Of a stretch of 38,056 nt of DNA, positions 1-38,056 are shown one piece after another. Position numbers and translations under genes: made by a program. The DNA comes from Spirochaetota bacterium (GTDB lineage: Bacteria; Spirochaetota; Leptospiria; Turneriellales; Turneriellaceae): positions 1 to 38,056 of the forward strand of contig JAFEGD010000194.1 in NCBI GenBank assembly GCA_018240245.1, given 5' to 3'. Under the pieces are notes generated by a model. The model saw only the letters and a list, made by a program, of their open reading frames with translations. It was not told the DNA's origin and did not search any database. Within the stretch, counting starts at the first letter, position 1. Every line of letters begins with the position of its first letter.

Positions 1-1159
1 AAATACTCTGAATCGTGATTGCGGGCGCAAGATCGGTGGTGAAGCCGGTCGCCGACGAGTACTGTGCCGCCAGCGCATTTTGCACCGGGTCTTTGACCGA
101 TGTCAACACGCGAGTATAATACGTCGTGCCTGTCGCAAGCGTCGCCGAGGGCGTCATAGTGAAAGTCTTATTATCGCCCGTCGTCGGCGTTGCCGATGTC
201 ATGGGGATGCAGGTGCCAAAATTGATATCGGTCGAAAACAAGAGTGTCGGCGAACCCGACAGGCAACTCGTGCCGCTGTTCAGGGCGATAATCGTCGTCG
301 GATCCATCGCTTTCGAAAAGGTAACGGCAATCATTGTGTTCGTCGCGACGGCCGTTGCCCCATCGGCGGGCGTCGTCGAGACAATCGTCGGTGCCGTCGT
401 ATCGATCGTATAAACGCCGCTTGTTACCGACGAATCGGTATAGCCTAGCTTGCACGCGAGCGCCTTAAAGGTCGTGGTCGTGTTCACGACCTGCACCGAC
501 GCATAGAGAGTGCCGGTCGTGCAGCCGGATTTTGACCCGTTGCAGACCGGCGTTGTGCCGTTCGTCGTAAAACACATTACCGCGCCCGAAGTCGCGGTCG
601 ACGTTTGCCAGTTTGGGTAAGCGGGAATATTACCGTAAGTCGCCGGTGTAGGAGTAAAGACCGGCGATGCGACGGTGCCCGTCGCGGCGGTCGCTTGGCT
701 TTGCGGGGCGTAGAGCGTCTTATTGCCCGCTTGGTCGCGAACGACTACAGAAAAATAATACGTCGTCAGCGCAGTAAGGCCGGTAATGTCTTGCGTGATT
801 AAACCCGCAGTATAATCTTTTGCCACGGTTACGCCGCCACCCGCAGCATCGACTTTGCCAATCGTATCGATTGCCGTGCTCGCCGCTGCATAAACGAGCC
901 GGTATTGCAAATTCGCTTGGGTCGTTACCGCATCGGTCGCAGCGCCCCAACTCGCGGTGATCGTTGTGTCGGAAATGCCGCTAAAAGAAATTGCCGCACC
1001 CACAGTCGGTGACGTCGTATCGACAGAACCGCCACCACCACCGCTTGAGGTACCGCTATCGCTCCCCCCACCGCCGCCACCGCATGCGGAAATGGCAATG
1101 AGCAGCATGCCTAAAATACAAATTTTTATTTTATGCGGATAAATTACGGTGAACAGCAT
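1..1159 (-). CDS. Modular Ig-like/FN3 surface lipoprotein (3' end outside window)
   Basis: Translating the minus strand from the ATG at 1157-1159 gives 386 codons with no stop before the window edge, so the gene is partial at its 3' end. The N-terminus is a lipoprotein signal: basic start, hydrophobic core ending ISAC (Cys26), then a Gly/Ser-rich linker to about residue 50. Residues about 51-160 look like a fibronectin type III domain (GLTALTTYYFSVVVRD). About 162-250 resembles a chitobiase C-terminal-like Ig domain (FTTNGTTPVC). About 253-375 resembles an SbsA/Big_5 Ig-like domain (TTPADGATAVATNTMIAVTF). An AGGTGG SD precedes this start; an in-frame ATG lies at 1174. Such lipoproteins are usually surface or periplasmic adhesin or scaffold proteins; the specific role is unknown. 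It is divergent from the symporter gene. Confidence 0.8.
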   Translation of the reverse strand, partial: MLFTVIYPHKIKICILGMLLIAISACGGGGGGSDSGTSSGGGGGSVDTTSPTVGAAISFSGISDTTITASWGAATDAVTTQANLQYRLVYAAASTAIDTIGKVDAAGGGVTVAKDYTAGLITQDITGLTALTTYYFSVVVRDQAGNKTLYAPQSQATAATGTVASPVFTPTPATYGNIPAYPNWQTSTATSGAVMCFTTNGTTPVCNGSKSGCTTGTLYASVQVVNTTTTFKALACKLGYTDSSVTSGVYTIDTTAPTIVSTTPADGATAVATNTMIAVTFSKAMDPTTIIALNSGTSCLSGSPTLLFSTDINFGTCIPMTSATPTTGDNKTFTMTPSATLATGTTYYTRVLTSVKDPVQNALAAQYSSATGFTTDLAPAITIQSI

Positions 1160-1209
1160 GACCACCTTTGCCATGGCAAACACGCCCAGTCAAGGTTTTC
1201 TTGTTTATA

Positions 1210-1240
1210 TTGACCGAGAGATAAAAATACAGAATATAAC
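1210..1240 (+). promoter_or_regulatory. Candidate sigma70-type promoter of the symporter gene
   Basis: TTGACC at 1210-1215 and TATAAC at 1235-1240 are separated by 19 bases, slightly long. The implied transcription start lies less than 10 bases before the ATG at 1256, so the leader would be very short. Seen by eye only. Confidence 0.3.
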
Positions 1241-1255
1241 TTTCAATTTTCACGG

Positions 1256-2572
1256 ATGTCAAACTTTCTCCTCGTTTTACTACTCTTAGGTGTCGGCGCT
1301 ATTGTAACCGAGCGCATTCAGTGGCTCGGCCGCTATCGCATACCACCGTCTTTGACGATGGGGCTCTGTGCGCTCGGCTTCTTCACGGCGCTGCCCGCAT
1401 ACAAGCAAGGCGATTTCTTTGTGCATCTGCAATCGTTACCGCGCGAATTTATCGCGCTGGTTTTCGCCTGTCTTTTTTTACAGCGCACAGAAAAACAGCA
1501 AAGGGTTCGCCGCAAGTTTTCTGAAGTTATCGCCGAAGTTTCGCTCGTCTGGGTCTCAGTGATGGGGCAAGTCGTCATCGGCCTCGTCGGCACGATTCTT
1601 ATCTATAAACCTTTTTTCGGCGAGCCGATGGCGTTCGCGTCGGTGCTGGAAACGGGGTTTGCGGGTGGCCACGGCACGGCTGTCGCGATGGGACCGCTAC
1701 TCACGCAAAACGGTATCGCTGCGGGTCTCGAATACGGGCTCTTCAGCGCGACGGTGGGCCTTGTCTGCGGTATCGCTGGCGGTGTGTGGCTGATTCATCG
1801 CCAACGGCGGCATGCGCATGCCGAGACAACGCACGACGCGGCAGATACAATCGCCGCTATCGACCTGGGTAAAATTCTCACCGCATTGGCGCTCGTCGCT
1901 GCGGCGTACTGGCTCGGTATTTTTTACAAAGGTATCGTCGAATACGAAATTTTGCCGCTCATCGACTCTGCAAAATTACACAACGTGCGCCTACCGCTCT
2001 TTGCGTATACGCTCGTCGGCGGGTTGTCACTCCAATTTATTTTGCGGCTCGCGGGGTTAAGCCATCTCATCGAGAACCAAATTATTTTGCTGCTGGCGGA
2101 TGTATTTTTGGAAATACTTATTTTTGCCGGTATTTCGATTATCAATGTACGTCTGCTCGGACAAAGCCTCGTGCCTCTACTCACGCTCTTCGCGCTCGGC
2201 TTTTTCTGGAATCTCTTTTGCCATTTTAAGCTGCGCCCGAAAATACTCCCGGTTTCGTACAGCTTTGAATTGGGGATTATCAACTTCGGCATGCTGAACG
2301 GCACCGCCGCGACGGGGTTGATGCTCCTCAAAATGATCGATCCGAAATTCAAAACGCCCGCTGCACGTGTCTTTGCCGAGAGTTCGGCGATCACGCAGCC
2401 TTTTATCGCCGGTGGTATCTTGACGCTCGTGACGCCGTTTATTGTTTCGAACATTGCGCCGTATCTCTCGCTCATACTTTACGGCACGCTACTGGCAGTG
2501 TGGTTAACTCTGGGGTTGTGGCTTGGGCGTAGGATAGAGCGGCCCTCCCCCGCCCCTAAATCCGCCACGTAA
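1256..2572 (+). CDS. gltS: GltS-family sodium/glutamate symporter
   Basis: This 438-residue polytopic protein has about ten or more hydrophobic segments. It would import glutamate, or a related dicarboxylate amino acid, with Na+ across the inner membrane. Two diagnostic segments of the GltS family are visible in its two halves: FAGGHGTAVAMG at about residues 135-146, and FELGIINFGMLNGTAATG at about 340-357, the inverted-repeat pore loops of the family. Length fits the family (about 400-440). The start has only a weak SD (CACGG). Its last 17 bases overlap the 3' end of the convergent outer-membrane protein gene. Substrate specificity is inferred from family. Confidence 0.85.
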   Translation: MSNFLLVLLLLGVGAIVTERIQWLGRYRIPPSLTMGLCALGFFTALPAYKQGDFFVHLQSLPREFIALVFACLFLQRTEKQQRVRRKFSEVIAEVSLVWVSVMGQVVIGLVGTILIYKPFFGEPMAFASVLETGFAGGHGTAVAMGPLLTQNGIAAGLEYGLFSATVGLVCGIAGGVWLIHRQRRHAHAETTHDAADTIAAIDLGKILTALALVAAAYWLGIFYKGIVEYEILPLIDSAKLHNVRLPLFAYTLVGGLSLQFILRLAGLSHLIENQIILLLADVFLEILIFAGISIINVRLLGQSLVPLLTLFALGFFWNLFCHFKLRPKILPVSYSFELGIINFGMLNGTAATGLMLLKMIDPKFKTPAARVFAESSAITQPFIAGGILTLVTPFIVSNIAPYLSLILYGTLLAVWLTLGLWLGRRIERPSPAPKSAT

Positions 2573-3206
2573 CGCTGATGCCCGGAGAGACATTAAAAGA
2601 ACTCGCGTTGTAATTCGCGGCGGCGCTTGTGCCCACTTGCTGGTTGATTGTGGTGAAGGCATAGGTGAAGTCGATAAAGCCGCTCACAATTAAATTTTGC
2701 CACACGCGGTAGTCGTAACCCGCTTTCAGCGCCACGAGCGGCGCAAAGCCATACGCCGTCGTCGCCGAAGGTGTCGCGACGCTGAGCATCGTCAATGCTC
2801 CACCGACACCCGCACCGACCCAGAGCGAACCCGATAGTATTGAATCTATAATATAACGGCGCGCGGTGACGACTAAGGGAATATATTTCAGCGAGTCGGT
2901 TTGATCTGTACCGTAGACTGTCGCGTTGTTCGAATAGACGACCCAATAACTCACCGATACGCCGACCTGCGATTTATTGCCATACCATGCGTCTAAACCA
3001 AACCGGGGGAGAAAATACGAGCCGTTATTCGACATCGCCGCATCGACCGCGCTAGAATACGTCGATTTGAACGAATAGTTTGCGGCCCCCCACGCCGAGA
3101 AACTCCAGCGCGCGTTGTTCCAAAAATTGTAGAGCGGCGATTCAACGCTTTGGGCGTAGAGCTTTAGAGTGGTGAGAGCAAACATTAGAACGCATAACTT
3201 TTTCAT
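2556..3206 (-). CDS. Predicted outer-membrane beta-barrel protein
   Basis: A 216-residue protein with a clear Sec signal peptide (hydrophobic core, likely cleavage after LYA at about residue 18). The mature part has alternating polar/hydrophobic strands, many Tyr, Ser and Asn, and ends in WRI, compatible with a small outer-membrane barrel. An AAGGAG SD lies 7 bases before the ATG, one of the best in the window. It is the last gene of the YHYH-YwqK-SCO1 run, 26 bases after the SCO1 stop. No family could be named from sequence alone. The 3' end overlaps the convergent symporter by 17 bases. Confidence 0.7.
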   Translation of the reverse strand: MKKLCVLMFALTTLKLYAQSVESPLYNFWNNARWSFSAWGAANYSFKSTYSSAVDAAMSNNGSYFLPRFGLDAWYGNKSQVGVSVSYWVVYSNNATVYGTDQTDSLKYIPLVVTARRYIIDSILSGSLWVGAGVGGALTMLSVATPSATTAYGFAPLVALKAGYDYRVWQNLIVSGFIDFTYAFTTINQQVGTSAAANYNASSFNVSPGISVTWRI

Positions 3207-3232
3207 TTTTTCTCCTTTGCTATTTTTTTTAA

Positions 3233-3943
3233 CTATCCGTTTTTTCTGAGCAGTGCAAGATCGGCGACGAGGCGATCTAAATCCATACCGCCGCGCGTCC
3301 GGTAAATGCCGCGCAGGTAAGAGTTCTTATCTAAAAGATAGATGTTTTCGGTGTGCAAAAAATCTTCGCCGCCGGTTTTACGACTGCGCGTGACGACGTC
3401 GGCGTTGAAAGTCTTGCGCGCGATGCCATAGATGGTTTCTTTCGCCCCTGTCAGAAAATACCAATTTTTCTGCGCGGCAGAAAAGCGCGCCTTATAATTA
3501 CCGAGCACTGCGGCGGTATCGTTTTCAGGGTCGACGCTGACCGAAAGAAATACGAGATCTTTTTGATCGGTGATTTTTGTCGCAAGCTTTTTAACCTGCG
3601 CCGTCACCGTCGGGCAGATGCCCGAGCAGCGCGCGAAAAAGAAACCGACGACGGTATACTTATCGGCGAGACTCTTGCGCGCGAATTCACGGCCGCTTTC
3701 AGCGACAAGGGAAAAATCATCGAGACGGCGTAAATCCGGCGGAAGCGACACCGTGCCAATCACTCTCGCGGCACCACCGGCCCACCACGGGTCCATGAGC
3801 TCACCTTTATAATAAGGTAGCTTATCTGCTTGCGGGCTGGCAACTTCGGTCATGTCTTTGCGAAAGGGGGGATTATCCCCTTTACTACAACCGGCAACCG
3901 TAGCACTAGCAATAATCCAAAATGCCAGATGCAGCTTTTTCAT
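3233..3943 (-). CDS. SCO1/SenC-family copper chaperone lipoprotein
   Basis: A 236-residue lipoprotein (signal ending VAGC, Cys19) with a thioredoxin-like SCO domain from about residue 65. The copper ligands are visible: CSGICP (Cys106 and Cys110) and His197 in FLHTENIYLLD. The family delivers copper to, or maintains thiol redox state for, the CuA site of cytochrome c oxidase in the periplasm. The start codon overlaps the stop of the upstream YwqK-like gene as ATGA, so translation is probably coupled. The neighbouring YHYH protein is His-rich, which strengthens a metal-handling role for the operon (inference). Confidence 0.88.
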   Translation of the reverse strand: MKKLHLAFWIIASATVAGCSKGDNPPFRKDMTEVASPQADKLPYYKGELMDPWWAGGAARVIGTVSLPPDLRRLDDFSLVAESGREFARKSLADKYTVVGFFFARCSGICPTVTAQVKKLATKITDQKDLVFLSVSVDPENDTAAVLGNYKARFSAAQKNWYFLTGAKETIYGIARKTFNADVVTRSRKTGGEDFLHTENIYLLDKNSYLRGIYRTRGGMDLDRLVADLALLRKNG

Positions 3944-4482
3944 GTTTTGGATTTTACCGTATCGCAGTTTTTGCTGCCGGGTACGCCAACCTGCCCGGTG
4001 GGGTTGACGATAATATTCTGGTAGACTTGCCCGTTCTCGCGCAATTGTTTATGCACAACGGCATTACCCGCAGCGTCGTATTTTTTATACTCGTAAACCT
4101 GCCCGTTGAAATACCAGCTCCACGATTCGCCGACGTAACGGCCGTTGTCGAATTCGGCGTAGAAGCGATATTTACCGTTGTTGTGCCAGCCGCGATGCAC
4201 CCCGTGCTTTTGCCCTTTTTTGTAGGTTCTCTCTTCGGTGAGAAGTCCCGCTTCGTTATAGGTCTGCGTCAAACCGTCTTCGTAGCCGTCGCGGTAGGTG
4301 GTGAGGCGACGGGCTTCGGTGCCGGGAAACTCCTGCGTGATTTCACCGTTCAAGGGTTCGCCGCGATAGAACATTTTGCCGCCGCTTTGAATGCTAAGGT
4401 TCTTGTCGTTAAAAGCCACCTCATACCTTTTAGTACAGGCGAGCGTGGCTAGTAAGAAAATAATCGCATTGCGCTTCAACAT
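3940..4482 (-). CDS. YwqK/MORN_2-repeat lipoprotein
   Basis: A 180-residue protein with a short lipoprotein signal ending ATLAC. It carries repeated YwqK/MORN_2-like units such as GEITQEFP, YRDGYEDGLTQTYNEAG, YKKGQKHGVHRGWHNNG, and YFNGQVYEYKKYDAAG. In this family such repeats form an extended beta-sheet; some members are called antitoxin-like, but nothing here supports a toxin role. No SD is visible before the ATG. It starts 11 bases after the YHYH gene stop and overlaps the SCO1 start by 4 bases, so the three genes are almost certainly one operon. Function unknown; probably periplasmic or outer-membrane bound. Confidence 0.75.
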   Translation of the reverse strand: MLKRNAIIFLLATLACTKRYEVAFNDKNLSIQSGGKMFYRGEPLNGEITQEFPGTEARRLTTYRDGYEDGLTQTYNEAGLLTEERTYKKGQKHGVHRGWHNNGKYRFYAEFDNGRYVGESWSWYFNGQVYEYKKYDAAGNAVVHKQLRENGQVYQNIIVNPTGQVGVPGSKNCDTVKSKT

Positions 4483-4493
4483 ATTAAGCTTGA

Positions 4494-5552
4494 TTAATTC
4501 GACACCGACCCTTGCGTCCCCCGGAAATAGGAGCCGACCAGAGTTTTTACGTTGCCAACGCCGTTGATTGTGAGCGTGCTTCCCAGAATTGCAGCTTCAG
4601 CCGTCGCATCGCGAGAATAGTGGTAATGGTAAGTCGCGGTTGAAAAATGCTTTGTGGTTGTCGTATGGCCATGCAAACGATCTAAAGTTGTGGCAGAACT
4701 TCCGGTCGTGTCGGTTACGCTATTGCCGGCGGCCGTGTTGTTATTATACGTCAGCGTTTGCGCTCCGGCACCGTCGTTCTGATCACATTTTTCGTCGTAA
4801 AGCGCATAGCCGTCGAGCATGATACCGATTAAAGCCCCCGAGGCCATACTGGGCGATACTTTTGTGACTTCTGAATGATGGTGGTAAATGTGGGCGTTAT
4901 CGGGGTGGCCGCCGTAGTTATCAAAAGTAAATGCCTGAGTAGCTAAGGTGTCGGGAGGAGCGGCGGCGTTATTAAAAATTGCCAATCCATTCGTCGTGAT
5001 ACCAATCGACGCTTGCCCGGCTTGGGTGCTGGTCAGATTGCCACTTGCCGCAGTGGGAGTAATCGGTATCTTATAAATAAAGGTCTGTGTTGCAATAACG
5101 TTTGTCCCTGCCCCATAGTTCGTATTATTATCGGGATTAGGGGTGCATGGTGTGGTGCTGCCGCCGTTACTACAAGTATGCGTCGATGTTAGCGCTTCGT
5201 ACAAAGTGCCTTTATTCGTGCAGCCTCCCACTTTTGTTTGGCTGCCACAATAATAGTAGCTATTATGGTTCGGCAAATTCACCGATTTAAACACATAATT
5301 TGCGCCGTCAGTGTAAATGATCTGACACTTAAAATTACTACTAATCCACGACGGCACCGAAGCGTCGATGACGGTATTCACATTCGTAACGCAGCCTGAA
5401 CCCGAATCGAGCGTCGCGCTGGTTACTGAAATTGTACCATTCGTCGTCGATGCCGTCGACGCCGAAGCGATGGGCGAACTGACGGTCGTAGTACAATAGA
5501 AACAGGCGAGACCTGCCATAAGAACGATTAACCCCAATTGTATTTTATGCAT
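4494..5552 (-). CDS. YHYH-domain lipoprotein, His-rich
   Basis: A 352-residue exported protein with a hydrophobic N-terminus ending in Cys (AGLAC, Cys17, or the nearby Cys20), then a low-complexity Thr/Ser/Asn-rich region with paired cysteines. The C-terminal half is the YHYH domain: HPDNAHIYHHH at residues 216-226, IMLDGYALYDE at about 245-254, LDRLHGH at 290-296 and YHYHY at 308-312. The biochemical role of YHYH proteins is not established to my knowledge. The clustered histidines and the SCO1 gene two positions downstream suggest metal binding (inference). First gene of its operon, divergent from the ECF sigma gene. Confidence 0.85.
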   Translation of the reverse strand: MHKIQLGLIVLMAGLACFYCTTTVSSPIASASTASTTNGTISVTSATLDSGSGCVTNVNTVIDASVPSWISSNFKCQIIYTDGANYVFKSVNLPNHNSYYYCGSQTKVGGCTNKGTLYEALTSTHTCSNGGSTTPCTPNPDNNTNYGAGTNVIATQTFIYKIPITPTAASGNLTSTQAGQASIGITTNGLAIFNNAAAPPDTLATQAFTFDNYGGHPDNAHIYHHHSEVTKVSPSMASGALIGIMLDGYALYDEKCDQNDGAGAQTLTYNNNTAAGNSVTDTTGSSATTLDRLHGHTTTTKHFSTATYHYHYSRDATAEAAILGSTLTINGVGNVKTLVGSYFRGTQGSVSN

Positions 5553-5584
5553 GTTTCCCCCATAGTTTCAGATAGTGACTTGTG

Positions 5585-5671
5585 GAGAAGAGCATTGGGG
5601 GCCTATAACCGGACATTTTTTTTGATTGCAAAATTTATTGTGCCCGGTTTTTGCAACTGCGTGCTCTTCTC
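5585..5671. repeat. Nested inverted repeats in the YHYH/ECF divergent region
   Basis: An outer perfect 10-base inverted repeat (5585-5594 with 5662-5671, GAGAAGAGCA / TGCTCTTCTC) encloses an inner perfect 6-base one (5607-5612 with 5644-5649, AACCGG / CCGGTT). The spacers between outer and inner arms are exactly 12 bases on each side. It could be a dyad operator for divergent control or a folded leader RNA of the sigma gene. Confidence 0.55.
5603..5631 (-). promoter_or_regulatory. Candidate promoter of the YHYH operon
   Basis: On the minus strand TTGCAA (plus positions 5626-5631) and TTATAG (5603-5608) are 17 bases apart. Both boxes are imperfect. The -10 box touches the inner arm of the inverted repeat at 5585-5671, so it could be controlled from that repeat. 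Confidence 0.28.
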
Positions 5672-5716
5672 TGGTGAGGCGTTAAAATACTTGTTAGAAC
5701 CTTCGCGTTGTCGACC

Positions 5717-6259
5717 ATGGCATTAGTGTCCACAGGCCGCGAACTCAACGAATTATTGCGCACATTATACGAGACGGAGGGCCCAAAATTGTACGGATAC
5801 CTTGTTCGAAAAGCCGGTGCGACGCTCGCCGAAGATATCATGCAAGAAGCCTTCGCACGGCTCTGCACGCGCATGCGCAAAGCTGCAAGTATATCAAACG
5901 CCCGCGCGTACCTTTTTCAGATCGCCCGCCACCTGCTCTACCGTGAAACGGCAACATCAGCCAAATTCACTTCTGATATGCCTCTGGAGAACTTAGAGGC
6001 ACCGCAAGCCGCAAGTAACGCCGAAGAAAGCGATCTTTTGAGCACGCTTTCAGCAGCCGTGAAAACTCTCAACGCCCAAGAAAGCGAAATTTTTGAGATG
6101 CGTTGGAATCTTGATTTGACGCAAATAGAAATCGCCGCAGCACTCGGCAAAAGCGAGAGACAGATTCGCCGCGACTTAGAAAAAATCGTTACCAAGCTGC
6201 GCCATTTTTTTAAGGACAACGGTTGGGGCGACGCTGCGACAATTTCGGATAAATTATGA
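5717..6259 (+). CDS. ECF-type RNA polymerase sigma factor
   Basis: A 180-residue sigma-70 family protein of ECF size. Region 2 is at about residues 15-80 (AEDIMQEAFARLC, NARAYLFQIARHLLYR) and region 4 at about 110-165 (LNAQESEIFEMRW, LTQIEIAAALGKSERQIRRDL, a helix-turn-helix). It would direct RNA polymerase to a small envelope-related regulon. I chose the ATG at 5717; an in-frame TTG lies at 5708, and neither has a good SD. The gene overlaps the FecR-like gene by 4 bases (ATGA), the classic sigma/anti-sigma arrangement. A large inverted repeat lies just upstream. Confidence 0.88.
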   Translation: MALVSTGRELNELLRTLYETEGPKLYGYLVRKAGATLAEDIMQEAFARLCTRMRKAASISNARAYLFQIARHLLYRETATSAKFTSDMPLENLEAPQAASNAEESDLLSTLSAAVKTLNAQESEIFEMRWNLDLTQIEIAAALGKSERQIRRDLEKIVTKLRHFFKDNGWGDAATISDKL

Positions 6260-7155
6260 AGCGCGAAGAGCTCAAAGAAGAACTCTTCAAGTACCTCAGC
6301 GAATCTCCCTCGCAAGAACGGGAGAAAATCACGCGGTTGGCAGCAGGTGCAATGAATGCTACTGCTCTACCCGACTCACTCTGGCCCAAAATTCAAAAAG
6401 AAATCTTTGCAGCGCTATCGGTTGAACACGCCGGTTTCGGCACGAAGCTCAAGTCGTTTTTTTCACCGCCGCTGATGCTGGCGCTGGCACTCAGCGCCGT
6501 GGGTATTCTCGTCGGCGCATTTATTCTGCTGAGTCAGGGGGCAGCAACCCGCGAAGCGCCGTTGGTAGAGATCAGCGCGAATACGCCAAAACAAAAAGGC
6601 GATATTCTTATCGCAAAGGGCGTACGCATCGAAAATATCGGTGCGGGCAGCGTCGCGAGAAACTCGGGTGCAACCGATAAGATCGTTCTCCAGAGCGGCA
6701 CCTGGCAGGTAGCGTTGCAGCACAAAGAGCTGGTAAAACCTTTGCAGTTCATTTTTCCCGGCGGTATGCTCGAACCGATCGGTACCGCATTTACAGTGGC
6801 GATTGACCCAACGGGTACGCATGTGAATCTCACCGAGGGCAAGATTCGGCTTTTTGAAAAAGATGCCGCCGGCAAAAACTGGCAAGCTCGCGAAATCGGC
6901 GCGCCCTATAGCGGCACGCTAAAGAGCGCGCCGGTAGAAACCGAAATCCAGATCGCACCTGTTAGTAAAAAAAAGCAAGCACCATCATCAAAGTACGCTA
7001 ACTACATCGGAAAAAATATCACCGTCGAACTAAAAAACGGCGATCGGCTTTCGGGCCGTCTGCGTGCGGCAGAAAATGGCATGCTCGCTATTTCGGGTTC
7101 TTCGGGCAACTTGCGTATTCGCGAGCGCGACGTTGTGGGCATTAGCCGCAACTAG
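6256..7155 (+). CDS. FecR-domain anti-sigma factor with LSm-like C-terminal domain
   Basis: A 299-residue single-pass protein: cytoplasmic N-terminus (1-70), transmembrane helix at about 72-93, then a FecR-like beta region at about 110-200 (SGTWQVAL, EPIGTAFTVAI, GTHVNLTEGKIRLFE). The last 50 residues form a compact LSm/Sm-like motif (VELKNGDRLSGRL ... GNLRIRERDVVGI). It starts within the sigma stop codon, so it probably binds and inhibits that ECF factor and senses an envelope signal. Odd points: the extra LSm-like module, and that the following gene encodes nearly the same motif at its N-terminus. FecR role is inferred from domain order and context. Confidence 0.8.
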   Translation: MKREELKEELFKYLSESPSQEREKITRLAAGAMNATALPDSLWPKIQKEIFAALSVEHAGFGTKLKSFFSPPLMLALALSAVGILVGAFILLSQGAATREAPLVEISANTPKQKGDILIAKGVRIENIGAGSVARNSGATDKIVLQSGTWQVALQHKELVKPLQFIFPGGMLEPIGTAFTVAIDPTGTHVNLTEGKIRLFEKDAAGKNWQAREIGAPYSGTLKSAPVETEIQIAPVSKKKQAPSSKYANYIGKNITVELKNGDRLSGRLRAAENGMLAISGSSGNLRIRERDVVGISRN

Positions 7156-7156
7156 T

Positions 7157-8236
7157 ATGCAGATGTCGAGGGTTTTGCGACGCACTCTCAGTCTCGTTTC
7201 TGTCGTTTTGCTCTTCGGTCTCTGCCCGCTATTTGCGGCGGTAATCGTCCAAAAAAACGGCGACGTGATTAGCGGTCGCATTATTGAAGAAAAAGCCGAC
7301 AGCTATGTTTTCGCAAGCCCCTATGGCAAATTGCAAATCGCGAAAGCGAATATCGCAAAACTGATTCTCGACGAAAAAACCATCGCACTCAAAAACGTCA
7401 CGGTGGGCGATAAGACCGTCAAGGCACGGCTTATAAATCAGGACAAAAATACATCCGTCTATCTCACCGAAGATGGCCGCACGATTCGCAAGAGCGAAAC
7501 AGAAGCGCCGACGCCCGTTGCCGCACCTGCGGCGGTAGCTGCGCCGCGCGATAAGATCATCGCGGGGATTTCAGCCTATTATGGTTTTTCAACCTTTCAG
7601 CAAATGGGCACCGGGCAGACGGGTAGCATGCCGCCCTTCGAGCAGTCTTTTCACCCGAACACTTTTGGGTTTAATATTTCAGGGCACTATGTGTTGTCGC
7701 AATACTGGGGCGTCGGCCTCAATGCCTCGTTTAACAGATGGTCGGGAACAGTCGCACAATCTTCGCCGTCGCCCGTACCGGGGTTCGATGTCGCCACGAG
7801 CAACGAGTCGCTTTTTGGCGGCGCTTCGCTCGTCGTTTCTTTACTCGGCAACCTCGGCGCGACGGTACACGCGCACGATCTGCGTCTCGAAGTCGCCGGT
7901 GGGGCTGCGATCAACTCGGCCAATATTGATCTGGCATTCAAATCGCCGTTGAATGGGTTTCCTGCTGCGGCTTCGGCAACGGGGAGTAACCGCTCGGCCG
8001 CGCTCGACGCACAGTTGTATTATACCTATAGTTTTTCAGAATCGTTTCGGCTGCGTCTCGGCGCGGGTTATCACAGAATTTTTTACACCAATATCTACGA
8101 GCCGATTCTACAGAGCGCGTCGGCTATTCCCGGTGCGCCCGGCGGATTCAAAGGCGACTTCGAAGCCAATCTCGCGGCTACAGCGGTTAATCCGCAGATT
8201 ATTTCGATGTTGTTAGGCTTCGAAATCGGCTTTTAA
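7157..8236 (+). CDS. Signal-peptide protein: LSm-like domain plus predicted outer-membrane barrel
   Basis: From the ATG at 7157 (359 residues; another in-frame ATG at 7163) the protein has a signal peptide ending LFAA. An LSm-like segment follows (KNGDVISGRI ... GKLQIAKANIAKL, about residues 30-70), then a Pro/Ala linker (about 115-130) and a C-terminal 230 residues of alternating beta strands ending GFEIGF, typical of an outer-membrane barrel. It follows the anti-sigma stop by one base with no SD, so translation is probably coupled. Its N-terminal motif matches the C-terminus of the anti-sigma factor. Possible output or sensor of the sigma pathway. No named family recognised. Confidence 0.7.
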   Translation: MQMSRVLRRTLSLVSVVLLFGLCPLFAAVIVQKNGDVISGRIIEEKADSYVFASPYGKLQIAKANIAKLILDEKTIALKNVTVGDKTVKARLINQDKNTSVYLTEDGRTIRKSETEAPTPVAAPAAVAAPRDKIIAGISAYYGFSTFQQMGTGQTGSMPPFEQSFHPNTFGFNISGHYVLSQYWGVGLNASFNRWSGTVAQSSPSPVPGFDVATSNESLFGGASLVVSLLGNLGATVHAHDLRLEVAGGAAINSANIDLAFKSPLNGFPAAASATGSNRSAALDAQLYYTYSFSESFRLRLGAGYHRIFYTNIYEPILQSASAIPGAPGGFKGDFEANLAATAVNPQIISMLLGFEIGF

Positions 8237-8311
8237 GTGACTATCTTATTCACTGAAGACGCGCTCAAAAAGCATTGCCGCCGCGTCCGACAATTTTTTT
8301 GAATATGCATC

Positions 8312-9178
8312 GTGCAGCGCGAGTACCGCAAGACCATCAAGCATCCCGGAGTCTACGAAGGCATCGGTTTGCATTCGGGCGAGACGACGCGGCTGTCGTT
8401 TTATCCCGCCGATTGCGGCGAGGGGGTTGTCTTCTTTCGCAAAGATAGCGAAACGCAAGAGCGCTTTGCGCTGAAGGCCGTTCTCGATAATGTCGTCGAC
8501 ACTTCGCTCGCGGTCACGTTAGGCGGCAATAGCGACAACGATTCGGGCAAGCAGTTTCAATTGCAAACGGTCGAGCATTTACTCTACGCGCTCTTTGTGC
8601 TCGGCATCACCGATATTGCGATCGAGGTTTCGGGGGGGCAAGAGATTCCTATCGCCGACGGCAGCGCCGGGCCTTTTATCGAAGCGTTGCAAAAACTAGA
8701 AACACACTATTATTCTGAAAAAGTAAATCCGCTCGTTGTCACGCACCCGGTTTCAGTGACCGACGGCGAGCGGTACTTGGTCGCAATGCCCGCGCCCGAA
8801 TTTCAAGTTTCGTATTATATCGATTATCCGCACCCGCTGCTCAAGAATCAAGCGGTGCAACTCACCTACGACGATCTCACGTTTACCGACACGATCGGCT
8901 TTGCGCGCACGTTCGGTTTCATGAAAGACGTCGAATACCTGCGTTCGCGCGGCCTTGCGCAGGGCGGCAGCATCGACAACGCGGTTATCTATATGCCCGA
9001 CGGCACGACACTCAACGAATTTCGTTTCGAACGCGAATCGGTGTTCCATAAAATTCTCGACCTCATCGGCGATCTTGCGCTCATCGGGCGCCCGATTCAG
9101 GGGCATATCTTGGGCGCGCGCGGCGGGCATGCGCTCGATGTCGCGTTCGGCAAAAAGCTTGTCCAAGCGTTCGGTTGA
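8312..9178 (+). CDS. lpxC: UDP-3-O-acyl-N-acetylglucosamine deacetylase
   Basis: LpxC catalyses the committed step of lipid A synthesis, a zinc-dependent deacetylation in the cytoplasm. The 288-residue protein carries the family landmarks: GIGLHSG near the N-terminus, VEHLLYAL with zinc ligand His89, and FHKILDLIGDLALIG with His246 and Asp250, followed by catalytic His265 in GH. Length is close to the usual 300. The only usable start in frame is GTG at 8312, because an in-frame stop lies at 8300-8302; no SD is seen. Its presence shows the organism makes LPS. Confidence 0.95.
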   Translation: MQREYRKTIKHPGVYEGIGLHSGETTRLSFYPADCGEGVVFFRKDSETQERFALKAVLDNVVDTSLAVTLGGNSDNDSGKQFQLQTVEHLLYALFVLGITDIAIEVSGGQEIPIADGSAGPFIEALQKLETHYYSEKVNPLVVTHPVSVTDGERYLVAMPAPEFQVSYYIDYPHPLLKNQAVQLTYDDLTFTDTIGFARTFGFMKDVEYLRSRGLAQGGSIDNAVIYMPDGTTLNEFRFERESVFHKILDLIGDLALIGRPIQGHILGARGGHALDVAFGKKLVQAFG

Positions 9179-9182
9179 GGCG

Positions 9183-9668
9183 ATGCTTAACAAAGCGGGA
9201 TTGATCTCTGCGCTGTTGATCGTCGTCTTGGGGGCGATTTTTGCCGTCTTCTACCGCGCAGAAAAAATCGACGCATGGCAAAAAGAGCGGCGCGAGACAA
9301 AAATTTTAGCGGCACTCGATCAAAAAATTCACGCCGCCGAAGCGGCGCACCTAAGCGCTGCGGCAGGGCTCAAAGACCAGCGGCAGCGAATTTTGCAAAG
9401 CGTCGATGCGGCAAAAAATTACAGCGACGGGTACCATCCTTATCTCTTGCCTGAAAATCGCATCTATGTCGATCGATTGCACAGAGCGCGGCCGAAACAC
9501 ACGCTCGCAAAAACTTTGGATACCATCGCCAAGCCGCTGCAATCGTTGTCGGTGGCGATAACGAATCGCGATGCCGACCGGTGGTTTTTATTCGGCGTAT
9601 TATGCGTTGTCGGCGCTGTTCTTTTCGCCGCGTATATCGTGTTTCGAATGCAGCATAAAAACAAATAG
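9183..9668 (+). CDS. Small membrane-anchored coiled-coil protein, unknown function
   Basis: A 161-residue protein with one transmembrane helix at each end (about residues 6-24 and 135-155). The charged, Ala/Lys/Gln/Arg-rich stretch between them looks helical and would face the periplasm. It starts 4 bases after lpxC with GAGG just before the ATG, so it is probably co-transcribed. No family recognised. Its last 69 bases overlap the 3' end of a convergent membrane-protein gene, which is unusually long for this window. Confidence 0.6.
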   Translation: MLNKAGLISALLIVVLGAIFAVFYRAEKIDAWQKERRETKILAALDQKIHAAEAAHLSAAAGLKDQRQRILQSVDAAKNYSDGYHPYLLPENRIYVDRLHRARPKHTLAKTLDTIAKPLQSLSVAITNRDADRWFLFGVLCVVGAVLFAAYIVFRMQHKNK

Positions 9669-10388
9669 CGAAAATATTTGCGTGAAGCTCGTTGCCGCGA
9701 GCGCGAGTTCGACGCCGATATCGCCCTGTGCATGGTCAAAGAGTAGCAAACCGTTTGCGAGCGAAAAAATAACAGCGGCCGTAATCGCAAAAACTTTGAG
9801 CGAGCCCCGGTCGCGGTAAAGTAAAACCCCCGTAACCGCAATATTCAACAGCAGTTGGATTATGCCCACGGCTAATGGCAACGGTGTGCGCGCAAAGCTC
9901 CAATCGAGGCCCGCGTAGAGCGCAATTGTCGTCAGCGCCGCGAGCGCATAGAGCGCGAGCGGTACAAATTCTTGGCGCAAGAGATCGGCGGCGCTTGTCG
10001 CGAAAAATTTACGCTGTTGCCAGAACCAAGTGGCGACTAACGAAAACGAATGTGTCGCGACCGAATGCACCCACGCGAGCGACAGGCTACCGATGTCCGA
10101 AGGTGTGCGGTTGGCGGCGAGAATAATATGCCGCAACAGCGGAAGAAAGCTCAACAAGTGCGGCAGATGCATCAGAATCGGCACGCGGCATATTTTTGTG
10201 CGCTTCGAGATAATAAACGCAACGCAGAGCCATTGCAGATACGTCGCCGCGAGGTATAAGAGCGGCAACTCTTCGCGTAAGAGCGGCGACACGGGAAAAT
10301 AAAAAACGAGCAAGAAATGGCCGGCAAGAAAGCCGAACTGCAACGGCAGCGCGGCAAACAGAAGAGAAGAGAGCTTAATCGGTATCAC
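9600..10388 (-). CDS. Polytopic membrane protein, unknown function
   Basis: A 262-residue protein with about seven to eight hydrophobic helices, separated by short loops rich in Arg and Lys. No catalytic motif is evident. Its layout resembles the membrane-sensing half of some regulators, but no DNA-binding or kinase domain follows. It begins inside the pgsA 3' end (14-base overlap), so it is the last gene of the lspA-purA-pgsA run. Its 3' end overlaps the convergent coiled-coil gene by 69 bases. Confidence 0.6.
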   Translation of the reverse strand: MIPIKLSSLLFAALPLQFGFLAGHFLLVFYFPVSPLLREELPLLYLAATYLQWLCVAFIISKRTKICRVPILMHLPHLLSFLPLLRHIILAANRTPSDIGSLSLAWVHSVATHSFSLVATWFWQQRKFFATSAADLLRQEFVPLALYALAALTTIALYAGLDWSFARTPLPLAVGIIQLLLNIAVTGVLLYRDRGSLKVFAITAAVIFSLANGLLLFDHAQGDIGVELALAATSFTQIFSLFVFMLHSKHDIRGEKNSADNA

Positions 10389-10944
10389 TTCCTTTTAATA
10401 TCGTGCGGCCATACGTCTTTGTATAAGCGAAAATCCCGCCGACAAAGACGAATAAGAGCGGAGCGATTGTATACTCGCGGTATGGCCAATTAAATAAGTA
10501 AAATAATCCCGAGACCGAGATTAATCCTACCCCGATTTTGCCCCAATAATTCGGTTTGCCGAGCACGTTACGCTTAATGAGCAGAAAGCCGCCGCCGACG
10601 GTGCCGATAACTTCGCGAATTGAAACGATAATTGCGACCCATAGCGGGTAGTCGCGGTAAGAGACAAGCAGAAACAGCCCGGCGATGATGACGATTTTGT
10701 CGGCGATCGGGTCGAGGTATTGCCCCAACGGGGTTTCTTGCCCCAGTTTGCGTGCTAGAAAACCGTCGAGATAATCGGTGAGCGTCATGAACGCGAGTGT
10801 GAGCGCGGTATAAAGGCGCATCGTGGGGAGATCGTGCGTATGCGCCAAAATATACCAGAGCGCAGGGATACCGAGAATGCGCGAGAACGACAAGACATTC
10901 GAGATAGTGAGAACGCGGTATGTGAAGAGTTCTTTAACGGTCAT
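10375..10944 (-). CDS. pgsA: CDP-alcohol phosphatidyltransferase, probable phosphatidylglycerophosphate synthase
   Basis: A 189-residue inner-membrane enzyme with the CDP-alcohol phosphotransferase signature D(x)2DG(x)2AR(x)8G(x)3D(x)3D, seen as DYLDGFLARKLG...GQYLDPIADK at about residues 57-83. It transfers a phosphatidyl group from CDP-diacylglycerol, most likely to glycerol-3-phosphate on the way to phosphatidylglycerol. About five to six membrane helices and the length fit PgsA. Other alcohol acceptors cannot be excluded from sequence. It lies 45 bases after purA on the same strand. Confidence 0.88.
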   Translation of the reverse strand: MTVKELFTYRVLTISNVLSFSRILGIPALWYILAHTHDLPTMRLYTALTLAFMTLTDYLDGFLARKLGQETPLGQYLDPIADKIVIIAGLFLLVSYRDYPLWVAIIVSIREVIGTVGGGFLLIKRNVLGKPNYWGKIGVGLISVSGLFYLFNWPYREYTIAPLLFVFVGGIFAYTKTYGRTILKGSDTD

Positions 10945-10989
10945 CGCGATTCAGCCTGCGTAAATTGGCGCACAGGCCTCTGCCGCCCG

Positions 10990-12261
10990 CTACTTTATAG
11001 CGATTGTATTTTCGCGACCCGGCCCGACCGACACCCATGCGATTGGCACTCCGCAGTATTTTGCCAAGGTGTCAATGTAACGACGCGCGTTCTTGGGCAG
11101 GTTGCGCAATTTTGTGATATGCGACGTCGGCTCTTTCCAACCGGGAAACTCTTCGTAGATGACCTTGATATCGGCGACGCTGCACGAGGGAAAATAATCG
11201 ATACGTTTGCCGGCGAGTTCGTAGCCGGTCGCTATTTTGATCGTCTTGAATTCGTCTAATACGTCGATTTTTGTGAGCGCCAACGCAGAAAGACCGTTGA
11301 TGCGCGCCGCGTGGCGCACGACCTCGACATCGAACCAACCGCAGCGGCGCGGGCGACCGGTAACGCTGCCGAATTCGTGCCCGACTTTACGCAACTGGTC
11401 GCCTTCGTCGCCAAAAATTTCTGTTGGGTAAGGCCCCTCGCCGACGCGCGTCGAGTACGCCTTGGCGATGCCGATGACGTTTTTCAAATAGCGAAAAGAG
11501 ATGCCGCTACCCGCCAGCGCGCCGCCCGTCGTCGGGTTCGAGCTGGTCACATAAGGGTACGTACCAAAATCGAGGTCGAGCATCGTGCCCTGCGCGCCTT
11601 CGAGTAAAACGCGCTTGCCCGAGGCTAACTCCATGTTTAAGTAATAGGGCGCATTAATAATCATGCTGCGCAATTTTTCACGTAATTCGATCAGCTTTTC
11701 GTGCATCGTCTTGAGGTCGATCGCGGGCGCGTCGTACATGCGCGCCAAGTATTTATTTTTTTGATCGACGAGGCGCGGGAGAGTATTCTCGAAAAAATCA
11801 TCGCTGTAGAGCATGCCGATGCGAATACCCTGTCTGTTGACTTTATCCGAATAGCAGGCGCCGATGCCACGCTTTGTCGTGCCAATCTTGTGCGCTCCCG
11901 AAGCCTCTTCGCTGCGGATATCGATTTCTTTGTGGTAAGGCATCAAGAGATGCGCGTTATCGGCGATGCGTAAGCGCCCTGCGGGGTTAATTCCCTTGGC
12001 TTCGAGTTCGCGAATTTCTTCGAACATTGCATCGGGGTCGATGACCATACCGCCGCCTAAGACGCAAATCGTGCGCTCGTAGAGAATACCGCTCGGTATC
12101 AGCCGAAAAATATACTTGTCGTCACCGACCTTGACGGTGTGTCCCGCATTCGCTCCGCCTTGGTAGCGTACGACGATATGTGTTTCTTTCGCGAGATAAT
12201 CGATAACTTTCGCTTTGCCTTCGTCACCCCACTGCGTACCGACGATGAGTGAAGCCGGCAT
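10990..12261 (-). CDS. purA: Adenylosuccinate synthetase
   Basis: PurA joins IMP and aspartate using GTP, the first step from IMP to AMP. From the ATG at 12261 the protein has 423 residues, the family length, and starts MPASLIVGTQWGDEGKAK; the longer open frame upstream would run into lspA. Other signatures are RYQGGANAGHTVKV, GTTKRGIGACYSDK and the C-terminal VSVGPGRENTI. The phosphate loop reads GDEGKAK where most bacterial PurA proteins have GDEGKGK; catalytic Asp13 is kept. The start codon lies one base after the lspA stop, with no SD, so translation is probably coupled. Confidence 0.95.
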   Translation of the reverse strand: MPASLIVGTQWGDEGKAKVIDYLAKETHIVVRYQGGANAGHTVKVGDDKYIFRLIPSGILYERTICVLGGGMVIDPDAMFEEIRELEAKGINPAGRLRIADNAHLLMPYHKEIDIRSEEASGAHKIGTTKRGIGACYSDKVNRQGIRIGMLYSDDFFENTLPRLVDQKNKYLARMYDAPAIDLKTMHEKLIELREKLRSMIINAPYYLNMELASGKRVLLEGAQGTMLDLDFGTYPYVTSSNPTTGGALAGSGISFRYLKNVIGIAKAYSTRVGEGPYPTEIFGDEGDQLRKVGHEFGSVTGRPRRCGWFDVEVVRHAARINGLSALALTKIDVLDEFKTIKIATGYELAGKRIDYFPSCSVADIKVIYEEFPGWKEPTSHITKLRNLPKNARRYIDTLAKYCGVPIAWVSVGPGRENTIAIK

Positions 12262-12262
12262 A

Positions 12263-12793
12263 CTAGTTCTTTTGTAGCGATGCGGCGTCTTTCTGCGCGA
12301 GCGCCTTCTCGGCTTTTTCAAACTGATAAAATGCGATTGCGAGCAAACACGCACCGACACAGATGAACGCATCGGCGACATTAAAAATAAACCACCGAAA
12401 CGAACCAAAACGCATGTCGATGAAGTCGATTACTCCGGGTGTCGTGCCGTAGAAGCGGTCGGTAAAATTACCGAGTGCGCCGCCTAAAATAGCGGCAATC
12501 GCGAGCGTAAAGACAAGCGAGCTTTCGCGACTGCGGTAGTAGTAGTAAAGAAGAAACAGAATTGCAAACGCCGTCAAAATTTGAAAAACCCACGCATAGC
12601 CCTGCAGCATGCCGAAAACACCGCCTTCGTTGCGCGTCAGCGTGAAGAAGAGAAAGTTGCCGATGATTTGCTCGCTTTGGCCCTGTACCTTGAAGTGTTT
12701 TAACACCCAGAGCTTTGAAACGAGATCGGAAACATAGACCACAACCAATACAATAAAAAAGGGCGGAGTGAATTTAGTGCGCCAAGCTGCCAT
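12263..12793 (-). CDS. lspA: Lipoprotein signal peptidase II
   Basis: A 176-residue inner-membrane aspartic peptidase that removes signal peptides from diacylglyceryl prolipoproteins, many of which are encoded in this window. Four hydrophobic helices are visible. The catalytic aspartates are in GNFTDRF...GVIDFID (Asp123) and FNVADAFI (Asp141), and the TRNEGGVFGM motif at about 53-62 is present. A charged C-terminal tail of about 20 residues is extra. First gene of the lspA-purA-pgsA group, divergent from the methyltransferase gene. Confidence 0.95.
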   Translation of the reverse strand: MAAWRTKFTPPFFIVLVVVYVSDLVSKLWVLKHFKVQGQSEQIIGNFLFFTLTRNEGGVFGMLQGYAWVFQILTAFAILFLLYYYYRSRESSLVFTLAIAAILGGALGNFTDRFYGTTPGVIDFIDMRFGSFRWFIFNVADAFICVGACLLAIAFYQFEKAEKALAQKDAASLQKN

Positions 12794-12848
12794 TCAGGCA
12801 GAGTTGGCCTCTGAAACAGCGCTACAAGCGTTATTGAGGGTAAATAAA

Positions 12849-12923
12849 ATGCGCTTTACACGCGGCGGCTTTTTATGGGCACAAAGCAGACGTCGTAATC
12901 GTCTACTGAGAGGATACTCATGA
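12849..12923 (+). CDS. Possible 24-residue leader peptide
   Basis: An ATG at 12849 preceded by GAGGG at a usable distance opens a frame of 24 codons. The peptide is Arg-rich (MRFTRGGFLWAQSRRRNRLL, then RGYS). Its TGA overlaps the ATG of the methyltransferase gene as ATGA, which would allow coupled translation. The methyltransferase has its own SD (GAGAGGA) inside this frame, so the small frame could also be accidental. Confidence 0.3.
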   Translation: MRFTRGGFLWAQSRRRNRLLRGYS

Positions 12924-13597
12924 AATACACACTATTCTATCTTCTGCTGATACTTATTAGCCTCTTTTCTGTATGTAAAAAAAGCGACCCGGTTGCAGAG
13001 CAACAAGCGAAAGCCGCTGCCGATATTGAGCGACTAGCCACGATTCTCGATTCGCCCGATCGACAAAAATGGCAAATGCCCGAGCGCGTCGTCGCCGAAT
13101 TGCGCCTCAAAAGTGGCCACGTCGTCGCCGATATCGGCGCCGGCACCGGCTACTTTGCGCGGCGCTTCGCCGAAGTCGTGCAACCCAAGGGCGTCTCGAT
13201 CGGTTATGATATCAACCCGACGATGGTTGAGTTTATGCAGCGCGACGCCAATAACCGTGGCATCGCCGCCAATTACCGGGCGCACCTTATACCCTCGCGC
13301 AATCCCGTGCTCGAAAAAAATTATTACGATCTGCTTTTCTTCTGCAATACATATCAATATCTGGAAAACCGCATACAGTATTTCAAATCGCTTTCCGAAA
13401 GTTTGAAACCCGGCGGACGCATTGTCGTCATCGATTTCACAAAACTCGACAAGACCGACGAAGAATCGGGCGAGGTTCCCGGAAATTTGGTCGATAAGAA
13501 TATTGTGCAACGCGAATTCAAGAAAGCCGGTTTCAAACTCAAGCGCGACTTGAAGTTTTTACCGTCCCAGTTTTTTCTCGAATTTGCGCGTACGTAG
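12920..13597 (+). CDS. Exported class I SAM-dependent methyltransferase
   Basis: A 225-residue protein with a class I Rossmann methyltransferase fold: motif I VADIGAGTGYFARRF at about residues 69-83, then GYDINPTMV, YYDLLFFCNTYQYL and LKPGGRIVVIDF. The N-terminus is a hydrophobic signal of about 18 residues ending in Cys, so it may be exported or lipid-anchored, which is odd because SAM is cytosolic. The segment IERLATILDSPDRQKWQMPE before the fold recurs in such signal-bearing methyltransferases as I remember the family. Good SD (GAGAGGA, 5 bases before the ATG). Substrate unknown. Followed after 2 bases by a Cys-rich gene. Confidence 0.8.
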   Translation: MKYTLFYLLLILISLFSVCKKSDPVAEQQAKAAADIERLATILDSPDRQKWQMPERVVAELRLKSGHVVADIGAGTGYFARRFAEVVQPKGVSIGYDINPTMVEFMQRDANNRGIAANYRAHLIPSRNPVLEKNYYDLLFFCNTYQYLENRIQYFKSLSESLKPGGRIVVIDFTKLDKTDEESGEVPGNLVDKNIVQREFKKAGFKLKRDLKFLPSQFFLEFART

Positions 13598-13599
13598 TC

Positions 13600-13887
13600 A
13601 TGCTGAATACTTTCTCAAAGCTTTTGAAGCTAAAGCCAACGCCAAAGTGCGCTGATTGCGCCGCGCGAGAAAAATATACGTTACTCAACGCCGCCGTCGA
13701 TACTTTGAAAGGCGATTTTGCCGACGAGACGGTACGCCAAGCGCGGCTCGCAATCTGCCAACAATGCGACTACTTAGCTTCTGGCAAAGACTCGCTCATG
13801 CGCGCCGATCGTTGTAAACTCTGCGGTTGCTTTGTACATTTGAAAGCGAGCTATACGAACGCTTCGTGCGATATCAATAAGTGGTAG
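13600..13887 (+). CDS. Small Cys-rich putative zinc-ribbon protein
   Basis: A 95-residue protein with paired cysteines: CADC near residue 17, CQQC near 54, then CKLCGC near 73 and a final Cys six residues from the end (SCDINKW). The pattern suggests one or two zinc sites. Similar short proteins with a terminal C-x(4)-W motif occur widely as uncharacterised families. It begins two bases after the methyltransferase stop, so it is probably co-transcribed. No function assigned. Confidence 0.65.
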   Translation: MLNTFSKLLKLKPTPKCADCAAREKYTLLNAAVDTLKGDFADETVRQARLAICQQCDYLASGKDSLMRADRCKLCGCFVHLKASYTNASCDINKW

Positions 13888-13930
13888 TAAGAGTGCGGGC
13901 GCGCCTTGTGGATCTGTTGCGAACACACGG

Positions 13931-14266
13931 TTAATCGGAAAGGTCGGCTTTCTCCCAAAGAAAATAACGCATGAAAAAATAATAAAAAAGTAGCGGAAAA
14001 ATCACGACAAAAAACGAATGATCGGTCGCCCAAACGAGCACTCCGACGAAAACGCAGGCGCTCGCATAGAAACTCCAAAATGAAATAAACCAACGGCGGT
14101 AATACGATTTAATCGCAAAGGGTTCGCCTTGCAGAGAAACGATTTTGACAATACCGCGCCAACGCAATGCGGCGGGCTTTGCTTGGTGCAGGCGCGTCGA
14201 ATAAAACGCAAAGATAGAAAACGCGGCCGCGCACAGAGTCGCGAGAGCGATCAAGATAGCCAACAT
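13931..14266 (-). CDS. Small polytopic membrane protein, unknown function
   Basis: From the ATG at 14266 the protein has 111 residues with about three hydrophobic helices: one at the N-terminus (MLAILIALATLCAAAFSIFA) and a pair in the C-terminal half. The open frame continues upstream to 14413, but that part overlaps the start of exbB and is not hydrophobic, so I chose the inner ATG. No motif or family recognised. It is isolated, on the strand opposite to its neighbours. Confidence 0.5.
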   Translation of the reverse strand: MLAILIALATLCAAAFSIFAFYSTRLHQAKPAALRWRGIVKIVSLQGEPFAIKSYYRRWFISFWSFYASACVFVGVLVWATDHSFFVVIFPLLFYYFFMRYFLWEKADLSD

Positions 14267-14354
14267 AGGCAACGCTAAACGAATTACGCGACGCGGCGCA
14301 AACCTAAAACCGTTTTCCCGGTTGCCGGTTAGAGTCAGAAATCGAAAATGCGAT

Positions 14355-14975
14355 ATGCATAATTTTAACTCGTACCTTGCGCAGGGCATCGGCGCATTGC
14401 CGAGCTCTCTCATCTCTGCGATTTTGATCGTTATTTCGGTACTGATGTTGACAGTCGCGCTCGAACGCGGCTATATCTTATTTCGCGCGAATCTTCCGCT
14501 CGTTCACGAAGAAGGCCGCCAGCTCGTTCGCCTTATTTCCCAAAAAAAGTACGCCGAGGCGCGCGAATATTGTAACGGCAAGTTGCACCCGGCGTTTCGC
14601 ACTATCGCGCGTATTCTCGATCACCGCGATAGCACTCCCGATATTCTCTCGTTGGCCAAAGAAGAAATTCTCGTCGAACAAACGACACTCGAACGCTTCA
14701 CTTCGTTCTTGGGCACCACAACGACGCTCGCGCCGATGTTGGGTCTCTTAGGTACGGTCACTGGGATGATTAAAGCCTTTAGCGCATTTGCGCGTGCCGC
14801 CGCTCGCTCCGAACACCTCACGATCGGTATTCACGAAGCGCTCATCACGACAACCTTAGGTCTCATGATTGCGATTCCCGCGCTGGTCTTTTTTAATCTC
14901 TACGTCAAACGCACCAACCAACTCATGGACGAGTGCGAGACGCTTGTCGAGCGCGCGGTCAAAGAATTGGCATAA
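14355..14975 (+). CDS. exbB: MotA/TolQ/ExbB-type proton channel protein
   Basis: A 206-residue inner-membrane protein from the ATG at 14355 (a TTG at 14322 would add 11 residues). It has one N-terminal membrane helix, a cytoplasmic stretch and two C-terminal helices with the family signature LGTTTTLAPMLGLLGTVTGMIKAF, followed by GIHEALITTTLGLMIAIPALVFF. With ExbD it forms a proton-driven motor energising outer-membrane processes. The exbD gene starts 2 bases after its stop. It could equally serve a Tol-like role. Confidence 0.9.
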   Translation: MHNFNSYLAQGIGALPSSLISAILIVISVLMLTVALERGYILFRANLPLVHEEGRQLVRLISQKKYAEAREYCNGKLHPAFRTIARILDHRDSTPDILSLAKEEILVEQTTLERFTSFLGTTTTLAPMLGLLGTVTGMIKAFSAFARAAARSEHLTIGIHEALITTTLGLMIAIPALVFFNLYVKRTNQLMDECETLVERAVKELA

Positions 14976-14976
14976 C

Positions 14977-15375
14977 ATGCTCTTAAGGCGCAAGAAACTC
15001 AATATCCGCACGGGCATCGAACTCGCGCCGTTCGTCGATATTCTTTTTCTTCTCGTAACGTATTTTCTCATGAACGCGACGCTTGCGAATAACCCTTCGA
15101 TTAAGATCGAACTGCCAAAATCAGATACCTCGCAGAGCGCCGAAACGCACACGCTCATGATCGTCATCAACCAAGACAATCAGATTTTTTTGAACGAAAA
15201 AAATGTCCCGCTCAAAGAATTGGGTAAAGAAGTAACTCAGCTCATCAAAGACAAAGATAAAGATCAAGTCATCATTCGCGGCGACAAACGCGCGTCGTAC
15301 CAGATGGTCATTTCGGTAATGGATGAACTCAACAAAGCGGGTGTCACACGTTTTAATTTAGCGACCGACAAGTAA
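14977..15375 (+). CDS. exbD: ExbD/TolR-type biopolymer transport protein
   Basis: A 132-residue protein with one N-terminal membrane helix carrying the conserved proton-carrying aspartate in APFVDILFLLVTYF (about residues 17-30). A periplasmic domain follows (HTLMIVINQDNQIFLNE, VIIRGDKRASYQMVISVMD) typical of ExbD/TolR. It starts two bases after exbB and is followed within 3 bases by a large membrane protein gene, so the three probably form an operon. No tonB or tolA is adjacent. Confidence 0.9.
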   Translation: MLLRRKKLNIRTGIELAPFVDILFLLVTYFLMNATLANNPSIKIELPKSDTSQSAETHTLMIVINQDNQIFLNEKNVPLKELGKEVTQLIKDKDKDQVIIRGDKRASYQMVISVMDELNKAGVTRFNLATDK

Positions 15376-15377
15376 AA

Positions 15378-17450
15378 ATGCCGCGCTGGACAGAGAGACT
15401 GAACCGGCACGATATTTTTCTGCGTACAGCAGCATTTTTCTGGGGATTTACTTTTTTTCTTTTTTTTCGTTACAGTTTAGATCGGCTCTACCCATTTTAC
15501 GGTAATTATTTACCGCTCAGCCAATTTGCGCTCGTGCTATTTGCGATCGCCTTCGTCGCGGCGGCAATTTCTCCCGTCGCGCAACAACGGTCGCCACGGC
15601 GAATTGCCATCTTTATTTTATTCACAACCATCGTTACGAGTCTACCGATCTACATTTTTTCTGGTATGGGAGCGCAAAACGCATTTCTTCTTTTTCCGCT
15701 ACCCCTTTCTGTAACGCTGATGCTACTCTGGTACCTCTTGGCGCGGTATGCATTGACTTACCAAGCGGTGAAAATATATCTGCTGGCGGGTATCGCCATC
15801 TCGCTCGTTACGGGGCGTTACCTAACGAATCCTTTTATCCCGCCCGCGCTGGCGCTCGCGGTTATTATCCTCTCGCACCTACAACGCCCGCACGAGCTGC
15901 GCATCGCGCACGAACGGCTCGTCACGTTGCGGCAATTTGTCGATCTATTGCGTTATCTTTTTTTGGCTCAAGCGTTACACGGCATTCTCGACCGCAACCG
16001 CGAACAACTGCCGATTGTCGTCTTGCTCTGTGCATTAGGTTTTGTCGCGCCGCAGCTCACGCGCCTCTTTGCCCCGCAGAGGCCGCATATACGCTACGGC
16101 TTTATCGGTTTGCCGGTCGCTTTGATTGGCCTTGCCTTCTCATTCAATCTTATCCACTACACATACTGGGGAGCGATTGCATTTACAACTCTGGCCATCT
16201 GGGAAGCGATTTATTTCGGTAAGTCACACGAGATCTATTTGCGACGCGAAAAATATATCGCCGGTGCGACGATTGCCGCCGCTCTGGCCGCTTATTATAT
16301 TTCGACAGAATGGTTACAGATTCTTGCCGCTATTCTCGTCGCTCTGTTTATCGTCGGTACTCTAATCTATATCGCCAAAAACGCCCGTAAGACGATCAGT
16401 GTTTTTTTCGCGTTCGCGCTCATCGCATGGGGCTTTGCTATTTACCACAAATACGAGCATTCGGTCACCCGAGAATTTTTTAGGCCCCCGCACGTAAAAC
16501 CCTACACCGCGCAGATTCCCGAAACGAGCCAGTTCTTTACGATGCTCATGCTGCAAAAGTCGACGGGCAAGGCAGTGTACACGAATTTATTGCCGCATGA
16601 ATTACTGCGCGATGCGGCGTGGCGCGGCGAAAAATTTAATACCCGCGAGACGAACCCGACAATTTTAGTCGCGCAGTTGGCATACGCATGCTACATGCGC
16701 AAGCAAGAACGCGCGTATATTTTTGCCGAACGCAGCCTCGGTTTGTATGCCGACCCGACGGCGCTCATCGCTTTACGCCGCTTGCTCGATTACTTCGGTC
16801 ACTGCGATCTATACCTTGCCGACGATCACGGTATTCGTTCGCTGCGAAATCCCGCGCAGTATATTCTTACCGATGCAAAAAATAGTACGCCACTGAACAC
16901 CGATACGGCGGCCAAGCTCATCAGCCTAGGCCGGGCCGAAAGGCAGCGCGACCGTGTGGCCGAGGCAAAAGCGATTTACGAACAAGTCTATTCTTTTTAT
17001 AAAGACGATCCGTTGTACCTGCGCGATCTGAGCGCCTTAGCCGCCGCACGCGGGCAAGTCGATCGGCAAATAGAAGTCTTGAATACGTTGATTGCACTGC
17101 ATAAAGATAATACGATTCACGACAAGAAGCTGCTCATGGAGCTTTATGCGATAAAGGGTGATCGCCGCAAAAGTGCGGCTCTCGCGTACGAAGTGCTTCA
17201 AGACGGCGGCGAAGCTCCGCTCGCGGTATTTGCTTTTTTACAAAAATTATTCTCTGAGCCGTTCGATCGACAAGAAATGCAATCGCTTTATCAAAAATTG
17301 ACCGCGTATCAACCGAAAACCGATCTCGAAATCATCAAATACGCCGGAATCAAACGCAATATCGAAGACCAACTCAAGCAGAATACCTCGTACGATCGCA
17401 AGTTTAGCGACGAAAACCACCGCCAAGAGTATATCACGTTTCCTGAATAG
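15378..17450 (+). CDS. Large polytopic membrane protein with helical-repeat C-terminus
   Basis: A 690-residue protein. Residues about 15-360 contain roughly ten to eleven hydrophobic helices with few loops. Residues about 380-690 are soluble and mostly helical, with TPR-like segments such as AAKLISLGRAERQRDRVAEA, KAIYEQVYSFYKDDPLYLRD and LMELYAIKGDRRKSAALAYE. It starts 3 bases after exbD without an SD, so it is almost certainly translated with the ExbBD motor. It may couple the motor to an envelope process, or use it for transport; this is inference. No family recognised. Confidence 0.7.
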   Translation: MPRWTERLNRHDIFLRTAAFFWGFTFFLFFRYSLDRLYPFYGNYLPLSQFALVLFAIAFVAAAISPVAQQRSPRRIAIFILFTTIVTSLPIYIFSGMGAQNAFLLFPLPLSVTLMLLWYLLARYALTYQAVKIYLLAGIAISLVTGRYLTNPFIPPALALAVIILSHLQRPHELRIAHERLVTLRQFVDLLRYLFLAQALHGILDRNREQLPIVVLLCALGFVAPQLTRLFAPQRPHIRYGFIGLPVALIGLAFSFNLIHYTYWGAIAFTTLAIWEAIYFGKSHEIYLRREKYIAGATIAAALAAYYISTEWLQILAAILVALFIVGTLIYIAKNARKTISVFFAFALIAWGFAIYHKYEHSVTREFFRPPHVKPYTAQIPETSQFFTMLMLQKSTGKAVYTNLLPHELLRDAAWRGEKFNTRETNPTILVAQLAYACYMRKQERAYIFAERSLGLYADPTALIALRRLLDYFGHCDLYLADDHGIRSLRNPAQYILTDAKNSTPLNTDTAAKLISLGRAERQRDRVAEAKAIYEQVYSFYKDDPLYLRDLSALAAARGQVDRQIEVLNTLIALHKDNTIHDKKLLMELYAIKGDRRKSAALAYEVLQDGGEAPLAVFAFLQKLFSEPFDRQEMQSLYQKLTAYQPKTDLEIIKYAGIKRNIEDQLKQNTSYDRKFSDENHRQEYITFPE

Positions 17451-17482
17451 TTTTTAGCGGTTATGCCGCAAATAAATAGAAA

Positions 17483-18313
17483 TTACTTGCGTGTTCGGTT
17501 CATGCGCTCCGACGCTTCGCGCAAAAATTTCTTTTCTTCGGCGGTTAAACTTTTCATACCATCGCGCGAAATTTTGTCGAGAATAGCGTCGATGCGGTTA
17601 TCTAAATTTTCTTTCGTCTCTGCGGACGGCGCAGCGGGAGTGTTCTTGGTTTTCGCGAACTGTTCGCGTAACTCGGCAAATATCCGATTCAATTTTGTCG
17701 GTTCTCCCCCGGAAAGAATCAATAACAACACCGCCGTTATAAGTCCACCTAAATGCCCACCGGCAAGAATGGGACTAATCGTATGCGTCACCGCATAAAG
17801 CACTTCGAAGAGTCCGATGACCAGCACAAGAAACTTAATCCGTACCGGAAATAAGAACATGACCCACACTTGGCGATCGGGCCAGTAAACGGCGTACGCC
17901 ATAAGAATACCGAGGTTGGCTCCTGTCGATGTCGCAAAAATCTGATTTCTAAAAACAGGAAATACCGCTGCGATCGCGAGAAAGGCAAGGCTCGACCCGA
18001 GCGCACACGCCGCATAAAAACGCAAAAATGTACTGCGCCCCCAACGCTGCTCGAGCTCTGAGCCGAACATCCATAAGAGAAGACAATGAAAGAGTAAATT
18101 GACGGCGTCGACTTCTATAAGCGCCGTCGTGAGTAGCTGCCAGACGAAGCCATGCTGCATGACTCCCGTATACGTCAGCGAAAAAGTCTTGAGAAGATTA
18201 TCGCGCTGAAAGATTGCATTTTCGAGAATAATCGCAAGGCTGAGACTAATCTGCATTGCGATGATGCGCATCACCGACCAGGTCGCGCGTGGCGGAGCGA
18301 ACGAACCGTTCAT
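17483..18313 (-). CDS. Rhomboid-family membrane protein, probably without protease activity
   Basis: A 276-residue protein with six or so membrane helices and a soluble C-terminus. Family landmarks: NLLFHCLLLWMFGSELEQRWG (about 72-92), the L4-like segment TSTGANLGILMAYAVYWPDR (128-147) and GGHLGGL with His187. In active rhomboids the second region reads GxSG, with the catalytic serine; here Thr130 occupies that place (STGA). The HxxxN motif is swapped to N72/H76. The tail (DAILDKISRDGMKSLTAEEK) matches a module often attached to rhomboids. It overlaps the upstream glycosidase gene by 4 bases (ATGA). Confidence 0.8.
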   Translation of the reverse strand: MNGSFAPPRATWSVMRIIAMQISLSLAIILENAIFQRDNLLKTFSLTYTGVMQHGFVWQLLTTALIEVDAVNLLFHCLLLWMFGSELEQRWGRSTFLRFYAACALGSSLAFLAIAAVFPVFRNQIFATSTGANLGILMAYAVYWPDRQVWVMFLFPVRIKFLVLVIGLFEVLYAVTHTISPILAGGHLGGLITAVLLLILSGGEPTKLNRIFAELREQFAKTKNTPAAPSAETKENLDNRIDAILDKISRDGMKSLTAEEKKFLREASERMNRTRK

Positions 18314-20304
18314 TGCTTACCTTCTGTCTGTGTTTTGCGCACGAGCGTCATGTCGTCGAGCTTACCCCAAAAAAGAAAACCGTTACCGCCGCCGTCGGCT
18401 GTGCCTCTGATCTGGTCGGCAAAATATTTTTTACCGTAGCCCCAAAGCCCATTCTTCATCGAGAACGCTTGAATGTACGGACGCAACAAAAACTCGCCGC
18501 GCGCAAAGAATGTACCGCGCTTCAAAGCCAATAGCAGTAACTCATAAGCCCGTTCGTCGCGCGGCAACTCGCGCATATACTCGTCGCCAAAATGCGAACT
18601 ATAATGCATCGGCGATATCACATCGAGCACGCGGCCGTAGACTTCGAGATCTTGCCCGATCGCCCCCGGGGCACGGTACATTCCGTTGTAACCGTAGACA
18701 TCCGCACTCATCGGCAACGGCGTTTCGGCGCGTAAGCCCATCAAAAAATTCGCGAGCGCTTCGGAGTAATAATAATCGAACTCTTTGTACGGAAACCGGC
18801 AGCGGCCCACTGCGCCGTCTGAAGGAAATCGAATATAGTCGAGTTGGATTTCATCGACGCCTTTCGCCGTCAACTCGCGCATCATCGGCGCATAATACTC
18901 TGCGAGTAAATGCGGGTTATAGGGGTCAATCCACCGCTCTTTGGGAGTACCGACCCATTTGCCGCCGCCGGCGTCTTGAATCGCAAAATCGGCATGCGCA
19001 AAAAGTTTCGGATCTTTGAAGATAACGAGCCGCACGATGAGACGCTTGCCGAGCGCATGCACTTTCTCGGCGACATCGTGCATTTTATAGAGCGGCCTGA
19101 CCGCGCCGATTTGTTTCGCCAGCGCAATCGTCGAATCGTAGCGAATTATTCCGTTATCGTCTTTGCCGTCGATGACAAGCGCGGTCCAAAAATCGTGCTT
19201 GAGTTCGCCGAGCACGATGCTTTGTCGCTTGTGCCAACTGAACGCCGACGCATAGAGCACGCGCTGCCCCGCAGCATTCGCCATACGCTGTTTTTTTTCG
19301 GCGGTGAGATTACTTTTCGGCGCGAGGTATGCGAGACGATTGCCGTCGCTATCGACAAGCGCGTATGCGGCGTAGTCTGCGATATCTGATTTTATCGCCG
19401 AATGCGGGGTGAAACTCCAAATGGGATTGCCCAATGCCCCAGACCAGATACCGCGATTACAGCTGAGCACGATTTTTTCTGTGCTGGCGGCGCTCAAGGT
19501 GCGGCATTCGTCGTACGTATCCGATAGTTTTTCGATCGCAATTTTTTGTAGGCGTTCGCCGTTTTTATTGCGCAGATATAACTCGGGTTTTGGTCCTGTC
19601 GCGACTAAAAGCGCACCGTCGGCCAATTCAAAAAGCGCCGTAACCTCTTCGAAAATAAAATGCGACTTATCGTGCGGCTTGCCGGGTAGCCCCGCATTTG
19701 CGCTCTTAAATTTCAAATGCAACGGCGCTTTGCCGCCGAGGGCTTTCGCATACGCCGCAGCGCCGATCGGCGCAACTTTGAGACCGCTTACCGAAGTACC
19801 TAAGTACAGTTGATTCTTGCCCCGATGGATTGCGGTATAGATCGACGAACGCCCGGCATCGCTTTTCACCGCCTGCCATGCCGCCTCGCGATTTTCGGTT
19901 CGCATAAGAATGTCGTGTTTTTGCGTGAGAAAACGCGCATTCGTATCGACCGCATAGACGCGGCGTTGGTTCGCGGCATCGTTGCGCATCGGTACGCGCT
20001 GCACGTCGAAGTGCTGCCAAGATTTACCGGCGTCGGCCGATTCGAAAACGCCGCGATCGGACGTACCGATGAGGAGCCGATCTGCCGCCGCGACGGCGGT
20101 GATTGCGCTTTGCTCGGTCAAAAGATTTGCATCGAGTCGCACCATTTTCGAAAAATCGGCGTCGCGCACGCGCCAGTTTTGTTCGAGCGCAAAGCCTTGT
20201 TTGAATTGCGCGTTGAACGCCGCCGTGCTACCGATTATCTTCGAGTGCCCGACGAAAAATCCGCTAGCGCATAAGAGCAGCGCAACTTGGGTACGGCGCA
20301 TCAC
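18310..20304 (-). CDS. Exported protein: beta-propeller-like region plus DUF4015 putative glycosidase domain
   Basis: A 664-residue protein with an N-terminal signal segment. Residues about 80-350 contain BNR/Asp-box-like turns (TSDRGVFESADAGKSWQHF), suggesting a beta-propeller. The C-terminal half (about 350-655) resembles the DUF4015 TIM-barrel putative glycoside hydrolase: KRLIVRLVIFKD, WIDPYNPHLLAEYYAPMM, DEIQLDYIRFPSDG, PMSADVYGYNG and DVISPMHYSSHF. It would act on a polysaccharide outside the cytoplasm; the substrate is unknown. It overlaps both neighbours by 4 bases (DctQ-like gene upstream, rhomboid downstream), so all three are co-translated. Confidence 0.75.
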   Translation of the reverse strand: MMRRTQVALLLCASGFFVGHSKIIGSTAAFNAQFKQGFALEQNWRVRDADFSKMVRLDANLLTEQSAITAVAAADRLLIGTSDRGVFESADAGKSWQHFDVQRVPMRNDAANQRRVYAVDTNARFLTQKHDILMRTENREAAWQAVKSDAGRSSIYTAIHRGKNQLYLGTSVSGLKVAPIGAAAYAKALGGKAPLHLKFKSANAGLPGKPHDKSHFIFEEVTALFELADGALLVATGPKPELYLRNKNGERLQKIAIEKLSDTYDECRTLSAASTEKIVLSCNRGIWSGALGNPIWSFTPHSAIKSDIADYAAYALVDSDGNRLAYLAPKSNLTAEKKQRMANAAGQRVLYASAFSWHKRQSIVLGELKHDFWTALVIDGKDDNGIIRYDSTIALAKQIGAVRPLYKMHDVAEKVHALGKRLIVRLVIFKDPKLFAHADFAIQDAGGGKWVGTPKERWIDPYNPHLLAEYYAPMMRELTAKGVDEIQLDYIRFPSDGAVGRCRFPYKEFDYYYSEALANFLMGLRAETPLPMSADVYGYNGMYRAPGAIGQDLEVYGRVLDVISPMHYSSHFGDEYMRELPRDERAYELLLLALKRGTFFARGEFLLRPYIQAFSMKNGLWGYGKKYFADQIRGTADGGGNGFLFWGKLDDMTLVRKTQTEGKQ

Positions 20305-20732
20305 TTTAAGAAACCAAAACTTAAAGCGGCTAACTTCACAAAAATCAGCAGCATCAGCGGTAGATACAAAAACGCGACGACAGGTCCATAATCGATTGTG
20401 AGATAACGCACAATCACAGCAAGAAAGATCGCAAAGAAAATTAATCCCACCGCTGAAACAATGCGCGCAATTTTGTTGCGTCTGTCGGCACTAAAAAGAT
20501 TATTCAAAACTTCGATTTTTAACGTCTCGCCGCGCGATAAAGCGAGCGATCCGCCCAAGAGCGCCGCTACCACCATGAAGTGCGAAGGGTATTGCGATAG
20601 CGCATCGACCGCATTGACCGACCACGCCGCCGAGGGAGCAAGGCGCAACAAAATAATCGTCAGCGACGTCAGAACCAGCAGTACAACTGCAACCGCCGCA
20701 ACGGTAAGTTCTATTCTGCGCAAGACGAGCAT
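20301..20732 (-). CDS. DctQ-like TRAP transporter small-subunit protein (orphan)
   Basis: A 143-residue protein with four membrane helices. Helices 1-2 are followed by LLGGSLALSRGETLKIEVLNN, which resembles the G-x-A-L-x-x-G-E-x-I-x-V motif of TRAP small permeases (DctQ). TRAP systems also need a large permease (DctM) and a periplasmic binding protein; neither is adjacent. Its stop overlaps the start of the glycosidase gene by 4 bases. It may assist a distant DctM or have another role; assignment is moderate. Confidence 0.6.
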   Translation of the reverse strand: MLVLRRIELTVAAVAVVLLVLTSLTIILLRLAPSAAWSVNAVDALSQYPSHFMVVAALLGGSLALSRGETLKIEVLNNLFSADRRNKIARIVSAVGLIFFAIFLAVIVRYLTIDYGPVVAFLYLPLMLLIFVKLAALSFGFLK

Positions 20733-20770
20733 ACGACAAAAGCGCGTCGCGAATCGCTATGTCAAGGCGG

Positions 20771-21178
20771 TTACAATATGAGCAAGCCGCTCCATTGCGC
20801 CGCGTTACGTAACTGGTTGTCGAGCGACAATAAATGAACGTCCGCACGCAAATGTTCGCGCCAGAGGAGCGCAGAAGCGAGATGCAATGCGTCCAAAGTC
20901 CCGACGAATGTTCCGAAAGGTTCTCTACCCTTTTCTACGACTCTGCGGCTAAGCTGCATGATATAGATGCCGCTAAAAAATTCTAACGCATCGTTCTGCT
21001 TGCCGATAAGATCGCTATCGGTGAGTTTGCCTTCGAGACGCAAGCGAAAGAGCGTTCGATATACTTCGTTCACGATGAGCTCGCTACTACAGACAGATCG
21101 CCACTCTTTGAGACGGTTCAGCTCGCCGCCCTTAAGCAACCAGTGCAAGAGCGATGACGAGTCGACATAGACATTCAT
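20771..21178 (-). CDS. PIN-domain toxin (VapC-like)
   Basis: A 135-residue PIN-fold protein. The acidic residues of the ribonuclease site are visible: Asp6 in YVDSSSL, Glu38 in IVNEVYR, Asp96 in GTLDALHLASA and Asp120 in LLSLDNQLRNAA. Such proteins cleave RNA, often tRNA, when not bound by the antitoxin. The start overlaps the antitoxin stop by 4 bases (ATGA), the standard antitoxin-first layout. All motifs are intact, so the toxin is probably functional. Confidence 0.88.
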   Translation of the reverse strand: MNVYVDSSSLLHWLLKGGELNRLKEWRSVCSSELIVNEVYRTLFRLRLEGKLTDSDLIGKQNDALEFFSGIYIMQLSRRVVEKGREPFGTFVGTLDALHLASALLWREHLRADVHLLSLDNQLRNAAQWSGLLIL

Positions 21179-21414
21179 CGCCGTCTTTCTTCGAGTAACA
21201 AAGCCACGACATCGTCGCCGACAATATACCGGTTACGCGGTCGTGCAGGAATATTTCCTTTGGGGGTCTGTACAAATGTAATACTTTCGTCGACGGGTGT
21301 GATTTGTGCGATTGGCATTTTGCGGTCGACGACGAGAATTTTGTCGCCATCGCGCGCTTGCTTCAAAGTCTTACTTAAGTGCGCTTTCAATGAAGATACA
21401 TTTATGGTCTGCAC
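21175..21414 (-). CDS. Phd/YefM-type antitoxin
   Basis: A 79-residue protein beginning with the Phd fold (MQTINVSSLKAHLSKTLKQA, GDKILVVDRKMPIAQITPVD), a DNA-binding and dimerisation domain. The C-terminal part (RPRNRYIVGDDVVALLLEERR) would wrap the toxin. The start is GTG at 21414 with AGG 4-5 bases before it. As in the family, it likely represses its own operon; TATTAT (plus positions 21423-21428) is a possible -10 box. Divergent from argD. Confidence 0.88.
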   Translation of the reverse strand: MQTINVSSLKAHLSKTLKQARDGDKILVVDRKMPIAQITPVDESITFVQTPKGNIPARPRNRYIVGDDVVALLLEERRR

Positions 21415-21498
21415 AAGGCCTCATAATAGTCACATACGTTCTGTCAATGCAATTGTGGTTTCTTTCGACAGCCTGTCTCGCGCACCCGACGCGGCAAC

Positions 21499-22815
21499 AT
21501 GTCCGACGAAATAAAACCCGCCGATAGCGCGCGTTCGCTCTATAATTTGCCGACCGATAGTAACCCCCCGACGCGCAGCGCAAAACACGACGGTGCCGCA
21601 TTCGACCCCGAACACATGCTTTCTTTCAAAGAGATTCGCGAACTCGACGAAAAATATCTGCTGCAAAATTATGCGCGTATGCCGGTCGCGTTTCATTACG
21701 GCGCGGGCGACCGCCTCTTCGATACCGAGGGCAAAGAGTATATCGATTTTTTGAGCGGCATCGCCGTGACTGCGCTCGGGCACGCGCACAGCGATTTAAT
21801 CCACGCGCTCACGCGGCAAGCCGAAATGCTCTGGCACACCTCGAATTTATTTTTTAACCAGCAGCAGGCGCAACTCGCACGCGCTCTGGTTGAAATCAAT
21901 TTTCCCGGTAAGGTATTTTTCTGTAATTCGGGCACCGAAGCGAACGAAGCCGCGCTCAAGTTCATGCGTGCGCACGGCCAAACCAAAAAGCCGGGGCGGC
22001 AAAAAATTGTCGCGGTAAAAGAAGGCTTTCACGGCCGCACGTTCGGCGCGCTCTCGATCACCGGCCAAGAAAAAATTCAAAAAGGTTTCGGTGAAATTTT
22101 GGGTCACGTCGAGTTCGTCGAACCCGACGACATCGCGGGCTTATCGAGCGCAATCGACGCAACCACGTGCGGCGTGATCTTCGAACCCGTCTTGGGCGAA
22201 TCGGGCGTTATTCCGTTATCGGCAGATTTCTTAAAAATCGCGCGCGCGCGCTGCAACGAAGAAAACGCGCTGCTTTGCTTCGACGAAATCCAATGCGGCA
22301 TGGGGCGCAGCGGCCACTACTTCGCATACCAACACTACGGCGTTCTGCCCGACATCGTAACGATGGCAAAAGGTTTGGGCGGGGGATTTCCCATTGGCGC
22401 GATGCTCGTCGCCGAAAAACATGCGGGCGTTTTTGAGCGGGGGATGCACGGCTCTACTTTTGGCGGCAATCATTTAGCGACGGCGGTCGCGTACGAAGTA
22501 ATTCGCACGATCGAATCGGAGAAAATTTTAGACCATGTGCAGGTCTCGGCGCGCTATTTAACTTCGGCCTTAAATCGCCTCAAAGAAAAGTATCCCGATA
22601 GAATTGTCGAGGTGCGCGGCTTGGGTCTACTCATCGGTATCGTACTCAAAGACACGATCGAAGCGCGGCCACTCATCGAAAAAGCGCTCGCATTAGGGCT
22701 CATCATCGGCCGCGGAGGTACGAGTGTCATCCGCCTTGCGCCGCCCTTAAACGTGCGCAAAGCGACGATGGATGCAGCGGTTGAAAAACTCGACCAGCTC
22801 ATCGGCGGAATTTAG
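21499..22815 (+). CDS. argD: Acetylornithine/ornithine-type class III aminotransferase
   Basis: A 438-residue PLP enzyme of fold type I, class III. It would transaminate N-acetylglutamate semialdehyde to acetylornithine in arginine synthesis. Landmarks: DFLSGIAVTALGHAH, VFFCNSGTEANEAALK, FHGRTFGALSITGQEK, LCFDEIQCGMGRSG and MAKGLGGGFPIGAML with the PLP lysine. An N-terminal extension of about 35 residues precedes the usual ArgD start region. Related substrates (succinylornithine, 4-aminobutyrate) cannot be fully excluded. No SD. It leads a run with aroB and aroQ, suggesting an amino-acid biosynthesis operon. Confidence 0.85.
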   Translation: MSDEIKPADSARSLYNLPTDSNPPTRSAKHDGAAFDPEHMLSFKEIRELDEKYLLQNYARMPVAFHYGAGDRLFDTEGKEYIDFLSGIAVTALGHAHSDLIHALTRQAEMLWHTSNLFFNQQQAQLARALVEINFPGKVFFCNSGTEANEAALKFMRAHGQTKKPGRQKIVAVKEGFHGRTFGALSITGQEKIQKGFGEILGHVEFVEPDDIAGLSSAIDATTCGVIFEPVLGESGVIPLSADFLKIARARCNEENALLCFDEIQCGMGRSGHYFAYQHYGVLPDIVTMAKGLGGGFPIGAMLVAEKHAGVFERGMHGSTFGGNHLATAVAYEVIRTIESEKILDHVQVSARYLTSALNRLKEKYPDRIVEVRGLGLLIGIVLKDTIEARPLIEKALALGLIIGRGGTSVIRLAPPLNVRKATMDAAVEKLDQLIGGI

Positions 22816-22855
22816 GTTACTGAACCACGGCGAGCACGGCGAGGATTTTGTAACA

Positions 22856-23965
22856 ATGAGCTCAAGTACGAAAATCAGTGTCGCCTTGGATAGCCGGTCG
22901 TATAACATCGAATATCTTGCGGCGATTGCCGATTTGCGTACGCGCTTAAGCCCCGTCACCGGGCATGCGATTGCGCTCATCGATGCGAACGTCGATAGAC
23001 TCTACGGCAAAGCATTTCGTAAAGCGCTGCCGCATGTCGAGTTTTTGCGCATCGCGGCGGGCGAACGCAGCAAGAGTTTTCTCTCACTCGAAAAGACGGC
23101 GAATGCGCTCGTTAAAGCGGGGGCCACGCGCGCGTCGCGACTCATTGCAATCGGTGGCGGCGTCGTTGGCGACCTTACCGGCTTTTTGGCGGGTGTCTTT
23201 ATGCGCGGTATTCCGTTCGTACAAGTGCCGACGACGCTCTTAGCGATGGTCGATTCGTCGGTCGGCGGCAAGACGGCGGTGAACCTCGCGAGCGGTAAGA
23301 ATCTTGTCGGCGTCTTTCACCAGCCACAGGCGGTTTTTGTTATCCCAAGTCTTTTGGAGACGTTGCCGCCGCGCGAGCTCAAGTGCGGCCTCTCCGAGGC
23401 GATTAAAACCGCGCTCATCGCCGACGCAAGCCTTGTGCTAGCTATGGAAAACCATAGCTATGACGCCCGTAGGTTCGATCTCGATTTTTTAACCAACCTC
23501 TCGGCCGCCGCGATTCGCATCAAGGCCGATATCGTCGCAAAAGACGAAAAAGAAGAAAATATTCGCGCGTATTTGAATTTCGGCCACACCCTCGCGCATG
23601 CAATCGAAGCCGCGACTCACTACCGCGATGTGCTGCACGGCGAGGCGGTCGCAGTCGGCCAGCGTTTTGCCGCGCTACTATCGCGCCGCTTGGGACTCTT
23701 GAGTCCAAGCGATGAAGCGCGTATTCAAGCGCTCCTGAAGAAATACCAGCTCCCGATTCGGCTGGGGGATGTCATACGCACCCAAACCGGCAGTAGAGCG
23801 GTTACTCCCCCCAAACTGCTCGAACTCATGCGCTCGGACAAAAAAAATCAATCGAACGCTATTCGCTTCGTTTTGCTATCCGCGATTGGCCGGGCCGAGC
23901 TGCCGCGCCCGGTGGCAGATAAAGAACTGCTTGCGAGCCTGAAAGAATTTTTATTGTTAGCATAA
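22856..23965 (+). CDS. aroB: 3-dehydroquinate synthase
   Basis: AroB converts DAHP to 3-dehydroquinate, the second shikimate pathway step, using NAD and a divalent metal. From the ATG at 22856 (GAGGA SD about 10 bases upstream) the protein has 369 residues. Landmarks: AIGGGVVGDLTGFLAGVFMRG, VPTTLLAMVDSSVGGKTAVN, GLSEAIKTALI, KDEKEENIRAYLNFGHTLAH and HGEAVAVG, with metal-binding Glu and His residues kept. A perfect 9-base stem with an AAAA loop (23439-23460) lies in its coding region, and its stop lies in the 12-base hairpin before aroQ. Confidence 0.93.
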   Translation: MSSSTKISVALDSRSYNIEYLAAIADLRTRLSPVTGHAIALIDANVDRLYGKAFRKALPHVEFLRIAAGERSKSFLSLEKTANALVKAGATRASRLIAIGGGVVGDLTGFLAGVFMRGIPFVQVPTTLLAMVDSSVGGKTAVNLASGKNLVGVFHQPQAVFVIPSLLETLPPRELKCGLSEAIKTALIADASLVLAMENHSYDARRFDLDFLTNLSAAAIRIKADIVAKDEKEENIRAYLNFGHTLAHAIEAATHYRDVLHGEAVAVGQRFAALLSRRLGLLSPSDEARIQALLKKYQLPIRLGDVIRTQTGSRAVTPPKLLELMRSDKKNQSNAIRFVLLSAIGRAELPRPVADKELLASLKEFLLLA

Positions 23966-23987
23966 AGTTACCCTTGGTAACTTTATG
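23961..23987. repeat. Perfect 12-bp hairpin at the aroB/aroQ junction
   Basis: CATAAAGTTACC (23961-23972), loop CTT, GGTAACTTTATG (23976-23987). The left arm contains the aroB stop TAA (23963-23965), and the right arm ends 5 bases before the aroQ ATG. There is no T-tract, so it is not a standard terminator. It would occlude the aroQ ribosome site if folded. Confidence 0.85.
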
Positions 23988-23992
23988 CGTTC

Positions 23993-24412
23993 ATGAAGAT
24001 TACTGTTGTCAACGGCCCGAACCTCAATATGCTCGGCAAGCGCGAGAGCGGCTTTTATGGCACGTTCACGCTCGCCGACCTCGAAAAAAAGCTGAGCGAC
24101 CATGTCGGTGCGCGCGCAGAACTTAATTTTTTTCAAGCAAATGCCGAGGGTGATATTATTACGTTCTTGCAAAAGTTGACCGCCGACGACCGCCTGATCT
24201 TGAATGCTGCGTCGCTGACGCACACATCGATCGGTATTCGCGACGCGCTGAGCGCGACACAGGTGCCGTTCGTCGAGGTGCATATCAGCAACGTCTATGC
24301 GCGCGAAGAATTTCGCCACCAATCGTATTTGAGTGCGATTGCGCGCGGTGTGATTGTGGGCTTAGGCGCCGAGGGCTATCTTGCGGCGGCGGATTATTTT
24401 TTACGTGGTTGA
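23993..24412 (+). CDS. aroQ: Type II 3-dehydroquinate dehydratase
   Basis: A 139-residue type II dehydroquinase that forms 3-dehydroshikimate, the step directly after AroB. Landmarks: VVNGPNLNMLGKRE, catalytic Tyr in FYG, THTSIGIRDAL, VEVHISNVYAREEFRHQSY and GVIVGLGAEGY. The segment normally reading N-P-G-A before THTS is NAAS here, a modest deviation. The ribosome-binding region is the hairpin at 23961-23987 and shows no SD. Operon neighbour of aroB; the next gene starts 9 bases downstream. Confidence 0.93.
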   Translation: MKITVVNGPNLNMLGKRESGFYGTFTLADLEKKLSDHVGARAELNFFQANAEGDIITFLQKLTADDRLILNAASLTHTSIGIRDALSATQVPFVEVHISNVYAREEFRHQSYLSAIARGVIVGLGAEGYLAAADYFLRG

Positions 24413-24421
24413 TTTTTTCCG

Positions 24422-25594
24422 ATGTTGCAAGTTTTAATCCAAAAAAAATCCGAAGGCAACTACGAACTCTCCGAAGCGGGGGTGAGCCGCGCGTATCTGA
24501 CGACGATGCAGCGCCTGCTCATGCACTACGCGCAACAGGCGCTGAAAACGCCGCCTCCCGAAGCGCAGGCGATGGGCCAGAAACTGCCCGCGTTCGCGAA
24601 CCAGGTCATCAAAAAGCTCGACGACTATTTCGATCAACTGCCGCAATTTGCCGCGTTCATTAAAGAACCAAACACGGGGCGCTTGGGCGCGTACATCGGG
24701 CAAAATTTTATGCCGCAACTCGAAAAGGTCAAAGAGAAGCTGCTTGAAACAGAAATTCCTAAATATAAGGCGGAGTACGAAAATCCATACCGCGTGCCGT
24801 CGAACGATCTCTTGATGCTCTACGCCGCCGATTTTGCCGCAGCGCCCCCACTCGCCTATAAGCCGTTCGACCCCGAGGCCGAAGCCGAAGAAAAACTTAA
24901 GGCTGCCGAACTGGTGTTGCCCGGCGAGGCACCCGCAGGTTCGGGCCCCAAACCGCAACCCGGTGAAATTCTTTTGCAACGCTATGCATCCGCATTTGTG
25001 ACTGCCCGCCCGCTGACCTACACACCCGACACGGGTAGCGGCGATACCGACGACGACCAAGACGTAGCGACGCCCTCGGTGCCGCAACAACTCAGCTTTC
25101 GCAACTTCGTCGCGGTCATCAACACCGTGTCGCGCTTTGTCAAAGCGCAAGACCAACAGGGCTACGCAAAATATTACGCAGGATTACCCGCTGTGCAGCA
25201 GTCGGCGTACACATTCTACACGCTTTTGCAGAAAGCAGCGCAACAACAAAGTGTCGATTGGTCGGGCGAAATTCACAAGGTGATGCAACGCGCGCAGCTC
25301 GATGCCGGGCAAGCGAACAAACTCAAAGACGAGGTCGAAGCGTACCGCAAGGTGTCGCAATCGCTTTCGCGCGCACTCGCCGCAGGTCAACAGAAAGGTA
25401 TGCCGCCGCAGCTTGCGCAGAGTCTTTACCCGCAGCTCATTACGATTTTTGAAAATAACGGCAACCTCGCCGAAAAGCGTACCGCGCTCAAGATGTCGCT
25501 CTTACAGGTGAGCGTTCCGGCGGCGAAAGATGCGATTACCGAAATTCTTGCGCCACAGCTCGAAGAACTCGTGGGCCTTTATGGCATCGCTTAA
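24422..25594 (+). CDS. Ala/Gln-rich soluble protein, unknown function
   Basis: A 390-residue protein without signal peptide or membrane helix. The sequence is largely helical and rich in Ala, Gln, Leu and Pro. There is an acidic, probably disordered middle (about residues 150-225, with GSGDTDDDQD) between an N-terminal and a C-terminal helical region. No catalytic motif or family recognised. It sits between aroQ and the YprB-like gene, overlapping the latter by 14 bases, so it is expressed with the argD-aroB-aroQ group. Likely lineage-specific. Confidence 0.6.
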   Translation: MLQVLIQKKSEGNYELSEAGVSRAYLTTMQRLLMHYAQQALKTPPPEAQAMGQKLPAFANQVIKKLDDYFDQLPQFAAFIKEPNTGRLGAYIGQNFMPQLEKVKEKLLETEIPKYKAEYENPYRVPSNDLLMLYAADFAAAPPLAYKPFDPEAEAEEKLKAAELVLPGEAPAGSGPKPQPGEILLQRYASAFVTARPLTYTPDTGSGDTDDDQDVATPSVPQQLSFRNFVAVINTVSRFVKAQDQQGYAKYYAGLPAVQQSAYTFYTLLQKAAQQQSVDWSGEIHKVMQRAQLDAGQANKLKDEVEAYRKVSQSLSRALAAGQQKGMPPQLAQSLYPQLITIFENNGNLAEKRTALKMSLLQVSVPAAKDAITEILAPQLEELVGLYGIA

Positions 25595-26633
25595 ATCGCG
25601 CCTCGGCGCGTATAATAAGAAGCCAATTTCAACACAATCGCCGACAACAAAGCCGCAGTTAATCCACACCACAACGCACGTAGCGCGTTTCACGAAGCAC
25701 CCTATCTCGGGGACAGAGTTACTGTTGCCGCACAGCGTGGCGCGTGATTTCACGGGCGACGTCGAGACTGCGCAGCTCTTATTCTTCGATTTAGAAACAA
25801 CGGGGTTGGGTGCTTCAGAACAAGTCTACCCATTCTTGATCGGCGCGGCGCGGCAATTGGACGGTGCATGCGAGCTCACGACGTGGTTTGCCGACACGCC
25901 TGCCGGCGAAGAAGAAATGCTCGCGGCGTTTATAACTCAAGCGCGCGACACGGTGCTTGTGAGTTTTAACGGCAAATCGTTCGACCTGCCGCTCGTGCTA
26001 CGCCGCGCCGAGAAATACGGTCTCGCGAACTCGTTGAAAGATTGCATACACATCGATCTTTTCCATACGATTCGCCGCATTTTTCCCGAAAAGCCCGCGC
26101 GGCTCGTCGACGCCGAAGCACGACTCTTACAATTTACGCGCGCAGGCGATATTTCGGGCGCCGCCGTCGCACAGGCATACTTCGAGTATCTACACTTCGG
26201 CAAGAGCAATCTGCGCTCGGCGATACTCCAACACAACGTGAGCGACGTGCTTTCTTTAGTAAGTCTCTTGGCGCGCGTTTCGACGGCATTTCACGAAGCG
26301 CGGCGGGGCGAGCACAGTTGGGCATACAAAATTCATCGCGATAAGAGCGCCAACCTTGCGCAACAAAAGCAGTTACTCGAAAAAAAATCGGCAAACGCAC
26401 TCGATGGCCGCGATCTACAAGCGTTGGCAATTATCTATCGCAAAGAGAAAAACTATCGCCATGCGGCGCGTCTCTTCTTGAAGGCATACCGCCACGGCAA
26501 AGCGAATGCGATCGTCGACGCGGTACGCTCAGTCAAACGCTGCGGTCACGCAACGCTCGCACGACGCTTGACCGAATACGCGCTCGCTCGCGAAGACGAG
26601 CGCGTGCAGCGGCAGTTGGTTCGGCTATTTTGA
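25581..26633 (+). CDS. YprB-type ribonuclease H-like exonuclease
   Basis: From the ATG at 25581 (inside the previous gene's 3' end) the protein has 350 residues. The N-terminal two-thirds is a DEDD/RNase H-like exonuclease domain as in YprB: LLFFDLETTGLG with Asp70 and Glu72, VSFNGKSFDLPLV and HNVSDVLSLVSLLAR supply the acidic residues. The last 90 residues (RDLQALAIIYRKEKNYRHAAR) look like TPR-type helices. It probably trims or repairs nucleic acid; substrate unknown. Its 3' end overlaps the convergent metallopeptidase gene by 9 bases. Confidence 0.82.
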   Translation: MASLKSRLGAYNKKPISTQSPTTKPQLIHTTTHVARFTKHPISGTELLLPHSVARDFTGDVETAQLLFFDLETTGLGASEQVYPFLIGAARQLDGACELTTWFADTPAGEEEMLAAFITQARDTVLVSFNGKSFDLPLVLRRAEKYGLANSLKDCIHIDLFHTIRRIFPEKPARLVDAEARLLQFTRAGDISGAAVAQAYFEYLHFGKSNLRSAILQHNVSDVLSLVSLLARVSTAFHEARRGEHSWAYKIHRDKSANLAQQKQLLEKKSANALDGRDLQALAIIYRKEKNYRHAARLFLKAYRHGKANAIVDAVRSVKRCGHATLARRLTEYALAREDERVQRQLVRLF

Positions 26634-28094
26634 CAAACGCTGCAAAAATTTCCGATGACGATGTTCGAATGGAATATGCCAAAACGATTTTTGGCTATCC
26701 CGAGGGCGCACTCCCCCTTTTTTGAGGGGTGTCGTCGCAACTGTTGCCTCTGTGACAGGTTCTGTAACGACCGGCCCCATCGGTAAAATATCGTCGGTTA
26801 CGGTACCGCTCGCGCTACCCGTCGCAGTGGCATTGTGATTAAAGACGACATAGTTTGCTGCACCGACGACCATCGTGAGCCCGCACGTGGTGCAATTTAA
26901 GCTCGGTGCCGGCGGCGGGGTGTTGATGTGGTAAAGTTTGGGCGTATATTGTGCCAGCGTGATTGTGGGCGACGTACCCGACACGGCGGTGTATGCGCCT
27001 TGCGTGAGACTCGTCGCGAGCTGCGCCGAATAGTCGGTCGTCGCTGGCTTCAGCGCATAATCGTAAGCGCCGCTTTGCGCTAGCGTTGAATCGGCGAGGC
27101 CGTTGTAATGCACTGTCGCTCCGGCGGGTGAAGTCCCGAGCGCACCTTTAAGGAGCGCCCCCCACATGAACCGATAGCTGCACGCAAAAAATGAATACGA
27201 GAGGCCAGCGCTATTACCGCAATTCGCAATGAGCGATGTGTCGACGCCAGCAAGTGCGCTATCGACACCCGCGACATCGGTGATATGGTTATGGAAAACC
27301 GCAGCTATGCCACCCAAACCATAGACGTCCGCAAGATAGCGAAAGTAAATATACGAGGTCGCGTAATTATCGAGCAAGAACGGCCCCGATGGCCGTGTGA
27401 GCGAAGTCAAATCGCGAAGCGCTGCGCTAAAATTTTGCGCGCGCCCCGTCTGCGGGCCAAAACCCACGAGATCGGCGGTCACCTCGGCAAGTCCCTCGTC
27501 GACCCACGTGGGCTCGGTCTCCGATTGTTCGCCACGAAAATATTTTCCAAATTGTAAGAGGTGTTGGTATTCGTGCCCCATTGTCGCGAAAAAAGACGTC
27601 TGCGTCGGGTCGGCCGGGTACGTGTCGAGATAGAGCATCTCGGCGTGGTTGCTGTGGTAACTGCTATTCGTCGCATTCACCGCCGCGTCGGTATATTCGT
27701 TATACGGGTCGAAATACCCCGCGATATAGCTCCCCCCGGGTTGATACCCGTCTTGAATATCTAAAAGCAGTAAAATTATTTTGCCGTTGTTATCGACATC
27801 GGTCGGCTGCGTATACCAAACGTTCTCAATCGGCACGATGTTATTTTCGAAAGCTGCGATAATGCCGTCGATGGCGGATTGAGAAACGTTAGCTTGATTT
27901 TCAACGTAGACGATGCTATGCGCCGACGACGCATTGAACATGGCGGTCGTGCGGTAAAAACTCGAAGTACCTTGCGTGATATTACTTTTGCGTGCCCAGA
28001 AGCCACGCCCCCCCGGGGGGTCGTAGAGCGCATCGCTGCCGACACAGTGCGCGCAGAGCAGAGCGATGAGGCTTATTTGCAGCCATATACGCAT
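26625..28094 (-). CDS. Secreted M30 (hyicolysin)-like zinc metallopeptidase lipoprotein
   Basis: A 489-residue exported protein with a signal segment and Cys residues at 14 and 17 that could be lipidated. The zinc site is GHEYQHLLQF (His174, Glu175, His178) followed by WVDEGLAE (Glu200), the HExxH + E arrangement of the M30/gluzincin type. The acidic loop DNNGKIILLLLDIQD is also typical. The C-terminal 130 residues are beta-rich and low in charge, then end in a basic tail. It would degrade extracellular or host protein (inference). Codons 25-29 include a C6G7 run (plus 28008-28020). Confidence 0.78.
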   Translation of the reverse strand: MRIWLQISLIALLCAHCVGSDALYDPPGGRGFWARKSNITQGTSSFYRTTAMFNASSAHSIVYVENQANVSQSAIDGIIAAFENNIVPIENVWYTQPTDVDNNGKIILLLLDIQDGYQPGGSYIAGYFDPYNEYTDAAVNATNSSYHSNHAEMLYLDTYPADPTQTSFFATMGHEYQHLLQFGKYFRGEQSETEPTWVDEGLAEVTADLVGFGPQTGRAQNFSAALRDLTSLTRPSGPFLLDNYATSYIYFRYLADVYGLGGIAAVFHNHITDVAGVDSALAGVDTSLIANCGNSAGLSYSFFACSYRFMWGALLKGALGTSPAGATVHYNGLADSTLAQSGAYDYALKPATTDYSAQLATSLTQGAYTAVSGTSPTITLAQYTPKLYHINTPPPAPSLNCTTCGLTMVVGAANYVVFNHNATATGSASGTVTDDILPMGPVVTEPVTEATVATTPLKKGGVRPRDSQKSFWHIPFEHRHRKFLQRLSK

Positions 28095-28186
28095 TCCATC
28101 GGCTAACTTGGCTCAAGGCACCGTCAATCACAAATTCTTTTTCATAGACAACGTGTCTCAAACGCAAATTCTGCCACACTCAATTT

Positions 28187-28237
28187 GCAATGTGCTCGCC
28201 TTGCTGCGGCAAAGCCGCAACAAGGCGAGCACATTGC
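28187..28237. repeat. Long near-perfect inverted repeat upstream of tRNA-Asp
   Basis: A 17-base perfect arm (28187-28203 with 28221-28237) continues after one C/A mismatch into a 6-base arm (28205-28210 with 28214-28219) around an AAA loop. The outer core is CAATGTGCTCGCCTTG and its complement. No T-tract follows on either strand. It fills most of the space between the peptidase start and the tRNA. Confidence 0.85.
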
Positions 28238-28251
28238 GATAAGAGAGCAAA

Positions 28252-28325
28252 GGGGTTGTAGCTCAGTTGGTTAGAGCATCCGCCTGTCACGTGGAAGGCC
28301 GCGGGTTCGAGTCCCGTCAACCCCG
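28252..28325 (+). tRNA. tRNA-Asp (GTC)
   Basis: A 74-base cloverleaf. The acceptor stem GGGGTTG (28252-28258) pairs with CAACCCC (28318-28324), with discriminator G. The D arm is GCTCAGTTGGTTAGAGC. The anticodon loop CTGTCAC has anticodon GTC at 28286-28288, and the T arm contains GGTTCGAGTCC. CCA is not encoded. A T6 run follows at 28327-28332. Confidence 0.96.
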
Positions 28326-28342
28326 ATTTTTTGTTGTAGCGT

Positions 28343-28359
28343 CGATTGCGTAGCAATCG
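28343..28359. repeat. Small hairpin after tRNA-Asp
   Basis: CGATTGC (28343-28349), loop GTA, GCAATCG (28353-28359), a perfect 7-base stem between the tRNA and the next start codon. The T6 run precedes rather than follows it, so it is not a canonical terminator for the tRNA. Confidence 0.5.
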
Positions 28360-28379
28360 CGTTGAAGCGCAAGTTAAAG

Positions 28380-29138
28380 ATGGCCTACGAACTGACCAAA
28401 GGGCTTGAATATCTCACCGTCTTAGGGCCGGGTAAAATCATCGTGCTTTTGTCGACGATGCCGACCGACAAGCTTGCGCAACTTTCGCGGCATATCGAAC
28501 ATAAGAAAATTCTCTATGTACTTTCGTATACCTCGGTACGCCAGGTAGCAGCGATCGTTAAGCGCACCGACGTGCAAGCGCTCGTCACGCTCATGAACGC
28601 ACTCACCGCCGAAGACAGCGTCGCCCTACTCAACCAGCTTGAACTCGACACGATCGTGCTTTTTCTCTCGCATTTAGAAATCAACCGCCTCGTGCGCATC
28701 GTGCAAGGCGCTGGCGTCGCGCGCATGATCGAACTCTTAGCCGCGACAGGCCCCGAGCGGGCTCTGCACCTCACCCGCGAGTTGCCGACCGAAAATCTCG
28801 TCGGTCTTATCAAGAGCGTGTCGATGGCGCAGCTCGCGATCTTGGCGACGCGCCTTAAAGCGGATTTCTTAAATAAACTTTCGCGCTCAGACTCGGCCGA
28901 GAATCTCGCCGCGCTCATTAACACAGTCGGTGCTAAAAATATTCTCGAACTCGTCCACGAACTCGGCGAAAAAGACGTACTACACCTTGCGCAGAAGTTC
29001 AAAGCGGCCAAGCTGCAACAGATGATTTTTTTGATTCATGCCATGAAACTTAAGAAGCCGAAACCGAAAAAAGTACCTAAAAAGAAAGCTGTGGCAAAAG
29101 GCGCGAAAAAGCCGAGAACAAAAGCCAAGAAACATTGA
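28380..29138 (+). CDS. Helical-repeat protein with Lys-rich histone-like tail
   Basis: From the ATG at 28380 the protein has 252 residues (a TTG at 28362 would add six). Residues about 10-220 consist of repeating two-helix units of about 25 residues (for example LLSTMPTDKLAQLSRHIE, LMNALTAEDSVALLNQLELD, LTRELPTENLVGLIKSVS), an alpha-solenoid resembling MgtE-N or HEAT-like repeats. The last 30 residues are extremely basic, rich in Lys, Pro and Ala (KKPKPKKVPKKKAVAKGAKK), like histone H1 tails or bacterial nucleoid proteins. No signal peptide. A nucleic-acid-binding scaffold is plausible; function unknown. Confidence 0.65.
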   Translation: MAYELTKGLEYLTVLGPGKIIVLLSTMPTDKLAQLSRHIEHKKILYVLSYTSVRQVAAIVKRTDVQALVTLMNALTAEDSVALLNQLELDTIVLFLSHLEINRLVRIVQGAGVARMIELLAATGPERALHLTRELPTENLVGLIKSVSMAQLAILATRLKADFLNKLSRSDSAENLAALINTVGAKNILELVHELGEKDVLHLAQKFKAAKLQQMIFLIHAMKLKKPKPKKVPKKKAVAKGAKKPRTKAKKH

Positions 29139-29178
29139 CGCGGTGAATCCGCATTTTTTTGCCAAAAGATATTTCACC

Positions 29179-30312
29179 ATGACCGACTTCACCGCGCTAC
29201 GCCGCGAATTCAAAATTCGCAAAGACCTCATCTGGCTCAACAACTGCGGTATCAGCGTGCCGCCCGTGCGCGCTGCCACTGCAGTCAAAGAATATCTCGA
29301 TGCGTATAGCGAAGCGGGCGTGCTGCAAAAACGCAAACCAACCGGGCAAGCGTTGAAAAATATTCGCGAGCATTTTACAAGACTCTTAGGCGGTGCGGCG
29401 CACGAATATGCGCTACTCAATAATACCGCTGAGGGCATGAATTTTATCGCGCAGAGCCTGCCTTTAGAGCGCGGCGACCGCGTACTGCTCGTCGAGCGCG
29501 AGTATCCGAGCAACGTGTACCCTTTCATGCAACTCAAAAAGCAGGGTGTTGAGATTGCGTTTGTGTCGCCGGGGCTTTCGAACGCCGAGTTTATCGCAAA
29601 CATCGAAGCGGCGCTGACGCCCGCGACGCGTGCCATGTCGCTTTCGGCGGTCGATTGGCTCACCGGCCTCAAATTCGACATCACGGCGATCGGGCGGCTG
29701 CTCAAGCGTCGCGGCGTCGCGTTTCTGCTCGATGCCGCGCAGGGAGCGGGACAAGTCGACATCGACGTGAAAGCGGCGGGTGTCGACGCGATGGCGTTCT
29801 CGTGCTGGAAATGGCTTTTGGGGCCATTGGGTTCGGGGGGGCTTTATGTGGCGGATGAATTTTTGAAAAAGTTATCGATCCGCGTAGCGGGTACCTCATC
29901 GGTGAAAAACGACGAAGTCTATTTGCCGCACCGCGAAGATTATAAAGAGAGCGTCGATCGCTTTATGCTGTCGACCGCGCCTTACATGAACTGGGTATTT
30001 CTCGAAGCGTCGCTCGATTTTCTCTCGGGCGTCGGGTTTGTCGTGGTGCAAAAACGCCTATTTGCTTTGGCCGACGAACTGGCGCACATTTTACGCTCCG
30101 CCGGGTTTCGCGTCTTGCGCGACGATTTTGGAAACGATAAGAGCGCGATTGTCGTGGCGCAGCGCGACGGTGATATGCAAGCGCTGCACGCGCGACTCAC
30201 CCAAGCGGGCGTCGTCTGCGCACTACGCGAGGGAGCGTTGCGGTTTTCGGCGCACCTTAACGTCGACGAGAACGATTTAGCGCGGTTTAAGAAGATTGTT
30301 GCGGGGTTGTAA
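29179..30312 (+). CDS. Class V aminotransferase (cysteine desulfurase-like)
   Basis: From the ATG at 29179 the protein has 377 residues (a GTG at 29143 would add 12). It is a PLP enzyme of fold type I, class V. Landmarks: LNNCGISVPP near the N-terminus, YALLNNTAEGMNFIAQSL, FLLDAAQGAGQVDIDV, and AFSCWKWLLGPLGSGGLYV with the PLP lysine. The missing cysteine loop of SufS/IscS and the SCWKW context point to an isopenicillin N epimerase-like or generic class V member. Substrate unknown. It ends 2 bases before the convergent TraB-family stop. Confidence 0.8.
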   Translation: MTDFTALRREFKIRKDLIWLNNCGISVPPVRAATAVKEYLDAYSEAGVLQKRKPTGQALKNIREHFTRLLGGAAHEYALLNNTAEGMNFIAQSLPLERGDRVLLVEREYPSNVYPFMQLKKQGVEIAFVSPGLSNAEFIANIEAALTPATRAMSLSAVDWLTGLKFDITAIGRLLKRRGVAFLLDAAQGAGQVDIDVKAAGVDAMAFSCWKWLLGPLGSGGLYVADEFLKKLSIRVAGTSSVKNDEVYLPHREDYKESVDRFMLSTAPYMNWVFLEASLDFLSGVGFVVVQKRLFALADELAHILRSAGFRVLRDDFGNDKSAIVVAQRDGDMQALHARLTQAGVVCALREGALRFSAHLNVDENDLARFKKIVAGL

Positions 30313-30314
30313 CC

Positions 30315-31526
30315 CTACACATACCAAATAAACACCCAGTATCCGACCGCGCTCGAAAATTGGCCAAGAAAGAAAATCATAAAAATCCGAAAAATACGGT
30401 TGCGATAAAAACTCTTGAACCGGGTCGTCGCCTCGGCCATGCCCTCGAAGTCGGTGACTTCGGGTTTGCGAAAAATCGCCTCGACGAGCGCGGCAACCCA
30501 CCCCGATTTGATGATCGGCAAGAACGTACTCACCGGCGAAACAATCACGCCGCCAAGATACGCCAAGAAATGCGGCGCCCACGCGAGAGTGATAATCGCC
30601 GTTACCGAACATTTGATAATCACCCATGTCTTGAGCGTCGATGCAAGATCGATTTTTTTGTTGCCCGAAAAAGTGATATAGGTCAGTATCGCGACGATGA
30701 TGAAAATCGGCGCCAAAAAGGCGATGAGCGAGCGCACGAGTTTGGGTTTTCTCACCGCGTTCAAGCGTTCGAGATCGTGCTCGCTCTGCAACGCCTCTTC
30801 GAGCCCACGCAAGTGCCCGGCACCGATCACAACAAGCGCGCGCTTAGGTTTTTGCTTTGCGTGCAGCGTCGCCGCGCGAATTTTCTGCGCCATATATTGG
30901 TCGCGCTCGTCGATGACAATCTCGCGAATACGGCGAAACGACGGCGGCAACGCATCGAGGACCGTCTGCAAAGCGTCTTTTTCTTTAAGCTTTTCGATGT
31001 CGTCTTTTTCCATTTTTTCGCTGATAAAGAGCGAAGCGACGAGTTCGGCGATGAGGCGCATTTTCGCAAAAAATCCCACGCTTTGCCAAGCGCGCTTTAA
31101 CGTAACGCGAATATCGCGGTCGATGAATTCGCATAAAATTTCTTTCTCGCGCGCGACCTCGATCGCTTTTTTGAATTCGGCGCCGGGGGCGGAGGTCAGA
31201 CGATCGCCCATTTTTTTCTGAAAAATAGAAAGTAAAATCGACGAAAAAAGTAGATAGATTTTGCCGGTCTTAATGACCTGCACGATATCCATGTGCTTCC
31301 AATGGTCGGGGTCTTGCAAATTTTTTGCGCGCCCCTCGTCGAGTTCGACGAGCACGACGTCGGGTTTTTCGCGGTTTATTGCCAATTCGACGTCGGCGAC
31401 ACTCTCGCGACTGACGTGCGCGGTGCCTAAGAGCGTCACCTCGGTTTTGCCGACTTTGAGTTTTCTCAGTTCAATCGAATATTTTTGCCGTGCTGTCTGA
31501 GCGGGGGCAGATTTTTTTTTAGTCAT
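30315..31526 (-). CDS. TraB/PrgY-family membrane protein
   Basis: A 403-residue protein. Residues about 20-260 form the TraB domain with its characteristic motifs: TLLGTAHVSRES, VVLVELDEGRAK, CEFIDRDIRVTLKRAW, DERDQYMAQKI and VVIGAGHLRGL. The conserved His and acidic residues suggest a metal-dependent, Tiki-like protease fold, as proposed for this superfamily. The C-terminal 140 residues carry about three to four membrane helices. In enterococci PrgY blunts pheromone signalling; that role does not transfer here. Its start overlaps the VWA-FHA stop by 8 bases, so they are co-expressed. Confidence 0.88.
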   Translation of the reverse strand: MTKKKSAPAQTARQKYSIELRKLKVGKTEVTLLGTAHVSRESVADVELAINREKPDVVLVELDEGRAKNLQDPDHWKHMDIVQVIKTGKIYLLFSSILLSIFQKKMGDRLTSAPGAEFKKAIEVAREKEILCEFIDRDIRVTLKRAWQSVGFFAKMRLIAELVASLFISEKMEKDDIEKLKEKDALQTVLDALPPSFRRIREIVIDERDQYMAQKIRAATLHAKQKPKRALVVIGAGHLRGLEEALQSEHDLERLNAVRKPKLVRSLIAFLAPIFIIVAILTYITFSGNKKIDLASTLKTWVIIKCSVTAIITLAWAPHFLAYLGGVIVSPVSTFLPIIKSGWVAALVEAIFRKPEVTDFEGMAEATTRFKSFYRNRIFRIFMIFFLGQFSSAVGYWVFIWYV

Positions 31527-33045
31527 GCTCTATCGCGTCTCTACTTTTTTCATATGTCGACGCGCTCTTGCGAAAAATGAGGCGCGTACGCCCGACGCCG
31601 ATTTCGTCGAAATCGTTGAGTTCTTTCGGGCGCAAGAGTTTGCGCCCGTTCAAAAAAGTGCCGTTTTCGGACATCAGGTCGTACAGAATAAATCGCGCGC
31701 CGTCGCGTTCGATTTTGGCGTGGCGCGGCGAAACCGTGTTATCGTCGATCACAATCGAATTATCGTCGCCGAATCCCAACGTTACTAAATGCCAGTTGAT
31801 GCGGTATTTGCGCCCGGTATGCGGGCCTTCTTTTTCGACGAGCCAACCGTGATGATAGTCGAGCGGCAGCCGCGCCGTGCGTAGCTCCGCCTTTTTTTGC
31901 GGCAACACCTGCAACTCTTCGCCCGTCACCAGCGCGGGTGGTAGCGTGTTTTCGACCTTGACCGTAATTTCTTGGCGGCGAAAAAAAAGCATGATAACGA
32001 CCGCAATGAGTAAGAGTGCGATGAGTGCGAGTAAAACCTCGGGCATGTGTGTCCGCATCGCGGCGAAGAGCCCCGCCGAAAACAGCTTTTCGCTTGCAGG
32101 CGCAGCGGGCACGACGCCGGTCGGTACGCTCGGTAGCGTGTAGGATTTCAAAACCTGCTGCCCGCTTGCGCCGAGTTCGATCGTTAAATCGACCGTTGCG
32201 CCGGGCTTTTGCTGCGTTTTGTAGGTAAGCCGAAATTCGCGCGATTTCAATCGGCTCAAGTAATGAAAAATTTTGCCTAAGTCTTCAGGTTTCGCCGCAC
32301 GAAATGCATCCCCCCCCGAAATGCGCGCCAACCGGATTATCGCCCGCATCGCCGACGACTTGCCCTTGCCCGCAGCAAAAAGCGGCACCGGGTTTGCGGT
32401 GAAGCGTTCGATAAGATCGCCCATTTTAACGCGCGAGGCGTTTTCTTTGCCGTCGGTATAAAGTACGATCGCGCGCCGCTCGCGCGTGCCTTCGAGCATC
32501 TTGTGCGCTTCGACGAGCGCGTCGTAGAGCATCGTGCGTCGCCCGCTTTGTTTGAGACGCAAGATGCGCTGGCGCAGCAGCTCGCGGTCAGACGTAAAAT
32601 TGAGTTCGCGATAGACCTTGCTATGAAACGTAATAAGCGCGACGCGGTGGCCGGGCTTTAAGCGATCGACGAAGGCAAGCGCCGCGCGCTTGAACGCGGC
32701 AAATTGTTTGCGCGAAAGCGAACGGCTAATATCAGCCAAAAGCACGGTGCGCGAAATATTTTCTTCTTGGTTTATGCTCTCGGTAACGAGCGAATCTTGC
32801 ACGACGCCGTTTTCACGCACGCGAAACGTCGGCGTACTCTCGCCGCTACTTTCAAAATCGCCGGGCGTATCGAGCGCAATACCAATTTCGATTTTGCCCG
32901 TTTCCAGCGTGCGCACTCCCGTGACGCGCGCCGCGCGCGTATCGGTCGGCGCGGGTTCGGCCGCACCCGGCGAACACGCACTAAAAGCCCCTGCAATGAG
33001 GAGACATAAAACAGCATAACTATGGCGCAAATTGCGGCGCATCAC
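31519..33045 (-). CDS. Exported VWA domain - TM helix - FHA domain protein
   Basis: A 508-residue protein with a lipoprotein-type signal (FSAC, Cys24). A VWA domain at about 95-265 has a complete MIDAS: DISRS (Asp105, Ser107, Ser109), Thr171 and Asp198 in YTDGKEN. A transmembrane helix follows at about 335-355. A C-terminal FHA domain (about 413-480) has VSPRH and ENGTFLNG, but the usual GR before it reads GFGDD, so the phosphothreonine-binding Arg is absent. Predicted topology: VWA in the periplasm, FHA in the cytoplasm. It lies between lepB and the TraB-family gene. A G8 run (plus 32310-32317) encodes SGGD. Confidence 0.85.
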   Translation of the reverse strand: MMRRNLRHSYAVLCLLIAGAFSACSPGAAEPAPTDTRAARVTGVRTLETGKIEIGIALDTPGDFESSGESTPTFRVRENGVVQDSLVTESINQEENISRTVLLADISRSLSRKQFAAFKRAALAFVDRLKPGHRVALITFHSKVYRELNFTSDRELLRQRILRLKQSGRRTMLYDALVEAHKMLEGTRERRAIVLYTDGKENASRVKMGDLIERFTANPVPLFAAGKGKSSAMRAIIRLARISGGDAFRAAKPEDLGKIFHYLSRLKSREFRLTYKTQQKPGATVDLTIELGASGQQVLKSYTLPSVPTGVVPAAPASEKLFSAGLFAAMRTHMPEVLLALIALLLIAVVIMLFFRRQEITVKVENTLPPALVTGEELQVLPQKKAELRTARLPLDYHHGWLVEKEGPHTGRKYRINWHLVTLGFGDDNSIVIDDNTVSPRHAKIERDGARFILYDLMSENGTFLNGRKLLRPKELNDFDEIGVGRTRLIFRKSASTYEKSRDAIEHD

Positions 33046-33063
33046 TCATGCTATTATCGACGT

Positions 33064-34095
33064 TTAGTATATCCTTCTAAAAACTCTCTCCCAGCGCACG
33101 TAGACGCCGGTGAATTCGCCGGTGATCGTTTTGAACAAATTCACAATCGGGTTGAGTTCGCTGTTCGTGCCCGTGCCCCAGTTGACCGACAAATACGACA
33201 AATACACTTTGCCGTGAATTTTGTCGGCATCGATAAGACCCCACGTCGGGCCGTTCGCCGACGCATAGATGAGAATACACTCTTGCTCGGTTTTATGCCC
33301 CGAAAACGTGTCGAGCATACAATAATTGAAGTCGCCACACGCACGCCGAGGTTCGGTTTTTTCGACGACGCCGTTCACGACCTGCTCGCTCGTGCGCTCG
33401 ACCATCTCGCACGCGCGCCCGTCAGAGCTGTGGTCGCGGTTATCGCCCATCATCAAAAATTTCTTTGCGGGGATTTCCCACTTACGGCCCGGCGACGACA
33501 TAAATGTCTCGCCGCCGCTCTTACGTTTCATGATATAATGATCGACGATGAGCCGATGCGTTTTCGGGTCGATAATTTTTTCGCTGTAGAGCTGTTCGGT
33601 TTCGGCGGTGCGACCGTTTTGTAGCGTCTTCAAGAGCGCGGCATTTTCGGTAATCGTCGTCGGGTAGCGCGCTTTCAAGGTATACGCGCCCGCTTTACTC
33701 TTATCGAAAATACTAATTTCATGGTTGTTGACTTCGAGAATATCGCCGGGCACGCCGACGACGCGCTTGACAAGCGTTTTATTCACATACGACGCCGAAT
33801 CTTGCGGCGGCGTGAACGTCACAATGTCGCCGCGCTCGGGGTATGCGATACGCAAAAGATGAATATTCGTATACGGCAAATCGAGCGTGTAGCGCATCTT
33901 GTTGACAAAGAGAAAATCGCCGATCATCAGCGTCGGCTCCATCGACGGCGAGGGAATATTATTCGCGTCGAGTACACTCGTCTTGATCGCGAACACGAAC
34001 GCCACGAGCCCTGCCAGCGAGAGCGCGCCGCCAACAAAGCGTTTACGGCGTATATTATCGCGGTAGGCGAAATACATTTCATAGAATTTTTTCAT
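33064..34095 (-). CDS. lepB: Signal peptidase I
   Basis: From the ATG at 34095 (GAAGGA SD 7 bases upstream) the protein has 343 residues. It cleaves Sec signal peptides at the outer face of the inner membrane. One N-terminal membrane helix (about 20-40) is followed by IPSPSMEPTLMIGD with catalytic Ser51, and KTLVKRVVGVPGD with catalytic Lys110. Later MMGDNRDHSSDGR is the conserved box E. Insertions (about 125-190 and a Cys-containing loop near 245-275) make it longer than many LepB proteins. Its start overlaps the cytochrome stop (ATGA). Confidence 0.93.
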   Translation of the reverse strand: MKKFYEMYFAYRDNIRRKRFVGGALSLAGLVAFVFAIKTSVLDANNIPSPSMEPTLMIGDFLFVNKMRYTLDLPYTNIHLLRIAYPERGDIVTFTPPQDSASYVNKTLVKRVVGVPGDILEVNNHEISIFDKSKAGAYTLKARYPTTITENAALLKTLQNGRTAETEQLYSEKIIDPKTHRLIVDHYIMKRKSGGETFMSSPGRKWEIPAKKFLMMGDNRDHSSDGRACEMVERTSEQVVNGVVEKTEPRRACGDFNYCMLDTFSGHKTEQECILIYASANGPTWGLIDADKIHGKVYLSYLSVNWGTGTNSELNPIVNLFKTITGEFTGVYVRWERVFRRIY

Positions 34096-34526
34096 AATTT
34101 TTCCTTCTTTGACATTTCGTGGCACCCTCGGCAGGAGTTCAAAATTTTAGCAAAACTCGTTTGTATGTGCGACCAATCGTCGAGAGAAAACTTACCGCGC
34201 GCATTCACATAACCGCGCAGTTGGCTCGCTTCTTTTTGCACTTGCCGACCGTATTTGATCGCACCGTTTTTTTCCCATTTTGCAAGTGCGCTCTGGAAAG
34301 CCTTCCCTAAATCGGGGTGGTCTTTCATTTGCCATTGCACAATGCGTTGCAGCGAATCGTCGAGCATCTTCTTGTCGCCGGTCGCGATAATCGTCGCGAG
34401 GTTGCGCACGGCAATATCCATTTCAATCATCTCGCGGCGGATGGCTTTTTTTTCGGGGATACTGAAGCCCGCAGCAAACAACGCCACTGGCAGTAAAAAA
34501 ATCGAAAGCCGTTTACAATTCGCCAT
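34092..34526 (-). CDS. Exported cytochrome c (c'/c556-like)
   Basis: From the ATG at 34526 the protein has 144 residues with a signal peptide ending about residue 20. The mature part is helical with one C-terminal haem-binding motif CRGCH (Cys132, Cys135, His136), as in class II four-helix-bundle cytochromes c'/c556. A longer frame to 34586 would overlap glyA and lacks a signal at its start. It would carry electrons or sense ligands in the periplasm. It lies between glyA (17 bases upstream) and lepB (4-base overlap), an unusual place for a cytochrome. Confidence 0.78.
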   Translation of the reverse strand: MANCKRLSIFLLPVALFAAGFSIPEKKAIRREMIEMDIAVRNLATIIATGDKKMLDDSLQRIVQWQMKDHPDLGKAFQSALAKWEKNGAIKYGRQVQKEASQLRGYVNARGKFSLDDWSHIQTSFAKILNSCRGCHEMSKKEKL

Positions 34527-34543
34527 CAGCCTACGCGCCTTAG

Positions 34544-35806
34544 TTAATCCCACAGACGAAATTTGCGCATCGGGAAGCGGCTGCAAAGTTTTTGCACACG
34601 TTCTTTTGCGGCTATGAGCGCGGCATCGCTGCCCTTCGCATCGAGAATGTCGGCGATGATGTCGGCAGTTTCGATAAATTCGCTTTTGCCGAAGCCGCGC
34701 GTCGTGAGTGCAGGCGAACCCAAGCGAATGCCGCTCGCGACGGCGGGTTTATTTTTATCGTAGGGTAGCATGTTTTTGTTCGTTGTGATATTCGCCGCCT
34801 CGAGCATGAGCTGCGCGTCTTTACCGGTAATGCCTTTCGTGTCGAACGTGTTGACGATCATGAGGTGGTTGTCGGTACCGCCCGAAACCAGCGACAGCTT
34901 GCGTTCGATCAGCCGTTCGGCGAGCGCCTTCGCGTTCGCGACGACGTTTTGCTGGTACGTTTTGAAATCGCCCGTAAGCGCCTCGGCGAACGCGGCGGCC
35001 TTCGCGGCAATGACATGCATGAGCGGCCCGCCCTGCACGCCGGGAAAAACGCGCGAGTTCAATGTCTTGATGAGTTCTTCGCTGTTCGTGAGAATGATGC
35101 CGCCCCGCGGCCCGCGCAGCGTCTTATGTGTTGTTGACGTGACGATGTCTGCGTATTCGAGCGGCGAAGGGTGGAGCCCGGCGGCGACAAGCCCCGCGAT
35201 ATGCGCCATATCGACCATCACCTTCGCGCCGACTTTATCGGCAATGCGCCGAAAACGTGGAAAATCGATGATGCGCGGGTACGCCGATGCGCCCGCAATA
35301 ATCAGCTTTGGCTTGTGCTCGAGCGCTAAGGCTTCGGCGCGGTCGTAGTCGATCAAGTGATCGCTCTCTTTGACGCCGTACGCGACGGGTTTGTAATAAA
35401 GCCCAGAAAAATTGACCGCACTGCCGTGGGTCAAATGGCCGCCATGCGAGAGGTCCATGCCCATGTATGTGTCGCCGGGCATAAGCGTTGCGTAAAACGC
35501 CGCCAAATTCGCTGACGCGCCGCTATGCGGCTGCACGTTCGCAAACTTGGCGTTAAAGATTTTTTTGAGGCGTTCGATCGCCAAATTCTCGACCCTATCG
35601 GCAGGCCCGCAACCGCCATAATAGCGCTTCGCGGGATAGCCCTCGGCGTATTTATTCGTCAACGTAGAGGTATAGGCTTCGAGCACACCCTGCGAGACAA
35701 AATTTTCAGAGGCGATGAGTTCGAGATGCGATTCTTGACGACTATCTTCGGCGGCAAGCGCCTCGGCAAGTTCGCTATCGGTTTTCGAGAGCAGCGGGTA
35801 TGGCAT
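34544..35806 (-). CDS. glyA: Serine hydroxymethyltransferase
   Basis: A 420-residue PLP enzyme that interconverts serine and glycine while loading tetrahydrofolate with a one-carbon unit. Landmarks: [56 protein letters not shown] and the PLP lysine in [13 protein letters not shown]. Length is standard. First gene of a five-gene run (glyA, cytochrome, lepB, VWA-FHA, TraB). Confidence 0.97.
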
Positions 35807-35865
35807 ACCTGCTCAAAAAAATCGGGGAGACAGGCGGCAAAGGATTTTGCGCGTTACACGCCAAG

Positions 35866-36255
35866 CTAAAGCTTCAGCGCCTCGCGCAATTTCTTCTTGG
35901 TTTCAGCATCGGCAATGAAGAGCGCCGAGGCAATATCACGCGCATCGACGCGGTGCGCTTCAAGGCGAGACACTTTTTCTTCTTGTTTCATGACTCGTAA
36001 AATCAGATAGCCGAGTGCGGCTGTCGCCAAAGCGATGAGCCCCGTTAAATAATACTTCAAATCGTCTAAGCGCTTATCTACCTGCTCGAAGCGCTTGTCG
36101 ACTTGCTCAAAGCGTTTATCTACCTGCTCGAAGCGTTTTTCAAGGTACTGCAACATCTGCTTCAGATCGCCTTTCGTGGCCACATCGCTATTCGCGGCAA
36201 ACGACATACCTGCAGTGAATCCCACAAGTAGAAAAATTGCCAAGAAGCGTCGCAT
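35866..36255 (-). CDS. Short exported/membrane coiled-coil protein
   Basis: A 129-residue protein. It has a signal-type N-terminus (cleavage likely after SFAA), then a heptad coiled coil with tandem KRFEQVD units (about residues 40-65). One membrane helix (about 70-88) and a charged C-terminal helix follow. Short coiled-coil plus TM proteins of this style are common near phage or secretion genes, but no such context exists here. No SD is seen; a TTGACA box upstream would place transcription start near the ATG. A palindrome covers the start codon. Confidence 0.65.
   Translation of the reverse strand: MRRFLAIFLLVGFTAGMSFAANSDVATKGDLKQMLQYLEKRFEQVDKRFEQVDKRFEQVDKRLDDLKYYLTGLIALATAALGYLILRVMKQEEKVSRLEAHRVDARDIASALFIADAETKKKLREALKL
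36069..36131. repeat. Three tandem 21-bp repeats in the coiled-coil gene
   Basis: Units 36069-36089, 36090-36110 and 36111-36131 encode the KRFEQVD heptads. Units 1 and 3 differ by a single base, unit 2 by several, and a partial fourth unit follows. This suggests slippage or duplication of a 42-base block. Confidence 0.75.
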
Positions 36256-36290
36256 AGAGTCAATCTATGCGTTTCTTTGGGTGGTGTCAA
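36251..36290 (-). promoter_or_regulatory. Candidate promoter and palindrome of the coiled-coil gene
   Basis: On the minus strand TTGACA (plus 36285-36290, a perfect -35) and TAGATT (36262-36267) are 17 bases apart. A perfect 8-base inverted repeat (CGCATAGA 36251-36258, TCTATGCG 36264-36271) covers both the -10 box and the start codon at 36253-36255, an operator-like position. The implied transcript would be nearly leaderless. Confidence 0.4.
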
Positions 36291-36338
36291 TAATTTCAGA
36301 ACGGTTGACGCGGCATGCCGAAATTTCGACCGCAAGCC

Positions 36339-37592
36339 ATGGCAGATATCGAAGTCAAAATTCCCGCAATGGGCGAGTCGATCAGCGAAGGCACAATTTC
36401 GCGTTGGTTCAAAAAAGAAGGCGAAGCGATTAAGGCCGACGAAGCGCTGTTTGAAATCGAAACCGATAAAGTCACGCAAGAAATTTATGCGCCGGCGTCG
36501 GGCGTCGTGAAAGCGCTCAAAAAAGCGCAAGGCGCAAATGCTATGGTCGGTGAAATCGTGGCAATCATCGACTCCGCTGCAACTGCAAAAGCAAGCGCAG
36601 CACCGGCCACGAGCGCGCCCCCGGCAGCGAGCACTCCTGCAGCAGCTCCCGCCGCTGCGCCCGCACCCGCCACTGCAACAGGCGGCAGCATGAAAGATAC
36701 GGTACCACCCGCTGCCAAAAAAATTGCGGCAGAAAATGCAATCGATACCGCAACACTCGCAGGGTCGGGCAAGCACGGGCAAGTAACAAAGGGCGACGTC
36801 CTCGAAGCCGTTGCCGCGAAAGCGGCCACACCAACTGTCGCTCCCCCAGCTGCACCACCCACAGCCACGGTACGTAGCGCCGCGCAGACGGCCGAGCGCG
36901 AAAATATCCAACCGATGTCGCGCCTACGCCGCGCGATTGCCGAGCGCTTAGTCGCGGCGCAGCAGACAGCGGCAATCCTCACGACATTTAACGAAGTCGA
37001 TATGAAGCCCGCGATGGATTTACGCACGGCGCACAACGAAGAGTTTCAGAAAAAATATGGTGTCAAAATCGGCTTCATGAGTATTTTCACGAAAGCGGTC
37101 GTCGCCGCGCTGAAAGAGTTGCCTGCGATTAACGCCGAAATTCGCGGCACCGATTTGGTCTACAAAAACTATTACGATATCGGCGTCGCGGTCGGCGGCC
37201 CGAAAGGTCTCGTTGTGCCGATCGTGCGTAACGCCGACCAACTTTCGTTCGCCGAAATCGAACTTGAAATCGCGCGTCTCGCCGAGCGCGTACGCACGAG
37301 TTCGATCACGCTGCCCGAAATGGAAGGTGGCACGTTCACAATCTCGAACGGCGGCATCTACGGTTCGATGATGTCGACGCCGATTTTGAATCCGCCGCAG
37401 AGCGGTATCTTGGGGATGCACAACATTGTCAAACGCGCGGTCGTGGTTGCCGATAAAATCGAAATTCGCCCGATGATGTACCTCGCGCTGTCGTACGATC
37501 ACCGTGTGGTCGATGGCAAAGAGGCGGTGACATTTCTCGTTAAAGTGAAGCAGGCGATCGAAGACCCGGTGCGGTTGCTTTTGGGTGTGTGA
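36339..37592 (+). CDS. sucB: 2-oxoglutarate dehydrogenase E2 (dihydrolipoyl succinyltransferase)
   Basis: From the ATG at 36339 (an in-frame ATG at 36315 adds eight residues) the protein has 417 residues. An N-terminal lipoyl domain has the modified lysine in FEIETDKV (Lys44). An Ala/Pro-rich linker follows (about 82-115), then a peripheral subunit-binding domain ([12 protein letters not shown] ... [12 protein letters not shown]) and a C-terminal catalytic domain ending in [13 protein letters not shown] with the catalytic His and Asp. SucB type fits the [18 protein letters not shown] start. Neither sucA nor lpd is adjacent. A perfect 12-base hairpin follows the stop. Confidence 0.92.
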
Positions 37593-37597
37593 GAGTC

Positions 37598-37625
37598 GTA
37601 GAGACGCGCTTGAGCGCGTCTCTAC
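37598..37625. repeat. Perfect 12-bp hairpin between sucB and the toxin remnant
   Basis: GTAGAGACGCGC (37598-37609), loop TTGA, GCGCGTCTCTAC (37614-37625). It starts 6 bases after the sucB stop, and its right arm contains the stop of the toxin remnant on the other strand (37622-37624). No T-tract is present on the plus side; it may still act as a bidirectional terminator or be a dispersed repeat. Confidence 0.85.
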
Positions 37626-37878
37626 AACCAAGGCTTAAATTGTTTTATGAAGTGTTGGCATGTTGCCACGAAATCTGCCCGATTTAATCGACCCAGCGAT
37701 TTTTCAACACACTCGCGATCGATTGTTGCAAGCTTCGCTAAGCGTATTGTGCTCGCGTGCGGTAAGCCCGCTTCTGGCCAAGCTTTGATATGCACATCGC
37801 TGGCCGCTTTTTCGTACGCGCAATTTCTGCGAAGGGGAAACGTACGAGAATTATCTCGCCGGGTTCAAAGTCGGTCAT
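37622..37878 (-). pseudogene. Degenerate PemK/MazF-family toxin with internal deletion and frameshift
   Basis: The ATG at 37878 opens 46 codons: MTDFEPGEIILVRFPF and IARTKKRPAM match the PemK/MazF N-terminus, but after about residue 28 the sequence is unrelated and stops at 37738. In another frame, 37795-37622 encodes the family's C-terminal part (HIKAWPEAGLPHASTIRLAK ... EKSLGRLNRADFV). The middle of the fold, about 35-40 residues, is missing and the frame is shifted. The combined length is about 84 codons against about 110-120 for an intact toxin. It follows the antitoxin gene with a 14-base overlap, so it is the ruined half of a toxin-antitoxin pair. Confidence 0.75.
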
Positions 37879-38056
37879 AGATCGCGTCTTGTGGGTTATT
37901 CCACTCGCTGAACGCTTTTTCGGACAGTTTCATGAGCGCCAAATTGTCGGATTTTTCGGAAAAGTACGTTTCGAGCGCCGAAATCACGATCCGTTTTTTA
38001 GGAACACCTTTCGCCTGTGCTTCTAAATTGGGGAATTTGCGCGGTTTAGCCTCGGC
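37865..38056 (-). CDS. Antitoxin C-terminal part (5' end outside window)
   Basis: The minus strand is open from the window edge to a TGA at 37865-37867, giving 63 residues of the C-terminus. The tail LMKLSEKAFSEWNNPQDAIY is the kind of acidic, Trp-containing end seen in antitoxins paired with PemK/MazF toxins. The preceding KKRIVISALETYFSEK is helical. The toxin ATG lies inside its last codons, the usual antitoxin-toxin overlap. The DNA-binding N-terminus is outside the window. Family name is inferred from the toxin neighbour. Confidence 0.6.
   Translation of the reverse strand, partial: AEAKPRKFPNLEAQAKGVPKKRIVISALETYFSEKSDNLALMKLSEKAFSEWNNPQDAIYDRL

Follow-up and report, generated by a model that had tools for sequence, protein, structure and literature searches.

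A cassette of three genes, encoding an ECF sigma factor, a FecR-like anti-sigma factor and an exported outer-membrane barrel protein, exists as a conserved unit in three families of one spirochaetal order. By profile comparison, a small module at the tail of the anti-sigma factor is homologous to one at the head of the barrel protein, and a single Sm-like fold is predicted for both. That the tail docks directly on the head and so controls the sigma factor, in a relay resembling FecI/FecR/FecA, is given slightly better than an even chance.

Organization of the locus

The window (the whole stretch of DNA that was analyzed) comprises positions 1 to 38,056 of contig JAFEGD010000194.1 from a Spirochaetota bacterium (Turneriellaceae; assembly GCA_018240245.1). 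The features are collected in Table 1. The sigma-factor and FecR genes overlap in an ATGA, and a single base lies between the stop of the FecR gene and the start of the barrel gene; both of the tight junctions described in the original prediction are thus present in the ORF coordinates. A functional tie to the next gene, lpxC (8312), was considered and dropped, since orthologous loci have different downstream genes.

An exported YHYH-domain protein is encoded divergently from the sigma factor (4494-5552, minus strand). Its gene takes the position that is held by a TPR-like gene in two relatives, so the locus has been rearranged among these genomes. The divergent gap contains an exact 10-base inverted repeat (GAGAAGAGCA / TGCTCTTCTC, window positions 5585-5594 and 5662-5671), which is possibly a regulator site. 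A scan for sigma-70 promoters gave no match better than chance.

Table 1. Coordinates of the cassette, its predicted parts and the related gene pair.
Feature	Residues	Coordinates	Strand	Details or basis
ECF sigma factor	180 aa	5717..6259	+	ATG 5717, stop ending 6259
FecR-like anti-sigma factor	299 aa	6256..7155	+	ATG 6256, stop ending 7155
Parts of the FecR-like protein	cytoplasmic 1-70; single TM helix 71-94; periplasmic FecR domain ~117-222; C-terminal Sm module	6256..7155	+	
Sm/LSm-like module of the FecR tail	246-299	6991..7152	+	PF01423; AF2; Foldseek
Exported outer-membrane barrel with N-terminal module	359 aa, C-terminal F	7157..8236	+	ATG 7157, stop ending 8236
Sm-like module of the barrel head	27-73	7235..7375	+	AF2 strands, hhalign
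Second small beta unit of the barrel protein	74-113	7376..7495	+	AF2 strands 78-83, 86-96, 99-104, 109-113
8-stranded outer-membrane barrel, fast-evolving	133-359	7553..8233	+	AF2, Foldseek
SpoIIE-type phosphatase and inner-membrane TPR-like pair		L013 3659-6477; L014 3582-6707; more among L198-L237		

Sigma factor and anti-sigma factor

The first gene encodes an ordinary ECF sigma factor (TIGR02937, E = 1.9e-21; Pfam Sigma70_r2 and r4 were also matched), orthologues of which lie upstream of FecR in loci L013, L014 and L016. The FecR domain of the second gene product was matched weakly (PF04773, E = 0.011, below the cut-off). A search for related loci with the single FecR sequence returned no match; a search with a FecR alignment returned three named MAGs, and these were the source of the alignments for structure prediction. 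The AF2 alignments consisted of four sequences, and confidence was modest overall (mean pLDDT 62-66). The transmembrane helix was located in the AF2 model, the confidence of which is low at the helix. The best Foldseek matches of the FecR-like model were the periplasmic domain of PupR (6ovk, 1.5e-4) and the anti-sigma factor BDI_1681.

In the tail, FecR residues 247-274 matched the Pfam LSM family (PF01423) at E = 1.8e-4, with a score of 21.6 bits that falls just below the 23.4-bit cut-off. The last 54 residues were modeled as five strands with pLDDT values of 84-90, and Foldseek aligned them with Sm/Hfq folds at a probability of 1.00 (rmsd 1.2-1.7 for several). When the sequences of solved structures were searched with the module, the Sm matches were weak (best E = 0.006).

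Barrel protein

The third gene product has a signal peptide of ca. 26 residues (assigned by eye), and its sequence ends in EIGF. Eight barrel strands were placed by AF2 over residues 133-358, and Foldseek matched the barrel to OmpA (2e-6), Ail (1.3e-5) and OmpX (1.1e-4); the Pfam family OMP_b-brl (PF13505) was matched at 1.9e-5 (25.3 bits, cut-off 28.7). The protein accordingly has the signal peptide, the eight strands and the aromatic C-terminus of the OmpA/OmpX type. No TonB plug, STN or TonB-receptor domain was found in it by domain scans, in the AF2 model or by Foldseek, and the barrel without a TonB plug that had been proposed is what the model presents. Because an eight-stranded barrel can accommodate neither a plug nor a wide channel, “receptor” may be a misnomer for this protein; it may equally well be an anchor or a sensor of the state of the outer membrane.

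The N-terminus matches NF047433 (“LA_0442/LA_0875 N-terminal domain”) at 2.2e-7, with 30.5 bits against a 43-bit cut-off. The four-stranded unit that follows the head module in the model is possibly a second copy of it.

Relationship of the tail and head modules

The motifs from which a shared module had been proposed, KNGDRLSGRL in the FecR tail and KNGDVISGRI in the barrel head, were both found. Compared as a pair, the tail and head of the window gave a borderline result (BLASTP E = 0.03; 6% of shuffles scored equally well or better). Pairwise BLAST and shuffling were rejected as proof of homology because they are too weak, and profiles were used instead. Alignment of five FecR tails with six barrel heads in hhalign yielded a probability of 95.9% (E 6e-9), and an HMM of the FecR tail recovered five of the six barrel heads among 2,387 ORFs (E 1.8e-5 to 3.3e-4).

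In the AF2 models, the five strands of both modules are in identical, ungapped register at an offset of 227 residues (head strands 27-70), which puts both motifs in the same predicted five-stranded fold, as the prediction required. The Sm assignment is based on AF2 and Foldseek for the tail and on the strand register alone for the head. The claim that the anti-sigma factor ends, and the next exported protein begins, with the same module holds for the sharing (profiles, AF2) and needs correction for the position, in that the barrel module starts the mature protein, after the signal peptide. Also as proposed, one module is on a protein anchored in the inner membrane by the predicted helix, and the other is on a predicted outer-membrane barrel (AF2, Foldseek).

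Conservation of the cassette in the order

Eighteen genomes of the order were surveyed; many are fragmented into short contigs, and related genomes are non-independent. Eight genomes contain a match to the FecR-like protein, and six contain the barrel. In all six barrel-bearing genomes, which represent three families, the barrel gene directly follows the FecR gene; the predicted neighborhood, and with it the conserved cassette, was therefore upheld. In G001 and G013 the contig starts within the FecR gene, leaving the sigma factor out of view. The p-value for co-occurrence of FecR and barrel was 0.0015, with phylogeny left uncorrected. G002 and G003 have a related FecR protein, in which the tail module is weak or was not detected, and no barrel next door. 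Among 296 genomes of the phylum, FecR of the window type is strong only in the order.

The head module is, in sequence, the best-conserved part of the barrel protein: within the genus it is 79-98% identical, compared to 34-51% for the barrel. Between the window protein and that of family f4, the head is 53% and the barrel 19% identical; barrel identity to the other families is 13-19%. The FecR tail is 35-80% identical, and its contrast with the remainder of the protein is small.

Second, divergent sigma/FecR-tail/barrel cassettes were observed within the same genus at L045 3803-6346 (G014) and L200 1590-5457 (G013). The head modules of their barrel-like proteins are divergent and were recognized by eye only, and the L045 barrel apparently has three in tandem.

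Distribution of the module in Leptospirae

The module was found in 39 of 48 genomes of the class, with up to 10 copies each at E ≤ 0.01. At this abundance, the sharing of it is weaker evidence than that of a rare domain would be, and the neighborhood of module genes was tested instead. The count covered 25 sigma-linked FecR genes with the tail module for which the next gene downstream could be read. A module gene lay directly downstream in 15 of these 25 loci, a count in which genomes of one genus are non-independent; by genus, the figure was 6 of 10. In the control, i.e. FecR-tail genes with no recognized adjacent sigma factor, the downstream gene carried the module in 2 of 37 cases (Fisher p = 3e-6); this control is impure because some of its members are themselves partners of the LipL45 type, and with those omitted p was 8e-6.

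The partners were of three types. In the order they are OmpA/OmpX-type barrels with a head module. In family f5 they are membrane proteins with a head module (L159, L160, L163, L164 and L181; in L181 the module was identified by NCBIfam only, and a DUF5683 match is also present). The third type comprises LipL45-like lipoproteins that combine a FecR domain with a tail module; a single one, from L101, was compared with NCBIfam and matched LipL45 at 5e-47, under the cut-off of that family. The back halves of the partners differ, so the module is the element that they have in common. At the sigma-linked FecR-tail loci L102, L103 and L056, no module was detected in the downstream gene.

Runs of sigma factor, FecR-tail protein and then FecR-domain lipoprotein with a tail module occur at L101 5495-6724, L188 3953-5059 and similar loci, which suggests that LipL45-like lipoproteins can be part of sigma/anti-sigma operons. 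At L102 92-2655 and L103 3347-5937, an exported barrel-like protein with no detectable head module follows the FecR-tail protein.

TPR-like proteins with the same tail

In G012 and G014, the sigma factor is preceded by the gene for a TPR-like protein (“TPR” is a reading of the sequence by eye) that has a hydrophobic stretch at its N-terminus and ends in the same module; the sigma-FecR pair therefore lies between the TPR-like gene and the barrel in these genomes. A gene for a SpoIIE-type phosphatase comes before the TPR-like gene in both (HAMP was identified by Pfam in G014), and the G012 locus also includes a STAS gene. The genome of the window has a HAMP-SpoIIE (Pfam) and TPR-like locus elsewhere (G000:C94, L215 2553-6318).

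Class-wide, 45 of 46 TPR-like homologues are encoded directly after a SpoIIE-type or GGDEF enzyme (the latter takes the SpoIIE position in L099, L108 and L109), and for 15 of these homologues a recognized module gene lies immediately downstream. In these pairs the Sm tail module is often present, and a protein with the head module is often next. Exported proteins of ca. 250 residues downstream of other TPR-like genes might be barrels with divergent heads.

A wider reading is offered tentatively, as one that is more apt to fail than to stand: that a periplasmic docking code operates across Leptospirae, in which one Sm-fold module would wire envelope and outer-membrane proteins to at least three outputs, namely an ECF sigma factor via FecR, and a SpoIIE-type phosphatase and a diguanylate cyclase via the TPR-like protein. 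The module would be borne on the tails of inner-membrane signaling proteins and on the heads of their exported partners; outputs and partners would be swapped while the module pairing was kept.

Proposed mechanism and alternatives

In the proposed relay, the FecR-like protein would hold the sigma factor through its cytoplasmic part, and the Sm module that ends its periplasmic portion would dock on the N-terminal Sm module of the barrel protein across the periplasm. A ligand, or the state of the outer membrane or of assembly, would change the barrel and through it the docked FecR-like protein, which would then free or activate the sigma factor, probably via intramembrane proteolysis, the route taken by other FecR systems. 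Here we infer the module contact, the direction of signaling, the nature of the signal and the proteolysis. The findings that argue for the relay are the homologous modules with the same five predicted strands, the resemblance of the FecR model to PupR, the adjacency of the genes in every barrel-bearing genome of the order, the conservation of the head beyond that of the barrel, and the excess of module genes beside sigma-linked FecR-tail genes over the control. It is weakened by the commonness of the module in the class, by the genomes with a related FecR and no barrel, by loci L102, L103 and L056, at which the downstream gene has no detectable module, and by the few sequences and modest confidence of the models.

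The tail and head may instead bind the same third thing (peptidoglycan, a lipid, a small molecule or another module protein) and not each other, so that both proteins would sample one periplasmic signal or site. This is unlikely, although the class has many further periplasmic or exported proteins with the module, also in tandem, and binding of ligands or peptides is frequent among Sm and SH3-like folds: neighboring genes bear the module far above the ca. 1% background, a pattern more in keeping with specific partners than with a shared ligand.

Less probable still, the barrel gene would be a plain, sigma-controlled member of the operon and the module a common periplasmic linker through which no communication passes. 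Sigma factors often adjoin a target gene, and the abundance of the module agrees with this account; set against it, the differing types of protein encoded beside FecR-tail genes have only the module in common, and the TPR-like homologues nearly always follow a HAMP signaling enzyme and in about a third of cases directly precede a recognized module gene.

The least probable alternative is surveillance of outer-membrane assembly, in which the FecR tail would read the exposed head of a barrel stuck in the periplasm, making the barrel a reporter and not a receptor, and the sigma factor would adjust envelope genes; the OmpA/OmpX-type barrel does evolve fast beside a conserved head, as if only the head counted for signaling, but the partner in f5 is a membrane protein or lipoprotein and no barrel.

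If the Sm modules of the preferred relay do dock, the matched-fold strategy of FecR systems would have arisen anew with a different fold and no TonB, and the same code may also be used by phosphatases and cyclic-di-GMP enzymes.

Comparison with known systems

FecI/FecR/FecA is a known iron-sensing relay. The present cassette resembles it, and the PupR/PupB and FoxR/FoxA systems, in combining an ECF sigma factor, a single-pass anti-sigma factor of the FecR fold and an adjoining gene for an outer-membrane partner; the gene for the sigma factor is followed by that for the FecR-type protein, in which a single transmembrane segment links the cytoplasmic part to the periplasmic FecR domain. Also in common is a fold shared by the C-terminus of the anti-sigma factor and the periplasmic N-terminus of its partner (PMC7186176, PMC11637429): an STN-like subdomain of PupR forms part of the complex with the NTSD of PupB (PMC7186176), and the STND of FoxR is homologous to the signaling domain of FoxA and required for binding FoxA (PMC11637429). 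Unlike in those systems, the shared fold here is Sm-like and not STN, and the partner is a plug-less, 8-stranded barrel and not a TonB-dependent receptor. No STN-like subdomain was found at the FecR C-terminus by Foldseek or Pfam (LSM), which identified an Sm/Hfq-like fold there, i.e. at the position of the STN subdomain in PupR. Because these two defining features fail, the cassette was not filed as a member of the FecIRA group. It had been called possibly new, a label that calls for a narrower wording: sigma-linked FecR proteins with such a tail occur class-wide (NCBIfam already includes NF047528), and matched folds at the FecR C-terminus and receptor N-terminus are known for STN.

In Leptospira interrogans, a related spirochaete, LIC12757/LIC12756 likewise consist of an ECF sigma factor and a FecR-like single-pass regulator, a comparison made by description from the available portions of PMC12155086 and PMC13118517. 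The signal is thought to be sensed by the periplasmic region, and those portions name no outer-membrane partner; “LSm” and “barrel” do not appear in that of PMC12155086, nor “outer membrane” in that of PMC13118517. The conserved partner beside FecR-tail genes opens the question of the partner and signal of LIC12757/LIC12756 to direct test.

Sigma-linked FecR proteins of the class match NF047528 (LIMLP_03685 family anti-sigma factor) to its last positions, the site of the tail module. The window FecR was not matched to this family at E ≤ 1, and the barrel head weakly matches its C-terminus. The curated cut-off of 200 bits was reached by no class genome searched, so Leptospira itself is probably outside the genome set. 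NF047433 covers this N-terminal module as it occurs in exported proteins of Leptospira, and its likeness to the window barrel extends over the head only. With Sm/LSm/Hfq proteins, the tail has its predicted five-stranded fold in common; unlike them, the modules described here are predicted to be periplasmic and are fused to an anti-sigma factor or a barrel.
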